Below the pieces are notes generated by a model. It searched no databases. It was not told where the DNA came from and saw only the letters and a program-made list of their open reading frames with translations. A stretch of 64,000 nucleotides of DNA. It comes from an uncultured Spirochaetales bacterium (lineage in GTDB: Bacteria; Spirochaetota; Spirochaetia; Sphaerochaetales; Sphaerochaetaceae). Positions 1-64,000 of the stretch are shown one piece after another. Position numbers and translations under genes: made by a program. The DNA lies in NCBI GenBank assembly GCA_949285785.1, contig CASEAG010000028.1, forward strand, positions 62,001-126,000, given 5' to 3'. Within the stretch, counting starts at the first letter, position 1. Every line of letters starts with the position of its first letter.

Positions 1-1162
1 CATGGCTTATCATGTGGTTGGGATTCTGCATGACATAGCCGATCTTGCGGCTGCGCTCGGCTATGCTGTCGGAACCTGCATCCCTTCCATTGATGGATAT
101 GCCGCCGCTGTCAGGTGTCAGAATCCCCGTGAGCAGGCTGGCAAGAGTGCTCTTGCCGGCTCCGTTCTTGCCGAGAATCGAGACCATCTCGCCCTTGCGT
201 ATCCTGAAGGATATTCCATTGAGCGCATTGCGCTTCCCGTCATATGAATAGGTGACATCCTTGAACTCGAGGGCGGTCTCGTTTTCGCTGAGCTCCAGAT
301 TGCGTCGTCTGGAACTGAACCACTTCATCAGATCGTCCCTGTATGGAGCGATGTCGAGAGAATCGAAGGAGGCGATGTCCTCATCATGCGTGAAGTCGCA
401 TCCCGCGTTGCGCAGCGCCGAGACATACAGCGGCTCTCTCGTGCCCTTCTCCACCAGGATCCCTGACTGGAGAACATGGGCGGGGGTGTCGTCCATGACG
501 ATCCGGCCCTCGTCGACAAGGACGATCCTGTCGACCGGGCGGTGGAGGACATCCTCCACCCTGTGCTCGATTATGATGACAGTCTTGCCGGTCTTCCTGT
601 GAAGATCATCGATCAGTTCGATTGCAAGCTCGCCTGTGGCAGGATCGAGCGCTGCAAGCGGTTCGTCGAACAGGAGCACGGAAACATCGTCCACTAGGAC
701 GCCCGAGAGTGCAACCCTCTGTTTCTGTCCTCCCGAAACCTGGTCGGGTTTCGAATCCAGGAAATCCTGCATTCCGACCATTGAGGCGACATCACGCACA
801 GCGTCGTGCATCTGTCCGGTGGATACGCACTGGTTCTCGAGGGAGAACGCGATATCCTCGCCGACAGAAAGTCCGACGAACTGGGCGTCGGTGTCCTGAA
901 GGACGGTTCCGACGACCTTGCTGATCTCGTAAATGTCGCTTTCAGTGGTCTGTTTTCCATTGATTCTCAGACTCCCCTTCACGATACCGCCGAGCGAATG
1001 TGGAATGAGCCCGTTGATGCAGTTGCCGATAGTGGACTTGCCACTGCCGCTCGCACCGGCGATGAGAATCTTCTCACCGTTCCTGATCGTGAGATTCACG
1101 TCATGGATCGTGGGCTCTTTCTGGCTCTTGTACTGGAAGGAGAAGTCCGAGAACTCGATCAT
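1..1162 (-). CDS. ECF transporter duplicated ATPase (EcfA-EcfA' fusion), partial
   Basis: This is the energising ATPase of an energy-coupling-factor vitamin transporter; it binds ATP on the cytoplasmic face and drives an S/T membrane pair. The translation begins MIEFSDFSF (ATG at 1162). Domain 1 has Walker A GASGSGKST (residues 36-44), signature VSGGQKQR and Walker B VLLFDEP. A second ABC domain follows, with Walker A GKNGAGKST near residue 345, before the window edge cuts it, so two ATPase halves are fused in one chain. The start lies 8 nt after the stop of the S component, which makes them one operon. A T component is expected just beyond the left edge. The family call is firm; the substrate is not shown by this gene. 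Confidence 0.9.
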   Translation of the reverse strand, partial: MIEFSDFSFQYKSQKEPTIHDVNLTIRNGEKILIAGASGSGKSTIGNCINGLIPHSLGGIVKGSLRINGKQTTESDIYEISKVVGTVLQDTDAQFVGLSVGEDIAFSLENQCVSTGQMHDAVRDVASMVGMQDFLDSKPDQVSGGQKQRVALSGVLVDDVSVLLFDEPLAALDPATGELAIELIDDLHRKTGKTVIIIEHRVEDVLHRPVDRIVLVDEGRIVMDDTPAHVLQSGILVEKGTREPLYVSALRNAGCDFTHDEDIASFDSLDIAPYRDDLMKWFSSRRRNLELSENETALEFKDVTYSYDGKRNALNGISFRIRKGEMVSILGKNGAGKSTLASLLTGILTPDSGGISINGRDAGSDSIAERSRKIGYVMQNPNHMISH

Positions 1163-1170
1163 CCAGCGCC

Positions 1171-1731
1171 TCAGGCTTCCTTGTCTTCGCTCAGGCTGAT
1201 GCTGGAGGAGAACTTCTTCGCGACGAGCAGGAGAAGAGCACTTCCGATGACGGCGATGACGACCGTGTTGGAGACCGTCGTGACCTGCTGCTGGACAAGA
1301 GTCTTGGCAAAGGGCTCTGCGTATGCGATGACGTCGAGGATGACCGACACGCCATAGCCGACGAAGTTGGCGACAAGAGCCATGACCGTGTTGATCGCGA
1401 CTTCCTTCCAGCCGAAGACTCCGTTCTCGAGGCTGTGCTTCGTGATCATCGGATAAAGGCCCATCAGACCTCCCACGATTGCGCTGCCGATCGCCCAGCT
1501 GAACCAGATCTGGCCGTAGACGAGGTCGGTGATGCAGTGGCCGATGAAGCCGACGAGAATACCGACCACCGGGCCCCAGATGGCTGCAAAGAGCGAAAGG
1601 ATCGCCATTGCGGGCTTGAGGTAGGTGTTGGTGAACACGGGCACGGAGAGAAGTCCTCCGAATCCGTAGAGAGCCGCACCGATCGCGATGATGACGACAC
1701 TCTTGACATAGTTGATGTTCCGATTTGCCAT
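1171..1731 (-). CDS. ECF transporter S component (UPF0397 / riboflavin-type family)
   Basis: This 186-residue integral membrane protein is the substrate-binding subunit of an ECF transporter. It has about five hydrophobic helices, including a conserved-looking stretch AAIWGPVVGILVGFIGH (about residues 49-65), typical of the UPF0397 (ECF-ribofla_trS) family. A good Shine-Dalgarno (TAGGAGG) lies just upstream of the ATG at 1731. It sits between a SAM hydroxide adenosyltransferase upstream and its ATPase downstream, all on one transcript. The family name suggests riboflavin, but S components switch ligand easily and no riboswitch is visible, so the ligand is unassigned. Confidence 0.85.
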   Translation of the reverse strand: MANRNINYVKSVVIIAIGAALYGFGGLLSVPVFTNTYLKPAMAILSLFAAIWGPVVGILVGFIGHCITDLVYGQIWFSWAIGSAIVGGLMGLYPMITKHSLENGVFGWKEVAINTVMALVANFVGYGVSVILDVIAYAEPFAKTLVQQQVTTVSNTVVIAVIGSALLLLVAKKFSSSISLSEDKEA

Positions 1732-1758
1732 TTCTATCCTCCTAGATAGAGTGATTTC

Positions 1759-2634
1759 TCATCTTTTCGTAAGACGGATCAGCCAGCCTTCTCCTGTACC
1801 GATCCTGTATTCCTGTGCAAAAGACCCCTGATTGACGGCAACGCCGACGTTCAGAAGGCTGTTGATGTAGACAAGTGCATCGCCCTTGGCCACCTCGGTG
1901 AAGTTCCGGCACAACTTGAGCTCATAGCCGTAGACTATGCGGCCACGATAGCTGATGGTGACGTCGACATGATCCCCGTAATGGACACCGTATTCCTCGA
2001 GCATGGTGTCCTTGATGTTGGTCCACAGAGAACCGTAACGGGTGTCCAGAATATCGATCGAGCCATAGATCGAGCCATCCTTGATGACACTGTCCTGGAC
2101 ATTCAGCATGACAGAATGCGAATCGAGGAGAGGTCCGACCTCGTCGAAGGTGATGATGCCGGAGGCAAGACGGGCTCCTGTGTATGCATAGACGTCACGA
2201 CCGTGGAACGTGTAGCTCCTCTGGCTGTTCTTGAGCCTGTTCACCGCTTCGGATATCCTGCGTCTCTCGAGGATTCCGATCTCGCGCTCGACATGCGTCA
2301 GCGTTCCGTTGTCCGGAGTGACGACGACGTGTCCGCTCTTCGTGATGACGGCGACGGACTCCCTGTCTGATCCGACACCGGGATCGACGACACATACGAA
2401 GACGGTTCCGGGAGCCCAGTAGGTCATGGCCTGGATCAGGCGGTAGCTCGCCTCCCATATGTTGAACTGGGGAATCTCGTGAGTGAGGTCCTCGAGCCTG
2501 AGGGCGTGGTCGACCTCGTCTGCGACGCCATGCATCGCGCTGACGGCTCCGTCGACGGTTCCGAAATCCGACATGAACACGACTGTGCCCCGCTTCACCC
2601 AGGGCATTTCCTTCTTGAGTTCCTCGATTGTCAT
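1759..2634 (-). CDS. SAM hydroxide adenosyltransferase (SAM hydrolase, DUF62)
   Basis: This enzyme hydrolyses S-adenosylmethionine to adenosine and methionine. The 291-residue chain shows the N-terminal FMSDFG motif (about residues 20-25), the DPGVG loop (about 88-92) and TPDNGTL (about 107-113), all hallmarks of the SAM_HAT N domain, followed by the beta-barrel C domain. It starts 11 nt after ybeY and is followed 27 nt later by the ECF S component, so it is co-transcribed with a vitamin transporter; members of this family are often found beside ECF genes. The physiological role of the family is still poorly understood. The catalytic family is clear from the motifs; the link to the transporter is inference. 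Confidence 0.88.
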   Translation of the reverse strand: MTIEELKKEMPWVKRGTVVFMSDFGTVDGAVSAMHGVADEVDHALRLEDLTHEIPQFNIWEASYRLIQAMTYWAPGTVFVCVVDPGVGSDRESVAVITKSGHVVVTPDNGTLTHVEREIGILERRRISEAVNRLKNSQRSYTFHGRDVYAYTGARLASGIITFDEVGPLLDSHSVMLNVQDSVIKDGSIYGSIDILDTRYGSLWTNIKDTMLEEYGVHYGDHVDVTISYRGRIVYGYELKLCRNFTEVAKGDALVYINSLLNVGVAVNQGSFAQEYRIGTGEGWLIRLTKR

Positions 2635-2645
2635 AACGAACGCTC

Positions 2646-3113
2646 TTATATCACATTTTCCATGCTTTGCAAAAGCTCCTCCTGCCGGATCAGCATCGGC
2701 TCTGATGCAAAGTCGTTGGTCTTGTGGTCCATTCCCCCAAGGTGGAGTACCCCATGGATCAGAAGGCGTACAAGCTCCTCTCGCTCGCCCGCATGGAATT
2801 CCCTTGCGTTCTCCGCCATCCTGTCAAGGCAGATCAGGACATCCCCCCATTCCTTCTCGTCGCCGGCGACCACGAAGTCCTCCTGGCAGTCGTCGAGGGC
2901 AAAGGTCAGTATGTCGGTCGGAGCGTCGATCCCCCTGTATGTCCTGTTTTCGTCATGGATAGTCTCGGGACTGACGAAGCTGACAGAGAACGTGCCATGG
3001 CCGAGGATCCTTGTGGCCACATCGTCAAGGACCTTGCGGACAAAATCCTCAGGTGCCCTCTCCTCGTACTCCGGCTTCTCGTAGATGACATCGTATTCAA
3101 GCATTCTCATCAT
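2646..3113 (-). CDS. ybeY: YbeY endoribonuclease (rRNA maturation factor)
   Basis: This zinc-dependent single-strand endoribonuclease acts in 16S rRNA 3'-end maturation and ribosome quality control. The metal motif H-x3-H-x5-H is seen as HGVLHLGGMDH near the C-terminus, and the N-terminal half has the family stretch NRTYRGIDAPTDILTFAL. The length of about 155 residues is normal. The start overlaps the end of pgpH by 17 nt; MLEYDV, three codons in, is an alternative start. phoH-pgpH-ybeY is a common bacterial gene order, which supports the call. Confidence 0.95.
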   Translation of the reverse strand: MMRMLEYDVIYEKPEYEERAPEDFVRKVLDDVATRILGHGTFSVSFVSPETIHDENRTYRGIDAPTDILTFALDDCQEDFVVAGDEKEWGDVLICLDRMAENAREFHAGEREELVRLLIHGVLHLGGMDHKTNDFASEPMLIRQEELLQSMENVI

Positions 3114-5298
3114 CCTTCGAATACTGGATTCTCATATGGTCGCGTCCGAACGCCTGATGGACGAAGACGCGCTTGATCTTCTCGATCTCGGCCATGGAGA
3201 GCATGCAGTCGTCGAGCTGGTTGCCGTTCATCTTGCCCACGAGGATCGAAGTGAAGAGCTTCTCGTAGCGCAGCGTGGTCGGCTTCTTCAGCGTCCTCGA
3301 CGCGGCTTCGAAGCAGTCGGCAAGCATCACGATTCCAGCCTCCTTTGACTGCGGGATGTCAGATGTGTATCGGAAGTCCTCCTCGTTGACCTGGATCGGG
3401 GTCCTGGAGGCTTTGGCCTCCTCGATGGCCTTGTTGTAGAAGAACGAGATTATGTCGTTGCCGTGATGCTGATCGATGATATCCAGGACCTCCTGGGGAA
3501 GACCGATCTCCTTGCCCTTCTCCACACCGAGCTTGACATGGCTCTTTATGACCGCGGCGGAAAGCGTGTACTTCATCTCGTCATGGACGTTTGGCCCGCC
3601 GGCCTGGTTCTCGATGAAGTATTCGGGATGGTCGGCCTTGCCGATGTCATGATAAAGTCCACCGACCTTTGCAAGCTCGGCGTTGGCGCCGATCTCCTTG
3701 GCGGCGTTGTATGCCATGTCGGACACGTTCATCGAATGGTTGTAGGTGCCGATTGCCTGGCTGCGCAGCCTGACCAGGACGGAACTGTCGGTGCTGCTGA
3801 GCTCATGTAGGCGGAACACCGTGGGTATGTTGAGGAAATGCTCCAGCAGCGGAAGCAACAGCGAGATCGCCATGTATGTGATCGCGACGTTGACCGTTAC
3901 CGCAAACACCTCCTGGATGAGGTAGATCAGAGGCTTGTCCTCGATGAAATGGAACGCCAGAGTGATGAAGATGTTCGCAAGCGCCGTATAGAAGCCCTGG
4001 TAGATCATGTCCAGTCTGGCGACGGAGAAACGCATCAGCAGCAGCGAGATCTCGATGCTGAAGATCAGGTAGAAGAACGTCATCTGGTCCGTCGACGGCA
4101 GGAACAGGATGAAACAAGCATACACGGCTCCACCGAGGAAGCCCACGCGTTTCCGGTTTGTAAGCTGACACATGAGCAGAGGCAGGAACAGGAATGGAAG
4201 AACCTGGTCCATCGCACCCTCCATGTGGCGGAAGAAGAACGTCGACAGATAGCTCAGGATCAGCATCAGAGCCATCGTGATCAGGAATATGAACGTGTAG
4301 ATGCGCACACGGTACTTGCGCTCGATGAAGAAGCAGAGGAAATACAGGGCGACATAGAGGATGACGGCGAAGAAAAGCAGCCGTCCGGTCATCTGCATGA
4401 ACGACACGTCGACCGTTATTCCGTTGATCCTGGCGATCGTCTGCAGGGCGCGCTCGGTGACTATCGTGTCGTAGCGCAGGATGTAGTCGCCTTCATGGAT
4501 CTCGGCCATGACCGCCGGGGTGGCGTCCATCGCTGCCTGTCTGAGCTTCTGGGTGGACAGGACATCATAGTGCACATTGGGCTGCACGGTCATGGAGACC
4601 AGTTCATACAGCGCGGAGAACGCATCGGCGGTCAGGGCGACGTCGTAGTCACGGAGAAATTCTATGAGACTGTCAGAAAGGTTGTCGGCTGTGACCACAT
4701 CCCCGATGTCGATCGTCTTCTCCTGGAGCCGGTAGTCGTATGTCGCAGGCAGCTGCGCACAGATGGAATCATAGCCCTCGGAACCGATCTCCACGAGCTC
4801 GGCAGTGTCGAAGACCCCGGAATAGGAGAAATAGTCGAGGGCATCGTACATGAGGAGCCTGACGGTTCTGCGCTCGTCATCATCCAGTCCGTTCCAGATC
4901 TCGATGAAGGATGAAGGCACGCCATGCCCGGCAAGCGCATCGTCCCCACCCAGAAGGGCCGAGGCGAGAGAATCCGCCCTTGCGTCCATCTCTAGGGAGT
5001 CCGCCATCGAATAGCGGAAGCGTGGCAGCACGTTGTGTGCGTTCTGCTCCTTCAGCTCCCTGGTGGCACTCTCGTCCTCGAACGAGATGTCATATGGGGC
5101 GACCACGTCCTCGTTCGAGAGCATGCCCGGCTGATAGTCGTACAGCAGCTCGACGGTTATCAGGGAGTTCGACATGCTCAGGATCGGTATGACAAGGCCG
5201 AGGATTATGTTCAACAGGAACAGGGCGACAAGGACCATGACGGTCCTCATCGAGTATTTCCCGCTTCCATCGGAAAGCAGCGGACTCGTGCTAATCAT
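3097..5298 (-). CDS. pgpH: 7TM-HD family phosphohydrolase (PgpH/YqfF-type)
   Basis: This 733-residue membrane enzyme has one N-terminal helix (about 20-42), a long extracytoplasmic 7TMR-HDED-type domain, seven transmembrane helices in the middle (about 305-480) and a cytoplasmic HD domain. The catalytic metal motif is seen as YHDIGK followed by ADHPEYF. PgpH proteins of Firmicutes degrade cyclic di-AMP, so a role in c-di-AMP turnover is the likely one, but that is transferred from relatives. The gene overlaps phoH by 8 nt and ybeY by 17 nt, implying translational coupling in the ispG-uvrA-lptD-phoH operon. Confidence 0.9.
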   Translation of the reverse strand: MISTSPLLSDGSGKYSMRTVMVLVALFLLNIILGLVIPILSMSNSLITVELLYDYQPGMLSNEDVVAPYDISFEDESATRELKEQNAHNVLPRFRYSMADSLEMDARADSLASALLGGDDALAGHGVPSSFIEIWNGLDDDERRTVRLLMYDALDYFSYSGVFDTAELVEIGSEGYDSICAQLPATYDYRLQEKTIDIGDVVTADNLSDSLIEFLRDYDVALTADAFSALYELVSMTVQPNVHYDVLSTQKLRQAAMDATPAVMAEIHEGDYILRYDTIVTERALQTIARINGITVDVSFMQMTGRLLFFAVILYVALYFLCFFIERKYRVRIYTFIFLITMALMLILSYLSTFFFRHMEGAMDQVLPFLFLPLLMCQLTNRKRVGFLGGAVYACFILFLPSTDQMTFFYLIFSIEISLLLMRFSVARLDMIYQGFYTALANIFITLAFHFIEDKPLIYLIQEVFAVTVNVAITYMAISLLLPLLEHFLNIPTVFRLHELSSTDSSVLVRLRSQAIGTYNHSMNVSDMAYNAAKEIGANAELAKVGGLYHDIGKADHPEYFIENQAGGPNVHDEMKYTLSAAVIKSHVKLGVEKGKEIGLPQEVLDIIDQHHGNDIISFFYNKAIEEAKASRTPIQVNEEDFRYTSDIPQSKEAGIVMLADCFEAASRTLKKPTTLRYEKLFTSILVGKMNGNQLDDCMLSMAEIEKIKRVFVHQAFGRDHMRIQYSKDDENA

Positions 5299-6226
5299 TC
5301 CAGTCCCTCTCCTCCTCGTCCTGATAGCAGCCGATTATGGCCCTGACAAGACGCGACCTTATGATGTCGGCCGACCTGAATTGTACCACAGCCAGCCCGT
5401 CGATGTCATGGAGGATGCCGAGGGCATGTACGAGTCCGCTTTCGGTCTTCCTTGGCAGGTCTATCTGCGTAAGGTCGCCCGTGATGACCGCCTTGCTGTC
5501 CTCGCCGAGCCTTGTGAGGAACATCTTCATCTGGCCCTTTGTCGTGTTCTGGGCCTCGTCCAGAAGCACTATGCTCCTGTTGAGAGAGCGACCCCTCATA
5601 TAGGCAAGCGGGCTTATCTCGATCTGGCCGGCCTCCTCCATTCTCCTGATCTGGGCCGGTGGGATGAAGTATTCCATGGCATCATACAGCGGTTTCAGAT
5701 ACGGATTCAGCTTCTGCGAGAGATCTCCAGGCAGGAAGCCCAGGCTCTCGCCCGCCTCGACGACGGGACGCGTCAGGACCAGTTTCTGCTTTTTTCCGGA
5801 CAGGACCTGGGACAGGGCGTAAGCAATCGCGAGGAAGGTCTTCCCCGTACCTGCAGGACCGGTCGCGAAGACGACCTGGTTCTCGAACAGGGAGGCGATG
5901 TACTCCTTCTGCCTGCGGCTCTTCGGCCAGATGGAATGGGAGGCGACGACGAGATCGTACCGGTTGAGGCCATCCCTGGAATCGTCCTCCAGAGAGTTCC
6001 ATTCCATGTACAGCTCGTTCTCCGCGAACGGTTCCTGTCTAGACGCGGCCAGTCTGGCCAGGTGCGTGAAGAAGGCGGAGATTCTTGCATCGTCGCTTCC
6101 CGTCTGCAGCTGGTTGCCCCTCGTCGTCAGGTCTGTCGAAAGCAGGAACTCCAGATAAGGCAGGTTCGCATCGTTTATGCCGAGGATCTTCGCCATCTCG
6201 TTTCCGTCATTGAAGAATATTGTCAT
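5291..6226 (-). CDS. phoH: PhoH-family ATPase (PhoH/YbeZ)
   Basis: This cytoplasmic P-loop ATPase of 311 residues is related to the helicase core and is usually paired with YbeY. Walker A is GPAGTGKT with the following FLAIAYAL, Walker B is IVLLDEAQN, and ITGDLTQIDLP matches the family. The frame is open further upstream, but ATG 6226 (MTIFFNDGN) is preceded by GGAAGGAG at good spacing and lies just after the lptD-like stop, so that start was chosen. YbeZ-type proteins act with YbeY in RNA metabolism; that role is inferred here. Confidence 0.92.
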   Translation of the reverse strand: MTIFFNDGNEMAKILGINDANLPYLEFLLSTDLTTRGNQLQTGSDDARISAFFTHLARLAASRQEPFAENELYMEWNSLEDDSRDGLNRYDLVVASHSIWPKSRRQKEYIASLFENQVVFATGPAGTGKTFLAIAYALSQVLSGKKQKLVLTRPVVEAGESLGFLPGDLSQKLNPYLKPLYDAMEYFIPPAQIRRMEEAGQIEISPLAYMRGRSLNRSIVLLDEAQNTTKGQMKMFLTRLGEDSKAVITGDLTQIDLPRKTESGLVHALGILHDIDGLAVVQFRSADIIRSRLVRAIIGCYQDEEERDWND

Positions 6227-6242
6227 CTTGCTCCTTCCGGTC

Positions 6243-9200
6243 CTAGTCGGAGTACAGACTGTCGGACTGTCGCCATGAACCGTCCCTGCTCGACCAGGTC
6301 TGGTCCACCTTGAGGTCCGGAATCGTGTTCCAACGCAGATATATCGCGAAGGTCGGCACCCAGCGGTAGTCCCGTCCAACGCTCTCGAGAGAGGCGGTAT
6401 ACCTCAGATGCAGGTCCCAGTCCCCCATGTAATGCACCAGCTCGATGTCAAATGCCTCCATGTTGAACTGAGTGCTCCCCCTTCCATCCCCGAAGAAGTC
6501 GAACGACCTGAGCAGGTCATCCCACAACAGGGTGAACGAGAACCTTCCGTCCTCCAGATAACGATAGAAACCATTGTTCGTCGTTGTCAATGACAGGGAC
6601 AGGTCCATGAACTCCGCAATCGAGAAGGTCAGGCCAGTTTTGAGACTCAGCGAGGATGAATATGGATTGAGGAAATCGTAGCGCAGTCTTCCGTCAAGCA
6701 GCAGGCCGAGGTGTATGCGGTTCTTCCAGGCATGGATGTCGACATCCTTCACGTCGAGATGGAGTTCGAAGTAGTCGGCCTGCAGACCGTCGTCCTCACT
6801 GGTGAAGTTGAGCGTGAAGTCCAGATACGGTATCGCCAGCACGCTCCTCAGGCTCTCGACGACATTGCGACGCCCCTTGTCGAACGCATCCCAGTCGAGG
6901 TACTGGGTGAACGAGAACCTCCTGTCGGCGGTTCTCAGCGAAAGCGAGGCGTCGAAGCTGAAGGGATCGATGAGACGGCTGCCATCCTCGTTCGCGCTCT
7001 CATACAGCCCGCTGAAGCTGAAGGACAGATGGTCGAAGACCAGTGCGAGGGAGAAGTTCACATCCTCGCTCCTGAATCGCCCCTCCTCCTCTTCAAGGAA
7101 CCTCCAGGCGAAGGAGGCCGTCAGTGGGCCGACCCTGTAGCCGAGACGGGGCTCGAGAGATCCGGACAGAGGCGGAAGAACGTACTTGAGCGAAGGCGTG
7201 AACTGTCCGTAGCCGTCGATGTCACCGAAGCTCTTTGAGAATGTCAGCGAATGGGTACGCACGTTGTCCCGGTCGAACCGGTAGAGGGTCTCCGCCGATC
7301 CGCCGCCATCCGTGGTCCTCTCGTTTCGCCATCTGTAGAGATAAGTGCTGAACTCGTAGCTTATCCCGATGACGGGAACAGAGGCCTTCGTCGTCGAAAG
7401 GAGCGAGAACGTGCTGCGATGCTCCTCGTCGGCGCTCTGGTCGTATTCGTAGCTGTAGGATGGAGAGAGCGACTGCGAGAACGAGAACCACTTGCCCATG
7501 ACGCCCTCCAGTTCGAGTCTGACTGACGAGTCCGAGCTCAGCTCCTGGTCCTCCGTCTTCCATTCCTCACCACCCTGGTCCAGCTCGAAGCCGTTGTGGA
7601 GGCGCTCGGTGATGCTGTATGCAAGCGAGAGCCCCCACTCCTCGTTCGTCGCAAGCGCCTGACGCTTCGGCTCGAGGACGTACATGTCGTAAAGGAGCGG
7701 ATCGGAGAGCATGAACTGGTCCATGATATCGGGTCTCTCCTCCTCTCCTTTCTCGTCGACGTCCTCGAACTGGAACAGATGGCCGGACATGGTGAATGTG
7801 AAGGATGGAAGGGTTATGTCGCTGATGATGTACTTCATCTCGTCGCTGTTCCAGTCAAATGAGGCGTTCGCCCTTATCGAGGAAAGGCGTAGGGTCGACA
7901 CATAGCTGCTGGTGTACTGTGATGGAAGGTACAGGGATCCTGAAAGCAGTGCCTCGTAGCTGTTCATGATGCTCGAATACGTCGAGGGGAACGTCTGTTC
8001 CGCACCGAAGATGGAGTCGATGGAGAAACCGGTCAGCCTGTTGCCGTATGAGCGCAGGACATATGGGTCGGAATACAGCGGCAGCGAGAAGTCGAGGGTG
8101 CCGAAGGAAGACGAGAGTCTGGCCTGGTTGACCGAATAGTATCGCAGATTCCCGTCGTAGTAGGAGACATCGGGGGAAAGGACAAGGGCGGTGTTGGAGC
8201 CGATCGAGAAGACGTCGGCGGGCTTGATGAGCGTATCGAATCCAAGCAGCATACCGGCGTTCTGGTAGACGTCTGCAAGCAGTGCCAGATAGCTCCCGCT
8301 CTCCATGGCCCAGCGGGCGAAATCGCCTTGCGGCTCACCTTCCTCGTAGTAGAGACCGTTGGACACCATGGGCCCGTCTGACTCGCTGCGGAGAATCGAG
8401 GCGAAGGAGCTCTCCTCTGCGTCGTCGAATCCCGGGTACGAGCCGAACACCTCGGTCGTCGTGGAGACGAACATGCCCCTGTCCGATCTGAAGCCGAAGG
8501 CCGGGTTGATCACGAGCCTGCTGCCAGGATAGAAGAAGGCCGGGATATACAGCAGAGGCACCCTTCCTATCGACAGATAGGCGTTGGTCATGAACATGTC
8601 CCCGCCTTCGAGCAGGGCCAGGTTCTCGGCGGTTATCGAGGAATAGGCGGTATCCGGATTCGATGTCAGATAGCCGTTGGAGAAGAACATGCCGTCGTCC
8701 TGGCTGCGGTAGTTGAGAATGTCGCCGGTGGTGTAGAACGTGACCTGCTCGTCCTCGTTGTTCGTCCTCTGGGTGGTCGTGGTCCCCCCTGATACCACAA
8801 GGTCGCCAGAATCGTAGAGGTAGGTCACGATGTCGGCGCTTATGTTCTCCATGCCGCTCTTCTCGTCGCCGTCCCTGTATGTCACTCCTCCGTAGGCGGT
8901 CAGCCGTCCGGCCTCGGGATCGAGAATCATCCTCTGCGATTCCAGCGTCCTGCCCGTCTCGTCCCCCTCCAGCGTGAACGACACCTCGACATCCCCTGAG
9001 AGCATGACGAGTCCTGATTGGGTGACGTCCATGTTGTCCGCGTGGACTATCTCGAGCGAATAACCGCCCTCCTCCTCGACGACCTCGTCAAGGATGTCCC
9101 CTTCGCCCAGCTGCTCGAGAAGAGCGCTGCGCAGTGTCGATGCAGACAGGCCGGTATCCATACCTCTGACCTCGGCCATCGAGATGATCGTATCGTCATC

Positions 9201-9293
9201 GGCATTCCTGATGAAATGGGCCGCCTCGCCCTCCGCCTGCAAGGCGGAAAGACACATGACAAGGATGATCGTCAGGACAGCCGGTCTTCTCAT
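6243..9293 (-). CDS. LptD-like outer-membrane beta-barrel protein
   Basis: A 1016-residue exported protein with a signal peptide ([20 protein letters not shown]), an N-terminal OstA/LptA-like beta region (about 75-215, with paired EVSF/TAYGGVTYRDGD elements) and a long C-terminal region of alternating aromatic beta strands ending in an acidic/serine tail. The stretch NAYLSIGRVPLLYIPAFFYPG is typical of LptD. Spirochaetes such as Treponema carry LptD-like proteins even though many lack classical LPS, so the cargo may be another glycolipid. The start overlaps the uvrA stop by 4 nt (ATGA), which implies coupling. Sequence divergence is high in this family; the architecture makes the call likely. 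Confidence 0.8.
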   Translation of the reverse strand: MRRPAVLTIILVMCLSALQAEGEAAHFIRNADDDTIISMAEVRGMDTGLSASTLRSALLEQLGEGDILDEVVEEEGGYSLEIVHADNMDVTQSGLVMLSGDVEVSFTLEGDETGRTLESQRMILDPEAGRLTAYGGVTYRDGDEKSGMENISADIVTYLYDSGDLVVSGGTTTTQRTNNEDEQVTFYTTGDILNYRSQDDGMFFSNGYLTSNPDTAYSSITAENLALLEGGDMFMTNAYLSIGRVPLLYIPAFFYPGSRLVINPAFGFRSDRGMFVSTTTEVFGSYPGFDDAEESSFASILRSESDGPMVSNGLYYEEGEPQGDFARWAMESGSYLALLADVYQNAGMLLGFDTLIKPADVFSIGSNTALVLSPDVSYYDGNLRYYSVNQARLSSSFGTLDFSLPLYSDPYVLRSYGNRLTGFSIDSIFGAEQTFPSTYSSIMNSYEALLSGSLYLPSQYTSSYVSTLRLSSIRANASFDWNSDEMKYIISDITLPSFTFTMSGHLFQFEDVDEKGEEERPDIMDQFMLSDPLLYDMYVLEPKRQALATNEEWGLSLAYSITERLHNGFELDQGGEEWKTEDQELSSDSSVRLELEGVMGKWFSFSQSLSPSYSYEYDQSADEEHRSTFSLLSTTKASVPVIGISYEFSTYLYRWRNERTTDGGGSAETLYRFDRDNVRTHSLTFSKSFGDIDGYGQFTPSLKYVLPPLSGSLEPRLGYRVGPLTASFAWRFLEEEEGRFRSEDVNFSLALVFDHLSFSFSGLYESANEDGSRLIDPFSFDASLSLRTADRRFSFTQYLDWDAFDKGRRNVVESLRSVLAIPYLDFTLNFTSEDDGLQADYFELHLDVKDVDIHAWKNRIHLGLLLDGRLRYDFLNPYSSSLSLKTGLTFSIAEFMDLSLSLTTTNNGFYRYLEDGRFSFTLLWDDLLRSFDFFGDGRGSTQFNMEAFDIELVHYMGDWDLHLRYTASLESVGRDYRWVPTFAIYLRWNTIPDLKVDQTWSSRDGSWRQSDSLYSD

Positions 9294-12115
9294 CGTCCGA
9301 GATATCTCCTGATGAACTGTCCGGTGTAGCTTCCCTCGACACGGCTGACCTCCTCAGGCGTTCCGGTGGCGACGATGCGCCCGCCTTCGTCACCGCCTTC
9401 CGGCCCGAGGTCGATCAGATAGTCGGAAGACTTTATGACATCCAGATTGTGTTCGATGAGAATGACGCTGTTGCCCTGGTCGACGAGCCTGTCGAGCACT
9501 TCGAGAAGCTTCTTCACATCGGCGAAGTGCAGTCCTGTGGTAGGCTCGTCGAGGACATAGAGAGTACGTCCGGTGGACCTGCGGCTCAGCTCCAGCGACA
9601 GCTTGATGCGCTGCGCCTCGCCTCCCGAGAGCGTCAGGGCGCTCTGTCCGAGACGGATGTAGTCCAGTCCGACGCTCATCAGCGTCTCGAGCTTCGTGCG
9701 GATCGAATTGACAGGGGCGAAGAACTCGACGGCTTCGGCGACGGTCATGTCGAGCACATCCGCGATGTTCTTCCCCTTGTACTGAACAAGCAGCGTCTCC
9801 TTGTTGAAGCGCTTGCCATGGCAAACGTCACAGGTCACATACACGTCGGGAAGGAAGTGCATCTCGATCTTGAGCGTCCCGTCACCCTGGCAGTTCTCGC
9901 ACCGGCCTCCGACCACATTGAACGAGAAGCGTGATGCGGTGAAGCCGCGGGCCTTGGATTCCGGCAGCTTTGCGAACAACTCCCTGATTGCGGTGAAGAA
10001 GCCGACATAGGTCGCCGGATTAGAGCGTGGTGTGCGTCCGATCGGGCTCTGGTCTATGTTGATGATCTTGTCGATGTTCTCTATGCCGCGTACTTCCCTG
10101 AAGCCGGAGAGCTCCACCTTCTTCTTGCGGGTTATGCTGTCCTCCACTGCAGGGATGAGGATCTCGTTCAGCAGCGTGGACTTGCCGCTTCCCGACACGC
10201 CGGTTATGGTGACGAGTTTTCCCAGAGGGATCTTCACGTCGATGTCCTTGAGGTTGTTCCTGTTGCAGCCGAGCACCTCGATGAAATGGCCATTGCCCTT
10301 TCGTCTGGTCTTTGGAACCTCGATCTTCAACCTTCCGCTGAGGAAGGCGCCCGTGATGGAGTCTGGATTGCCCTCGATCTGGGCGGGTGTCCCCTGTGCC
10401 GTGATGTATCCGCCCCTCTCTCCTGCTCCGGGACCCAGATCGATGACATGGTCCGCACTGCGTATCGTGTCCTCGTCATGCTCCACGACGATGACGGTGT
10501 TGCCGAGGTTGCGAAGATTCACAAGAGTGTCGATGAGCTTGGAGTTGTCCCTCTGATGAAGGCCGATCGACGGCTCGTCGAGGACGTAGAGGACCCCGGA
10601 CAGAGCGCTGCCTATCTGCGTGGCAAGGCGTATGCGCTGCGCCTCTCCTCCGGAAAGCGTCGAACTGGCCCTGTTGAGCGTAAGATAGCCGAGCCCGACG
10701 TTCATCAGAAAGCGCAGCCTTGAACGGATCTCCTTCATGATCTGGAAGCTTATCTCCTTCTCGGTATCCGTCAGTAAGAGGTTGTCGAAGAACTCGATGG
10801 AATCCTTGACGCTCTTGCTCGTCAGCTCCCAGATGCCGATTCCACCCACCTTGACCGACAGTGCCTCCCTTCTCAGCCTCTGACCATGGCATGAAGGACA
10901 TTCATGGGAATGGCGCAGCTGCTCGTACATCCACTTCATGGCGAAGGACTGGGTCTCCATGTAGCGTCTTTCGAGCTCGACCAGGATGCCGGGGTACTGT
11001 TCCTTCTTCTTGAAGGAGGCGGTGCCCTTGCGGTTCTCGTATCTTATGTCGAGAAGCCGGCCGCCACCGTACAGGAGGACCTTCTTGGCCTCGGACGGCC
11101 AGTCCTCCAGGGGTGTGTCGAGACTGAAGCCATATGCCTCGGAAAGGGCGACGATCCAGGCATGACTGACCTTGGCATCGGGGGAATGCGTGACGATCGC
11201 ACCCTCGTTGTAGCTCTTCGACGGGTCCGGGATGATCTTGTGGATGTCGAACTCGCTCTTGACACCAAGGCCGTTGCAGTCCGGGCACGCACCATAGGGA
11301 TTGTTGAACGAGAACAGTCTCGGCTCGAGATCCGGCACGGTGATGCCGCAGAACGGACACGAGTTGCGCTCGCTGAAGAAATCCTTCCGTCCCTCGCCTA
11401 CGTATTCGACCTCGACAAGGCCGTCGCTCATGCCGGTCGCCTTCTCGATCGCATCCGCAAGACGCGCCCTGTCGCTCCTTCTCAGGATGAGACGGTCCAC
11501 GACGATCGAGATCGTATGCTTGTACTGCTTGTCCAATACCGGAATCTCATCGTCGAGCATATAGCTCTTCCCATCGACGACGACACGGGTGTAGCCGGCC
11601 TGGAGCGCATCGGTGAAGACCTTCTTGAACTCGCCCTTCCTGCCCATGGCTACGGGAGACAGCACGATGAGACGGCCACCCTCCTCATGGGTGAAGATCG
11701 TGTCGATGATCTGGTCCACCGACATCTCGGAGATCTCCCTGCCGCATTCGGGACAGTGCACATGGCCGATGCGTGCATATAGGAGTCTGTAATAGTCGTA
11801 GATCTCCGTGACGGTTCCGACGGTAGAGCGCGGATTGCGCTGTGTCGAACGCTGTTCGATCGCGATTGCAGGTGACAGTCCGTCGATCGAATCGACATCC
11901 GGCTTCTCGAGCCGTCCCAGGAACTGTCTGGCGTATGCAGACAGCGATTCGACATAACGCCTCTGGCCTTCGGCGAATATCGTATCGAAGGCAAGAGACG
12001 ACTTGCCCGAACCCGACAGCCCGCTGATCACGACCAGCGAGTTCTTCGGAATCGTGACGTCTATGTTCTTGAGATTGTGTTCCCTTGCACCTTTTATGAC
12101 TATGTTGTCGTTCAT
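9290..12115 (-). CDS. uvrA: UvrABC excinuclease subunit A
   Basis: This is the damage-recognition ATPase of nucleotide excision repair, 941 residues, a normal length. Both ABC halves are present: Walker [13 protein letters not shown] near residue 32 and [13 protein letters not shown] near residue 645, with two signature motifs [10 protein letters not shown]. Zinc-binding cysteine pairs are visible as CPECG, CPFCG/CPDCNG and CENCQ/CDVCHG. It lies 18 nt downstream of ispG and overlaps the lptD-like gene by 4 nt. The Shine-Dalgarno is weak (GAAAG abutting the ATG), so initiation may depend on coupling. Confidence 0.98.
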
Positions 12116-12133
12116 CTTTCAATAGCGAAGGCC

Positions 12134-13174
12134 CTAGAGCCTGTCGATGAGGGCGAACAGCTCGTCCTCTCCGTCGGCCACGTCGACATCCTTGTACAGC
12201 TGGCCCTGGTAGTATAGGAAGACCTTGTTTCCGATTCCCGTTATGGCGACGTCGGCGTTCTTCGCCTCGCCCGGTCCGTTGACCTGGCAGCCCATGATCG
12301 CGACCGTGATGTCCTTGTCAAGCGCGAGAAGCCGGTTCTCGACCCTGGCAAGAAACGCCTGCGAGTCGAAGCTGTGACGGCCGCAGCGCGGGCAGGAGAC
12401 GATGCGCACTCCACCTTTCCTGAAGCCCATGGAGCGCAGTATCTCGACACCGGCATGCACCTCGTCCTCGATGCTGCCGGTGATGGAGACCCGCATCGTG
12501 TCTCCTATGTGCCTGTCGAACAGACGCGAGAAGGCATAGGTGCTCCGTATGCATGAGGAGACGATGCCGCCGGCCTCGGTCACTCCCAGATGGATCGGAA
12601 CATCGCACTGGCTGGCAAGCTTCTCGTTGGCCGAGATCGTCGTCTCTATATCGGAGCTCTTGAGGGAGACCACTGTGTCGTCGAAGCCCCACCCTTCGAA
12701 CCACGAGAGATATTCAAGGGCGGACGAGACCATGACATCGTCCCTGCTCTCGCCTTCATGACCTCGGGGAAGAGATCCGGAGTTCAGGCCTATGCGGATT
12801 GCAACGCCATGGTCCGCCGCACACCTCACGACCTCCTCGGTCTTCCACTTCGCACCGATGTTGCCCGGATTTATCCTGACCTTGTCGGCACCGGCCTCGA
12901 TGGCCTCGATCGCCATGCGATGGTCGAAATGGATGTCGGCGACTACCGGCATCACATTCGCCGCACATATCCTGGCGAAGTTCTCCCTATCACGCGAGGA
13001 GACATATGAGAAGCGGATCAGGTCGCAGCCCATGGCCTTGAGAAGCCTCATGCGGTGGACGACCTGGTCCACATCGCACTCCGCGATCTGGCTGTCATAC
13101 ATCGTCTGGATCGCGATCGGATTTCGTCCTCCGATCTCAAGCGAACCTATTCTGACCGTCTTTCTGCTGAACAT
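12134..13174 (-). CDS. ispG: 4-hydroxy-3-methylbut-2-en-1-yl diphosphate synthase (IspG/GcpE)
   Basis: This iron-sulfur enzyme carries out the reductive step of the MEP isoprenoid pathway. The 346-residue protein has the N-terminal TIM-barrel start (VRIGSLEIGGRNPIAIQTM), the VADIHFDHRMA and RINPGNIG motifs, and the cluster cysteines in SCPRCGRHSFD and MGCQVNGPGEA. The frame is open upstream, but ATG 13174 (MFSRKTV) is preceded by GGAGTAG, which also contains the stop of the upstream small gene, so that start is preferred. It is the second gene of the long minus-strand operon. Confidence 0.96.
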   Translation of the reverse strand: MFSRKTVRIGSLEIGGRNPIAIQTMYDSQIAECDVDQVVHRMRLLKAMGCDLIRFSYVSSRDRENFARICAANVMPVVADIHFDHRMAIEAIEAGADKVRINPGNIGAKWKTEEVVRCAADHGVAIRIGLNSGSLPRGHEGESRDDVMVSSALEYLSWFEGWGFDDTVVSLKSSDIETTISANEKLASQCDVPIHLGVTEAGGIVSSCIRSTYAFSRLFDRHIGDTMRVSITGSIEDEVHAGVEILRSMGFRKGGVRIVSCPRCGRHSFDSQAFLARVENRLLALDKDITVAIMGCQVNGPGEAKNADVAITGIGNKVFLYYQGQLYKDVDVADGEDELFALIDRL

Positions 13175-13179
13175 CGCAT

Positions 13180-13488
13180 CTACTCCAGAGCATATCTGCG
13201 GCATCTGCCGTCGCATCTGACGACGAAGCGCTCCCCGGGAAGGAAGAGCGCGAAACGTCCCTCGCCTATCCTGACGACTCCCGTGACGTCGTTGGATGCA
13301 TCGGCCTCCCTCCATCCGGTGGCGACACTCGCACTGCCGTCCTGGGGGATGAAGAGAGTGCACATACGTTCATCGACGTCGAAGCCGTCCATGTCGGCCG
13401 CATATGAGTACCGGAGGCCATCCAGAGAAGAGACGGAGGCCACAAGATTCCGGTATAGGGAAAGCCTGTCGATGGTATCGATTATCAT
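13180..13488 (-). CDS. short YhcH/YjgK/YiaL-like (DUF386) protein
   Basis: A 102-residue protein, first gene of the ispG-uvrA operon; its stop overlaps the ispG Shine-Dalgarno. The N-terminus (MIIDTIDRLSLYRNL) and a later stretch (EGRFALFLPGERF) resemble the ends of the YhcH/YiaL cupin-like sugar-metabolism family, but full members are about 150 residues and contain a central EAHRKYIDIQ-like segment that is absent here. It may be a reduced family member or a divergent unknown. The ATG lies only 9 nt after a -10 box, so the message has almost no leader and no Shine-Dalgarno. Confidence 0.6.
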   Translation of the reverse strand: MIIDTIDRLSLYRNLVASVSSLDGLRYSYAADMDGFDVDERMCTLFIPQDGSASVATGWREADASNDVTGVVRIGEGRFALFLPGERFVVRCDGRCRRYALE

Positions 13489-13497
13489 GACGGGTCA

Positions 13498-13526
13498 ATT
13501 CTAAAGAAAGTGCGCATGCTGTGCAA
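13498..13526 (-). promoter_or_regulatory. sigma-70-type promoter of the ispG-uvrA-phoH operon
   Basis: On the minus strand TTGCAC (13526-13521) and TAGAAT (13503-13498) are separated by exactly 17 nt. The predicted start falls about 2 nt before the ATG at 13488. No other good promoter or terminator is visible inside the ten following genes. Confidence 0.7.
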
Positions 13527-13782
13527 ATGGTGCCTCGCCGCTTTTGGACAGTAGAATACGGGCAAATGGATACATGCATCGCGGTTGGTATGGGCCCCGA
13601 CATCCATATCCATCATCTTTCGCAGGTGCAAGGAGAATTCCGCTCGGCTGGCATCGACAGTAGGCGGCTTGCCGGAATCGGCATGCGAAGACAATGCATT
13701 TTGAGATGTCTTGAACGATTTTGCCATTTCCAACCCTTTGCGCTTTTCCTTGTCATGCCATTTGTAATATGTTAGTTCTTGA

Positions 13783-13796
13783 ATGTCTGTAGACAT
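13783..13796. promoter_or_regulatory. 14-bp inverted repeat before the Ca2+-ATPase gene
   Basis: ATGTCT-GT-AGACAT is a perfect two-fold symmetric site just upstream of the GGAGG before the ATG at 13818 and downstream of a possible -10 (TAATAT, 13765-13770). It could be an operator. The rest of the 329-base gap between 13488 and 13818 holds only the divergent promoters. Confidence 0.35.
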
Positions 13797-13817
13797 GACT
13801 GGAGGTTTACAACCCAT

Positions 13818-16484
13818 ATGAAAGACTACCTCATGACGTCGGAGGAGGTCCTCAGAAGCCAGAAGTCTGGCGAGAGCGGACTGTCGTCCACCGAAGCGGC
13901 ATCGCGTCTTGAGCGCGACGGCAGGAACAAGCTTGCCGAAGCCAAGAAGGACTCCATGCTCAAGAAGTTCTTCGACGAGCTCAAGGAGCCGATGCTCATC
14001 ATCCTGATGATAGCAGCCGTACTGTCTGTCATCACCAGCCTCGCTGCAGGCGAGGTCGAGTTCACTGACGCGATCATCATTCTCGTCGTCGTCCTTCTCA
14101 ACGCCATCCTCGGCGTCCTGCAGGAAAGCAAGGCCGAGAAGGCGATCGAGGCGCTCCAGCAGATGAGTGCGGCGACCAGCAAGGTCATCAGGGACGGAAA
14201 GCAGCTTACGGTCCACTCCGAGGAGCTTGTCGTCGGTGACATCGTCGTCCTCGAAGCAGGAGATGCTGTCCCTGCCGATGGAAGAATCATCGAATGCGCC
14301 TCGATGAAGATCGAGGAGGCGGCCCTCACCGGCGAATCCGTACCTGTCGACAAGCAGGTCGAGAAGCTGTATTCAGCCGACGACCAGGATGTTCCGCTTG
14401 GTGACAGGAAGAACATGGTCTACATGGGCTCCACCGTCGTCTACGGCAGAGGAAAGGCTGTCATCACCGGCACCGGCATGAACACCGAGATGGGCAAGAT
14501 CGCCTCTGCGATAAGCGAGGCCAAGGAGGAGCTCACTCCATTGCAGATCAAGCTCAACCAGCTGTCGAAGATCCTCACCTACCTCGTGCTCGGAATCTGT
14601 GTCGTGATCTTCGCGATCGACCTGATCAGGATGTACATCACGGACGGTGCGGTCACGTTCGCCGGAACCCTCGACACGTTCATGGTCGCCATCAGCCTTG
14701 CAGTCGCCGCCATCCCTGAGGGCCTTGCCGCCGTCGTGACCATCGTCCTGTCGATCGGCGTGACCAAGATGAGCAGAAACAATGCGATCATCAGGAAGCT
14801 GACCGCCGTCGAGACGCTTGGATGTACACAGGTCATCTGCTCCGACAAGACGGGAACGCTCACCCAGAACAGGATGACGGTCGTCGACAGCTGGTCGGAT
14901 GACGAGACCCTGCTGGCACGCGCCATGAGCCTGTGCTGCGACAGCAGACTGGACGAGAACGGCAACGCCATCGGTGAGCCGACAGAATGCGCACTGGTCA
15001 ACTACGCATACAAGCTCGGCATCAACAAGAACGACCTGGAGGCATCCACCTTCAGAAGAGTCGGCGAGGCTCCGTTCGACTCCTCCAGAAAGATGATGTC
15101 CACCGTCCATACCGATGACGGTGGCGAGGACTTCGTCCAGTACACCAAGGGCGCTCCAGACGAGATTCTGAAGAAGTGCACATCGATCCTCAAGGAAGGA
15201 AAGGTGCAGCCGATCACGGACAAGGACAGGGAGGAGATCCTCGCAAAGAACAAGGAGTTCGCCGACAGGGCGCTCCGCGTTCTGGCCGCATCCTACCGCG
15301 ACTGGGAGGTCGAACCTGTCAACTATGATGCGAAGTACATCGAGGAGAACCTCACCTTCATCGGTCTGGTCGGCATGATCGACCCGATCCGCCCCGAGGT
15401 CAAGGTCGCCGTCGAGGAATGCAAGAGTGCCGGTATCCATGTCGTCATGATCACCGGTGACCACAAGGACACCGCGGTCGCAATCGCCAAGGACCTCGGC
15501 ATCATCCAGAGCGCGGACGAGGCCACCACCGGAAGCACGCTGGACGACATGAGCGACGAGGAGCTCGACAGGATGATCGAGCACTACTCCGTCTACGCCC
15601 GCGTCCAGCCCGAGCACAAGGTGCGCATAGTCCAGGCATGGAAGAGGAAGGGCCGTGTCACGGCGATGACTGGAGACGGCGTAAACGATGCTCCGTCCAT
15701 CAAGAACGCCGACATCGGCGTCGGAATGGGCATCACAGGCACAGACGTCACGAAGAACGTCGCGGACATGGTCCTTGCTGACGACAACTTCGCGACAATC
15801 GTCACCGCCGTCGCCGAAGGAAGGAAGATCTACGACAACATCCGCAAGGCCATCCAGTTCCTGCTGGGCTCCAACATGGCCGAGGTCATCTCGATCTTCG
15901 TCTCCTCCGTCATGGGCTTCACGATTCTCCGTCCGTCCCACCTGCTGTGGATCAACCTGATCACGGACTGCTTCCCCGCCATCGGTCTTGGCATGGAGAA
16001 GGGAGAGGACGACATCATGATGAGACAGCCGCGTCCCAAGAACGAAGGCATCTTCGCAGGCGGACTTGGTGTCAACTGCTTCATCCAGGGCTTTGCGGTA
16101 AGCATCATCACACTGATCAGCTACTTCGTCGGAGAGTACATCGAGAACGGCGCATTCCATATCATCGACAGCACGGATGGAATGACAATGGCGTTCCTTA
16201 CGCTCTCGATGGCGGAGCTGTTCCACTCCTTCAACATGAGGAGCCTGGACAAGTCGCTGTTCCACATCAAGGGACACAACAAGTACCTGCTCTACTCCAT
16301 GCTCGGAAGCTTCGTCCTGACATGCTGCGTCCTATACATCCCATTCCTCAGGGATGCGTTCAACTTCGAGCACATCTCGCTCATGGAGTTCGCAATCGCA
16401 ATGCTTCTGGCCTTCATGATCATTCCGATCGTCGAGATCCAGAAGCTCATCCAGAGGACTGTCGCAAAGAGAAGGAACAGCTGA
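13818..16484 (+). CDS. calcium-transporting P-type ATPase (type II, SERCA-like)
   Basis: This 888-residue membrane pump uses ATP to move Ca2+ out of the cytoplasm. It shows TGES (actuator), the phosphorylation loop CSDKTGTLTQ with Asp at about residue 343, TGDGVNDAP in the hinge and the expected ten helices. The transport-site residues of both SERCA Ca2+ sites are recognisable: AAIPEGL in M4, GSNMAEV in M5, NLITD in M6 and MAELFHSFN in M8. The start MKDYLMTSEE has GGAGG 12 nt upstream; an upstream in-frame start would extend into the promoter region. It is a single-gene unit ending at a strong terminator. Confidence 0.95.
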   Translation: MKDYLMTSEEVLRSQKSGESGLSSTEAASRLERDGRNKLAEAKKDSMLKKFFDELKEPMLIILMIAAVLSVITSLAAGEVEFTDAIIILVVVLLNAILGVLQESKAEKAIEALQQMSAATSKVIRDGKQLTVHSEELVVGDIVVLEAGDAVPADGRIIECASMKIEEAALTGESVPVDKQVEKLYSADDQDVPLGDRKNMVYMGSTVVYGRGKAVITGTGMNTEMGKIASAISEAKEELTPLQIKLNQLSKILTYLVLGICVVIFAIDLIRMYITDGAVTFAGTLDTFMVAISLAVAAIPEGLAAVVTIVLSIGVTKMSRNNAIIRKLTAVETLGCTQVICSDKTGTLTQNRMTVVDSWSDDETLLARAMSLCCDSRLDENGNAIGEPTECALVNYAYKLGINKNDLEASTFRRVGEAPFDSSRKMMSTVHTDDGGEDFVQYTKGAPDEILKKCTSILKEGKVQPITDKDREEILAKNKEFADRALRVLAASYRDWEVEPVNYDAKYIEENLTFIGLVGMIDPIRPEVKVAVEECKSAGIHVVMITGDHKDTAVAIAKDLGIIQSADEATTGSTLDDMSDEELDRMIEHYSVYARVQPEHKVRIVQAWKRKGRVTAMTGDGVNDAPSIKNADIGVGMGITGTDVTKNVADMVLADDNFATIVTAVAEGRKIYDNIRKAIQFLLGSNMAEVISIFVSSVMGFTILRPSHLLWINLITDCFPAIGLGMEKGEDDIMMRQPRPKNEGIFAGGLGVNCFIQGFAVSIITLISYFVGEYIENGAFHIIDSTDGMTMAFLTLSMAELFHSFNMRSLDKSLFHIKGHNKYLLYSMLGSFVLTCCVLYIPFLRDAFNFEHISLMEFAIAMLLAFMIIPIVEIQKLIQRTVAKRRNS

Positions 16485-16511
16485 GGAAAGACCTGGACTT
16501 CAGGATATCCA

Positions 16512-16548
16512 GAACCGGCGGTGACCATCATCGCCGGTTCCTATTTTT
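16512..16548 (+). terminator. Rho-independent terminator after the Ca2+-ATPase gene
   Basis: GAACCGGCG and CGCCGGTTC form a 9-bp perfect stem that can be extended by TGA/TCA, and the hairpin is followed by CTATTTTT. Confidence 0.9.
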
Positions 16549-16571
16549 CCGAAAGCTTGTAGAAGGATTGC

Positions 16572-16603
16572 GTCTCGCACGAGACAAGGCGATCTGGTAA
16601 TAT
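16572..16603 (+). promoter_or_regulatory. promoter with overlapping palindrome before the PfkB kinase gene
   Basis: A TAATAT -10 box (16598-16603, preceded by TGG) lies upstream of the gene at 16627. The place of the -35 element is taken by the perfect inverted repeat GTCTCG-CA-CGAGAC (16572-16585). A palindrome on a poor -35 suggests operator control; the regulator is unknown. Confidence 0.4.
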
Positions 16604-16626
16604 CGTCTACATGGGAGAGAGAAGAC

Positions 16627-17496
16627 ATGCAGCATTTCCTTTCATTCGGCGAGATACTGTTCGACTGCTTCCCGGATGGCAGACATGTACTGGGAGGCGC
16701 TCCGTTGAACGTCGCCTTTCACATGGCATGCCTCGGCCTCTCCTCCTCGATCATCTCCGCCGTCGGTGATGACGAGCTGGGAAGACAGGCCATGAAGGAA
16801 GTGGAGGACGCCGGCATCGACACCTCGTTCATCTCCGTGCTCGAGGACGCCCGGACCGGACGGGCCGACATAGTCCTTGAATCAGGCGATGCCCGATACA
16901 CGTTCAACGCTCCTGCCGCATGGGACCGGATTCCATTGCCCGACAGACTGCCGAAACATGTCGATTGCATCTATTTCGGATCGCTTGCGCAGAGGGACGG
17001 ATGCAGCAGAAACACTCTCAAGGAACTTCTGGATACCGTCAAGGCCGATCTGGTGTTCTTCGACGTCAACATGCGCAAGGACTTCTACAATGCCGGAATC
17101 ATCGAATGGTCGCTTCGCAAGGCCGATGTGCTCAAGGTCAACCAGGACGAGCTACCTGTGATCTGCCGCCTGCTGGACAAAGACAAGGAAGAGCTTGTCA
17201 AGGACTATGGGCTGAAGATCCTGCTGGTCACAAGAGGCGCGGATGGATCCCAGGCGGTTCTGGCCGACGGAACGATCCACCATCAGAAGCCGTCTGCCCA
17301 TGAGGTTGTCGACAGCGTAGGCGCCGGAGACAGTCTCTCGGCGGGATTCATTGCATCCCTGCTCAGAAACGGAGACCCGGCAAGAGCCCTCAGGGTCGGC
17401 ACGATGCTTGCAGACTACGTCATCACCAGACGTGGAGCCACGCCACGCTATTCCCCTGCACTGCTCGAGCAGCTGGGAAAGGAAGGAATCCTCTGA
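16627..17496 (+). CDS. PfkB-family carbohydrate kinase (fructokinase-like)
   Basis: A ribokinase-fold sugar kinase of 289 residues that probably phosphorylates a hexose or related sugar in the cytoplasm. The N-terminal FGEILFD-x-FPDG and GGAPLNVAFH match the fructokinase subgroup, and the C-terminal DSVGAGDSLSAGF contains the catalytic Asp and anion hole. A GGGAGAG Shine-Dalgarno precedes the ATG. It is monocistronic between two terminators. Fructose is the best guess because of the FGE-ILFD/GGAPLNVA start, but the substrate cannot be proved from the sequence. Confidence 0.88.
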   Translation: MQHFLSFGEILFDCFPDGRHVLGGAPLNVAFHMACLGLSSSIISAVGDDELGRQAMKEVEDAGIDTSFISVLEDARTGRADIVLESGDARYTFNAPAAWDRIPLPDRLPKHVDCIYFGSLAQRDGCSRNTLKELLDTVKADLVFFDVNMRKDFYNAGIIEWSLRKADVLKVNQDELPVICRLLDKDKEELVKDYGLKILLVTRGADGSQAVLADGTIHHQKPSAHEVVDSVGAGDSLSAGFIASLLRNGDPARALRVGTMLADYVITRRGATPRYSPALLEQLGKEGIL

Positions 17497-17505
17497 AAAG
17501 GACGA

Positions 17506-17532
17506 GGCCCGTGACTCTGGATGCCACGGGCC
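17506..17532. terminator. bidirectional hairpin between the kinase gene and nrdB
   Basis: GGCCCGTG and CACGGGCC form an 8-bp stem with a 10-11 nt loop between the convergent genes. In the minus direction it is followed by TCGTCCTTTTC, a modest U-tract, so it should end nrdAB transcription and may also serve the kinase gene. Confidence 0.65.
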
Positions 17533-17556
17533 GAAGACAATTGGTCTACCGATGGA

Positions 17557-18603
17557 TCAGAGGTCATCGACAAGTGCGGTGCTCTTCGCATAGGCGGTGC
17601 TCCTGGCCTCGAAGAAATCCGTCTTGACCATGTTTGCATTCGAATACAGGGAGACCCAGGCAAGGTCCTCGCTCTCCTTCTCGTAACCGGGATAGAGCAC
17701 CTCATAGCCCAGGCTGGTCCATCTCTGGTTGCCCAGATACCTGATGTAAGTCGTGACCAGGTCCCTGTTGAGACCCGGCACTTCATCCCCGATGACGTAA
17801 TGACCCCAGTCGATCTCCATCTGGACTCCGGTCATGATCATCTGACGGTAGACTTCGACCTTGTCAGGCGTGAACAGCTCCGGGTTCTCCTGCTTGAGCT
17901 CGAGGATCATGTTCCTGAAAAGCCACAGATGGGTGTTCTCGTCACGGTTGATGTATCTTATCTCCTGGCTCGATCCAGGCATCTTGCCGTTGCGCGCAAG
18001 GTTGTAGAAGAACATGAATCCCGAATAGAAGTAGATTCCTTCCAGGATGTAGTTGGCGACCAGCACCTTGACCAGGTGCTCCTTGTCGCGGTTGAAGAGG
18101 AAGTCGTTGTAGCAGTCTCCGATGAACGTGTTCCTCCTCAGCAGATGCTCGTCGGTCTTCCAGGCATAGAGGATCTCGTCCCTCTTCTCAGGCGAGCAGA
18201 TCGTGTCCAGCATGTAGGAATACGCCTGTGAGTGGATGCACTCCTGAAAGGTCTGGATATGTAGACAGAGGTTCACCTCGTTGGCTGTGACATACGAACT
18301 GATGTTCGGCAGGTTCGCCGACTGGAGCGAATCCAGGAACACCAGAAAGGAGAGTATCTTGTCATACGCCCTCCTCTCCGAATTCAGGAGACGCGGGTAG
18401 TCCTTCAGATCCTGAGCCAGGTTGATCTCCTCGGGAATCCAGAAGTTGTTCATGGCCTGCCGGTACCAGTCATTGGTCCACTGGTACTTGAGGTTGTTGA
18501 AGTCGTTCAGGTTCGTGGTGTTGCCGCCGATCATGCGTCTCATGCGGACATCGGTGTCGCCGTCCGGATTGAACAGCATCTTCTCCTTGAGTATCTCGCT
18601 CAT
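17557..18603 (-). CDS. nrdB: ribonucleoside-diphosphate reductase beta subunit (class I)
   Basis: This is the radical-generating small subunit of class I ribonucleotide reductase, 348 residues. Di-iron ligands are visible as Asp in FLVFLDSLQSAN, E and H in FQECIHSQAY, E in YILEGIYFY and E/H in RDENTHLW. The radical Tyr is present four residues after the first ligand His (ECIHSQAY), as in the E. coli enzyme. It lies 9 nt downstream of nrdA and is followed by a terminator. It depends on oxygen for radical formation in known relatives, which is notable for a probable gut anaerobe. Confidence 0.96.
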   Translation of the reverse strand: MSEILKEKMLFNPDGDTDVRMRRMIGGNTTNLNDFNNLKYQWTNDWYRQAMNNFWIPEEINLAQDLKDYPRLLNSERRAYDKILSFLVFLDSLQSANLPNISSYVTANEVNLCLHIQTFQECIHSQAYSYMLDTICSPEKRDEILYAWKTDEHLLRRNTFIGDCYNDFLFNRDKEHLVKVLVANYILEGIYFYSGFMFFYNLARNGKMPGSSQEIRYINRDENTHLWLFRNMILELKQENPELFTPDKVEVYRQMIMTGVQMEIDWGHYVIGDEVPGLNRDLVTTYIRYLGNQRWTSLGYEVLYPGYEKESEDLAWVSLYSNANMVKTDFFEARSTAYAKSTALVDDL

Positions 18604-18612
18604 ATCATCTCC

Positions 18613-21132
18613 TTAGGACGAACAGGACTCGCACTCCTCCACTTCAAGCGCCTTGCTCCTGGTGTAGTAGAGGGACTTCACGCCCTCCTTCCAGGCAAGC
18701 AGAAGAAGATCGAGCACCTGTCTCATCGTGTATTCGTTGGTTATGTAGAGGTTCACGGACTGGGCCTGGTCGATGTGCCGGGTCCTCACGCCAGTCGCCC
18801 TGAGCGACCAGCTCTGGTCTATTTCATGTGCGTTCCTGTAATACCACCAGGTATCGGGTCCGAGATCGGGAGCGATGCGGGGAAGCATCGCACCCTTCTT
18901 CTCCTCATAGAAGAACCGCTTCATCACAGGATCCACTCCGCTGGACGTGCCGGTGATGATGCTTGTGCTGCTGGTGGGAGCGATCGCCATGAGGTAGGCA
19001 TTTCGCATGCCCTGGCGGGAGACCTTCTCCCTTACCCGGTTCCATTCCTCACCGGTGTAGCCTCTCATGTCGAAGTACTCGCCCGTCTGCCAGTCGCTAC
19101 CTTCATAGAAGGCATAGGAGCCACGCTGTGCGGCAAGATCGCTGGAGGCCTCGACTGCGGCGCGGTTTATCCTCTCGAAAAGCGCATCGACATACTCCAG
19201 ATGCTCCTCGCTCTCCCATCGGATCCCCTTTCTGGCCAGCATGTGATGGTAGCCGGAGACGCCCAGGCCGACCGCCCTGTACTGTCTGTTGGTCCGTCTG
19301 GCGTATGGAAGTGGATACATGTTCAGGTCGATCACGTTGTCAAGCGTCCTGACGGCAAGGCGTGTGAGGGAGCGCACCTTCTCGTCATCGTCCGTGTCGA
19401 TGTTTCCCAGCACCAGGGATGCGAGGTTGCAAACGACGAAGTCGCCGGGATATGTGACGCTTACGACCGCCTCCCTGCCATCGACATCCTCGACGCTGAT
19501 GGTGCCTGTCTCGATCGGCTTCATGTTCTGGGCGATCTCGGTGCACAGATTTGACGAATAGATCATTCCGCAATGCCTGTTGGGATTCGCCCTGTTGACA
19601 TGGTCACGGTTGAAGACGAAAGGGGTTCCGGTCTCGACGGCGCTCTTGATGATGAGCCTGACCAGGTCCTTCACCACCATGCTACGCTTGCTGATGCGGT
19701 TGTCGGCGACACACTCGAGATAACGACGCTCCCACTCCTCTCCATAGAAGTCCTCGAGGTTGTAGCCCTTGACCCGGCTGATCTCATAGGGGCACATCAT
19801 GTACCACATGCCGTCGATGTCGTTCTCGACCTTCTTCCAGAAGTAGTCCGGGTAGCAGATCGCAGGAAACACGTCATGGGCCTTCATCCTGTCATCGCCG
19901 TTGTTTGTCCTGAGATTGAGGAACTCGGGAAGATCCTTGTGCCACACATCCAGATAGACCGCGACTGCACCGCTTCTGACACCGAGCTGGTCGACGGCAA
20001 CCGCCGTGTCGTTGACCAGGCGGATCCATCTGATGATGCCGCCTGCAGCCCCTTCGAAGCCTCTTATGGCGGAGCCGGCCGCACGGACCTTTCCGAAGTA
20101 CAGTCCCATGCCGCCTCCGAACTTGGAGACCATGGCGAAGTTGCTGACGGAGCGGTAGATTCCATCCAGACTGTCGGGAACCGTGTCGATGAAGCAGCTT
20201 GAGAGCTGATGGAAAGGCTTTCTGGCATTGGAGAGAGTCGGAGTCGCAAGCGAGAGCTCGAGCTTCGAAAGCGCATCGTAGAGCTCCCGGACCAGGCCCA
20301 TCCTCACTTCCCTCCTCTCGTCGATGCACAGATGGAGAGCAATCGACAGATACATCTCCTGCACGAGCTCGAGAGGCACGTTGGAGTGACTTCTGATGAC
20401 ATACCTCTTGATGAGGAGATCGAGTCCGGAATATGTGAACCGTGCATCCCGACCGTCGTCGATGAAGGAATGGGCCTCCTCGATCTCGCTCCTGTCGTAT
20501 GACTCGAGGATCCTCTTGTAATAAAGCCCTTCACGTGTCAGGTACTCCAGCTTGGTGTAGAAGTCGTCGATATGAAGCTTGGACATCTCTTCCGAGACCT
20601 GCTTCCTGAACGAATGATTCAGCAGTCGGGCCGAGATGAACTCCCATTTGGGCTCCTCTGCGCTGGCAAGCTCCACACAGGCCTTCGTGAGGGCCGACAG
20701 TCTCTCGTCGATTCCCATCTCGCCGGTGATGAACATGCCGACCTTGTTCGTGAGCTTCGCCAGCGAGTACTCGATCTGGGGATAGTCCTTCTGGATACCC
20801 GCAAGTACATTATCAAGTCCTTCATCCCCGACAAGGGAGACCAGCTGACCTCTCTCCTGACGGACATTCGCCCTCTGCTCACGGTAGAGGATATAGGCCT
20901 TGGCGGTCTTGTAGTAGCCATAGCCCATGAGAGTCTCCTCGACGATGTCCTGGACCTCCTCTACGCTGATGTCCCCTCTGGATGAGCACTCCTTCACGAC
21001 GGATGCGACAATGGAGTCAATCTTGTCGTCGCTGGGGAATACGGAGCTCCCCTGGAAGGCCTTCGCAATTGCGCCACGGATCTTGGAGGAGTCGAAGGTC
21101 TCGACCCTGCCGTCTCTCTTGGTTATTTCCAT
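18613..21132 (-). CDS. nrdA: ribonucleoside-diphosphate reductase alpha subunit (class I)
   Basis: The large catalytic subunit reduces ribonucleoside diphosphates to deoxy forms. The 839-residue chain begins with an ATP-cone (ITKRDGRVETFDSSKIRGAI, about residues 3-90), contains the active-site segment SSNLCTEI, and ends with the redox pair CESC, close to Chlamydia/Treponema-type NrdA. ATG 21132 lies 11 nt after GAGG; a TTG two codons earlier (21138) has 5-nt spacing and is the alternative. A possible promoter TTGCAT-17-TAGTCT lies upstream on the minus strand. No NrdR-type box pair was recognised. Confidence 0.95.
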   Translation of the reverse strand: MEITKRDGRVETFDSSKIRGAIAKAFQGSSVFPSDDKIDSIVASVVKECSSRGDISVEEVQDIVEETLMGYGYYKTAKAYILYREQRANVRQERGQLVSLVGDEGLDNVLAGIQKDYPQIEYSLAKLTNKVGMFITGEMGIDERLSALTKACVELASAEEPKWEFISARLLNHSFRKQVSEEMSKLHIDDFYTKLEYLTREGLYYKRILESYDRSEIEEAHSFIDDGRDARFTYSGLDLLIKRYVIRSHSNVPLELVQEMYLSIALHLCIDERREVRMGLVRELYDALSKLELSLATPTLSNARKPFHQLSSCFIDTVPDSLDGIYRSVSNFAMVSKFGGGMGLYFGKVRAAGSAIRGFEGAAGGIIRWIRLVNDTAVAVDQLGVRSGAVAVYLDVWHKDLPEFLNLRTNNGDDRMKAHDVFPAICYPDYFWKKVENDIDGMWYMMCPYEISRVKGYNLEDFYGEEWERRYLECVADNRISKRSMVVKDLVRLIIKSAVETGTPFVFNRDHVNRANPNRHCGMIYSSNLCTEIAQNMKPIETGTISVEDVDGREAVVSVTYPGDFVVCNLASLVLGNIDTDDDEKVRSLTRLAVRTLDNVIDLNMYPLPYARRTNRQYRAVGLGVSGYHHMLARKGIRWESEEHLEYVDALFERINRAAVEASSDLAAQRGSYAFYEGSDWQTGEYFDMRGYTGEEWNRVREKVSRQGMRNAYLMAIAPTSSTSIITGTSSGVDPVMKRFFYEEKKGAMLPRIAPDLGPDTWWYYRNAHEIDQSWSLRATGVRTRHIDQAQSVNLYITNEYTMRQVLDLLLLAWKEGVKSLYYTRSKALEVEECESCSS

Positions 21133-21276
21133 ATCCAAAATATCCTCAATCGATAATCATTCTCGATAAGACTAAAGGAATTCATGCTGCGATGCAATAC
21201 TTGCTGACAAAAAAACTGAAAAAGATGACCACACTTGTAGCGTACCGGCTTATAATATTCGACAGGAGGCCACTAT

Positions 21277-21801
21277 ATGTCAAACGAAGTGCTCAATGCA
21301 ATCAGAGAACGCAGAAGTGTCAGAAGCTTTTGCACCAGGCATGTCGAGGACAGTCTGCTTGACCAGATTCTGGAAGCCGGCACATGGGCTGCAAGCGCCA
21401 TGAACAGGCAGCCTGCGAAGATCGTATGCGTCACAAGAGAGGAGGACCGCAGACAGCTTTCAAGGATGAACGCAGCCGTTATGGGCAGCGACAAGGATCC
21501 ATATTACGGAGCACCCTGCATCATCATCGTTCTTGTCGACAGCGCAAGTGCAACCGGACGTGAGGACGGTTCCCTTGTCCTTGGCAACATGATGCTCGCC
21601 GCGCATTCTCTCGGTCTCGGCTCATGCTGGATCAACAGGGAACGCGAGATGTTCGCCACAGACGAAGGAAAGGCCCTGCTGAAGAAGTGGGGGATAAAGG
21701 AGGATCTCACCGGAGTCGGAGCGCTTGCACTCGGCTATTCGGCCGCGCCACACGATGCGGGAAAGCCGAGAAAAAGCGACTACATCGTCAAGGTCGAATA
21801 G
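21277..21801 (+). CDS. nitroreductase-family protein
   Basis: A 174-residue FMN-dependent oxidoreductase of the nitroreductase superfamily. It begins with the typical AIRERRSVRSF segment (FMN phosphate contacts), has WAASAMNRQPAKIVCV and ends in the LGLGSCWI and GVGALALGY regions of the fold. GGAGG precedes the ATG at 8-nt spacing, and a TATAAT -10 lies at 21251-21256. The gene is monocistronic and converges on glycerate kinase with a 14-nt gap. The natural electron acceptor cannot be predicted. Confidence 0.9.
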   Translation: MSNEVLNAIRERRSVRSFCTRHVEDSLLDQILEAGTWAASAMNRQPAKIVCVTREEDRRQLSRMNAAVMGSDKDPYYGAPCIIIVLVDSASATGREDGSLVLGNMMLAAHSLGLGSCWINREREMFATDEGKALLKKWGIKEDLTGVGALALGYSAAPHDAGKPRKSDYIVKVE

Positions 21802-21815
21802 CCAGGCAGACGCAA

Positions 21816-22946
21816 TCAAGTCAAGGTGTCGATGAAGCGCATCAGGTTGTCCATCGTAAGGGCGAGATCCTTCTCCGCCCTCGCCTTCGCCTCTTCATAC
21901 GGCACGGCGACACGATTGATTGAGAAGATGCCGCTCACACCTTCATCGTAGATGCAGGCGATATCGTCCCCGATGTCGCCGACTATCGCAATCACAGGGA
22001 TGCCAAGACGTTTGGCCTTGTGTGCGACCCCTACGACAACCTTTCCACGCAAAGACTGGTCGTCCAGCCTCCCCTCACCTGTGAAGACCATATCGGCATC
22101 ACGGGCAACGGAGTCGAATCCAGTCACATCCAGGACAGTCTCGATGCCACTATGCAGATGGGCGCCAAGGAATGCAAGCATGCCGCCGCCCATTCCCCCG
22201 GCCGCACCGCTTCCCGGAATGCTCTGAAGATCTGCTCCAAGCTCCGTCCTGACAAGCGAGGCCAGATGGACAAGAGCGCAATCAAGCCGCTTGACCATCG
22301 CATCGTCGGCGCCCTTCTGCGGCCCGTAGACGCATGCAGCGCCGGATGCACCATGGAATGGATTGTCGACATCGCACATTGCGATGATCTCGGCATCCTT
22401 GACACATGAATCAAGTCCACTGATATCGATATGGGTGACTTTCTCCAGAGTATCACCGACTGGAATGAACGACCTGCCGTCACTGTCAAGGAATCTGACT
22501 CCACATGCTGCCGCGGCTCCGCATCCGGCATCGTTGGTCGCACTTCCACCAAGTCCCAAGATTATTCTCTTCGCCCCGCGTCGTGCGGCATGGACGATGA
22601 GCTCGCCCACACCAAAAGTCGAAGTCCTCGACGGGTCGAGACGATTCACGGCAAGAGGAAGCCCTGCGGCAGCTGACATCTCGATGACTGCCGTTCCATC
22701 AGGAAGCATGCCATAGAAGCTCTCGATCAAATCGCCCCATGGGCCTTGGACTTCGAGAGGAATCCTCTCTCCTCCGACGGCTGTCAGGAATGCATCGACA
22801 GTACCTTCTCCTCCATCAGCCACGGGGATGGAGACCACTGTGCATCCAGGATAGTGACGGAGAACCGCATCTCTCATGATTTCGATGATCCGCCTGCTTG
22901 ACATGGTCCCCTTGAAGGAATCGGGGACGAGCACGACTTTCCTCAA
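21816..22946 (-). CDS. glycerate kinase (GlxK/GarK family)
   Basis: This 376-residue enzyme phosphorylates D-glycerate to 2-phosphoglycerate (the usual activity of this family). Diagnostic stretches are VPDSFKGTMSS at the N-terminus, VADGGEGTVDAF and GLGGSATNDAGCGAA. Translation starts at TTG 22946, because GAGGAGG lies 6 nt upstream and no in-frame ATG fits; TAGAAT (22975-22970) supplies a -10. It appears to be a single-gene unit. Confidence 0.93.
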   Translation of the reverse strand: MRKVVLVPDSFKGTMSSRRIIEIMRDAVLRHYPGCTVVSIPVADGGEGTVDAFLTAVGGERIPLEVQGPWGDLIESFYGMLPDGTAVIEMSAAAGLPLAVNRLDPSRTSTFGVGELIVHAARRGAKRIILGLGGSATNDAGCGAAAACGVRFLDSDGRSFIPVGDTLEKVTHIDISGLDSCVKDAEIIAMCDVDNPFHGASGAACVYGPQKGADDAMVKRLDCALVHLASLVRTELGADLQSIPGSGAAGGMGGGMLAFLGAHLHSGIETVLDVTGFDSVARDADMVFTGEGRLDDQSLRGKVVVGVAHKAKRLGIPVIAIVGDIGDDIACIYDEGVSGIFSINRVAVPYEEAKARAEKDLALTMDNLMRFIDTLT

Positions 22947-23121
22947 CTCCAGCCTCCTCGCTCATGACGATTCTACACCATCGGGAGGAAATGATGATAT
23001 GGAAACATGAGTGAAGTTCATATTGGGATAAATGTCTTAAAGCGTCCTTCCATTCATATCGGTTTCTGCAAAACCATCATTCTTCCAAGCCTACAAGTTC
23101 CAGCGAAAACGTCCTTTCTTT

Positions 23122-23955
23122 TCATTTCAAGCTCTTCGTATAACGACATTTTGGATAGGCTGAACAGCCAAGAAAGGAAACTCCAGCATTAGGACCGCTC
23201 CTCGCAGTACGTACTACAAGAGGTGCCCCGCAGCGCGGACACAATCCATTGTCCAATCTTTCCTGCCTCTTTGAAACACATTGTCTCACATTCTCGACAT
23301 GTTCTGATTTCTCTACATCTACAATTGATGCAATTATGGTCTGGTAGATTCCATCAACTTCTTCACTGCTCAGCGAACCAGCAAACCGTGCATCGATTCT
23401 CTCAATGACTTTTCCAAGATTGCAGAAGTGTGCAATGAACACGTCATCGTCTTCATATGAGAGTGCCTTGAATTCAGCATCGTCACTGAAGACAACAATC
23501 GAATACACAGGACAATTGTAGTTTCCAAGGATTCTTCTGATGCATCGGATATGAGAAGCATTCTGCTTGATGGGATTATAAAACCGGTTCTTTATCGACT
23601 CTCCTCGGTATCCAGTAGTAAGAACCTGAGTCCAGTATTGGTTCTTCTCGTTGGCAAATATCCAGCCACTATAGTTTTTCACCTCGACGACATAAATCCC
23701 ACTTTCTGCGATAATGACATGATCAATCTGGCAGGTTCCACTATCAGGCCAGGAAAGTATCAGATCGTTCAGCAAATGGTTATCCGAGCAAAATCTTACG
23801 CGGGACAGTATCCTGGCAACACGTCGCTCTCCCCTATCTCCCTTGCTCTCGGCAGAACTGAATCCAAATAAAGCATGCCGGATATTCCGTCTTGCTCGGC
23901 CACGCAATCTTCTCAATGGATTATTGAACAAGGAAAAGAGTCTCATATGTTCCAT
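23122..23955 (-). CDS. NERD-domain protein with C-terminal topoisomerase-type zinc ribbon
   Basis: About 277 residues. The N-terminal half carries a nuclease-related (NERD) domain: SKGDRGERRVARIL, then QIDHVIIAESGIYVVEVKNY with the acidic/Lys active-site-like residues of the restriction-endonuclease fold. The C-terminus is a zinc ribbon of the type in topoisomerase I tails: CPRCGAPLVVR and FLGCSAYPKCRYTK. The protein probably processes or binds DNA, but NERD proteins are uncharacterised. ATG 23955 (MEHMRLF) or 23946 (MRLF) is the start; neither has a strong Shine-Dalgarno. Base composition is clearly more AT-rich than its neighbours, so recent transfer is plausible. Confidence 0.82.
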   Translation of the reverse strand: MEHMRLFSLFNNPLRRLRGRARRNIRHALFGFSSAESKGDRGERRVARILSRVRFCSDNHLLNDLILSWPDSGTCQIDHVIIAESGIYVVEVKNYSGWIFANEKNQYWTQVLTTGYRGESIKNRFYNPIKQNASHIRCIRRILGNYNCPVYSIVVFSDDAEFKALSYEDDDVFIAHFCNLGKVIERIDARFAGSLSSEEVDGIYQTIIASIVDVEKSEHVENVRQCVSKRQERLDNGLCPRCGAPLVVRTARSGPNAGVSFLGCSAYPKCRYTKSLK

Positions 23956-24152
23956 CTTTGCTAATAATGATATACCCAAATTTCAGGAAACACATTTCAA
24001 CATAGGGTTGTTATTATTTCATTTCCTCAAATCAAAGCCGTTAAGACACCCCTGCCAAGAAGTATATTTACGCAGTTGGTTCACATTAATGAAGTAGTTG
24101 GAAACCGAATCCGCGTTTTTTTTCAATTTCGATTTCACCTTGCCTTTTTCCC

Positions 24153-24180
24153 TTGACGGGGGGGGCAAATCCCCTAGCCT
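24153..24180 (+). promoter_or_regulatory. promoter with a G8 tract in its spacer (lipoprotein gene)
   Basis: TTGACG (24153-24158) and TAGCCT (24175-24180) are 16 nt apart. A run of eight G (24158-24165) begins at the last base of the -35 box, so slippage would change the spacer length; one extra G gives 17 nt. The 282-base gap from 23956 to 24237 is AT-rich and otherwise shows only a T8 run. Confidence 0.5.
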
Positions 24181-24237
24181 TGAAGAGCCTGGATGATACC
24201 AAAGCCATCCAGAGATACCAGAAAAGAGAGGGAAAAG

Positions 24238-24825
24238 ATGAAAAAGACATTCATTGTCATCGCAATGCTTCTGCTCGTATTCGCAATATCATGCGATGGA
24301 GACAATCCTGCACCGGGAGACACGCCGTCAACATCAGTGCCAGTGATTCCGGAATCTGCACCTGACACCTTCACTGAAGTACCTGAAGATCAGAGGGCTG
24401 CCTTCGTCTCGACTGCGCTTGGATTATTCCCGGCTGTATTCCAGGAAGAGGATGTGATGAAGATCATGAGCAGTGACACTGGTGGTTCTAACGAGACAGG
24501 TACCGTTTCCGCAGTATCCAAACAGTCAGGGGATCAGATGACCGTCAATTTCACCTTCAACGGCTTCAAGATAACCAAGCTTGCAGAACAAGCGGGTATG
24601 GCTGTAACACTCTGGGGTGGCTACAACACCACAGGCAATATAGATGCTGAAGACATGTCAAAGAATACCGCCTCTTTCAACCTCGTCATTCAGCTCAGCG
24701 GAGAGGGATTTCCAGAAGGCACATATCACATGAGCGGAAACTTCTCACCTGCTAACGAGTCAATGACAATCTACCTGAACGGAGATCCTGTGACCTCGAC
24801 CATGCCCCCCAGCAGCAATGTCTAA
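24238..24825 (+). CDS. putative lipoprotein of unknown function
   Basis: A 195-residue exported protein with a lipoprotein signal peptide (MKKTFIVIAMLLLVFAISC; the lipobox Cys is residue 19) followed by an acidic Pro/Ser/Thr-rich linker and a beta-rich domain of about 150 residues with repeated polar and aromatic segments (MTVNFTFNGFKI, ASFNLVIQL, ESMTIYLNG). It is likely anchored to the inner or outer membrane facing the periplasm or surface. The GAGAGGG Shine-Dalgarno decides the start over an upstream in-frame ATG. It is monocistronic, with its own promoter and a strong terminator. No family was recognised. Confidence 0.75.
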   Translation: MKKTFIVIAMLLLVFAISCDGDNPAPGDTPSTSVPVIPESAPDTFTEVPEDQRAAFVSTALGLFPAVFQEEDVMKIMSSDTGGSNETGTVSAVSKQSGDQMTVNFTFNGFKITKLAEQAGMAVTLWGGYNTTGNIDAEDMSKNTASFNLVIQLSGEGFPEGTYHMSGNFSPANESMTIYLNGDPVTSTMPPSSNV

Positions 24826-24851
24826 TATTCCAAGCCATGACCAGCTTGCAT

Positions 24852-24883
24852 CGACAGCCCTGTCTCAGGGCTGTCGCTTTTTT
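24852..24883 (+). terminator. Rho-independent terminator after the lipoprotein gene
   Basis: CGACAGCCCTG and CAGGGCTGTCG form an 11-bp perfect stem with a TCT loop, followed by CTTTTTT. Confidence 0.95.
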
Positions 24884-24884
24884 G

Positions 24885-27158
24885 TTACATGGTCCCGTTG
24901 ATCTCGTTTATCCTTCCTACCGACTCCTCGACCTTCACGCCACCGGGCACCGCCATCCACAGTCCACGGATGGGAAGTTCGTAGCACATCTGTCTGAAGG
25001 CCCTGTCATGCTCGCTGTCACTGGGGAAATCCCTGTCGATCGCATCGGCCACAGGACCGAGCACCGCCCTTCCTCCAGGCGTCTTCAAGGCATCCTTCAG
25101 CATCGTATCCATATCCACCTTGCCTGTATTCCTGACGAGCGGCAGAGGACCGTCGAACAGGCTCTCGAAGTCATCGATGTCACCGCGGACATGAGGCGTC
25201 GTCGTGCCATCTACATGAAGGACCCCCTTCAGCCTGATATCCCTGGAGGAGGCACCGATTCCTATCTCGTACTCGCCCTCCTCCACCAGGAACGCCTTGT
25301 CGACGACATCGTAGTATGTGAAGGAATCACGCGTGAGCGGGATTGATACACGCCTCTTCTCCCCAGAGCGGAGAAACACCTTTCTGAAGCCTCTCAGCTC
25401 CCTGAGGGGCCTCGGTATGCGCGAATCCGGCAGGCCGACATACAGCTGGGCGATCTCGCTTCCGTCGACTGAACCCGTGTTCTCCAGCGTGAATACCACA
25501 TGATCTGCATGGATCTCAAGATCCGAATATGCGAATGTCGTATAGCTTCTGCCATAGCCGAACTCGTATGCAACCGGCATGGCCTTCCTGTCGTAGTACC
25601 TGTAGCCGGCGAATATGCTCTCCCTGTACAGCACGTCCAACTCATCAGTGGAGAAGTTTCCATAGGACGGAGTGTCCTCAAGCCTCAGGGGAAACGTCTC
25701 GGCAAGCTTGCCGGAAGGATTCACTCTGCCCCTGAGCACATCTGCGACGGCAGACCCGAGGGCCTGTCCCCCGAGGTAGCACATGAGAAGGGCATCCACC
25801 CTCCTGCTGAACGGAAGGATCACAGGGGCACCCGCCAGGACCAGAACCACCACATGACAGCCGGCATCGAGAAGCGCATCCACCAGCCGAAGCTGACCAT
25901 TCGGCAGGTCCATGTCCCTTCTGTCGAAGCCTTCAGCCTCGTACGAGTCGGGAAGTCCTACGACGACGATGGAGGCATCCTTGTCTCTGCCCGTCTCGAT
26001 TGCTTCGGCTATCAGCTGATCGGAGGTCTCTCCAGTAACTGGATCATAACCTTCGGCGTAATCGAACATCGAAAGGGCGTCTCTAATCGTGTCCAGCCTT
26101 GTAGGATTGATTCTGCTGGAACCGGCACCCTGGTAGCGTATCCTGTCGGCCAGAGAGCCTATGAGTGCATACCTGCCGTCCTTTTCAAGTGGCAGACGTC
26201 CATTGTTCTCCAGCAGCACGAACGATGAAGAGGCGGCTCTTCTTGCCACGTCATGATGTGCATCCTTGTCGTATGGCCTCTTGACGACGCCTGAGGCCTT
26301 GAGAAGCAGGGAAACGATCCGCTTCACGCACATGTCGAGATCCGCCATCGACAGAGTTCCATCTTCTATGGCGGCCCTTACCTTCTCCGCATTCTCCTCG
26401 GCAGGTCCAGGCATCTCGAGATCCAGTCCGGCCCTGATTGCATCGACCCTCTCGCTCATTGCACCCCAGTCGGACATCACCAAGCCATCGAAGCCCCATT
26501 CGTCACGCAGGACATCCGTGAGCAGCCATCTGTTCACCGAGGAGTATATGCCGTCGACTCTGTTATATGAGCACATCACGGTCGAAGGATGCCCCTCCTT
26601 GACCGCAATCTCGAACTCCTTCAGATAGATCTCCCTCAATGCCCTTTCGTCGACGACGGAATTGCCCGACATGCGCATTCGCTCCTGGCTGTTCGCGGCG
26701 AAGTGCTTCAGACTTGTTCCTATACCGGTCCTCTCCACTCCTCTGATGAAAGACGCCCCCATCTTGCCGGACAGGTACGGGTCCTCGCTGTAGTACTCGA
26801 AGCATCTTCCACAAAGAGGAGATCGTTTCATGTTGACTCCCGGACCGAGCACGACGGCTACATCCTCGGCGATGCACTCCTCACCAAGCGCCTGTCCCAC
26901 CATGTACGGAACCTCCTCGTCCCAGCTGGATGCCATAAGACATGCAGGAGGATAGCATGTCGCAGGAACCGATTCCTGCTGACCGAGGTTGTCGGATCCT
27001 TCCATCTGCTTTCTCAGTCCATGGGGACCGTCGGTGATCATGACTGGAGAAAGCCCTGCAGAGGGGACACCCGAAATGTGCCAGGCATCCTTTCCAGCTA
27101 TGAGTGCGAGCTTTTCATCAAGGCTCATCTGTTCAACCATCTCGTCAACGCTCTTCAT
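24885..27158 (-). CDS. glycoside hydrolase family 3 (beta-glucosidase-like)
   Basis: A 757-residue GH3 enzyme that removes terminal beta-linked sugars. The N-terminal domain has KHFAANSQE and, after MCSYNRVDG, the nucleophile Asp in VMSDWG. A second alpha/beta domain and a C-terminal fibronectin III-like domain (LRGFRKVFLRSGE, about residues 590-660) follow. There is no signal peptide, so it works on imported oligosaccharides. It is the last gene of the lacI-sulfatase-GH3 operon, 15 nt after the sulfatase. The sugar specificity (glucose, xylose or other) is not determined. Confidence 0.92.
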   Translation of the reverse strand: MKSVDEMVEQMSLDEKLALIAGKDAWHISGVPSAGLSPVMITDGPHGLRKQMEGSDNLGQQESVPATCYPPACLMASSWDEEVPYMVGQALGEECIAEDVAVVLGPGVNMKRSPLCGRCFEYYSEDPYLSGKMGASFIRGVERTGIGTSLKHFAANSQERMRMSGNSVVDERALREIYLKEFEIAVKEGHPSTVMCSYNRVDGIYSSVNRWLLTDVLRDEWGFDGLVMSDWGAMSERVDAIRAGLDLEMPGPAEENAEKVRAAIEDGTLSMADLDMCVKRIVSLLLKASGVVKRPYDKDAHHDVARRAASSSFVLLENNGRLPLEKDGRYALIGSLADRIRYQGAGSSRINPTRLDTIRDALSMFDYAEGYDPVTGETSDQLIAEAIETGRDKDASIVVVGLPDSYEAEGFDRRDMDLPNGQLRLVDALLDAGCHVVVLVLAGAPVILPFSRRVDALLMCYLGGQALGSAVADVLRGRVNPSGKLAETFPLRLEDTPSYGNFSTDELDVLYRESIFAGYRYYDRKAMPVAYEFGYGRSYTTFAYSDLEIHADHVVFTLENTGSVDGSEIAQLYVGLPDSRIPRPLRELRGFRKVFLRSGEKRRVSIPLTRDSFTYYDVVDKAFLVEEGEYEIGIGASSRDIRLKGVLHVDGTTTPHVRGDIDDFESLFDGPLPLVRNTGKVDMDTMLKDALKTPGGRAVLGPVADAIDRDFPSDSEHDRAFRQMCYELPIRGLWMAVPGGVKVEESVGRINEINGTM

Positions 27159-27173
27159 CTGTAATCATCTCCT

Positions 27174-28661
27174 TCATAATCCGAGTCTCTCATACAGCTC
27201 ATCCGGTGCATCGTTCTTCCCCATGTCCCGCCTGATCTCGTCCTGGAAACGTGAGACGAGATCCTCATCGTCGACAGGGCGCTCCTGATCCGGATCCGCT
27301 TCAAGATCATAGAGGGCACTGACGAACGAGGTCGTGTCCCCCATGCGGTCTCTGGCCTCGATCCTCATCACTCTACAGCCCTTCGTGAAGCTGAAGGGAC
27401 CTGCAAGCTCCACATTCCCAAGTTCGTCTGGAGAGAACATCCGCCTCATGTGCGTAGGCATCAGCGTGTATTCGTATACAGACATCTCCGGGTTTCGGGC
27501 CGAGTGCATGTAGAGATGGCGGCCATCCGTCGCACATACCTGACTTCCATGGTAGCCGAAAACGGCCATGCCTCTTGTCCCACCCTTGCCTTCTATCACC
27601 GTTTCCAGATCGACTCCAAGCATATCAGGTGTCTTGTCCAATCCGAACAGGGCGAGTATGGTCGGAGCGATGTCCATGAGCTGGACCAGGTCCTCACGTC
27701 TCTGCCCACAGGAATCGGGATGCCTTGGATCGTATATGAAAAGCGGCGTACGGCTTATCTCGGTGAACATCGGCATTTCCGTCTTGCCCCACCATCCATG
27801 CTCGCCTAGAAGGAATCCATGGTCCGTCGCGACGATGAGCATCGTGTCCTTCCACAGGCCATACCGGTCGAATGCATCCAGCACATGGCCAAGATACCGG
27901 TCGCACTTGCTCACCAGGGCCGCGTATTCATACCTCACGTGCCGTACGGTCTCTTCATCCTCGCCGACTCTGGCGTATGGCGGCCAGTCGAAGTCGGCCT
28001 CATCGTCGCCGATGAAACCATATGGATACAGTGCCTTGTCGGATGGAAGCGAATAGAATGGCTCATGCGGATCGAACGTCTCGATCTGAAGGAACCAGTC
28101 GTCCTTTCCATGATTGCGCTCGATGAATGCAAGGCCTTCCCGGAATGTGATGCTCTGGCAGGTGTTCTCCTCGCTGGTCATTGCAAGCCGGTTCATCGCA
28201 TCGTGCTTCATCAGCGGACCCGGGTCTTTGAGATTCCTCCTGCCTTCGTAGACCGTTCTACGCGAGTATGTGACGCCGAGGTCGGCATGCCACCTGTCTC
28301 CTTCCTGGCCTCGTACCGCCTGCCATGACGAATACCTGTTGTGGTAAGTGCATCCGCCGTCCTCCCAGTAGTGCTGATGGTCGCTGACCAGATGAGAATA
28401 GATTCCGTTTTTTTTGAGGATTTCGGGAAACGAATCGTCGAACGGCTCCATCGGTCCCCAGCTCCTGTGATAGAAGTTGGGTCTTCCGCTTTGAAGCTCG
28501 CGACGAGCCGGCATGCAGGGCATCGAGCCTACCCAGCTCTGGTCGAAAACCACAGAGTGTCTTGCCAGTCTGTCGAAGTTCGGTGTGATCGTCCAAGCGC
28601 ATCCATATGGAGCAAGATAGTCCCTTCTAAGCGTGTCATACATGACAAGAACGCACTTCAT
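27174..28661 (-). CDS. sulfatase (type I, cysteine-type formylglycine site)
   Basis: A 495-residue alkaline-phosphatase-superfamily sulfatase. The metal-site Asp is in YDTLRRDYL near the N-terminus. The motif C-x-P-x-R appears as PCMPARRELQSGR (about residues 49-61); its Cys must be oxidised to formylglycine by a maturase encoded elsewhere. ATDHGFLLGEHG supplies further metal ligands. No signal peptide is seen, so it is probably cytoplasmic. It is coupled to the LacI regulator (ATGA overlap) and lies before GH3, suggesting desulfation of a sulfated oligosaccharide before hydrolysis. The substrate is unknown. Confidence 0.88.
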   Translation of the reverse strand: MKCVLVMYDTLRRDYLAPYGCAWTITPNFDRLARHSVVFDQSWVGSMPCMPARRELQSGRPNFYHRSWGPMEPFDDSFPEILKKNGIYSHLVSDHQHYWEDGGCTYHNRYSSWQAVRGQEGDRWHADLGVTYSRRTVYEGRRNLKDPGPLMKHDAMNRLAMTSEENTCQSITFREGLAFIERNHGKDDWFLQIETFDPHEPFYSLPSDKALYPYGFIGDDEADFDWPPYARVGEDEETVRHVRYEYAALVSKCDRYLGHVLDAFDRYGLWKDTMLIVATDHGFLLGEHGWWGKTEMPMFTEISRTPLFIYDPRHPDSCGQRREDLVQLMDIAPTILALFGLDKTPDMLGVDLETVIEGKGGTRGMAVFGYHGSQVCATDGRHLYMHSARNPEMSVYEYTLMPTHMRRMFSPDELGNVELAGPFSFTKGCRVMRIEARDRMGDTTSFVSALYDLEADPDQERPVDDEDLVSRFQDEIRRDMGKNDAPDELYERLGL

Positions 28662-29671
28662 AGCTCATCCTTCATCATCTTCACCGAGCAGCGTGGAACG
28701 AACGCGGTCTCGAATTCCATTCTACAGCCATCGCCTTGCACCTTGCCATTGAGCATGTCGAAGAGCATGGTCGCGGCATGGCCTCCCATTGCAGTCGAAG
28801 GGACCACTCTGGCCGTGTATCCCGGATAGATATCCCGATGTGCATCCTCGCTGTTCTCCGTGACGATGACCGAAAGATCGTCAGGCACCCTGATTCCGCG
28901 TCCGGGAAGAAGTGAAAGCAGGACAGGCAGGTCCTCGCTGTCCAGATTCGTCATTGCCGTATATGGTCCGTCGACCACGTGTTTCGAAAGCACCTGCCCA
29001 AGCTGGTCTGCAATATTTCCCCCATTCATCTCGAGTGCAAGCACATCAATGCCCGGGCATGTACGTTGCGCCTGATCCAGCACCTTCCTCACATATTCCC
29101 CATGTGCCGCACTGTGAAGCAGAACGATATGGTCATGTCCACGTTCATGGAGGTATACGAGGTTGTCGAGAGTGTAGTCTTCGTATTTCGCATAAACGCT
29201 TGCTCCGCCTTCAGCCGCATGCCTCCCTACATGGCAGAATGGTATGCCGTTCCGCTCGAGGACTTTCAACGAGTCGATCAATCTCTCCGTCGTAGGCGGA
29301 AGAGCGAACAGAAGCGCATCGACTCTCCTCTCGAGAGCAGCTGAAATGAAGGCAGGTCTTTCATCGCCATGCACTTCATCACAGATCAGGACAAGTGAAC
29401 ATCCGTTTTCCATGACAACCGATGCTGCGCCTCTGAGAAATCCCAGCTCGAACACCCCTAGCGATGCCGACGGCACGACAAGAGCGACCATTGCTGACTT
29501 GCGTCTTCTCAGAGCACGTCCGAACTGGCTTGGCGCATAATCGTAGAACGCCATGGCCTCGGCCACCCTCGCCTTCTTGTCATCATCCACTCTTGCCGAA
29601 CCGTTCATGACTCTCGAGACCGTCGATATCGAGACGCCTGCCCTGTCTGCAATTTCCCTTATGGAAGCCAT
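28658..29671 (-). CDS. LacI-family transcriptional regulator
   Basis: A 337-residue repressor-type protein: helix-turn-helix at residues 4-24 (IREIADRAGVSISTVSRVMNG), hinge helix (YAPSQFGRALRRRKS) and a periplasmic-binding-protein-like sugar domain. It is the first gene of the operon with the sulfatase and GH3, and a perfect LacI-type palindrome lies on its own promoter, so autoregulation and control of the operon are likely. AGAGG precedes the ATG. The inducer is probably a sugar released from the substrate of the two hydrolases (inference). Confidence 0.95.
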   Translation of the reverse strand: MASIREIADRAGVSISTVSRVMNGSARVDDDKKARVAEAMAFYDYAPSQFGRALRRRKSAMVALVVPSASLGVFELGFLRGAASVVMENGCSLVLICDEVHGDERPAFISAALERRVDALLFALPPTTERLIDSLKVLERNGIPFCHVGRHAAEGGASVYAKYEDYTLDNLVYLHERGHDHIVLLHSAAHGEYVRKVLDQAQRTCPGIDVLALEMNGGNIADQLGQVLSKHVVDGPYTAMTNLDSEDLPVLLSLLPGRGIRVPDDLSVIVTENSEDAHRDIYPGYTARVVPSTAMGGHAATMLFDMLNGKVQGDGCRMEFETAFVPRCSVKMMKDEL

Positions 29672-29681
29672 CCAAACCTCT

Positions 29682-29695
29682 TGAAAACGTTTTCA
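29682..29695. promoter_or_regulatory. LacI-type operator of the sulfatase-GH3 operon
   Basis: TGAAAACGTTTTCA is a 14-bp perfect palindrome with the central CG of LacI-family operators. It lies 6 nt downstream of the -10 box and 10 nt upstream of the lacI-type start codon, a position that blocks transcription initiation. Confidence 0.85.
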
Positions 29696-29701
29696 TAAGC
29701 T

Positions 29702-29730
29702 ATTCTAGCATTTCATCCCGATGAAAACAA
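29702..29730 (-). promoter_or_regulatory. promoter of the lacI-sulfatase-GH3 operon
   Basis: Minus-strand TTGTTT (29730-29725), a 17-nt spacer and TAGAAT (29707-29702) preceded by TGC (extended -10). Confidence 0.75.
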
Positions 29731-29755
29731 TCATTAGTCTTCATTGGATATGACT

Positions 29756-29786
29756 GGAGGATGAGGAACATATGGCCTCATCCTCC
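29756..29786 (-). terminator. strong hairpin after the sodium symporter gene
   Basis: GGAGGATGAGG and CCTCATCCTCC form an 11-bp perfect stem 22 nt past the symporter stop. No U-tract follows on the minus strand, so termination by a U-less hairpin or mRNA 3'-end protection is inferred. Confidence 0.5.
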
Positions 29787-29808
29787 ACATCGGCGTAGGC
29801 ATTCATCT

Positions 29809-31371
29809 TCAGCACTCGAAGGTCTTTGCATCCTCGAACTCGTCAAGGATCACCTTTTCCGGTTCCGGAGTCATGAGCGAGACGATTACGATCATCATGC
29901 TGGAGACCAGGAAGGCTGGAAGCAGTTCATATATCCCGAACACGCCACCAAGGGGCTTGACGAGGTAGTTCCAGATGAAGACCATCGCCCCACCCGAGAG
30001 CATTCCTGCGATTGCTCCTGCCCTAGTGGTCCTCCTCCAGAAAAGAGAGAAGAGCATCAGCGGGCCGAACGTCGCTCCGAATCCCGCCCAGGCGAAGCTA
30101 ACGATCGTGAAGATGACGCTGTCCTCGTCAAGGGCGATCAGCGCTCCGATGAGTGCGATGACGACAAGGGTGATCCTGGAGACGACCATGACCTGGGAGT
30201 CGTTCGCCTTTCTATGAAGCACGCCCTGGAAGAGGTTCTTCGAGAATGCGGAGGCGGCAATCAGCAGATAGGAGTCCGAAGAGCTTATCGTCGCGGCCAG
30301 TATGCCAGCCATCACGAGCCCGGCAAGAAGAGGATGCATCAGCGTGGAGGCGAGAAGAGAGAATATGTTCTCGGCATCGGCCTTTGTGGCGAACGTGGTC
30401 GGTTCAAGCGCTCTGCCGACAAGACCGATGGTCACGGCGGCAAGAAGAGATACTAGAACCCAGACCGTCGCGATCCTTCTGGAAGACACGAGCTCGTCAG
30501 CTTTCCTGATCGCCATGAAGCGAAGCAGGACCTGGGGCATGCCGAAGTAGCCAAGCCCCCAGGCCATCATCGAGACGACGGAAAGCAGCGGATAGCCCAA
30601 GGCGGAGCCGAAGACCGGTGCACCCTCCACGACGACCTGCCGCCCCGCTCCGTCAAGCACGGGATCCGCGATCTGGAAGAACTCTAGGAAACCTGGTATG
30701 GCCTTCAGGTTCTCGATGACAGCCCCCAGGCCTCCTGCATTGACCGTACCCATGACAAGAACCACGACAAGGGCGAAGACCATGACGATCGCTTGCATGA
30801 AATCGCTGGCGCTCTCGGCAAGGAATCCACCGAGGAAAGTGTATATGACGACCAGGGCTACACCGCACAGCATCATCAGACGATAGTCGGCACCGAAGAT
30901 CGACGAGAACAGCTTGCCACATGTGACGAAGCAGCTTGCGGCATACACGCAGAAGAACACGAGAATGAAGGCGGAGGCGATCGTCAGGATGACCTTGCCC
31001 TTCTCATGGAAGCGGTTGCTGAAGAAATCCGGTATCGTGATCGAGTTGCCCGCAACATGCGAATAGCGACGAAGCCTTTTCGCAACGATTAGCCAGTTGA
31101 TGTATGTACCCAGTGCCAGCCCCGTCGCGGTCCAGAACGCATCGGCGATGCCGCACCAGTAGGCGACGCCAGGCAGACCCATCAGCAGCCAGCCCGACAT
31201 GTCCGATGCCTCGGCGCTGAAGGCGGCGACCCAGGGACCGAGCGAACGGCCTCCAAGATAATAGTTCTCGGAGTTCTGGTTTGCGCGTTTGGCAAAGTAC
31301 ACCCCGATTCCGATGACGATGCAGATATACAACGACATCGATATGAGCATCTGTGCAGAAGAACTGCTCAT
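29809..31371 (-). CDS. sodium/solute symporter (SSS family, PutP-like)
   Basis: A 520-residue membrane protein with about 13 hydrophobic helices. The family signature regions are seen as NYYLGGRSLGPWVAAFSAEASDMSGW (split over helices 1-2) and GGFLAESASDFMQA. PutP-type proteins couple Na+ entry to uptake of proline or other solutes; the specificity is not clear here. ATG 31371 (MSSSSAQM) follows GGGGG at 5-nt spacing; a longer frame exists but lacks a ribosome site. It lies downstream of the V-ATPase operon on the same strand, separated by hairpins. Confidence 0.88.
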   Translation of the reverse strand: MSSSSAQMLISMSLYICIVIGIGVYFAKRANQNSENYYLGGRSLGPWVAAFSAEASDMSGWLLMGLPGVAYWCGIADAFWTATGLALGTYINWLIVAKRLRRYSHVAGNSITIPDFFSNRFHEKGKVILTIASAFILVFFCVYAASCFVTCGKLFSSIFGADYRLMMLCGVALVVIYTFLGGFLAESASDFMQAIVMVFALVVVLVMGTVNAGGLGAVIENLKAIPGFLEFFQIADPVLDGAGRQVVVEGAPVFGSALGYPLLSVVSMMAWGLGYFGMPQVLLRFMAIRKADELVSSRRIATVWVLVSLLAAVTIGLVGRALEPTTFATKADAENIFSLLASTLMHPLLAGLVMAGILAATISSSDSYLLIAASAFSKNLFQGVLHRKANDSQVMVVSRITLVVIALIGALIALDEDSVIFTIVSFAWAGFGATFGPLMLFSLFWRRTTRAGAIAGMLSGGAMVFIWNYLVKPLGGVFGIYELLPAFLVSSMMIVIVSLMTPEPEKVILDEFEDAKTFEC

Positions 31372-31430
31372 TTCATCCCCCTGTATGAAAAAAATCCAGT
31401 CCATGTGCATATGACTGGACCGTCAACGTT

Positions 31431-31469
31431 CACAAGGCCTGCATTCCACAGGTGGAAACAGGCCTCGTG
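31431..31469 (-). terminator. compound hairpin between atpK and the symporter gene
   Basis: AGGCCTG/CAGGCCT (plus outer CAC/GTG) enclose an inner TTCCAC/GTGGAA stem. It is a stable structure in the 138-nt gap but has no U-tract. Confidence 0.45.
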
Positions 31470-31479
31470 ATCGGATTGT

Positions 31480-31499
31480 GGGCAGGAAGAGCCCTGCCC
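31480..31499 (-). terminator. hairpin just after atpK
   Basis: GGGCAGG and CCTGCCC form a 7-bp stem with a 6-nt loop, 10 nt past the atpK stop; no U-tract. Together with the next hairpin it probably ends the V-ATPase transcript. Confidence 0.45.
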
Positions 31500-31509
31500 G
31501 CCTTGAAGA

Positions 31510-31947
31510 CTAGTTGAGAAGTAGCATGCAGAAGACCAGCGAGAACAGGGCGACCGTCTCGACGATACCGATGACGATGAAGTAGTTCGCGGTTCCCTTT
31601 CCCGTCGTTGCAAGAGCATCACAGCTTGCGACGGCGACCTTGCCCTGCATGAATGCGGAGAAGCCGATCGCCGCACCGCCGAAGATGCCGACGCACAGGG
31701 CCATGAGCCAGTTGCCGGTCTCCTGGAAGGCCGAGCGGATGAAGTTCATCAGCAGGAAGCCGTAGATTGTCTGCGTAAGGGGCGCACCGGCGAAGGCGAC
31801 CATGATGAACGATGCAGGGCGTCCCTCGGCGAAGCACTTCTTCCATCCGCCGACAGCCGCCTGCGAGGCGATTCCACTTCCGATTCCAGAGCCGAGCGCG
31901 GAAAGGCAGAGCGCGCAGGCCATTCCAAGATAAGCCAGATTTGTCAT
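31510..31947 (-). CDS. atpK: V-type ATPase subunit K (membrane rotor)
   Basis: A 145-residue rotor-ring proteolipid with four helices (two hairpins). Residues matching the Na+ ligands of Enterococcus hirae NtpK can be placed: L57, T58 and Q59 in PLTQTIYGF, Q101 in FMQGKVA and E130 in IVETVALF; the 29-residue gap from Q101 to E130 equals that of NtpK. Only the second hairpin has the ion-binding Glu, as in NtpK. It overlaps atpI by 4 nt and is the last gene of the operon. Confidence 0.95.
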   Translation of the reverse strand: MTNLAYLGMACALCLSALGSGIGSGIASQAAVGGWKKCFAEGRPASFIMVAFAGAPLTQTIYGFLLMNFIRSAFQETGNWLMALCVGIFGGAAIGFSAFMQGKVAVASCDALATTGKGTANYFIVIGIVETVALFSLVFCMLLLN

Positions 31948-33815
31948 TTTACAACTCCTTGTTCTGATTCAGTTTTGTCGACCGTTTCTCTGAACGGATC
32001 GTATTTGTATCCTGTCCACTCCATACCGAGCTGACCGGAGAACTCCAACAGATTGAGCCTGACGCCATGCACGATGACGCTGAGCAGGCCCATGACTATG
32101 TTCAGCACAGTTCCCAGGACGACTATGACGGCGCCGAAGACGGGACCGGCCATATCGGCCATGCTGTTGAAGGACTGCGCTATCGCGAGAGATGCCATTC
32201 CGACTGCAAACAGTCTGATGTAGCTCATGATGTTGCTGAAGCAGCTGACCGTATCGAGGAAGCTGGTGAAGAAGCCTCCCAGTCCGGACTTCAGACCTGC
32301 ACCGAAGCTCTTGCCCGGCTCCTGGCTGCCGAACACGACCACCAGGAAGAAGCCAATCGCGACACCGATGACGACAACGGTGAAGTTGACACTGGCTCCG
32401 ATGACAAGATACAGCGCCATCATGTACAGCACACATACATCGATGAGCCAGCCGATATCCCCCAGAAGAGACAGGTCCCTGACCCTGAACTTGCTGATGA
32501 CGTTCAGCACGCAGGCAAGGCCGAGCTGGGTCGCACCGAGTATGAAGCACAGCTGCATGACCGCGTTCTGGGCATAGACCGACTCGATTCCGTACAGCTC
32601 CATCGAATAGTTGCATATCGACGGTATGATGAACAGCTGCAGGAACGGGAGCTTCTCGAGCACGGCAAGAGAACCGAACCAGGTTCCCGTCACCGCACCG
32701 TAGATAATCGTCGTGACGCTCAGCACATATAGGAGTATGTTGGCATCCGAGCACTTCTTCGCCCTGACGTTCATCACGACTGAGATAAGCAGGAAGATCA
32801 GGCCGTATCCGGCATCTCCTATGATCATCGCGAAAAAGATCGAGAAGAAGAGCAGGAACCATGACGATATGTCATACTCCCTGTATCCGGGAACAGTGCC
32901 GAGTATGTCGTAGATCGGCTGGATAATCCTGATGAGCCCTTTGTACTTCAGCTGGGTCGGCGGATCCTCGTCATCCGACACGTCATCCATCAGGTAAGCC
33001 CATCCGTTCTCCTTTGCCAGACTCCTGAAGTCGTCGCACCTGTCCTCGGGGAGGTAGCCGGAGATGAAGACGATCCTGCCCTGTTCATCGCGGCTTGTGG
33101 CCTTGACGCGTTCGAACATCGAGGCCTCCTCCAGTCTCTTCACCTCCAGCCTGAAGGCGTCAGAATACTTCGCGGCATCGCAAAGCGCCCTGCCGGCTTC
33201 GCCTATCGTCCTCTCGAGTTCGGCGAGACGACTTCTGAGCTCGGACAGGGATGCCTGGGGCAGAGTGAACTCCCTTGCCGCGAAACGTGATGGAAGCCGT
33301 GAGCCGAGCACCGCTATGGCCTTCATCCTGTTGACGTCCCTCAACGTGACGAACACCACACTCCCGTCTTCACGAATCGCATCGAGTACGCTGCCGTCCA
33401 CCGTGTAGAAGAAGAATGCATAGCCGTCACCTGCCAACGCCTTCACGGACTCGGGATCGAAGTCCCCCCAGGGTTCGACGCGTGAGATCTCGCCAGACAG
33501 CCTGAGATGCTCATCCTCGGCCGCCTTGCGGTCCGAAATCGCCTTCTCGAGGTCACAGACAAGTGAATCAAGCGCCTGCCCATCAAGCCTCTCCTGCTTC
33601 ACTCCTCTTGCACTTTTTCCGGCCTCGTCAGCGACGGCGTTCATCACGCTCATCAGGGAATGGATCTTCACAGCGATCCCGTCGCTCTCGGGACATGACC
33701 TTGTCAGCTGACTTATATGAATGATGCCGGCATGTCTGAGCGCCAGGAGCATCTCCTGTCTCTTCTTCGCCTGTGCCACGATCGTGACGCTCTTCATTGG
33801 TTCTATCATCGTCAC
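31944..33815 (-). CDS. atpI: V-type ATPase subunit I (stator a-type subunit)
   Basis: A 623-residue stator subunit: a cytoplasmic N-terminal coiled-coil half (about 1-300) and a C-terminal membrane half with about seven to eight helices (YLYVL-type segments from about 315 on) that forms the ion half-channels against the K ring. The start codon overlaps the atpD stop (ATGA), and MIEPMK two codons in is an alternative start. Function as the a/I subunit is clear from position and architecture. Confidence 0.94.
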   Translation of the reverse strand: MTMIEPMKSVTIVAQAKKRQEMLLALRHAGIIHISQLTRSCPESDGIAVKIHSLMSVMNAVADEAGKSARGVKQERLDGQALDSLVCDLEKAISDRKAAEDEHLRLSGEISRVEPWGDFDPESVKALAGDGYAFFFYTVDGSVLDAIREDGSVVFVTLRDVNRMKAIAVLGSRLPSRFAAREFTLPQASLSELRSRLAELERTIGEAGRALCDAAKYSDAFRLEVKRLEEASMFERVKATSRDEQGRIVFISGYLPEDRCDDFRSLAKENGWAYLMDDVSDDEDPPTQLKYKGLIRIIQPIYDILGTVPGYREYDISSWFLLFFSIFFAMIIGDAGYGLIFLLISVVMNVRAKKCSDANILLYVLSVTTIIYGAVTGTWFGSLAVLEKLPFLQLFIIPSICNYSMELYGIESVYAQNAVMQLCFILGATQLGLACVLNVISKFRVRDLSLLGDIGWLIDVCVLYMMALYLVIGASVNFTVVVIGVAIGFFLVVVFGSQEPGKSFGAGLKSGLGGFFTSFLDTVSCFSNIMSYIRLFAVGMASLAIAQSFNSMADMAGPVFGAVIVVLGTVLNIVMGLLSVIVHGVRLNLLEFSGQLGMEWTGYKYDPFRETVDKTESEQGVVK

Positions 33816-34420
33816 ATCTCCTTCACAAGCTTCTTCTTGGCGATCTTGCCACGGACGACTGCGCTCGTGTCCTGATCACCAAGATATATCGAGATCCTGC
33901 GGATGTTCTCCTTCGCCTCGGGGATCTTGACCTTCTCGAAGAGGTTGACCCTCTGGCTCGTGGTACGCAGTTCCTTTCCGAGCAGGTCCATCTGCTCCTG
34001 CAACGTCTTGATCATGGCATCATAGCGGCAGCAGTCCTTGAGCGCCACGATGCCCTTGTCGACCCACAAGGGGTAGTCGTAAAGGCTGTAGGGCACATCC
34101 TTGAACGTGAGGTCCTCGAATACCGGGATCTCCACGCCGGCGATGTTGCCCCTTCCCTTGACTATGGTATCGATCGAGACGAGCGAGAGGATGGACCGGT
34201 CGCCCAGAAGCGGATTCTCGCCATAGACCGCAATCCAGGAATCGAGGGAGTCGATCAGCTTCCGCTGCTGTCTCCTGTACTCCTCTACCTGGGCCTCGAT
34301 CTGACGGATGCATATCTGGAGCTGCTGCTTCTTCAGCTGCAGCGTCGGCAGATAGCGGTTGAACTGCTTCAGGGCATCCTTCTGCTTCTTCTGCTCGTTC
34401 TTCGTCAGCTTAACGGCCAT
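33812..34420 (-). CDS. atpD: V-type ATPase subunit D (central stalk)
   Basis: A 202-residue, mostly alpha-helical protein with long N- and C-terminal coiled-coil arms (KLTKNEQKKQKDALKQF at the start; LRTTSQRVNLFEKVKIPEAK near the end), the central-stalk subunit that rotates inside the A3B3 head. It lies 6 nt after atpB and overlaps atpI by 4 nt. Confidence 0.95.
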   Translation of the reverse strand: MAVKLTKNEQKKQKDALKQFNRYLPTLQLKKQQLQICIRQIEAQVEEYRRQQRKLIDSLDSWIAVYGENPLLGDRSILSLVSIDTIVKGRGNIAGVEIPVFEDLTFKDVPYSLYDYPLWVDKGIVALKDCCRYDAMIKTLQEQMDLLGKELRTTSQRVNLFEKVKIPEAKENIRRISIYLGDQDTSAVVRGKIAKKKLVKEM

Positions 34421-34426
34421 ACGCCA

Positions 34427-35722
34427 TCACTCCTTGGGCCAGTAGCGCTCGATGAGCTCGGTCTTCAGGCCGGTCTCGTTCTTCTCGAAGCATTCGGCCA
34501 GAATCCTCCAGCCAAGATCGAGGGCCTCTTCGAGCGGGATGTTGACGGAAAGGTCCATCAGCTTCGTCTCGAACAGGGATCCGTACCTCAGCAACTTCTC
34601 GTCCCAGTCGCTCATCATGAATCCCATCGACTTCTTCTCGACGGTGTCCTTGTAGGCCGCATACAGCTTGATCATGGCATCCATGAGAGACCTGTGGTCA
34701 TCGCGGGTGCTGGAGTTGACCTGCTGCTTGAGACGTGACAGCGAACCGAACGGCTCGATATGCCCGTTGCGCAGATAGAACTGTCCTTCAGTGATGTAAC
34801 CGGTGTTATCGGGTACCGGATGAGTGACGTCATCTCCCGGCATCGTCGTGACGGCGAGAATGGTCAGAGAACCGGCATCGGCGAAGTCGACGGCCTTCTC
34901 GTAGCGTGAAGCCAATGTCGAATACAGGTCGCCGGGGTAGCCTCTGTTCGAAGGCACCTGGTCCATGGTTATGGCCATCTCCTTCTGGGCATCGCAGTAG
35001 TTGGTCATGTCGGTCAGCAGGCACAGCACGCGCTTTCCATCGACCGCGAAGCGTTCGGCGACGGCAAGTGCCAGATCCGGTACCAGCGTGCATTCGACCG
35101 TGGGGTCGCTTGCGGTATGGATGAACATGATCGTCCTGGACATGGCGCCGCTCTTCTCCAGAGTGTTCTTGAAGAAGAGGTAGTCGTCGTACTTGAGTCC
35201 CATGCCGCCAAGCACGATGAGATCGACCTCGGCCTGCATCGCGATGCGGGCCAGAAGCTGGTTGTACGGCTCTCCGGAGACGGAGAAGATGGGCAGCTTC
35301 TGGCTTTCGACAAGCGTGTTGAACATGTCGATCATCGGAATACCGGTCCTGACCATCTTCCTGGGGATGATCCTCCTGGACGGATTGACCGAAGGTCCGG
35401 CGATCTCGATCATGTTCTCGTCCAGCTCCGGCCCGTTGTCACGGGGCTTGCCGGAGCCGTCGAACACGCGCCCAAGAAGGGCGTCGGTGTAGCTGACCTG
35501 AAGCGGATGGCCCAGAAAGCGAACGCTGTCGCCCGTACTGACACCCTGCGTTCCGGAGAACACCTGGAGGGAGACCTTGTCCCCGTCCAGCTTTATGACG
35601 TTCGCATAGCTCTTTCCCGTGCCCGTCGTCACTTCGGCCAGGTCGCTGTTCCTCACTCCCGTCGAACGTACCGTGATGACGTTTCCGACAATGCTGTCAA
35701 TCTTCGTATATACCTTCTGCAT
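34427..35722 (-). CDS. atpB: V-type ATPase subunit B (non-catalytic)
   Basis: A 431-residue nucleotide-binding-fold subunit without a true P-loop: the Walker A position reads [14 protein letters not shown], as expected for the regulatory B subunit. [20 protein letters not shown] is a typical B signature in this family. It is 3 nt downstream of atpA. Confidence 0.97.
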
Positions 35723-35725
35723 GGC

Positions 35726-37450
35726 CTATGCCCTCACCTTCTGTCTGTACGTATTCACCAGGGCTTCCCTGTACTGCGCGAACCTCTCGTCGTCCAGCGC
35801 GATGCCGTTCCAGTCGAGGAAGGCCTGGCGCAGCTGGTTGAAGAAGACTCTGGCATCGCTCTTGGATGCGATGTCGTAGTCGCTCATGAGAATGTCGTAC
35901 AGGATGTCGAAGCTCTCTCTCTGACGATCCGGGACCACGGCGAAGTCGACGGGATCGAACGAGTTCTGCTGCAGATAGACGGCATCAAGCAGCTCGCCTT
36001 TCTGATAGACGATGTAGTCCTCGAGACTGGTGCCCTCCTCTCCCACGACCTTCATCATCTGATTGACCTCGTTGCCATGTGAAAGGATCTCATAAGCCTT
36101 CGTCACCTTGTCCTGGTCGATGATTCCCGTGTACTTTGACCAGGAGTCGAGCGGATCGATCGCAGGATACTTTCTTGCATCGGAGCGCTCCCTGGACAGT
36201 CCATGGAAGGCGCCGACGACCTTCAGCGTCGCCTGCGTGACGGGCTCCTCGAAGTTTCCGCCTGCCGGAGAGACCGTGCCTCCGATCGTCACGGAGGCGA
36301 TGGTGCCGTCCTTAAGGCGCACCTTTCCCGCCCTCTCGTAGAACTCGGCGATCCTGGATTCGAGGTATGCCGGGAAGGCCTCCTCACCTGGAATCTCCTC
36401 GAGACGTCCGCTCATCTCCCTCATGGCCTGTGCCCAGCGGGATGTCGAATCGGCAAGCAGCAGGACGTCAAGCCCCATGTTCCTGTAGTACTCCGCCAGA
36501 GTCGCTGCGGTGTAGACCGAGGCCTCTCTGGCCGCAACGGGCATCGATGAGGTGTTGCAGATTATGATCGTGCGCTCCATGAGCGAACGTCCCGTCCTGG
36601 GGTCGACCAGCTCGGGGAACTCCTTGAGGACCTCGACGACCTCTCCGGCACGCTCGCCGCAGGCCGCGATGATGACGATGTCGACATCGGCGTTGCGGCT
36701 GGTCAGGTGCTGGAGCACCGTCTTGCCTGCTCCGAAGGGACCGGGTGTGCAGTAGGTTCCACCCTTGGCGACGGGAAGGAATGTGTCGATGATGCGGATC
36801 TTCGTCACCATCGGCTCGTCAGGCATCAGCCTCTCCTCATAGCATCCGATCGCCTTCTTCACAGGCCAGTCGAAGACCATGGAAAGACTCTTCTTCTGCC
36901 TGCCGTCGCTGATGACGGCGATCTCGCTTCTGACGTTGTATGTACCATCCGGGACGATCGACTCGACCTTCCACTGTCCTTGCAGGCCGAAGGGCACCAT
37001 GATGTGATGTGTGAAGGAGCCTTCGGGAACCGTACCCAGCGTATCTCCCGCAACCACGATGTCACCGGCCTTGGCGACTGCCGTGAAAGGCCAGTCGCGA
37101 TCCGGAATCGCGTCCAGATAGACACCGCGCTGCAGGAAGTTGCCGCACTTGTCCGCAAGCTCCGGAAGCGGGTTCTGAAGACCATCGTAGACCTGGCTGA
37201 GAAGCCCGGGGCCGAGCTCAACGGAAAGCAGCTCGCCGGAGAACTCGACCTCGTCTCCCACGCCGACACCCGTCGTCATCTCGTACACCTGCATGGATGC
37301 GACGCCGTCGCTGATCCTGATGACCTCGCTCTTGAGCCGGGTGTCCCCGACCTTTATGTAGGCGACCTCGTTCTTGACTATGTCGCCTTCGAATCGGACG
37401 TTGACCATGTTGCCGTTGACGCTGACCACATGTCCCTTCTTCTGTGCCAT
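35726..37450 (-). CDS. atpA: V-type ATPase subunit A (catalytic)
   Basis: The 574-residue catalytic subunit hydrolyses ATP to rotate the central stalk (or makes ATP in reverse). It has the N-terminal barrel (KGHVVSVNGNMVNVRFEG), a non-homologous insertion typical of V-type A subunits, Walker A GPFGAGKT and the ADSTSRWAQAMREMSGRL segment. It lies 10 nt downstream of the DUF2764 gene. Confidence 0.97.
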   Translation of the reverse strand: MAQKKGHVVSVNGNMVNVRFEGDIVKNEVAYIKVGDTRLKSEVIRISDGVASMQVYEMTTGVGVGDEVEFSGELLSVELGPGLLSQVYDGLQNPLPELADKCGNFLQRGVYLDAIPDRDWPFTAVAKAGDIVVAGDTLGTVPEGSFTHHIMVPFGLQGQWKVESIVPDGTYNVRSEIAVISDGRQKKSLSMVFDWPVKKAIGCYEERLMPDEPMVTKIRIIDTFLPVAKGGTYCTPGPFGAGKTVLQHLTSRNADVDIVIIAACGERAGEVVEVLKEFPELVDPRTGRSLMERTIIICNTSSMPVAAREASVYTAATLAEYYRNMGLDVLLLADSTSRWAQAMREMSGRLEEIPGEEAFPAYLESRIAEFYERAGKVRLKDGTIASVTIGGTVSPAGGNFEEPVTQATLKVVGAFHGLSRERSDARKYPAIDPLDSWSKYTGIIDQDKVTKAYEILSHGNEVNQMMKVVGEEGTSLEDYIVYQKGELLDAVYLQQNSFDPVDFAVVPDRQRESFDILYDILMSDYDIASKSDARVFFNQLRQAFLDWNGIALDDERFAQYREALVNTYRQKVRA

Positions 37451-37460
37451 ATATGTCCCC

Positions 37461-38000
37461 TTATTCGAATATTTCCCTTCTCAGCTGACCGAAGAGCGAG
37501 TCGAACTCCGCCCTTCCCCTTTCCCTGGTGAAAGCGTTGCGCCGGGCAAGCAGCTGGAGCTTGAGCGCATAGCTTATCAGGAAGGTCAGATCCCATTCAT
37601 GGCCGAAGCCGATGTTCCTGTCCAGATAGTCGAAGTAAAGCGAGAGCAGTATCCTCTCGCCCTCGAGCGGATCGGCCTCCATCACCGCCTTCTTCACAGC
37701 CGATGTGACCATGGCGTCCTTCTCGCCGTCGTTGACGTACTCGTCACCGCCCATGCCGAGCGCCTGGCTGCGCTGCCAGGCAAGCTCCCTGTTCACCATG
37801 CTTCTGAAACGCGTGTAACCCTCGACGAAGTCGTTGCCTTTGACGACATCGTTCGTCAGGGCGACACGGGAAAGGATTCCATAGTCCTTCCTGGAGATGC
37901 GTGGCCGGCACATGGCGAGGAAATCCTCCACGGACATGAAGCTCTCGCTGTCGCTTCTTATGGCAGGCAGGGATGGAACGAAATAGTAGTAGTTCGCCAT
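37461..38000 (-). CDS. V-ATPase-associated DUF2764 protein
   Basis: A 179-residue, mainly helical protein starting MANYYYFVPSLP, a start typical of DUF2764 proteins found between atpE and atpA in Borrelia, Treponema and some Bacteroidetes. No subunit C or F gene is seen in this operon, so it may fill the stalk or connecting role of subunit C; that is an inference from gene order, not a proven function. Confidence 0.85.
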   Translation of the reverse strand: MANYYYFVPSLPAIRSDSESFMSVEDFLAMCRPRISRKDYGILSRVALTNDVVKGNDFVEGYTRFRSMVNRELAWQRSQALGMGGDEYVNDGEKDAMVTSAVKKAVMEADPLEGERILLSLYFDYLDRNIGFGHEWDLTFLISYALKLQLLARRNAFTRERGRAEFDSLFGQLRREIFE

Positions 38001-38013
38001 CGCTGAAGCGACC

Positions 38014-38598
38014 TCAGTCGAAGACCAGCGCCTTGACGGCGTCGCTCAGATAGGGCTTGAGAAGACCGGCCATCTCGTCGGCGGACAGGTCGATGTAGCC
38101 GCTTCCATCATTGGACACGAGACGTGCTCCGTCATAACCCGTTCCGACCTTGAGCGCAAGTCCGTTCTTCAGCTTCGATGCCAGAGATGAGGACAGAGAG
38201 GAAACGAGTGTCTGGGCATCCTCTCCTGCAATCTCGATCGTGGTATCCTTCAGACCGGCTTCGACGACCGCCGCGACCAGCTTCGCCACAAGATCCTTGT
38301 CAAAGGACGAAGCGATCTGCTGCGAGAGTATCTTCGTCAGCTGGTCGTTGATCTCGCCCTTGAGGGAAAGGGCGACGTCCCTGGACGCCTGCACGAGGGA
38401 CGCCTTTGTGCTCTGCTGTCTGAGCTCGCACTCCTTTGTGGCGTCGTCGATCATCTTCGCCGCGTTCTCGCGGGCCTCCTTGACGATCCTGTCAGCCTCA
38501 CCCTTCGCCTGGGCGATTATCCTGTCCCTTTCCCGATTGGCCTCATCCAGACCCTCCTTGCGGATGGAATCGACCAGGTCCTGAATCTGCTGTTCCAT
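38014..38598 (-). CDS. atpE: V-type ATPase subunit E (peripheral stalk)
   Basis: A 194-residue protein with a long N-terminal helix rich in Glu/Arg/Ala (MEQQIQDLVDSIRKEG onward, about residues 1-95) and a globular C-terminal domain, as in the E subunit of the peripheral stalk. ATG 38598 is preceded by AAGGTGG; the frame is open further up, but that part is the leader. It is the first gene of the V-ATPase operon. Confidence 0.9.
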   Translation of the reverse strand: MEQQIQDLVDSIRKEGLDEANRERDRIIAQAKGEADRIVKEARENAAKMIDDATKECELRQQSTKASLVQASRDVALSLKGEINDQLTKILSQQIASSFDKDLVAKLVAAVVEAGLKDTTIEIAGEDAQTLVSSLSSSLASKLKNGLALKVGTGYDGARLVSNDGSGYIDLSADEMAGLLKPYLSDAVKALVFD

Positions 38599-38658
38599 AA
38601 GATCCACCTTCCAGTGAAATTCACATGGCTCCCGTTTTCCAGAGATGCCATACGGCAA

Positions 38659-38664
38659 AGTATA
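38659..38664 (-). promoter_or_regulatory. -10 box of the V-ATPase operon promoter
   Basis: TATACT on the minus strand lies 60 nt before atpE; the region upstream is T-rich but has no clear -35 match at 17 nt. Confidence 0.4.
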
Positions 38665-38841
38665 ATCGAAAAAGACAAAAATGAAACCTTGATTGCAAAG
38701 AAATTGATATTTCCACATCAGTGTGTACGGATGGGAGGAACGGCTGGAACAAAGGCACACATCCTGAGGAACATGGATGTCATGGGGCAGAGCCTCATCG
38801 TACGACCTGACCGCGCACCCGGCCAAGCCGCACACACAAGA

Positions 38842-39759
38842 CTATGAGAGGATGAAGCCGGTCCTGTGGTTCATGGCCGAGTCGACATGGTACTGCCAGC
38901 CGACATCGCTGAGCCAGCTGTCTATGCCGCCCACTCCACGCACCGCCGCGGCGATCGTCAGATAGGTCCGTCTGTACGCCGGCAGATCCATCGGATGCCA
39001 GGCACTCTCAAGCTCATGGGGAGAGGCTGGAAGGACGGCGAAGTTGAAGGTCCCTCCGTCCACCGCCGAGACCTTGAGATGTCTGTCGCCTGCTCTCATG
39101 TCCAGGCAGCTGGTCTCCATGTGCATCCCATAATCCTGTGCCATTGCATATGGACAGGTCGGACAGCCCTCCTGGAAGAAATGGCCACTCCGGCCCCCGT
39201 ACATCCTGTCGGGATAGGTCTCTCCCGACAGTCCATCCCACTCGTAGGAGTCGATTCTGAACGGAAGAGCGAAGCGCATCCCGCATACCGGCAGCTCCGG
39301 AAGACCCGGAACCCCTTCATAGGAGTAGTCCACCCTCACCCCGTCCTGACCTTCGGCAAGGGAATACGTCACCTCGACGCCGGCCTTCGGCTCGGTGCAT
39401 GTAGCATACTTGAACGTAATCGACATGGCACATGCATGGCGAAGCGGGGAATCCAGCAGCGCATTATTCGAGGGAGCGGTCAGATCCTGACAAGCAAGCC
39501 GTGTCCCGTCTATCGTCGCCTCGAACGACACGACATCGCTGAACAGGTCCGCACCCATCCACATCGCGGAGCGCTTCGAGAATCCGTTTCCACGGTCGTT
39601 GTCGGTCGTGGCGCGCCAGAAGGAGAGATACGGAACACGGTACAGATACTCCCGGCCCTCCTTCTCCAGGCTGTCAAGTCCGCCCTTGTCATAGGCGAAG
39701 ATGTAATGCGTGCCGTCGTGGGCCACACCTAGAGATACATCACCAAAGACGATTTCCAT
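38842..39759 (-). CDS. lacM: beta-galactosidase small subunit (LacM-like)
   Basis: A 305-residue protein equal to the C-terminal Bgal_small_N domain of LacZ. The start IVFGDVSLGV and the run FWRATTDNDRGNGF are strongly typical of LacM of lactobacilli. It completes the active enzyme with the large subunit encoded just upstream; the two genes overlap by 20 nt, which would keep the subunits at equal dose. There is no signal peptide. Confidence 0.92.
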   Translation of the reverse strand: MEIVFGDVSLGVAHDGTHYIFAYDKGGLDSLEKEGREYLYRVPYLSFWRATTDNDRGNGFSKRSAMWMGADLFSDVVSFEATIDGTRLACQDLTAPSNNALLDSPLRHACAMSITFKYATCTEPKAGVEVTYSLAEGQDGVRVDYSYEGVPGLPELPVCGMRFALPFRIDSYEWDGLSGETYPDRMYGGRSGHFFQEGCPTCPYAMAQDYGMHMETSCLDMRAGDRHLKVSAVDGGTFNFAVLPASPHELESAWHPMDLPAYRRTYLTIAAAVRGVGGIDSWLSDVGWQYHVDSAMNHRTGFILS

Positions 39760-41587
39760 ACACGGCCTCCACTTCCTGGAATCCAGGCTTCATGTTGCGC
39801 TCGGCGTCGACTATGCCGTTGCAGCTGAACTCGTAGTCGCTGCGCTTCTCTGCGAAATCGCCACCATAGGCGAGATAGCGCTCACCAGTGGCCTCGTCGG
39901 TCCTGTAGAGGGCCTGGTCGATGAAGTCCCAGATATATCCGCCGACGTAGCCCAGGTACTCGTCGAACAGGTCGTCGTACTCCTTGAGGCCACCCAGGCT
40001 GTTTCCCATCGAGTGCATGTATTCGCAAAGCAGGAACGGCTTGCTCCCATCCTTCTCCAAGTACTTGCGCACACGCTGTGGGGGAGCATACATCTGGCTC
40101 TCCACATCGCTGACCGAGCTTTTCATCTCCGGTCTGTGGAACACGCCCTCGTAATGCACGAGACGGCCGTCGTCGACGCACTTGTAATAGTCGTTCATCG
40201 CCTGGATGCACTCTCCGCACCAGCTCTCGTTGCCCAGAGACCAGAAGATGATGGACGTATGGTTCTTCAACAGCTCGAAGTTCGAGACGCAGCGGTCCAA
40301 GACGAGGTCCTTCCACTCGGGTCTGTCGCCGGGCACGTTCCAGCTCGGCTCCACAGCACTGTTCTTCTGCCATGAGCCATGGCTCTCCATGTTCGTCTCC
40401 GCCATGACGTAGATGCCTGCCTCGTCGCACATGGAATACCACTCCACCCTGTCCGGATAGTGGCAGGTGCGAACGCTGTTGCATCTTGCCTGCCGTATGA
40501 GGTCGATGTCCCTATGCATGTCGTCGAGGGTTATCGAACGCCCGCCTGATGGAGACCATTCATGTCTGTTCACCCCGCAGATGACAAGCCGGTGGTAGTT
40601 GTACATCACCATCCCGTTCTCGACCTCTATATGGTTGAAGCCGATCCTGTAGGGGATGTATTCGACCACATCGCCGGCGGCGTCGTATACGGTGATCGAG
40701 AAGTCGTACAGCTTCGGGGCCCTGTAATGGTACTGTCCCACGAATGGTATGGAGAAGACTTCGCTCTGCCAGGAGGTGACGGAGGCATCGAGATCCAACG
40801 ACCCCGATACAAGGTCCCCGAGCCGGTATTCGAGTCTTCCCCTGAATGACGGGTCGCCATATGAGAGCCTGAGTCTCAGCGAGAACGTACCCGACTCGTC
40901 CCTCATCAGGTCGGTCTTCGCCCACATGTCGTCCACATGGCAGGAAGGGATGCTGTACAGGTAGACGGGGCGGAAGATGCCCGAGAAGCGGAAGAAGTCC
41001 TGGTCCTCGATCCAGCTGGCCTTGCTCCTCTTGTAGACCTCGACGCAGAGCCTGTTGCCACGTTCACGAACCAGGTCGGTGATCTCGAACTCGCTGGGGG
41101 TGAAGCTGTCCTCGGCATAGCCGACGAACCGTCCGTTGAGATAGACGTACATCGCGCACTCGACGCCGTCGAAGCGCAGGATGATGCGCTGCCCCGCCAT
41201 CCTTGCAGGCAGGTCGAAGCGCCTGATGTACTGGCTGACCGGGTTGTCGTGCGGCACCATCGGCGGGCGGAGCATCTCCCTCCCCTCCCAAGGGTACATC
41301 GTGTTTATGTACTGCACCTGTCCATGTCCCTGGAGCTCGACATGGCCCGGCACCTGGATCTTCCCGATCCTCCTGCTTCGGAAGCCCGGGAGGTGGAAGT
41401 CCTTCTCCCTCTCCTCCGGCGTCGCCGACCAGATGAAGTCCCACTGCCCGTCGAGACTGTGGAAGAAGGATGAGCGGCCGCGCTCCGCCTCCTTCCTGTC
41501 ACGATAGTGCACATGGTCGCTGTGAGCATCACGCCTGTTCACCCTGAAGACAGCAGGGTCTGATAGCCAGCCAAGATCCGGATTCAT
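39740..41587 (-). CDS. lacL: beta-galactosidase large subunit (LacL-like, GH2)
   Basis: A 615-residue GH2 protein with the sugar-binding, immunoglobulin-like and TIM-barrel domains but not the C-terminal small domain. The acid/base Glu is in SLGNESWCGE and the nucleophile Glu in FLLCEYMHSMGNS. NRHEWSPSGGR and TCHYPD are further GH2 barrel motifs. AAGGAG precedes the ATG at 41587. It acts in the cytoplasm on lactose or other beta-galactosides with LacM. The split from single-chain LacZ is natural and not a frameshift, because both halves have their own starts. Confidence 0.93.
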   Translation of the reverse strand: MNPDLGWLSDPAVFRVNRRDAHSDHVHYRDRKEAERGRSSFFHSLDGQWDFIWSATPEEREKDFHLPGFRSRRIGKIQVPGHVELQGHGQVQYINTMYPWEGREMLRPPMVPHDNPVSQYIRRFDLPARMAGQRIILRFDGVECAMYVYLNGRFVGYAEDSFTPSEFEITDLVRERGNRLCVEVYKRSKASWIEDQDFFRFSGIFRPVYLYSIPSCHVDDMWAKTDLMRDESGTFSLRLRLSYGDPSFRGRLEYRLGDLVSGSLDLDASVTSWQSEVFSIPFVGQYHYRAPKLYDFSITVYDAAGDVVEYIPYRIGFNHIEVENGMVMYNYHRLVICGVNRHEWSPSGGRSITLDDMHRDIDLIRQARCNSVRTCHYPDRVEWYSMCDEAGIYVMAETNMESHGSWQKNSAVEPSWNVPGDRPEWKDLVLDRCVSNFELLKNHTSIIFWSLGNESWCGECIQAMNDYYKCVDDGRLVHYEGVFHRPEMKSSVSDVESQMYAPPQRVRKYLEKDGSKPFLLCEYMHSMGNSLGGLKEYDDLFDEYLGYVGGYIWDFIDQALYRTDEATGERYLAYGGDFAEKRSDYEFSCNGIVDAERNMKPGFQEVEAVYGNRLW

Positions 41588-41609
41588 CGAAAGACTCCTT
41601 ACGGATTCG

Positions 41610-41639
41610 ATGATACAGGCTGAAACCAGACGAATTCAA
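41610..41639 (-). promoter_or_regulatory. promoter of lacLM
   Basis: Minus-strand TTGAAT (41639-41634), an 18-nt spacer and TATCAT (41615-41610). The spacer contains GTTTCA, a possible operator half-site. Confidence 0.6.
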
Positions 41640-41663
41640 GAACGGGAGACACTGGAAGGCATG

Positions 41664-41692
41664 TTCACATTCATCCCGTTTGCGGATATCCT
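41664..41692 (+). promoter_or_regulatory. promoter of the small GIY-YIG gene
   Basis: TTCACA and TATCCT are separated by exactly 17 nt; the predicted start is about 15 nt before the ATG at 41714. Confidence 0.5.
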
Positions 41693-41713
41693 CTGCATGA
41701 GGCGGATGGACGG

Positions 41714-41989
41714 ATGAGCTGCGGAGTCTACAGGATATACAATCTCAAGACGGATATGACCTATCTCGGCGTGAGCGACGACGTGGAGAACGTCGCAGCG
41801 AAGGAGCGCTTCAGCCTGGACCTGGGCATGCATCCGTGCCCAAGTCTACAGGAAGACTACACGAAGACCGGATTGGAGCTTTTCGTCATCGAGGTCATGG
41901 CGACATGTCCCCAGGATGAACTGGAGACATGCCGTGACGAGGTCCGCATGCGGCTCGAGTCTACCGGTTGCCGCTTCTATCCTCTCTGA
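41714..41989 (+). CDS. small stand-alone GIY-YIG-fold protein
   Basis: A 91-residue protein that consists of little more than the GIY-YIG fold: GVYRIYN at residues 4-10, the YLGVS strand at about 17-21, then helix and the H-x4-LQEDY stretch and LELFVIEVM. The first motif reads GVY and the second YLG; the usual helix Arg may be the one in AKERF. It could be a minimal endonuclease or an inactive DNA-binding relative. Its 3' end overlaps the 3' end of uridine phosphorylase by 29 nt on the opposite strand. Confidence 0.7.
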
Positions 41990-42746
41990 TCAGTTCTCTC
42001 AGGCCTTCTATCGCGACCTTTATCGCAGGAGTCGTGTCATGGAGCTTCGGATTGTCCATGCCCAGCTTCTCCCTTTCCTGGTTGCCTACGACGAAGAAGG
42101 CGCTTCCCGCCCTTGCCCCCAGACGCGCGGCCACGGTGAACAGCGCGGCGCTCTCCATCTCGCTCGCCAGCACGCCCAGTCTCTTCCAGGCCTCCCACTT
42201 GTTCAAAAGTTCGTAGCTGACGGGCATCTCGTCGGGATCGTGCTGTCCATAGAAGCTGTCCTTGCACTGGACTACACCCATGTGGTAGCGCATGCCGAGC
42301 TTCATGGCACCCTGCTTCAATGCCATCGCGACATCGAACGAGGCGACTGCAGGGAACTCGATCGGAGCATACTCGCGGCTGGTCCCCTCCATTCTCACGG
42401 CACCCGTCGCAATCACGACATCCCCGCCGATGACAGGCAGGGCGATGCCGCCGCAGGTTCCCATCCTGATGAAGGTGTCGCTCCCGCATTTGAACAGCTC
42501 CTCCATGGCAATGGAGGCGCTCGGCCCGCCGATGCCGGTGCTGGTGACGCTGACCATCTCGCCATCCAGATGACCTGTGTATGTGACGAACTCCCTGGAG
42601 TCGGCCACAGGATGTGCATCATCGAGGTACTGTGCAATCAATGGCACACGCTTGGGATCGCCCGGCAGGATCACATAGCGCCCGACATCCCCCTTCTTCG
42701 TGTGCAGATGGTACTGGATCCCCGTACCGTTCATGTAATCAGACAT
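41961..42746 (-). CDS. udp: uridine phosphorylase (nucleoside phosphorylase family)
   Basis: A 261-residue cytoplasmic enzyme that splits uridine and phosphate to uracil and ribose 1-phosphate. Seen are [10 protein letters not shown] (phosphate loop), the MGTCGGI stretch and the SEMESAALF motif near residue 190 (nucleoside-binding Glu/Met/Glu). GAGGAG lies 7 nt before the ATG. It diverges from the LysO-like pair. Uridine is the probable substrate, but related purine enzymes share the fold. Confidence 0.92.
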
Positions 42747-42849
42747 ATGTCATCTCCTCATGGAAAACCATAGGATAACACATCGTGTCGACTTGTGGAA
42801 AACATTCGTCGAAATCCTTATAATCCCACTTCGTTCAAGGATTCTGAAT

Positions 42850-43143
42850 ATGCTCTACATAATCTGCATGGTCACCGGACTGCTGCTCTCGCGCGCCCTC
42901 CGGCTCGAACGCATCGCTCGTCCCATAGGCTGGGGCCAGACTGCGGTGACGCTCATACTCATAGCCTGCATGGGCTACAGGCTTGGCAGCAGGCCGGACT
43001 TCATCCACGAGCTGTCCTCGATGGGACTGATGAGTCTGCTGTACTGCATCGTCCCCTCGGTCTTCTCGATAGCGCTGGTGTATGTCGTCACGAGATTCCT
43101 TCTCAAGGAGAAGAAGAACGGGAGGAACCGCGACTCATGGTGA
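42850..43143 (+). CDS. LysO-like exporter, N-terminal half (separate small membrane protein)
   Basis: A 97-residue membrane protein with three predicted helices (MLYIICMVTGLLL, WGQTAVTLILIA, LLYCIVPSVFSIALVYVV). It corresponds to the N-terminal part of LysO (YbjE, DUF340) amino-acid exporters, here encoded separately and overlapping the next gene by 7 nt. The chosen ATG follows AAGGA at 8 nt; an upstream in-frame ATG at 42760 would add 30 polar residues. Confidence 0.75.
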   Translation: MLYIICMVTGLLLSRALRLERIARPIGWGQTAVTLILIACMGYRLGSRPDFIHELSSMGLMSLLYCIVPSVFSIALVYVVTRFLLKEKKNGRNRDSW

Positions 43144-43736
43144 TACTCGCTCTAATCGCCCTCCTGATCGGCACTCTTGCCGGCATGCTTGCGCCACAGA
43201 GCGACATGCTGGCCGTCCTGACCGATGCCACCGACATATATCTCGTCGTCCTCATGGTCCTCGTCGGAATCACGATCGGCTTCAACGAAGGTATCGTCGA
43301 GAAGCTGAAGAGGCATACGCTGCACATCATAGTGGTTCCGACCTGCATCATAGTCGCGACCATACTCGGCGGCGTCGCCTGCTCCTTCATCTCGGGCTAC
43401 CCCATGAACATCTCCACGGCGATTGCGGCCGGTCTGGGCTGGTACAGCCTGTCCGGCGTCACGATGACGAACCTGGTAGGAGCACAGATCGGCACGATAA
43501 CGTTCATGAGCTCGCTGATGAGGGAGATCTTCAGCTTCATGACGATTCCATTCATAAGCCGGTATCTGAACTACTCGAGTGCAATCGCACCGGCCGCGGC
43601 GACAAGCGAGGACACGACGCTGGGCATGATGATAAAGTACACGGATGCGGAGCACGTGGTCGTCAGTCTTCTCAACGGGACGATAATCTCCGCAGCGGTG
43701 CCATTCCTCATCCCGCTGTGCCTGGCGGTGTTCTGA
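43137..43736 (+). CDS. LysO-like exporter, C-terminal half (DUF340)
   Basis: A 199-residue protein with about six helices, containing the DUF340/LysO core GLGWYSLSGV and SSLMREIFSFM. LysO of E. coli exports lysine; here the protein is split into two coupled genes, as in some Firmicutes. The ATG overlaps the stop of the first gene. The substrate (lysine or another basic amino acid) is inferred from the family. Confidence 0.82.
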   Translation: MVILALIALLIGTLAGMLAPQSDMLAVLTDATDIYLVVLMVLVGITIGFNEGIVEKLKRHTLHIIVVPTCIIVATILGGVACSFISGYPMNISTAIAAGLGWYSLSGVTMTNLVGAQIGTITFMSSLMREIFSFMTIPFISRYLNYSSAIAPAAATSEDTTLGMMIKYTDAEHVVVSLLNGTIISAAVPFLIPLCLAVF

Positions 43737-43775
43737 TCAGACTTTTAGCAGGAAACCAATCTTTGGCGGATACGC

Positions 43776-43820
43776 TGAAACCGGTTTCAGTGAAACTCGA
43801 TTCAGTGAAACCGGATTCAG
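43776..43820. repeat. three tandem 15-bp near-palindromic repeats
   Basis: Units 43776-43790, 43791-43805 and 43806-43820 share the consensus TGAAACCGGATTCAG without spacers. The first unit plus the base before it is the perfect palindrome CTGAAACCGGTTTCAG. The site lies between two convergent genes, in a 140-nt gap with no other feature. Confidence 0.8.
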
Positions 43821-43876
43821 CCAAATGCATTACACCGCATGAAACGGCAGTGAACCTATCGGGAACCGGCCCCGGA

Positions 43877-44665
43877 TCACAAGAAGACTCTGTTGTTGAA
43901 ATCCAGATGTATGCCTAACCACTTCCTGGCAAGGGGAAACCACTGCGAGGCGGATTCATAAGGCATTCCGCTGGCATCGTCGCCCAATGCCATGCCATGC
44001 AGTCCATGTTGAAACGCATGGTATTCACACGGTATGCCTGCATCGACCAGCGACGTGTAGAACATCAGCGAATTATGGATATCGACTGCATCATCATCCT
44101 GTGTATGCCATATGAATACGGGAGGACACCCATCCTCAACCTGGTTTTCAAGCGAAAAGTAACCTACCCGTTTTTCATCGCCATGGCACAGCGCAATCGT
44201 GCTTCCCTCATGGCCATATTCCCCCATTGTGGTCACCGGATAGCAGAGCACGGCACAATCAGGCCGCGAGGCAGCCCCGTAGCGTTTCCAATGACAGCAT
44301 GAGCAGGCAGCCAGATGCCCTCCGGCTGAAAAGCCCATGACGCCGATTCCGTCTCCTATTCCAAGCTCATCCTTCATGGCCCTGAGTCTGGATATGGCAA
44401 GTGCGAGCTCCTCTTCCGGCTCGCTTTCACGAATCGCATCTCCGACACTGTAATGCAGTGAGAAGACATTGTAGCCGGATGCATACAGGGCCGCTACCGC
44501 CTCATCCTCCTCCACTATCGACAGGAATGCATACCCGCCTCCAGGACAGACCACGATCGAGGGTCGTACGGAGAATGCCGCAGCCCTGTCCATCGTGTAA
44601 TCGGGATGAATCATCCCGATCAGCTTCGCACCGGCGTCCCCGATTCCGATTTCCACTTTTCTCAT
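43877..44665 (-). CDS. alpha/beta-hydrolase (acetyl-xylan esterase-like)
   Basis: A 262-residue cytoplasmic esterase. The oxyanion region is CPGGGY, the nucleophile elbow is GFSAGGHLA, the acid is in WHTQDDDAV and the His in QHGLHG. Such enzymes deacetylate short sugars. It is the last gene of the sugar ABC/GH43 operon, 12 nt after the ArsR-type regulator, which supports removal of acetyl groups from imported oligosaccharides. Confidence 0.87.
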   Translation of the reverse strand: MRKVEIGIGDAGAKLIGMIHPDYTMDRAAAFSVRPSIVVCPGGGYAFLSIVEEDEAVAALYASGYNVFSLHYSVGDAIRESEPEEELALAISRLRAMKDELGIGDGIGVMGFSAGGHLAACSCCHWKRYGAASRPDCAVLCYPVTTMGEYGHEGSTIALCHGDEKRVGYFSLENQVEDGCPPVFIWHTQDDDAVDIHNSLMFYTSLVDAGIPCEYHAFQHGLHGMALGDDASGMPYESASQWFPLARKWLGIHLDFNNRVFL

Positions 44666-44677
44666 AATATGTTCACC

Positions 44678-45622
44678 TCAGCCAAGAAGATATTCGATTT
44701 CCACCTTTATCGCCTGGTCGTAGTTTCCGAAGTCCTTTCCGAACAGGTTCATCCCTCCGGCATTGTGCCCACCGCTCTCGACACCAAAGGACAGGGAGAA
44801 GTAGTAACCCTTTGCAAGATCCAGCGACTCTATCGTATGCGACGAGACCGGGACGCCATCGGCCAATGTGCCGTTCGCATCAACGACTATCGTCTTCAGT
44901 TCGCCGTACTGGGTGTTGCTCGTCGACCACCACTGCGGAGTCCTCAGTCCCCGGAATCCACCGTAATCGCCAGCTATCGTGAAGGTGTGCACCTTTTTCC
45001 CGTTGAGCTTTATGTAGATGTCTGAAGGCCAGTTGTTGTTATACCCGGGAGCCTCCGAACAGATCTCGAAACTCAGGACAAGTTTCGTGACGTCGTTGGT
45101 ATGGAACAGCCGGTTCGAAATCCGGTATGTAAGCTCTCCGGACGTGAACCAGAGAAGCTGCGCCTTGTCATGCATCGGATGAAAGAAGACATACGGCTCA
45201 TCCTCCTGTTCGAAATACCCATCCTGACCTACGATTCCACACGGAGGTACCACATCGACATCGCTGTAGGAGCCAATTGGAATCTCCCATGAGACTGTAT
45301 TCGTCTTCTGGACCTTGCTCTGGGTGAAGAAATCGAACTGGACAGCCTCGACGAATGCCCCGCAGACCTTGAACGTACCATGCTTTCCCGGCTTCGATGC
45401 GACCGAGATCATCCCTGCATCCTTGAGTATGGACACATGCATGCTGATGCTGGAAATCGATACGTTGAGCGCGTGTGCAAGCTCGCTGATCGACATGCTC
45501 TTGTGCACGAGGAGCCGGAGTATTCCAAGCCTTACCGGAGAAGCAAGGGCATTGGCCACCTGATATGTCCTGTCGCAGTCCTCAAGATCGCAGAAGATTC
45601 TGCCCTTTCCGAAATTGTTCAT
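44678..45622 (-). CDS. ArsR-type regulator fused to a beta-rich sensor-like domain
   Basis: A 314-residue protein. Residues about 15-95 form an ArsR-like winged helix (ANALASPVRLGILRLL, then SISELAHALNVSISSISMHVSIL). The remaining ~210 residues are beta-rich and aromatic (LLWFTSGELTYRI, PQWWSTSNTQYGEL, YYFSLSFGVESGGHNAGG), unlike any metal-sensing ArsR, and look like a carbohydrate-binding jelly roll. It sits inside the operon of a sugar transporter, GH43 enzyme and esterase, so the extra domain may sense the imported sugar. The HTH is sure; the sensor role is inferred. Confidence 0.8.
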   Translation of the reverse strand: MNNFGKGRIFCDLEDCDRTYQVANALASPVRLGILRLLVHKSMSISELAHALNVSISSISMHVSILKDAGMISVASKPGKHGTFKVCGAFVEAVQFDFFTQSKVQKTNTVSWEIPIGSYSDVDVVPPCGIVGQDGYFEQEDEPYVFFHPMHDKAQLLWFTSGELTYRISNRLFHTNDVTKLVLSFEICSEAPGYNNNWPSDIYIKLNGKKVHTFTIAGDYGGFRGLRTPQWWSTSNTQYGELKTIVVDANGTLADGVPVSSHTIESLDLAKGYYFSLSFGVESGGHNAGGMNLFGKDFGNYDQAIKVEIEYLLG

Positions 45623-45628
45623 GTTCCG

Positions 45629-46549
45629 TCATGTTATCGAAACGGAGAGTTTCATTCCATCGATCTTCATCTCGTCTATGCGGGCGATTCTATGGTCCTG
45701 CCCGTCATCGACCTGTCCGGGATCACGCCCGTGGTACACGACATAGCACTTTCCCCCATCGAATATGACGCTGTTGTGCCCAACACCCTCGGCCTTGTCG
45801 CAGCTCTTCATCAGCGGATGATAGCCCGTCGCGTCAGGGTACTTCCTCCAATCAAGCGTCCTCAAGTCGGCATCCTCCGCTCCCGATGCCACGCTGTATC
45901 CTATGAAATACGTCGGATTCTGGTAGCATGCACCAGAATACATCAGGAAATGCACACCTTCATGATAGAAATAGAATGCACCTTCGATCGTATGCCAGTT
46001 CTGCCCCGGTACGAAACGATCTCTCATGAATATCTCTTCGTCGATAGTCGGCACGACCACGGGAACGCTATGCCCCTCGGGCGTATATGGATCGAGAAGC
46101 CTGTCGCATTCGATGAATGTTCCCGGACGGGGACAGTCGTAGTCGTTGGAGCAATAGAACAGATAGAGTCCAGATGAAGTCCTCACCGTATGTGCATCGA
46201 TGGAGAAAGGCGGAAGAATCTTACGTGAGCCGGTGAACGGCCCTTCGGGAGAGGAGGCCGAAGCCACCCTCATCGTCTGCATATGATCGCCTTGTGCTCT
46301 TGCGTCGATGCTGGAATAATACATGAAGAACTCGTCTCCGATTCTTATCACGCTCGGAGCCCATACGCACTTCTGTCCACTGTCATCAAGGCATTTGCCC
46401 ACGTATGTCCACCCATCGAGAAGTCGAGGACTCCTGTAGCAGTATCCTCCCGTGGTATACAGGTAATACGTTCCACCATCCTTGAATATGAACGGATCGG
46501 CCTGGCTGACTGGCGAATCATCGTTGTCACGTCTCTCATAAAGGATCAT
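45629..46549 (-). CDS. glycoside hydrolase family 43
   Basis: A 306-residue five-bladed beta-propeller enzyme of GH43, usually a beta-xylosidase or alpha-L-arabinofuranosidase. The general-base Asp is D18 in SQADPFIF, the acid Glu is probably in WHTIEGAFYFY, and GHNSVIFDG and VYHGRD close the propeller. ATG 46549 (MILYERR) follows GAGGTGG; the frame is open upstream but overlaps the permease gene. No signal peptide is present. It lies 17 nt after the permease gene and 6 nt before the regulator. Confidence 0.9.
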   Translation of the reverse strand: MILYERRDNDDSPVSQADPFIFKDGGTYYLYTTGGYCYRSPRLLDGWTYVGKCLDDSGQKCVWAPSVIRIGDEFFMYYSSIDARAQGDHMQTMRVASASSPEGPFTGSRKILPPFSIDAHTVRTSSGLYLFYCSNDYDCPRPGTFIECDRLLDPYTPEGHSVPVVVPTIDEEIFMRDRFVPGQNWHTIEGAFYFYHEGVHFLMYSGACYQNPTYFIGYSVASGAEDADLRTLDWRKYPDATGYHPLMKSCDKAEGVGHNSVIFDGGKCYVVYHGRDPGQVDDGQDHRIARIDEMKIDGMKLSVSIT

Positions 46550-46566
46550 CTGTCCACCTCTCGAAC

Positions 46567-47388
46567 CTATTTGCTGATACCTTCGATCTGCCCTTTGATG
46601 ATGTGTTTCTGCATCGCAAGGTAGAATACGATGATTGGAGTTATGCCGATCACGCAGGTGGCGGCTGCAAGAGGAAGATCCGCGACACCATTGAATGAGT
46701 TGAATGCGGACTTGATAACAAGAATCAGCGTATGTTTCCTGTTGTTCTGCAGCATGTACATCGGCATTAGATATTCGTTCCAGCATCCTATCGCCGAAAT
46801 TATCATCTGTGTTATCGTCACGCTTCTGAGCTGCGGGAAGATTATCCTGAAAAACGTCGTCAGAACCCCCGCCCCATCGATCATTGCGGCCTCGTCCAGG
46901 TCTCTGGGAACCGACACCATGAAACTTGAATACAGGAACAGAGCGGATGGAATCGAACAGGCCGCGCTCAACAGTGCAAGGCCATGAAGCGTGTTGACCA
47001 GATTCATCGAAACCATCAGCGAATACGTTCCTACCAGCAATGACACCGGAGGAATCATCATCACTGTCAGGTTCACGGTACTGACATAACCAGACAGTCG
47101 GCTCCTGGCACGTGACAGTCCATAAGCCGCCATTGACGAGAGCACGATGATGATCATGACAGCCATGGCTACGACTGCGATGGAATTGGCGAATCCACGC
47201 CAGATTCCACTCTCGGAGAACGCGGTCGAATAATTGTTCCATGCAAACGAGTCAGGTAGTCTGAGCTTGGAGCCGAGATCCTGTATGGTTCGTATCGACA
47301 TGTTGAAAAGGACATAGAACGGCATTGCCGTGATTGCGATTATGGCCGCACCTGCAATATAGCAGAGCACCTTCGTCCTCGTCTTCAT
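46567..47388 (-). CDS. sugar ABC transporter permease (MalG-like)
   Basis: A 273-residue inner-membrane permease with six helices and the EAA loop DLDEAAMIDGAGVLTTFFRI, typical of the CUT1 family second permease. Its start overlaps the stop of the first permease by 1 nt. No ATPase gene is present in the operon, so a shared MsiK-like ATPase encoded elsewhere is needed. Confidence 0.95.
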   Translation of the reverse strand: MKTRTKVLCYIAGAAIIAITAMPFYVLFNMSIRTIQDLGSKLRLPDSFAWNNYSTAFSESGIWRGFANSIAVVAMAVMIIIVLSSMAAYGLSRARSRLSGYVSTVNLTVMMIPPVSLLVGTYSLMVSMNLVNTLHGLALLSAACSIPSALFLYSSFMVSVPRDLDEAAMIDGAGVLTTFFRIIFPQLRSVTITQMIISAIGCWNEYLMPMYMLQNNRKHTLILVIKSAFNSFNGVADLPLAAATCVIGITPIIVFYLAMQKHIIKGQIEGISK

Positions 47389-48254
47389 CAGTACTCGACC
47401 TCCTTTCTTCTCAGGAATCCGCTTATCGGAAGCGTCAGTATCATGATCACGACAATCGTCACGACACCCAACGCCGCTGCATAGCCGGCCTTCTCGTCAT
47501 TGAAATAGAGCAGCTGGATGTAATATGAGAGCGAGAGAGAACCCCTGTTGGGTCCTCCGGATGACATGGCGACGATCATGTCGTACATCTTCAGGCCGTT
47601 GATCAGGTTGATCACGACGGCGGTGGTTATCGATGGGATGAGCAGCGGCAGCGTGATGTATCTGAACTCCTGCCAATGCCCCACTCCATCAAGACGGGCC
47701 GCCTCCCTGTACATGTCGGGTATATTCTGCAGTCCATCAAGGTATACGACCATGCACAGTCCCACATACTGCCAGGAGTTGACCAGCGTAATCAGGACAA
47801 CGGCCTGTATTCCGCTCTCCATCCAGTAGACAGGCTCATGGCCGAGCATCGCAAGAATCTCGTTGAGTACACCACCCTGGTACTGGACGAAATAGTACAT
47901 GATCTGCCCCATGATGAACTGTGCCACCATGATGGGTAGATACACGACGACACGCAGGATGTTCCGTCCTTTGAACTTCATGTTCAGGTACAGGGCCAGA
48001 ATCAGGCCGAAGACATTCTGAAGGAGCGTCGAACCGAAACCATAGATGATGGTGTTTCCCAGAGACCTGTAGAACAGCGGGTCGGAGAAAATGCCGATAT
48101 AGTTCTCGATTCCAAGGAATGACATGCGCTGCGAATAACCGTTCCATTTGAAGAACGACAACCGAACGGCATTGAGCAATGGTAGCACGATGAAGACAAC
48201 GAGCATGAGAACAGCCGGTACTGTCATAAGCATATATTTACGGTTTCTCTTCAT
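47388..48254 (-). CDS. sugar ABC transporter permease (MalF-like)
   Basis: A 288-residue CUT1 permease with six helices (the first at about 9-30) and the EAA loop MYREAARLDGVGHWQEFRYI. It follows the binding-protein gene after a hairpin-bearing gap of 67 nt, the usual binding protein-permease-permease order. Confidence 0.95.
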   Translation of the reverse strand: MKRNRKYMLMTVPAVLMLVVFIVLPLLNAVRLSFFKWNGYSQRMSFLGIENYIGIFSDPLFYRSLGNTIIYGFGSTLLQNVFGLILALYLNMKFKGRNILRVVVYLPIMVAQFIMGQIMYYFVQYQGGVLNEILAMLGHEPVYWMESGIQAVVLITLVNSWQYVGLCMVVYLDGLQNIPDMYREAARLDGVGHWQEFRYITLPLLIPSITTAVVINLINGLKMYDMIVAMSSGGPNRGSLSLSYYIQLLYFNDEKAGYAAALGVVTIVVIMILTLPISGFLRRKEVEY

Positions 48255-48283
48255 GACTCCTCCCCCGTCATGGACACAATACA

Positions 48284-48310
48284 GGCATGGCGGAGGCTAT
48301 CCGCCATGCC
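48284..48310 (-). promoter_or_regulatory. intercistronic hairpin between binding-protein and permease genes
   Basis: GGCATGGCGGA and TCCGCCATGCC form an 11-bp perfect stem with a 5-nt loop right after the binding-protein stop. Such hairpins protect the abundant binding-protein mRNA and lower downstream expression. Confidence 0.7.
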
Positions 48311-48321
48311 GATTAGTGGAA

Positions 48322-49593
48322 TCAGATATAAAGGTTCTGATAGTTCTCCAGCAGATATGCCTGGACTTCGTCGATTCCAGCAGGCGAATGGTCGTCGAAG
48401 AGCATGTCGGATGCGATGTCGAAGACCTGCCACATTCCGGATGGCATGTATTTCCTGTCCCAGAGGTTCTCATACAGGATGTCGGAATCGACGCATTTCT
48501 CCTGCATTTCCAGATATAGTTCGGCCTGATATCCGTCATCGTATGGAAGAGAGGATTCGAGTGCACACACATAGCCTGTGGAGGCAGTCAGTGTCGATGC
48601 GTTCTCCGGTCTTGCCATGAATTCGAGGAAGGCCTTGCTGGCTGAGACATGATCGCTGTCCTTCCAGATTCCGAAGGTGTCTCCTTCACCTACGAAGATG
48701 AACTCCTTGCCGCCATCCTGGGAAGCGAAGTTCGGGAGGAACACATAGTCCGCCTCGGGATTGAGCGTCTTGCAGCCAACAAGGAATGATCCGCCATTTC
48801 CAATCTCGAATGCGGCCTCGCCTGCAGCGAACCGTTCGGAGATGTCCGTGTCGTTGATCGTCAGTGCATCAGGGTAGAAGTATCCTGCATCCAGCCACTG
48901 GGCGTACTGTTCGAGCAGGGCACGATAGGAATCGAAATCGTATGATCCATCCAGCATCGCATCACTGTCCTCAGCCAGCTCACCGGGATAGGAGACGAAG
49001 GTTCCGGCGATGTTCGCCAGAAGACCGGCCTCCGAAGGATTGTTGATTGGAGTATATCCAAGTGCCTTCACCTTCTCGCAGGCTTGTGTGAAATCATCCC
49101 AGGTATGGATAGAGTACGGATCGACTCCGGCCTCTTCAAGAATGTCGCGGTTGGCAACGGTTCCTCCAACCATCAGCGAGGTCATAAGGACATAGATGCT
49201 TCCATCATCATCCCTGATGACTCCAAGCGCGGCATCCGTATAGTCCGACGCCCACGGCTCATTCCTCAGATCCATCAGGTATTCCTTGTAACGCAGGATC
49301 GACCAGCCATGTGTCTGGAAGACGTCAGGAAGGCTGTTGGATGCCATCCTCGTCTTCATGGTGTTCTCGTAGTCGTTACCGTATTCGACAACTTCGACAT
49401 TGACGCCTGACTCGGCTTCAAATGCGTTGACGAGCTCGTTGAACACCTCAGCCTGGATTCCCGTGTAGTTGACAGCAACCTCTATCGTCTGTCCGGAGAT
49501 ATCCTGGTCATCAGTGGATTCTGAACTTCCATTGGCAAAGCACATTGCCATTGCCACCAACGATACCACAAAGAAAGTCAAGATTCTCTTCAT
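48322..49593 (-). CDS. sugar ABC transporter substrate-binding protein
   Basis: A 423-residue exported binding protein with a signal peptide (MKRILTFFVVSLVAMAMCFA) followed by NGSSES, the leader end common in spirochaete binding proteins; Cys18 could instead be a lipobox Cys. The mature part is the two-lobe extracellular solute-binding family 1 (MKTRMASNSLPDVFQTH, FAAGEAAFEIGNGG). AAAGGAG precedes the ATG. It is the first and probably most expressed gene of the GH43 operon. The ligand is likely a short xylo- or arabino-oligosaccharide, inferred from the neighbours. Confidence 0.93.
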   Translation of the reverse strand: MKRILTFFVVSLVAMAMCFANGSSESTDDQDISGQTIEVAVNYTGIQAEVFNELVNAFEAESGVNVEVVEYGNDYENTMKTRMASNSLPDVFQTHGWSILRYKEYLMDLRNEPWASDYTDAALGVIRDDDGSIYVLMTSLMVGGTVANRDILEEAGVDPYSIHTWDDFTQACEKVKALGYTPINNPSEAGLLANIAGTFVSYPGELAEDSDAMLDGSYDFDSYRALLEQYAQWLDAGYFYPDALTINDTDISERFAAGEAAFEIGNGGSFLVGCKTLNPEADYVFLPNFASQDGGKEFIFVGEGDTFGIWKDSDHVSASKAFLEFMARPENASTLTASTGYVCALESSLPYDDGYQAELYLEMQEKCVDSDILYENLWDRKYMPSGMWQVFDIASDMLFDDHSPAGIDEVQAYLLENYQNLYI

Positions 49594-49613
49594 CGTTTTT
49601 CTCCTTTGCCTGC

Positions 49614-49643
49614 AGTCTAGTTTTGCACTTCGGCAAGCCGCAA
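49614..49643 (-). promoter_or_regulatory. possible promoter of the sugar ABC-GH43 operon
   Basis: Minus-strand TTGCGG (49643-49638), an 18-nt spacer and TAGACT (49619-49614). A weak inverted repeat TGTCA-n5-TGACA (49676-49690) lies upstream and could bind the operon's own regulator. Confidence 0.45.
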
Positions 49644-49769
49644 CATCGTTTTGGAAATTTGTAAAACATTCCCAATGTCACTACATGACAGCTGAAATAA
49701 AATGAAGAGGACGGAAATCCACTTCATTCACACACACAACCTGAAATGGCGTCTTCCGGATCTGAGTGG

Positions 49770-49806
49770 AAAAAAAAGCTCATCAGACACAAGACGACAG
49801 ACGAAC
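49770..49806 (-). terminator. Rho-independent terminator of rsgA-mutS2
   Basis: On the minus strand GTTCGTC and GATGAGC can pair (7 bp with G-U pairs) around a 15-nt loop, directly followed by T8. The stem begins immediately after the mutS2 stop. Confidence 0.7.
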
Positions 49807-52101
49807 TCACTCCTTCAGCATGACATAGGTCTTGCCCATCCCGCCGTCCTCGGGATTGGCGAAGTAGTAGTCCTTGACCGCATTGTGGTGCTTGAGATGT
49901 CCATGGATGCCCTGAGAGAGAATCCCGTTGCCGTATCCGTGGATGACGGAGAACGATGAAAGGGAATGGACGAGGCAGGACTCGATCTCGTCGTCTATCG
50001 CCTGCAGCGCCTCCTCCAGACGTCTTCCCCTGAGATCGAGCACGAGACTGGGCCTCCCGCTCGTGACCTTGAACGGAGACACGCTGCCCTTCTTCTCCAC
50101 AGGAGCAGGCCTCAGGTCGTCATACGACAGCGTGATCTTCATCGAATCGATAGAGACCTGGTACCTGCCCTTTCCCATGTCGCGCAGGATGACACCTCGT
50201 CTGCCGAACGCTCCGCAGTAGACCTCGTCCCCGGCCTTGTAGACGACCCCGCTGTCGACTCTTCTCTTCTCCTTCGCCTCGGCGACTGCACGGTCCGCTT
50301 CGCGGCTTCTGTCCTCCATCGACGCGATGAACGCCTTCACGGCATGGGTCTTCTCGCTGGTGATCGCACCGGTGCTTACGTCCTTGACGAGCTTCTCCAG
50401 CCTTTTCCGGGTCTCCTTCATCCAGACCCTCAACTCGTCGGCACCCGTCTCCTGGAGACGGAGCTGAAGCTGTTCGAGTGCCCGGCTCTTCTCCTCCAGC
50501 TCGCCTTCGAGCTTCTCGTAGCGCTTCTTCTCCAGAGCAAGCTCGGTGACCTTCCTGTCCAGTGCACGGGACTTGCCGTTGAGCGATGCGATCAGCTGGG
50601 AGACGGACGACGATGATGTCATGTTCTCCCGCGCGCTCCTTATCACGCTTTGCGGAAGGCCCATGCGCTTGGCGATCGCTATTGCATGGCTGTCTCCGGG
50701 AAGCCCCTCGATGACGCGGAAGGTGGGCCTGTCCGTGCCTTCGTCGAACTCCATCGAGGCGTTTAGCATCATGGGGTCGGAATAAGCATGCATCTTCACC
50801 TGCGAGTAGTGGCTGGTGATGAACAGCATCGCCCCCTTCTGCTTGAAATAGTCCAGGAGACTGTCCGTCAGGGCGGCGCCTTCGGCCGGATCCGTTCCGC
50901 TTCCTATCTCGTCGAGAAGCACCAGCGACCTGGAATCGGCACTGCGGCAGATCGAGGCGACGTTGGCCATGTGGGATGAGAATGTGGAGAAGTTCTCCAG
51001 AATCGACTGCCCATCGCCTATGTCCGTGTACACGTCGTCGAACAAGGGAAGGCGGCTTCCCTCGTCGAAAGGAGCCCAGCCGCAGGTCTGAGAAAGCAGC
51101 ACGAACAGGGCGACCGTCTTCATCGTGACGGTCTTTCCACCTGCGTTGGCACCGGATAGCACCACGACACGCACAGGACTTTCAACGTGCAGGCTTATCG
51201 GGACGGCCTTGTCGAACAACAGGGGATGACGCGCACCGACGATCCTGATCGAGTCGGAGAACACCGTCCTCTGTGAACGCGTCCTCTTCACGAAGAGCGC
51301 GAAGGCGTAATGGAAGTCGAACAGCGAGACGTACTCCACAAGATCCCTGAGCCTGGGGATGACCTCTTTCACCGACGTTGACAGGTCGTGGAGGATCCTG
51401 TGCTTCATTCGCACGATCTCGTCCTGGGCAAGGGCGACGCGGTTGTTGAGGTCCACCAGTTCGAAAGGCTCGATGAAGAGCGTGGACCCCGTCGCGGACG
51501 ATCCCTGTACGTAGCCTTCCATCATGCTCCTTCTGTCGCGCTTAACGGGCAGCACCACGCGTTCGTTGCGGTATACCGCCTCTCGTGATTGGAAGAGGTC
51601 GGCGTTCGAGTTCATGTACTGCTGGGTGAACGAGATCCTTCTTGCCCTCTCGCCTTCGAGCGCCTTGTACAGGGGCCTGAGCAGGGGATGCGTCTCCTTG
51701 ACGCTTCCATCGGCCTCGATGGAAGAGCGGATGCTGCGGCCAAGCTCCCTGAGATCCGGTGTACACAGATCCGGATCCTCCTCGAAGCGGGAGAGGGTGT
51801 CCAGTGCACCGATGTACTGGCTCACGTCGTAAAGCATCCGCCCGTCGTAATCGACGACATGGGCATCCTCCGCCTCGAAGAGAGGCGCAAGCGATACGAA
51901 CGGATCCAGGACCACCTCGCCACGCTCGATCCGGGCGATAATCGACCCGATCCGCTCGGCACGCGAGGCTATAACGGCCGGATCCGTGCTGAAGAGAGCC
52001 GGGGAGATGTACGCCCTGCCCTCGTCGCTCAGACAGCCTTGTCTTACGATGTCCAGAACCTTCTCGAACTCGAGATCCGCAATTGCACGCTCGCCTATCA
52101 C
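49807..52101 (-). CDS. mutS2: endonuclease MutS2 (RqcU-type ribosome rescue factor)
   Basis: A 764-residue MutS homologue without the mismatch-binding N-terminal domains. It has the lever/clamp region, the ATPase with SGANAGGKT and LLDEIGSGTDP, a long coiled coil (about 500-600) and a C-terminal Smr domain (LDLRGRRLEEAL and HGYGNG). MutS2 proteins suppress recombination or split collided ribosomes. GTG 52101 overlaps the rsgA stop (GTGA); the frame continues upstream inside rsgA, but that part is not MutS2-like. A terminator follows. Confidence 0.94.
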   Translation of the reverse strand: MIGERAIADLEFEKVLDIVRQGCLSDEGRAYISPALFSTDPAVIASRAERIGSIIARIERGEVVLDPFVSLAPLFEAEDAHVVDYDGRMLYDVSQYIGALDTLSRFEEDPDLCTPDLRELGRSIRSSIEADGSVKETHPLLRPLYKALEGERARRISFTQQYMNSNADLFQSREAVYRNERVVLPVKRDRRSMMEGYVQGSSATGSTLFIEPFELVDLNNRVALAQDEIVRMKHRILHDLSTSVKEVIPRLRDLVEYVSLFDFHYAFALFVKRTRSQRTVFSDSIRIVGARHPLLFDKAVPISLHVESPVRVVVLSGANAGGKTVTMKTVALFVLLSQTCGWAPFDEGSRLPLFDDVYTDIGDGQSILENFSTFSSHMANVASICRSADSRSLVLLDEIGSGTDPAEGAALTDSLLDYFKQKGAMLFITSHYSQVKMHAYSDPMMLNASMEFDEGTDRPTFRVIEGLPGDSHAIAIAKRMGLPQSVIRSARENMTSSSSVSQLIASLNGKSRALDRKVTELALEKKRYEKLEGELEEKSRALEQLQLRLQETGADELRVWMKETRKRLEKLVKDVSTGAITSEKTHAVKAFIASMEDRSREADRAVAEAKEKRRVDSGVVYKAGDEVYCGAFGRRGVILRDMGKGRYQVSIDSMKITLSYDDLRPAPVEKKGSVSPFKVTSGRPSLVLDLRGRRLEEALQAIDDEIESCLVHSLSSFSVIHGYGNGILSQGIHGHLKHHNAVKDYYFANPEDGGMGKTYVMLKE

Positions 52102-53042
52102 TGCTTGTTCTTCCTGAAACGGGTCCTCAGATAGCCGGGCTTGCGGGCCTCGAGGCTCTCCAGCATACCGAGGTAGCTTACATACCTGTCGCTGTCGACA
52201 AGGCCTTGTTCGACGGCCCTCACGACGGCGCAATCCGGTTCGTCTCGATGGGTGCATCCGCTACCATAGGCGCACATCGGAGAGAAGGCGGAGAACTCGA
52301 CAAAACTGGATGCAAGGACGCTGCGCTCCTCGTATGGCACCAGAAGCTCCCTCACGCCGGGCGTGTCTATGATCCTGATGTCGTCCCTCTCGAGGTACAG
52401 CGAATGGTTGGTCGTGTGACGGCCGCGCTGGTACTTCTCGCTGATGGCCCCGGTGGTCTGCTTCTTCTCGGGATCGACGATCAGGTTGACCAGCGTGCTC
52501 TTGCCCACCCCGCTCTGGCCGACGAAGGCCGTCGTGCGTCCTCTGAGAAGCGCCTTGAGATCCTCGATGTTCTCCCCGCTGACCGCGCTGACCGCGATTA
52601 TCCTGTATCCAAGACGATGATAGAGCGCCCACCGGTCGAACTCCTCCTGGGTGAGGTCGAAGTCGCACTTGTTCATCACGATCATGACATCGCAGCCGTG
52701 GACGCATGTGATCGCCCTGTCGAGGAAACGCGGACGGAACGGCGGCTCATAGGCCGAGGTGATGATCGCCACCTGGTCCATGTTCGCCGCGATCGTCTGG
52801 TTCTTCTCGAGCTTCACGTTCCAGCGCACGAACGCGCTGGTGCGCTCGAGACGACGGGTTATCAGGCCTTCGTCGTCGCTGTATGGAGTGAACTCCACAA
52901 GATCCCCGACCGCAAGAGGATTGTATTCGTACTCCTCAAGCGGCAGGACCTTGCCCTTTATCCGGAGCCTGTAGTGGCAGCCGCCGTCCGCCACCCAGCC
53001 GTCGTATAGATTGTTTATTGCCTTCCTTATCTGTGCGATCAC
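52098..53042 (-). CDS. rsgA: small ribosomal subunit GTPase RsgA
   Basis: A circularly permuted GTPase of 314 residues that helps mature the 30S subunit. An OB fold (about 10-75) is followed by the permuted G motifs: NKCD (G4), SAVSGEN (G5), GQSGVGKST (G1) and DTPG (G3). A C-terminal zinc site follows (CAYGSGCTHRDEPDC). The start is taken as GTG 53042, exactly 6 nt after a TAGACT -10 box, with no Shine-Dalgarno, so the mRNA appears leaderless. TTG 53048 is the alternative. Confidence 0.93.
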   Translation of the reverse strand: MIAQIRKAINNLYDGWVADGGCHYRLRIKGKVLPLEEYEYNPLAVGDLVEFTPYSDDEGLITRRLERTSAFVRWNVKLEKNQTIAANMDQVAIITSAYEPPFRPRFLDRAITCVHGCDVMIVMNKCDFDLTQEEFDRWALYHRLGYRIIAVSAVSGENIEDLKALLRGRTTAFVGQSGVGKSTLVNLIVDPEKKQTTGAISEKYQRGRHTTNHSLYLERDDIRIIDTPGVRELLVPYEERSVLASSFVEFSAFSPMCAYGSGCTHRDEPDCAVVRAVEQGLVDSDRYVSYLGMLESLEARKPGYLRTRFRKNKQ

Positions 53043-53048
53043 GCGCAA

Positions 53049-53057
53049 AGTCTAGCA
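53049..53057 (-). promoter_or_regulatory. extended -10 of rsgA-mutS2 (leaderless start)
   Basis: TGC-TAGACT on the minus strand, then 6 nt, then the GTG start. The -35 (TGTCAA, 18 nt upstream) is poor. Confidence 0.55.
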
Positions 53058-53072
53058 CAAATGGCCATGATG

Positions 53073-53104
53073 TTGACACTCTCCCCCGCATGACGTGCTA
53101 TCCT
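53073..53104 (+). promoter_or_regulatory. promoter of the pentapeptide-repeat gene (leaderless start)
   Basis: TTGACA (53073-53078) and TGC-TATCCT (-10 at 53099-53104) lie 20 nt apart, longer than usual; the ATG at 53111 comes 6 nt after the -10. This promoter region is shared with the divergent rsgA. Confidence 0.5.
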
Positions 53105-53110
53105 TTGTCC

Positions 53111-53716
53111 ATGTTCGATTCGAAGATCTGCTCCTACAAGGACTGCATGAGCTACGTCAGCGCCCCATACGACACATGCTTCCACCACTCGAGCAGCCAG
53201 GAGAAGGCCATCATACTCGAGTCGCTCAGGGCCGCGCTCGAACGGCGCGACCTCGTGCGGGACGTGTCGATCATCGGCGGCGACTTCGAGGACCTGGACG
53301 TCAGGGACACCAGCATCCGCGGCTCCAACTTCTCGTTCTCTACGTTCCGTGGCTGCGACTTCTCGTCCAGCAGGGTCTCTACATGCTTCTTCGACATGTG
53401 CGTCTTCATCGACTGCCGCTTCGACGATATCCATGCACGCTATTCGGTCTTCTCAGGAGCGAACATGCGCAGGTGCACATTCTGCGGCAGCACCATGGTC
53501 AACTGCAACTTCATGGGGCTGGACAGCACGCACAACGACTTCTCCGGCAGCGACCTCTACTTCTCCAACTTCAGCATGTCGCGCATCATCGACACCAGCT
53601 TCGAGGACTGCAACCTCAGACGTGTCAACTTCCGCGCAAGCGCGATACGCGACACCTCCTTCCGCTACTCCAATCCGGAGGAGGCCTTCTTCCAGAACGA
53701 GGAGGCGCTCAGATGA
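53111..53716 (+). CDS. pentapeptide-repeat protein with N-terminal Cys/His knuckle
   Basis: A 201-residue protein. Residues 7-26 hold C-x4-C-x10-C-x-HH, a possible zinc site. From about residue 60 to 190 there are some 25 pentapeptide repeats with central Phe/Leu (DFEDL, NFSFS, TFRGC, DFSSS, CFFDM), which fold as a right-handed beta-helix. Pentapeptide proteins often mimic DNA or bind partners; the role here is unknown. It is translationally coupled (ATGA) to the next gene. The start codon is probably leaderless. Confidence 0.85.
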   Translation: MFDSKICSYKDCMSYVSAPYDTCFHHSSSQEKAIILESLRAALERRDLVRDVSIIGGDFEDLDVRDTSIRGSNFSFSTFRGCDFSSSRVSTCFFDMCVFIDCRFDDIHARYSVFSGANMRRCTFCGSTMVNCNFMGLDSTHNDFSGSDLYFSNFSMSRIIDTSFEDCNLRRVNFRASAIRDTSFRYSNPEEAFFQNEEALR

Positions 53717-54339
53717 AGGTGTTCTGCCATTTCTGCGACATCGGCCAGGTGAACACCTACCTGGTCACCGCCGGAGAGAGGGACTGCAAGGCGCTGGTCG
53801 TGGATCCCGGAGACCTGGACAACGGCCTGATAGAGATCATCGAGTCGCACCATCTAGAGGTCGCCGGAATCCTGGTGACGCATGACCATCTGCAGCATGT
53901 GGCGGGAATCGGCAAATACATGAAGATATACCCATGTCCGGTATACTCCTACAGAAGCCGGATCATGGGATTCTCCTCGAATATTCTCAGGGAGACATAT
54001 CGCCTCGACATACAGGGTTTCAGCGTGGATGTGCTCCATGTCGCAGGCCACAGCGACGACTCGCTGGTCTATGTCATCGGCAACGCGATCTTCACAGGCG
54101 ACACCCTTGCTGCCGGACGTGTCTCCTCCACCACCTCGATGAGCGCGAAGGCCACGCTGATACGCAACATAAACGCCAGGATCATGACATACGACGACAA
54201 CTACCTCGTGTTCCCCGGCCATGGATGCCCAACGAAGATCAGAATCGAGCGGATGCTGAACCACGACCTGCTGGAAAGCGAGGTGAGCCTAAGCGAGGAT
54301 CTCTTCCAGGACCCCTCTGATCCTCCGTGGCATTCCTGA
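53713..54339 (+). CDS. metallo-beta-lactamase-fold hydrolase (glyoxalase II-like), atypical metal site
   Basis: A 208-residue MBL-fold protein. The metal motif reads THDHLQHVAG, i.e. H-x-H-x-x-H with Gln where the family has Asp (H-x-H-x-D-H). The other ligands are present: His in HVAGHSDDS, Asp in FTGDTL and His in FPGHG. The loss of the Asp should weaken the second metal site. Its ATG overlaps the pentapeptide stop. The C-terminal 51 nt overlap the end of the rluD-like gene on the other strand. Confidence 0.85.
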   Translation: MKVFCHFCDIGQVNTYLVTAGERDCKALVVDPGDLDNGLIEIIESHHLEVAGILVTHDHLQHVAGIGKYMKIYPCPVYSYRSRIMGFSSNILRETYRLDIQGFSVDVLHVAGHSDDSLVYVIGNAIFTGDTLAAGRVSSTTSMSAKATLIRNINARIMTYDDNYLVFPGHGCPTKIRIERMLNHDLLESEVSLSEDLFQDPSDPPWHS

Positions 54340-55224
54340 ACGGAATGTCATCCTCTCTCCGGTGACCGGGTGGTCGATCGTGAGCGAGAGCGCGTGCAGA
54401 CACAATCCCACGTCCTTGAAGGCGGGATCGGGCCTTGAATACAGCGGATCTCCCACTATGGGGTGTCCGATGCTCTGCATATGGACCCGGATCTGATGTG
54501 TGCGTCCGGTCTCGATGCGTACGCGGAGGAATGCATGCCCCTTTGCCTGGCGCAGGACCGTGTAGTGCGTCACTGCGCTCTTGCCCTTCCTTGAATCAGG
54601 GCTCGTGGCGAACAGCCTGCGGTCCTGTGCCTTCCTGACGATGGGAGCGTCGACCGTGCCCCTTCTCTTCGCGAACAGTCCCTTTACGACCGCTATGTAG
54701 ACCTTCTCGGTGGAATGCAAGGCGAACTGGCTGCAAAGGCTCCTATGAGCCTGGGCCGTCCTGGCGATGACCATCACCCCACTTGTGTCCTTGTCCAGAC
54801 GATGCACGATGCCGGGACGCGGAAGATCCATGGAGGAGACCTCCTCGTCATCCTCGTCGATGCAGGTGCTGAAGTCCTCGCCATAGCGGTGAAGAAGTGC
54901 ATTCACCAGCGTACCCGACCAGTTGCCGGCTCCTGGATGCACCACCATGCCCGCAGGCTTGTCGATGACCAGGATGCTCTCGTCCTCATAGATCACGGAA
55001 AGCGGAATGTCCTCCGGCTGGATGGAATCGAAGACCTCCTCCGTCCATGTGACGCATACATGGTCACCGGGCCTGACGCGGAAGCTCTTCTTGACAGGCC
55101 TGCCTTCCACGATGATCGAGGTGTCGGGAAGTGAGAACACGGAACGCGGCACCAGATCTCCCGAGGCCCTGTCCACTCGCCCCTCATAGGAGCAGATGAA
55201 GCTTTCGGTACGCTGTCTGGTCAC
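54289..55224 (-). CDS. RluD-family RNA pseudouridine synthase
   Basis: A 311-residue pseudouridine synthase. A short S4-like N-terminal domain (about 15-75) precedes the catalytic domain with HRLDKDTSG (catalytic Asp), KPAGMVVHPG and the GRTHQIRVHM motif. Members modify 23S rRNA (RluC/D) or tRNA; the exact target cannot be read from the sequence. It overlaps the gene upstream by 4 nt and converges, overlapping, with the MBL gene. Confidence 0.92.
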   Translation of the reverse strand: MTRQRTESFICSYEGRVDRASGDLVPRSVFSLPDTSIIVEGRPVKKSFRVRPGDHVCVTWTEEVFDSIQPEDIPLSVIYEDESILVIDKPAGMVVHPGAGNWSGTLVNALLHRYGEDFSTCIDEDDEEVSSMDLPRPGIVHRLDKDTSGVMVIARTAQAHRSLCSQFALHSTEKVYIAVVKGLFAKRRGTVDAPIVRKAQDRRLFATSPDSRKGKSAVTHYTVLRQAKGHAFLRVRIETGRTHQIRVHMQSIGHPIVGDPLYSRPDPAFKDVGLCLHALSLTIDHPVTGERMTFRSGMPRRIRGVLEEILA

Positions 55225-55550
55225 TCGCCCCTGACCTCCCCTATGATCCAGTCGGCAGTCGAGATCGTCAGAGACAGCCCGCCGGCCATCAGCAGCTGCC
55301 AGCCGAAGGCCTCTATCGGCGACTCGGCGCCGACCCAGCCCACATACTCCATCAGGTTCCAGGCAAGCATCGCCACGGGAAACGTGATCACCATGGAGCC
55401 GAAGAATATGCTCTCGGCACGGCGAAGCTTCATCGTCCAGATCGGGAACTCCTCCTCCCCGTAGGGCTCATAGGAGAGCTCGGCCTCGGCCATGAGCGGA
55501 CTGATGGTCAAGGCTGCAATAAGGATGATGGCAAGCAGTCTTCTAGGCAT
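55221..55550 (-). CDS. small exported/membrane protein of unknown function
   Basis: A 109-residue protein with a signal peptide (MPRRLLAIILIAALTISPLMA), a short acidic mature start, and two later hydrophobic segments (SMVITFPVAMLAWNL, LLMAGGLSLTIS). It overlaps both neighbours (4 and 8 nt) in an operon with the PLP protein and the pseudouridine synthase. No family recognised. Confidence 0.75.
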   Translation of the reverse strand: MPRRLLAIILIAALTISPLMAEAELSYEPYGEEEFPIWTMKLRRAESIFFGSMVITFPVAMLAWNLMEYVGWVGAESPIEAFGWQLLMAGGLSLTISTADWIIGEVRGE

Positions 55551-56229
55551 CGTAGCTCCTCATGCCGAATATCGCGGTGCCGATGCGCACCTCGCTGCTG
55601 CCTTCGCGTATGGCAATCTCGTAGTCAGCGCTCATGCCCATGCTCAGGACCTCCAGTCCAAGCCCCATCCTGTTCAGTCTGTCGAACAGCCCCCTGGTGT
55701 ACCTGAACGCGCTTGTGATCCTCTCCACATCCCCGCCGAGAGGACCGACTGTCATGAGCCCTGCCAGATGGATATGCGGGCAGTCGGCCAGATGGGCCAC
55801 GGCTTCCATCAAGGAGACCTCGTCCACGAAGCCCGACTTCTGCGCCTCGCCTGAGGAGTTGATCTCGAAGAGGACGTCCATCGTCCGGCCTGTGGAGGCC
55901 AGATCGTGCTCGATCGCATCCATCAGCGGTATCGAGTCGACGCTGTCTATGCGGTCGACGAGCGGGATGACCTTTCTTACCTTGTTGCGCTGAAGATGAC
56001 CTATGAGACAGAGCGTCATGCCATCCGGCCTCTGGCCGGGTGGCGGGAACTTGGCGGCGATCTCCTGCACGCGGTTCTCGCCGAAAAGGCGCTGCCCCTG
56101 TGCATACGCCTCCATGACCGCCTCATACGGATGCGTCTTGCTCACCGCCATGAGAAGGACCTCGCCCGCCCTGCCGCAGGCCCGGGCACAGGAGTCCACC
56201 TTGTCAAGCACACCTTTCACATCAACCAT
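55543..56229 (-). CDS. yggS: pyridoxal-phosphate homeostasis protein (YggS/PLPBP)
   Basis: A 228-residue PLP-binding TIM-barrel protein that regulates PLP and amino-acid pools and has no known enzymatic activity. The PLP Lys is in MAVSKTHPYEAV, with FGENRVQEIAAKF, FEINSSGEAQKSGF and the SMGMSADYEIAI phosphate site. It lies 3 nt after the gene upstream. The symbol follows the E. coli name. Confidence 0.94.
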   Translation of the reverse strand: MVDVKGVLDKVDSCARACGRAGEVLLMAVSKTHPYEAVMEAYAQGQRLFGENRVQEIAAKFPPPGQRPDGMTLCLIGHLQRNKVRKVIPLVDRIDSVDSIPLMDAIEHDLASTGRTMDVLFEINSSGEAQKSGFVDEVSLMEAVAHLADCPHIHLAGLMTVGPLGGDVERITSAFRYTRGLFDRLNRMGLGLEVLSMGMSADYEIAIREGSSEVRIGTAIFGMRSYDA

Positions 56230-56232
56230 GGA

Positions 56233-57057
56233 TCAGGCTCCCTTCCTCGCGTTCCTCTTCGCGGCCTTTGCGGCGGCACGCTCCTCGCGATGCGCCCTGG
56301 CGACCTTCTCGAAGTTGTCCTTCATGAGCTCGAAGGAACGTCTGTAGTCATCGGTCTTGACGGTGAGCGACGGGTTGGAGACGAAGTAGTGTCTGGTCTT
56401 CGCGTAGAATGCCCTCCTCTTCTCCTCTGCCTCCGCCTTCCAGCGCGCACTGGCCTCGGCAAGACTGTCGGCGGACAGGCTCCTCCTGATGAGGGCCAGA
56501 CGGTCGTCCAGATCCTTCTTGGTCTTCTCTATCTCGAGCATCGCGGCCTTGAACTGGCTCATCCTGCTTACGGACACGGCACTGTCAGCGGACATGATCG
56601 CGACCACGACCAGAGAGAGTATCTCGATGGTCGTGGAGCTGAATGAGCTTATGAATTCGTATATCGGGTCGTTTATGACGTAGACGAGCACCAGACACAG
56701 CAGACCGAAGAGCGTCGAGTTGAGGGCGCACACCCTGCCGTTGATGTTCAGCGGATAGGTCGAATAGTCCCAGAGCTTGACCTTGAAGATCTTCTCAAGA
56801 GCAAACGAGGTGACGTATTCCAATGCGCTGGTGATCAGGACGCCGAGTATGAACACGAGCGGCCAGCTGGAACGATAGGGTTCTAGCAGCACTATGACGA
56901 ACGTGGCGCCGAATCCGTAGATCGGCAGATATGGCCCGAACAGGAAGCCCCTGTTGACGAACCTTCTCTTCGGAATCGAGCAGTAGACGACTTCACACAC
57001 CCATCCGAGCAGGGAGTAGATGAAGAATGTCAGGACAATGGTATCTACGCTGTACAC
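56233..57057 (-). CDS. type IV putative ABC-transporter membrane protein (CmpB family)
   Basis: A 274-residue protein with about five to six N-terminal helices (VDTIVLTFFIYSLLGWVCEVVYCS) matching the putative ABC-transporter type IV (PF06541) family, followed from about residue 180 by a charged coiled-coil tail rich in Lys/Arg/Ala. Start GTG 57057 has GGAGG 6 nt upstream; the frame reaches through the tRNA gene upstream and must be shorter than the open frame. Function unknown. Confidence 0.75.
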   Translation of the reverse strand: MYSVDTIVLTFFIYSLLGWVCEVVYCSIPKRRFVNRGFLFGPYLPIYGFGATFVIVLLEPYRSSWPLVFILGVLITSALEYVTSFALEKIFKVKLWDYSTYPLNINGRVCALNSTLFGLLCLVLVYVINDPIYEFISSFSSTTIEILSLVVVAIMSADSAVSVSRMSQFKAAMLEIEKTKKDLDDRLALIRRSLSADSLAEASARWKAEAEEKRRAFYAKTRHYFVSNPSLTVKTDDYRRSFELMKDNFEKVARAHREERAAAKAAKRNARKGA

Positions 57058-57135
57058 ACCGGACCTCCTTTCAAGACAGAAGAGAGCCAAGGCATCCCCC
57101 TGGCTCTCCTCCCCCTTCAATGATACTACACACTC

Positions 57136-57207
57136 TGGAGGATACAAGGATTGAACTTGTGACATCCTGCTTGTAAGGCAGGCGCTCTCCCGCTGAGCTA
57201 ATCCTCC
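57136..57207 (-). tRNA. tRNA-Val (anticodon UAC)
   Basis: A 72-nt cloverleaf: acceptor GGAGGAT/ATCCTCC, D arm GCTC-AGCGGGA-GAGC, anticodon stem CCTGC/GCAGG with loop CTTACAA (anticodon TAC), and T arm with the GTTCAATCC loop. The 3' CCA is not encoded. Confidence 0.97.
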
Positions 57208-57233
57208 GCAATTCGTCGTCTGTGACGTGATGA

Positions 57234-57262
57234 AAGCTAGCAGACATGCCCTCTTTGGTCAA
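57234..57262 (-). promoter_or_regulatory. promoter of the tRNA-Val gene
   Basis: Minus-strand TTGACC (57262-57257), 17-nt spacer, extended -10 TGC-TAGCTT (57239-57234); start about 20 nt before the tRNA 5' end. Confidence 0.8.
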
Positions 57263-57380
57263 TAGACGGCTCCTGTAGAGCGATATGGCGGCCCATGGAT
57301 GTCACCCGTCTGGAATTCCGTCGACATGATGCAGGAATGCTCCATTGTCCGAAACGGCAGAAGATATGGTATGCAGGTGT

Positions 57381-57620
57381 ATGGACAGGATACCAGGGCA
57401 GGAGGAGGCATTCCTCTTCAACAGGAGAAACTTCGCATCCCTCGTGAACAGCATCTGCTACAAGGGCAGGAAGAAGGTGACAAGCGACGAGCTGACGCTG
57501 GTCGAGGAGAAGATCCTAGACGACGATGCGCTCAGGCTCATCTTCCCCCGCTACATCCGGTGTGTGACGATGCACAGCAGCCACGGCGACATAAAGCTCA
57601 TACAGCTCAGCCGTCCCTGA
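57381..57620 (+). CDS. small hypothetical protein
   Basis: A 79-residue basic protein (MDRIPGQEEAFLFNRR...) with codon use like the neighbours and well-spaced helices and strands (FASLVNSICYKGRKK, LRLIFPRYIRCVTMH). The ATG has no good Shine-Dalgarno; an earlier in-frame TTG (57345) and ATG (57366) are alternatives. It ends 42 nt before the MATE gene. No family recognised. Confidence 0.55.
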   Translation: MDRIPGQEEAFLFNRRNFASLVNSICYKGRKKVTSDELTLVEEKILDDDALRLIFPRYIRCVTMHSSHGDIKLIQLSRP

Positions 57621-57626
57621 TGCATG

Positions 57627-57656
57627 ATGACATTCGTCTGGATGGTGTGCTATCAC
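57627..57656 (+). promoter_or_regulatory. promoter of the MATE gene (leaderless start)
   Basis: ATGACA (57627-57632), an 18-nt spacer and TGC-TATCAC (57651-57656); the ATG follows 6 nt later. Confidence 0.5.
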
Positions 57657-57662
57657 TAGCTC

Positions 57663-59048
57663 ATGACCAGTGAACGCATGGCACTCTTCGAGACCGAGAG
57701 GATATCCACGGCGATTCTCAAGCTCGCCATTCCGACGGTGCTCTCATCGCTCGTGATGACGCTGTATTCGCTCGCCGACACGTTCTTCGTCGGCATGCTG
57801 AACGACAGCATCCAGAACGCGGCAGTCACCCTCTCCGCCCCGGTGCTGCTGGCCTTCAATGCGGTCAACAACCTCTTCGGAGTCGGAGGCTCGTCGATGA
57901 TGAGCCGCTCGCTAGGCCGGAAGGACTACCAGAGTGCATACAAAAGCTCGGCATTCAGCTTCTACAGCTCGATTGTCGCAGGTCTGTTCTTCTCCTCTCT
58001 CGCGTTCTTCTTCAACGACCAGCTGCTGACCGTTGTCGGATCTGATGCATCGACAATGGATGCGACGCGCGCCTACCTGAAATGGACAGTCGTATACGGA
58101 GCGACACCAGCCATCCTGAACGTCGTGATGGCCTATCTCGTCAGGGCCGAGGGAAGCGCGATGCACGCCAGCATCGGCACGATGACCGGATGTCTGCTCA
58201 ACATCGTGCTCGATCCAATCTTCGTTCTTCCGCAGTTCATCGGCATGGGTGCGGAAGGGGCAGGACTGGCCACATTCATCTCGAACTGCGTCGCCGTATG
58301 CTACTTCCTCGTCCTGATCGTGTACAGGAGGAAGTACACATACGTCTCGATCGACCCCAGACGCGTGTCGCTTCAAAGGTTTATTGTCCTCGGGGTATGC
58401 GCCGTCGGGGTTCCGGCATCCATACAGAACCTGCTGAACGTCACCGGCATGACGCTGCTGAACAACCTCACCTCGGCCCATGGAGCCGACGCCGTCGCCG
58501 CGATGGGCATCGCGCAGAGGCTGAACAATGTGCCGTTCAGCATAGCAAGCGGCTTCACGCAGGGGCTGATGCCTCTGGTCAGCTACAACTACGCAAGCGG
58601 AAACCACAGGAGGATGAGGGACGGCATCGTGTTCTCCGCAAAGGTGGTCGTCGCGATCCTTCTGGCCATCGCCCTCTCCTACTTCCTCTTCAGCGGCTTC
58701 TTCATCTCGCTGTTCATGAGCGATGAGGAGGTGGTCGCATACGGCACGCGCTTCCTGCACGGCTTCGCGCTCGGCATCCCGCTGCTGGGCATCGACTTCC
58801 TTGCAGTCGCGGTGTTCCAGGCCGTAGGCAAGGGGCTTTATTCTTTCCTCTTCGCCATCACGAGGAAGATCGTGCTCGAGATCCCCGCGATAATCCTGCT
58901 GAACATGCTCTTCCCGCTCTACGGCCTCGCGTACTCGCAGTTCGCCGCCGAGATCTTCATGGCCGTCATTGCAGTCGTTACTCTGGTCCGGCTGATCGGA
59001 GGACTGACGAGAAGACGGGAGAGCGCCGACTCATCACAGACGACCTGA
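57663..59048 (+). CDS. MATE-family multidrug/cation antiporter
   Basis: A 461-residue membrane protein with twelve helices in two halves, containing typical MATE segments (KLAIPTVLSSLVMTLYSLADTFFV; GSAMHASIGTMTGCLLNIVLDPIFV; FTQGLMPLVSYNY). MATE exporters expel drugs or metabolites with Na+ or H+ influx. The ATG lies exactly 6 nt after a -10 box with no Shine-Dalgarno, so the mRNA appears leaderless. Its last 15 nt overlap the end of pdxA. Confidence 0.95.
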   Translation: MTSERMALFETERISTAILKLAIPTVLSSLVMTLYSLADTFFVGMLNDSIQNAAVTLSAPVLLAFNAVNNLFGVGGSSMMSRSLGRKDYQSAYKSSAFSFYSSIVAGLFFSSLAFFFNDQLLTVVGSDASTMDATRAYLKWTVVYGATPAILNVVMAYLVRAEGSAMHASIGTMTGCLLNIVLDPIFVLPQFIGMGAEGAGLATFISNCVAVCYFLVLIVYRRKYTYVSIDPRRVSLQRFIVLGVCAVGVPASIQNLLNVTGMTLLNNLTSAHGADAVAAMGIAQRLNNVPFSIASGFTQGLMPLVSYNYASGNHRRMRDGIVFSAKVVVAILLAIALSYFLFSGFFISLFMSDEEVVAYGTRFLHGFALGIPLLGIDFLAVAVFQAVGKGLYSFLFAITRKIVLEIPAIILLNMLFPLYGLAYSQFAAEIFMAVIAVVTLVRLIGGLTRRRESADSSQTT

Positions 59049-60008
59049 TAGACCGTCCTCATACGCCAGGGCGTGCGACAGCGTCTCCACCATCCCCGTC
59101 TCGTCGGCCATCCCCTTTCCCGCGATGTCGAATGCGGTTCCGTGATCCACCGAGAGGCGAAGCACCTTCATGCCGAGCGTGACGCTGATCGTCCTGTCGA
59201 AGTCGTACGTCTTCGTCGCTATGTGGCCCTGGTCATGATAGAGCGAGAGCACAGCGCTGTAACGCCCCTTCAGACACTGGTGGAAGACGCTGTCCGCACC
59301 GACCGGTCCCACAACGTCCAATCCGCGGCTCCTGCACTGTGACACGGCGGCCTCTATGCACCTCTCCTCGTCACCGAACAGTCCATGCTCCCCGCAGTGA
59401 GGATTGAGGCCGGCGACGGCGAACGTCCCTTTCACACCAAGCTTCTCCAGCTCGCGGATGCATCTGGGGATATAGTCCATCAGACGCCCGTAGGTCACCA
59501 TGCGGCATGCCTCGACGAGGGAGACGTGGCGGGACAGGAAGAATACGCGAAGGTCATACACCTGGAACATCGTCAGAGGATCGTCGCAGCCTGTCAGCGA
59601 AGCGAAGATCTCGGTATGCCCGATATGTGGTATGCCGGCAAGACGGAGTGAGACCTTGTTCAAAGGGGCCGTGCATACGCATGACAGACGGCCCGCCATG
59701 GCATCGGCGACGGCCCTGGCAATGCAATCATATGCCGCCTGGCCGCACTCGGCGCTCTCGACGCCATAGCGGAACGAAGACATGTCGGGCCCACCTGTAT
59801 CGAAGACGTTGATGACACCCTTGACGGTCGCGAGGTTCCCGTCGAGCAGGTTGACATCCCTGGAGGGCACCCCGGCGATCCCCATCGCCTTCCTCACGAC
59901 ATCGGCGCCGCCGTAGACGACGAAACGGGATGTGTCAAATCTTTCCAGGGCCTTGAGGACGATCTCCGGCCCGATGCCGGCCGCATCTCCTATCGTGATT
60001 GCGATCAT
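59034..60008 (-). CDS. pdxA: 4-hydroxythreonine-4-phosphate dehydrogenase (PdxA family)
   Basis: A 324-residue zinc dehydrogenase. Seen are ITIGDAAGIGPEIV, CTAPLNKVSL with IPHIGHTEIF (His ligands), AGLNPHCGEHG, and LYHDQGHIATK near the C-terminus. PdxA makes a pyridoxal-phosphate precursor; close PdxA2 relatives act on D-threonate phosphates, and no other pdx gene is nearby, so the paralogue is possible. AGGAGG precedes the ATG and TACAAT is a likely -10. Confidence 0.9.
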   Translation of the reverse strand: MIAITIGDAAGIGPEIVLKALERFDTSRFVVYGGADVVRKAMGIAGVPSRDVNLLDGNLATVKGVINVFDTGGPDMSSFRYGVESAECGQAAYDCIARAVADAMAGRLSCVCTAPLNKVSLRLAGIPHIGHTEIFASLTGCDDPLTMFQVYDLRVFFLSRHVSLVEACRMVTYGRLMDYIPRCIRELEKLGVKGTFAVAGLNPHCGEHGLFGDEERCIEAAVSQCRSRGLDVVGPVGADSVFHQCLKGRYSAVLSLYHDQGHIATKTYDFDRTISVTLGMKVLRLSVDHGTAFDIAGKGMADETGMVETLSHALAYEDGLSGRL

Positions 60009-60117
60009 CTTGCATCCTCCTGGGCGACAATTGTATCAGAAAAGATGCTTAGCAGCACATATCGCGGCTCCCATGAAGTCCGGATCCGGGGTAGAATGGA
60101 AACGGGAGGATACTGGC

Positions 60118-60435
60118 ATGGAAGACGACAGAAGCAGGACGACTCTTCACCAGATGGAGACGGCAAGCCTCGTATGCGGAGTGCTTTCGATAGTATTCTA
60201 CTTTCTCTCGCTCGGCTTCGTCTCGATGATTCTCGGCATCGTCGCGATCGTCCTTGGCAACAGATGCAGAAGGCAGGGAGGATCGGTGACAGGATTCGTA
60301 TGCGGAATCATAGGCACGTCCCTCGGCGTCCTGATGGTGCTGGAGGCCCTCATGATACTCATCGGGCTCAGGCCGTTCATCGACTCGCTGTTCGACCTCT
60401 TCCTCCATACGCACCACAGCATGCGCCTGGTCTGA
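60118..60435 (+). CDS. small membrane protein (DUF4190-like)
   Basis: A 105-residue protein with two helices (ASLVCGVLSIVFYFLSLGFVSMILGIVAIVLGN and TGFVCGIIGTSLGVLMVLEALMILI) separated by a basic loop (RCRRQGG), the layout of DUF4190. GGGAGG precedes the ATG, and TAGAAT lies further upstream. Function unknown. Confidence 0.8.
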   Translation: MEDDRSRTTLHQMETASLVCGVLSIVFYFLSLGFVSMILGIVAIVLGNRCRRQGGSVTGFVCGIIGTSLGVLMVLEALMILIGLRPFIDSLFDLFLHTHHSMRLV

Positions 60436-60443
60436 CAAAAAGC

Positions 60444-60473
60444 TTGACAGTTTCCAGAAACCGCCCTTAGCAT
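60444..60473 (+). promoter_or_regulatory. strong promoter of the candidate RNA
   Basis: TTGACA (60444-60449) matches the -35 consensus; an 18-nt spacer and TAGCAT (60468-60473) follow. The predicted start is near 60480. No open frame follows. Confidence 0.7.
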
Positions 60474-60479
60474 GAGGGT

Positions 60480-60663
60480 GTAGAGAGGCAGGGAGGAGAA
60501 CAGGTCCCAGCAGCCTGGAATGAAAAGCATCAGATGGCCCGTCGAGGAGCGTAACCCTCATCAGGAAAGCCAGATGCGGACAGACGGAAAAAAGGCTGCC
60601 AGAACGGACAGGGCTCCTTCGGAACAAAGAACGAGAAAAGAACACAACCACTGCCTCTTGTAC
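60480..60663 (+). ncRNA. candidate structured RNA of about 180 nt
   Basis: The intergenic sequence after the promoter can fold into a closed structure. A terminal stem pairs AGAGGCAG (60484-60491) with CTGCCTCT (60651-60658), extended by GTA/TAC. An inner stem pairs GCAGCC (60510-60515) with GGCTGC (60594-60599), and an apical stem pairs GCATC (60527-60531) with GATGC (60573-60577) with an inner GAGG/CCTC hairpin. The large internal loops and size recall 6S RNA, but no family was confirmed; RNase P, SRP and tmRNA motifs are absent. Confidence 0.45.
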
Positions 60664-60670
60664 AGATGAG

Positions 60671-60719
60671 GGCCCGGACTTCCGGAGCCGCCCAGGCGGT
60701 CAGAGGATGTTTCCGGGCC
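60671..60719 (+). terminator. compound hairpin after the candidate RNA
   Basis: GGCCCGGA and TCCGGGCC form an 8-bp stem enclosing a second CCGCC/GGCGG hairpin; GTATTTCG follows, a weak U-tract. Confidence 0.5.
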
Positions 60720-60752
60720 GTATTTCGTCTACCACAAATCGAGACAATCTGC

Positions 60753-60758
60753 TAACAT
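60753..60758 (+). promoter_or_regulatory. extended -10 of azlCD
   Basis: TGC-TAACAT, 32 nt before the azlC-like ATG; no convincing -35. Confidence 0.4.
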
Positions 60759-60790
60759 GCCACTCTGTCGCAGACAAGGGAGGCGTTTTC

Positions 60791-61492
60791 ATGGACGGCG
60801 GAGAATCCGGAAGACTCATGCAGTATGTATCCGGTCTGAAGGCCGGACTGCCAGTGCTCTTCGGCTTCGTACCGGTCGGCATCGCCTATGCCGTGCTTGC
60901 CTCGCAGGCGGGATTCTCCCCTCTCGAGACCATGCTCATGTCCATGACCGTCTTCGCCGGGGCGAGCCAGATAATGGCCGTGGGGATGTACGCCCAGGGA
61001 GCCGGAATCGTCGCGATAGCCATCACGACATTCATACTGAATCTCAGGCACCTGATCATGAGCACATGCGTGATGAACCGCATGAAGGGCACGTCAACAC
61101 CACTCAGGCTCCTGGCCTCCTTCTTCGTGACGGACGAGTCCTTCGCCATATTCACGACCCTCGAGGAGAAGAGGTGCACCATATGGTTCTATCTGGGCAT
61201 GGTGACTCTCACCTGGTCCAGCTGGCAGCTTGGCGGCCTGATGGGAATCCTCGCCTCCGGCATGCTCCCATCAATCGTCACAGCCAGCTTCGGCATCGCA
61301 CTGTACGCCATGTTCATCTCGCTTCTCATGCCAAATCTCAGGGGAAACGCGAGACTTGCTCTCCTGGTCGTCATGACGGCATGCATGAACACGGTGCTCT
61401 CCTTCTTCATGGATTCAAGCTGGGCATTGATCGCTTCCACACTGGTCTGTGCGTTCATGGGCGTCTTCTTCGTCGACACGGGGGATGAATGA
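60791..61492 (+). CDS. azlC: AzlC-family branched-chain amino-acid exporter, large subunit
   Basis: A 233-residue membrane protein with about six to seven helices. Family segments are seen: GLKAGLPVLFGFVPVGIAYAV, FAGASQIMAVGM and LNLRHLIMS. With AzlD it exports branched-chain amino acids or their analogues. ATG 60791 follows GGGAGG; a longer frame upstream lies in the promoter. The next gene overlaps or abuts it. Confidence 0.9.
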   Translation: MDGGESGRLMQYVSGLKAGLPVLFGFVPVGIAYAVLASQAGFSPLETMLMSMTVFAGASQIMAVGMYAQGAGIVAIAITTFILNLRHLIMSTCVMNRMKGTSTPLRLLASFFVTDESFAIFTTLEEKRCTIWFYLGMVTLTWSSWQLGGLMGILASGMLPSIVTASFGIALYAMFISLLMPNLRGNARLALLVVMTACMNTVLSFFMDSSWALIASTLVCAFMGVFFVDTGDE

Positions 61493-61493
61493 A

Positions 61494-61793
61494 ATGGAAA
61501 GGATGATTCTCATTGCGGCGATGGTCGTCGTGACATTCATACCGCGTGCGATTCCCGCTGCGCTTATAGAGAAGATGAAGTTCCCGAAGAAGGTGGAGAA
61601 GTTCCTGAATCTCATCCCCTACACCGCCATGGCTTCGCTCATCTTCCCGGGCATCCTCACCGTGGACGGCTCGAATGTGCTCATAGGTCTTCTTGGAGGG
61701 GTTGCCGCCGCTGTGCTTGCATACCTGAGAGCGCCCCTGATCATGTGCGTCGTCTCGGCCATTGTGGTCGACATGCTGCTCTACCTCATCTGA
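61494..61793 (+). CDS. azlD: AzlD-family small subunit
   Basis: A 99-residue membrane protein with four helices, typical of AzlD (VVTFIPRAIPAALI, FLNLIPYTAMASLIFPGIL). The ATG at 61494 is 9 nt after GGGGG; an ATG at 61485 overlapping azlC is an alternative. It is coupled to azlC. Confidence 0.9.
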   Translation: MERMILIAAMVVVTFIPRAIPAALIEKMKFPKKVEKFLNLIPYTAMASLIFPGILTVDGSNVLIGLLGGVAAAVLAYLRAPLIMCVVSAIVVDMLLYLI

Positions 61794-61837
61794 CAGGCCT
61801 CTTCCAGAAGAAGCCTGAGGGAGGTTATCATTCACTC

Positions 61838-62383
61838 ATGGACATAAGATTCGCAACCGAAGAGGACGCACCAGCCCTTCTTGAGATATACGGGCAGTAC
61901 ATTGACAGCCCGATAACATTCGAGACCAGTCTTCCATCACTCGAGGACTTCAGGTGGCGCATCAGGGAGTTCTCACGCGACTACCCCTATCTCGTCAGCG
62001 TCCAGGACGGAAGGATCACGGGCTACGCCTATGCCCACAGGGCATTCACACGCGACGCCTACCGCTTCGATGCCGAGACAACGATCTACCTGTCTCGCGA
62101 CAGCCAGCATTCAGGCACGGGACCGATGCTTTATGCGAAGCTGCTGGACTATCTCAGGAGGATGAACGTCGTCAACGCCTACGCACTCGTCACGGAGCCG
62201 AACAGGCAGTCCATATATTTCCACCAGAGGATGGGTTTCAGGGCATTCGCGACCTTCCAGGACTCGGGTTACAAGCTGGATCGATGGATCAGCGTCATCT
62301 GGCTGGTGAAGGTGCTCAACCCACGAGAAGGCAGGCCTGCCGAGATCAGGAGCATACGCGACGTCCTGGCGGAGGAGGCCTGA
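61838..62383 (+). CDS. GNAT N-acetyltransferase (PAT-like)
   Basis: A 181-residue acetyltransferase of the phosphinothricin/methionine-sulfoximine (PAT/MnaT) type. FATEEDAPALLEIYGQYI and TPIT-like SPITFETS are followed by the acetyl-CoA loop region (SGTGPMLYAKLL, where PAT has GxGxG) and a C-terminal aromatic tail. ATG 61838 lies 6 nt after TATCAT (61826-61831), as in the other probable leaderless genes; GGAGG is 14 nt away, too far for a good ribosome site. The substrate is not established. Confidence 0.85.
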   Translation: MDIRFATEEDAPALLEIYGQYIDSPITFETSLPSLEDFRWRIREFSRDYPYLVSVQDGRITGYAYAHRAFTRDAYRFDAETTIYLSRDSQHSGTGPMLYAKLLDYLRRMNVVNAYALVTEPNRQSIYFHQRMGFRAFATFQDSGYKLDRWISVIWLVKVLNPREGRPAEIRSIRDVLAEEA

Positions 62384-62390
62384 CGGCCTC
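62375..62390. terminator. tiny hairpin spanning both stop codons of the convergent pair
   Basis: GAGGCC-TGAC-GGCCTC is a 6-bp perfect stem with a 4-nt loop; the GNAT stop lies in the loop. No U-tract follows in either direction, so its termination role is uncertain. Confidence 0.35.
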
Positions 62391-63900
62391 ATTTCACCTC
62401 TAGCTTCTGATGGTCCTTGAGTATGACGTCATGGGCACCACCTTCGACGATTGAAGTCGGCGAGACGATCGTAAGCTTCGCCTTGGTCTTGAACTCGTCC
62501 AGGTCCAGCGCACCGCAGTTGCACATGGTCGAGCGGATCTTGAGAAGCGTCACCGCGACATTGTCCTTGAGGCTTCCAGCATATGGTACATATGAGTCGA
62601 CGCCTTCGACGAAGCTCAGCTTCTTGTCGCCTCCCAGGTCGTAGCGCTGCCAGTTGCGTGCCCTGGCGCTTCCCTCCCCCCAGTACTCCTTCATGTAGTT
62701 TCCGTTGATGGACACGAGGTTCGAGGGGGACTCGTCGAAGCGGGCGAAATAGCGGCCGAGCATCAGGAAGTCGGCTCCCATGGCCAGGGCGAGCGTCATG
62801 TGGTAGTCGTAGACTATTCCACCATCCGAGCATACCGGCACGTAGACTCCGGTCTCCTCGAAATACCTGTCGCGCTCCCTGACCACATCGATCAGGGCAC
62901 TGGCCTGACCGCGTCCGATCCCCTTCGTCTCGCGGGTGATGCAGATCGAGCCGCCGCCTATGCCGACCTTGACGAAATCAGCTCCGCAATCGGCAAGGAA
63001 GCGGAAGCCTTCGGCGTCGACGACGTTGCCGGCACCGACCTTGACAGTGTCGCCATACTTTTCCCTGATCCAGGCAAGAGTCCGCTTCTGCCATTCGCTG
63101 AAGCCTTCCGAGGAGTCGATGCACAGCACATCGGCGCCAGCGGCGACGAGAGAGGGAACCCTCTCCTCGTAGTCGCGCGTGTTGATTCCGGCTCCGACGA
63201 TGTACCGCTTGTCCTTGTCCAGCAGCTCGTCGGGATTCTCCTTGTGCGTGGAGTAGTCCTTGCGGAAGACGAAGGATACCAGGTGCCCATTCTTGTCGAT
63301 CACCGGAAGCTGGTTCAGCTTATGCTCCCAGATCATGTCGTTGGCCTCGGACAGCGTTATTCCATCTCGTCCCACGACGAGCTTGTCGAAAGGCGTCATG
63401 AAGGATGCGACCGTCTCGTCCCCTTTCATGCGGCTTATCCTATAGTCGCGGCTTGTGACGACACCCAGCAGCCTTCCATCCGATTCCCCGTTATCGGTGA
63501 CAGCGATCGTGGAATGCCCTGTTCTACGGGTCAGCTCAAGCACATCGTTCAGCGTTGCATCCGGCCTTATGTTGGAGTCGGATACGACGAAGCCCGCCTT
63601 GTAGCTCTTGACCCTGGCGACCATCCTCGCCTCGTCCTCGATGCTCTGCGAGCCGTAGATGAAGGCCACTCCGCCCTCCCGTGCCAGTGCCTGGCCCATC
63701 TTCTCCCCGGAGACGGACTGCATGATCGCGCTGACCATGGGGATATTGAGCATGAGAGGACACTTCTCATGCCCCTTGCGGAACTTCACCAGCGGTGTCT
63801 TCAACGAAACATTCGAGGGAATGCATTCACTCGAGGAATAGCCTGGAATGAGCAGGTACTCGGAAAACGTCCTGCTGAGCTCATCATAATAATATGCCAT
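62389..63900 (-). CDS. guaB: IMP dehydrogenase
   Basis: A 503-residue enzyme that oxidises IMP to XMP, the committed step of GMP synthesis. The TIM barrel has the active-site loop [18 protein letters not shown] with the catalytic Cys. Two CBS domains are inserted at about residues 105-220 ([34 protein letters not shown]). AAGGAG lies 15 nt upstream of the ATG, rather far. It ends 5 nt from the GNAT stop. The last 100 bases of the window hold only its upstream region. Confidence 0.95.
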
Positions 63901-64000
63901 ATCTGCCGATTGAAACTCCTTGCACTATTATTCCCCAATGGCGCCTTTCTTTGCAACAAGTGCGCACATCGATCATGCGGATGCGCAACACTGTTGCATA

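Follow-up and report, generated by a model that had tools for sequence, protein, structure and literature searches.

The RNA gene described here resembles 6S RNA (SsrS, RF00013) in its length, in having its own promoter, in standing alone and in forming a single interrupted rod closed by the 5' and 3' ends, but it lacks the conserved 6S sequence (CUCUUGG...UCAA; CCCNCUUGAAC...GUUCAAGAG) and occupies a different locus. It is also small and purine-rich and carries several GGA triplets, as do the CsrA-sequestering RNAs of the CsrB/RsmZ type, whereas its genus is devoid of a CsrA gene: PF02599 was found in none of the 16 genomes of the genus and in all of the control genomes (E. coli, B. subtilis and T. 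maritima), an absence that argues against a CsrB-like sponge. A further likeness is to the intergenic structured RNA candidates obtained by comparative genomics, which comprise a set of 104 motifs (PMC2864571) and those of later surveys (PMC8632094 and PMC11109978) and which are likewise covarying intergenic RNAs of unknown function. The accessible text of the two later surveys, searched for Spirochaetes, Sphaerochaeta and Treponema, holds no Sphaerochaeta motif, and no earlier description of the new RNA was found in the open-licence literature. The locus adds a covariation-supported RNA family, new to Rfam, in host-associated Spirochaetales, a group for which the literature search turned up few studies of small RNAs other than those on Borrelia.

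The gene lies on the + strand of the window (the whole stretch of 64,000 nucleotides that was analysed), measures about 250 nt with its terminator, and is flanked by a small membrane-protein-like gene and by azlC, the latter identified by Pfam. The gap, from the stop of the small frame at 60435 to the azlC start at about 60791, contains no conserved gene. A first-pass annotation had proposed that a non-coding RNA is encoded here, driven by its own promoter, folded into a closed secondary structure and followed by a hairpin, and this proposal is supported by ten homologs that keep the same layout. A sequence scan recovered the promoter as claimed (Table 1); it is preceded by A/T-rich DNA and matches 10 of 12 consensus positions, a combination found once as against 0.2 times expected in shuffles of the window. 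Its billing as the best -35 in the window was overstated, since the two strands together hold 33 copies of TTGACA. All 10 homologs have TTGAC[A/G] followed, 17-18 nt on, by an NANNNT hexamer (hexamers read by eye). The anticipated folded RNA and second, 3' hairpin are borne out by fold energies: the segment 60478-60665 folds at -62.3 kcal/mol (z = -3.6), and the hairpin region 60660-60740 reaches z = -3.5.

Table 1. Predicted elements of the RNA gene, in window coordinates
Feature	Position	Strand	Sequence or partner	Basis or remark
Promoter	60444-60473	+	-35 TTGACA 60444-60449; 18-nt spacer; -10 TAGCAT 60468-60473	
RNA body, rod-like fold P1 to P7	60478-60658	+		5' end approximate; fold energy and covariation
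P1 closing stem, 8 bp	60484-60491 (5' strand); 60651-60658 (3' strand)	+	AGAGGCAG; CTGCCTCT	Homolog alignment, covariation
P2, 5' strand	60492-60498	+	Partner 60614-60620	
P3, 5' strand	60504-60507	+	GTCC; partner 60606-60609	
P4	60510-60515 with 60594-60599	+	GCAGCC with GGCTGC	Homolog alignment, covariation
Apical arm P5/P6/P7	60527-60531/60573-60577; 60535-60538/60569-60572; 60544-60547/60556-60559	+		Fold, covariation
Apical loop	60548-60555	+	AGCGTAAC	Loops in homologs mostly NGAGUAAN-like
Unpaired bases of central internal loop	60582-60585	+	AGAC	Invariant in 10/10 homologs
A-rich 3' linker	60621-60650	+		Length varies among homologs
Conserved 3' motif	60660-60670	+	GTACAGATGAG	ACAGATGAG within it invariant in 10/10
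G+C-rich hairpin (60671-60719) and tail	60671-60730	+	Tail GTATTTCGTCT	Probable intrinsic terminator

A DNA search returned a single close relative (82%) plus two that match more weakly; they have in common TTGACAG, AGAGGCAG...TGCCTC, AGCAGC and GTACAGATGAG, after which come a G+C-rich hairpin and its U-rich tail. A covariance model made from four sequences found five further homologs in the genus, and a tenth, in G014, was located by synteny from the nearby IMP dehydrogenase gene, a Pfam identification; the closing stem of this tenth homolog is changed on both sides. The ten sequences share one rod, consisting of P1, a variable A-rich 3' linker, P2-P4, the AGAC central loop, P5-P7 and a NGAGUAAN-like apical loop, with G014 the most diverged in the inner part. 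In the sequences tested P3 begins at a constant place, beside AGCAGC and 3' of RGAAY, except in G014, where the register is a few bases off. Hairpins with mostly U-rich tails equivalent to 60671-60730 occur in the homologs; the tail in the window is mixed (GTATTTCGTCT), and the element is absent from the + strand list of a simple terminator scan. In the window and, by eye, in other homologs, ACAGATGAG can be placed opposite the U-rich tail as the lower part of the terminator stem. The homologs are widely diverged, yet promoter, closing stem, motifs and hairpin are kept in all ten; because the RNA is kept in one clade despite this divergence, the constraints on the internal-loop bases and the 3' ACAGATGAG mark specific residues.

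Compensatory changes, whose absence the first-pass annotation had named as one half of what would refute the RNA, are present among the homologs. In a nine-sequence alignment that was model-fitted, i.e. fitted to the structure, standard pairs fill 86.4% of pair cells versus 77% in shuffles, and 10 pairs are changed on both sides versus 5.0 +/- 1.2, a value matched by 0 of 500 shuffles; sliding the partner strand out of register lowers pairing to 25-48%. Within P1, the outer pair changes from A-U to G-C, a C-G pair becomes A-U in G014, and an A-U pair becomes G-C in G015 and U-A in G014. Because the alignment had been fitted to the structure, an independent strand-assignment test was run, in which duplex energies were computed for each 5' strand against each 3' strand of eight diverged sequences (near-copies were left out; the permutation does not remove relatedness). 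For P2-P3 the cognate mean was -15.4 kcal/mol versus -7.6, and the true partners were the single best of 40,320 assignments; the apical arm gave a weaker result, with 1107 of 40,320 permutations equally good. Compared across the homologs, the RNA gene shows selection on its fold, on its promoter and on a small number of unpaired bases.

The gene is present in 10 of the 16 genomes of the genus. In an IMP dehydrogenase tree a branch with support 91/89 separates the ten carriers from four non-carriers, while G010 and G013, which have no IMP dehydrogenase match, were not placed; the RNA is vertically kept in one clade. A signature scan of 84,980 species genomes gave six records only, all matching the genus, one of them Candidatus Aphodenecus pullistercoris; signature-pattern matches outside the clade all lie within long open frames and are missing the architecture. 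A match of the R2 model in G321 (L104, E 5.5e-4) was rejected as chance, as it partly coincides with the end of an open frame, and closing stem, promoter and terminator are all missing. Absence from other genera is not proven, because the R2 model missed G014 in the family search and that homolog was found by synteny only. The whole explanation that we prefer, namely a stand-alone structured RNA gene specific to one clade of the gut Spirochaetales genus that includes 'Candidatus Aphodenecus' and acting in trans by protein binding, has in our judgment about an even chance of being correct.

The first-pass annotation had likened the layout to that of 6S RNA, a reading that the searches do not support; the resemblance does not extend to the sequence. 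The comparison with Rfam proposed at the time (6S, RNase P, SRP and tmRNA) matched no family at the gap, where a search of 60380-60800 at E up to 10 yielded noise only and no 6S, or in eight homolog loci at E up to 1, where RF00013 was likewise absent. Across the class, RF00013 finds 6S RNA in 71 of 248 genomes, the same family included, but it has no match in the five genomes of the genus among those listed; in the genome studied here it gives only 11 bits, at G000:C28:264200. That locus carries UCUCUUGGCUCAA and CCCCCUUGAAC...GGUUCAAGAG, and GGGCAGAUG/CAUCUGCCC may form its closing stem. A model (R3) built from nine spirochaete 6S RNAs matches only this locus, L001, at 62.1 bits (E 1.8e-15); the window RNA and ten homolog loci yield no match at E up to 10. 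The genome's real 6S RNA is L001 1494-1669 (G000:C28), about 142 kb from the new RNA and outside the window; its closing stem appears shortened. It shares gene order with the 6S genes of relatives (L049 and, in part, L054): in the family, 6S lies downstream of infC-like and ribosomal protein genes and upstream of a TPR-protein gene, a neighbourhood not seen at the new RNA. The own-genome 6S thus escapes the standard Rfam cut-off, and the Rfam model probably misses 6S across the genus.

Some bacteria have two 6S RNAs, and this precedent, together with the length of the new RNA, its rod closed by the ends and the central internal loop between helices, would fit a second RNA of the 6S kind, greatly diverged, that binds RNA polymerase by mimicking an open promoter. 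Such a role seems improbable, given that neither RF00013 nor the spirochaete 6S model matches, that the genome already has a 6S gene in conserved gene order, and that in the reverse search the model of the new RNA matches no 6S locus. It appears quite improbable, too, that an RNA unrelated to 6S in sequence arose in one spirochaete clade to bind RNA polymerase or another global regulator beside a normal 6S RNA. Two other classes are encoded elsewhere, RNase P RNA at G000:C38:15865-16200 (298 bits) and SRP RNA at G000:C16:10110-10207 (59.5 bits); as to tmRNA, both Rfam and ARAGORN return only tRNA-Val in the window. A weak second RNase P-like match at G000:C28:375746-375932 (13 bits, E 0.04) is probably due to chance.

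The genes around the RNA bear on whether it acts on its neighbour. In most carriers pdxA lies 5' of it in divergent orientation, while the gene on its 3' side is azlC in two of the ten, a GNAT gene in four and convergent in four, the last having no next gene on the same strand. Because the downstream gene varies, the RNA is taken to stand alone, and a leader function for one gene is unlikely. A cis-acting leader, i.e. a riboswitch or attenuator of the downstream gene, could be read from the window, where azlC begins, in the same orientation, about 60 bases 3' of the hairpin; with a same-strand downstream gene that differs among species and is lacking in 4 of 10 carriers, we consider it very unlikely, though read-through may regulate azlC in the window. 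That the locus is instead a short mRNA for a small protein is barely conceivable: the 49-codon ATG frame at 60520-60669 inside the RNA loses its ATG in G011, G004 and G001 and ends after about ten codons in G007, and the indels in homologs are not multiples of three. The locus has what marks a stand-alone structured sRNA, namely an own promoter, a covarying fold, conservation in relatives and a terminator, the last judged from the hairpin and U-rich tail only; comparative analysis demonstrates that the RNA gene exists, that it is conserved together with its fold, and that it does not depend on the gene downstream.

We posit that the RNA would be transcribed from its own sigma-70-type promoter, with transcription ending at the putative intrinsic terminator, and that the transcript would fold into a single long, interrupted rod whose closing stem joins the 5' end to the 3' end. 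The covarying helices could then hold the conserved bases of the internal and apical loops (AGAC, RGAAY and GAGUAA) in place, and these bases may be bound by a protein, so that the folded RNA would act in trans. Protein binding is suggested because the constrained unpaired bases lie in loops framed by covarying helices. Alternatively, mRNAs could be paired by one of the conserved unpaired stretches, either the apical loop or GTACAGATGAG, as in a base-pairing regulatory sRNA, for which an own promoter, a probable own terminator and clade restriction are typical; the invariance of ACAGATGAG also speaks for it. We regard pairing as unlikely, though deserving of serious consideration: CTCATCTGTAC, which is complementary to the conserved 3' motif, occurs in the RNA's own genome only at the RNA itself, CTCATCTGTNC is frequent also in genomes without the RNA, and a search for antisense targets made with the motif's complement gave a signal not above that in such genomes. 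Structure, moreover, is kept along the whole RNA, unlike in a typical sRNA that keeps its seed only. Binding of a protein is favored over simple antisense pairing because the unpaired bases lie in internal loops and no second exact CTCATCTGTAC exists.

The small frame upstream of the RNA (window 60118-60435, about 105 codons) encodes hydrophobic stretches and is without a Pfam match; a similar frame lies 5' of the RNA in G008. On the other side, azlC and azlD (window 60791-61790) separate the RNA from the GNAT gene, as they do, by the frames found, in G011. Since GNAT directly follows the RNA in four other carriers, this arrangement suggests that azlCD was inserted in the sub-lineage of the window and G011.
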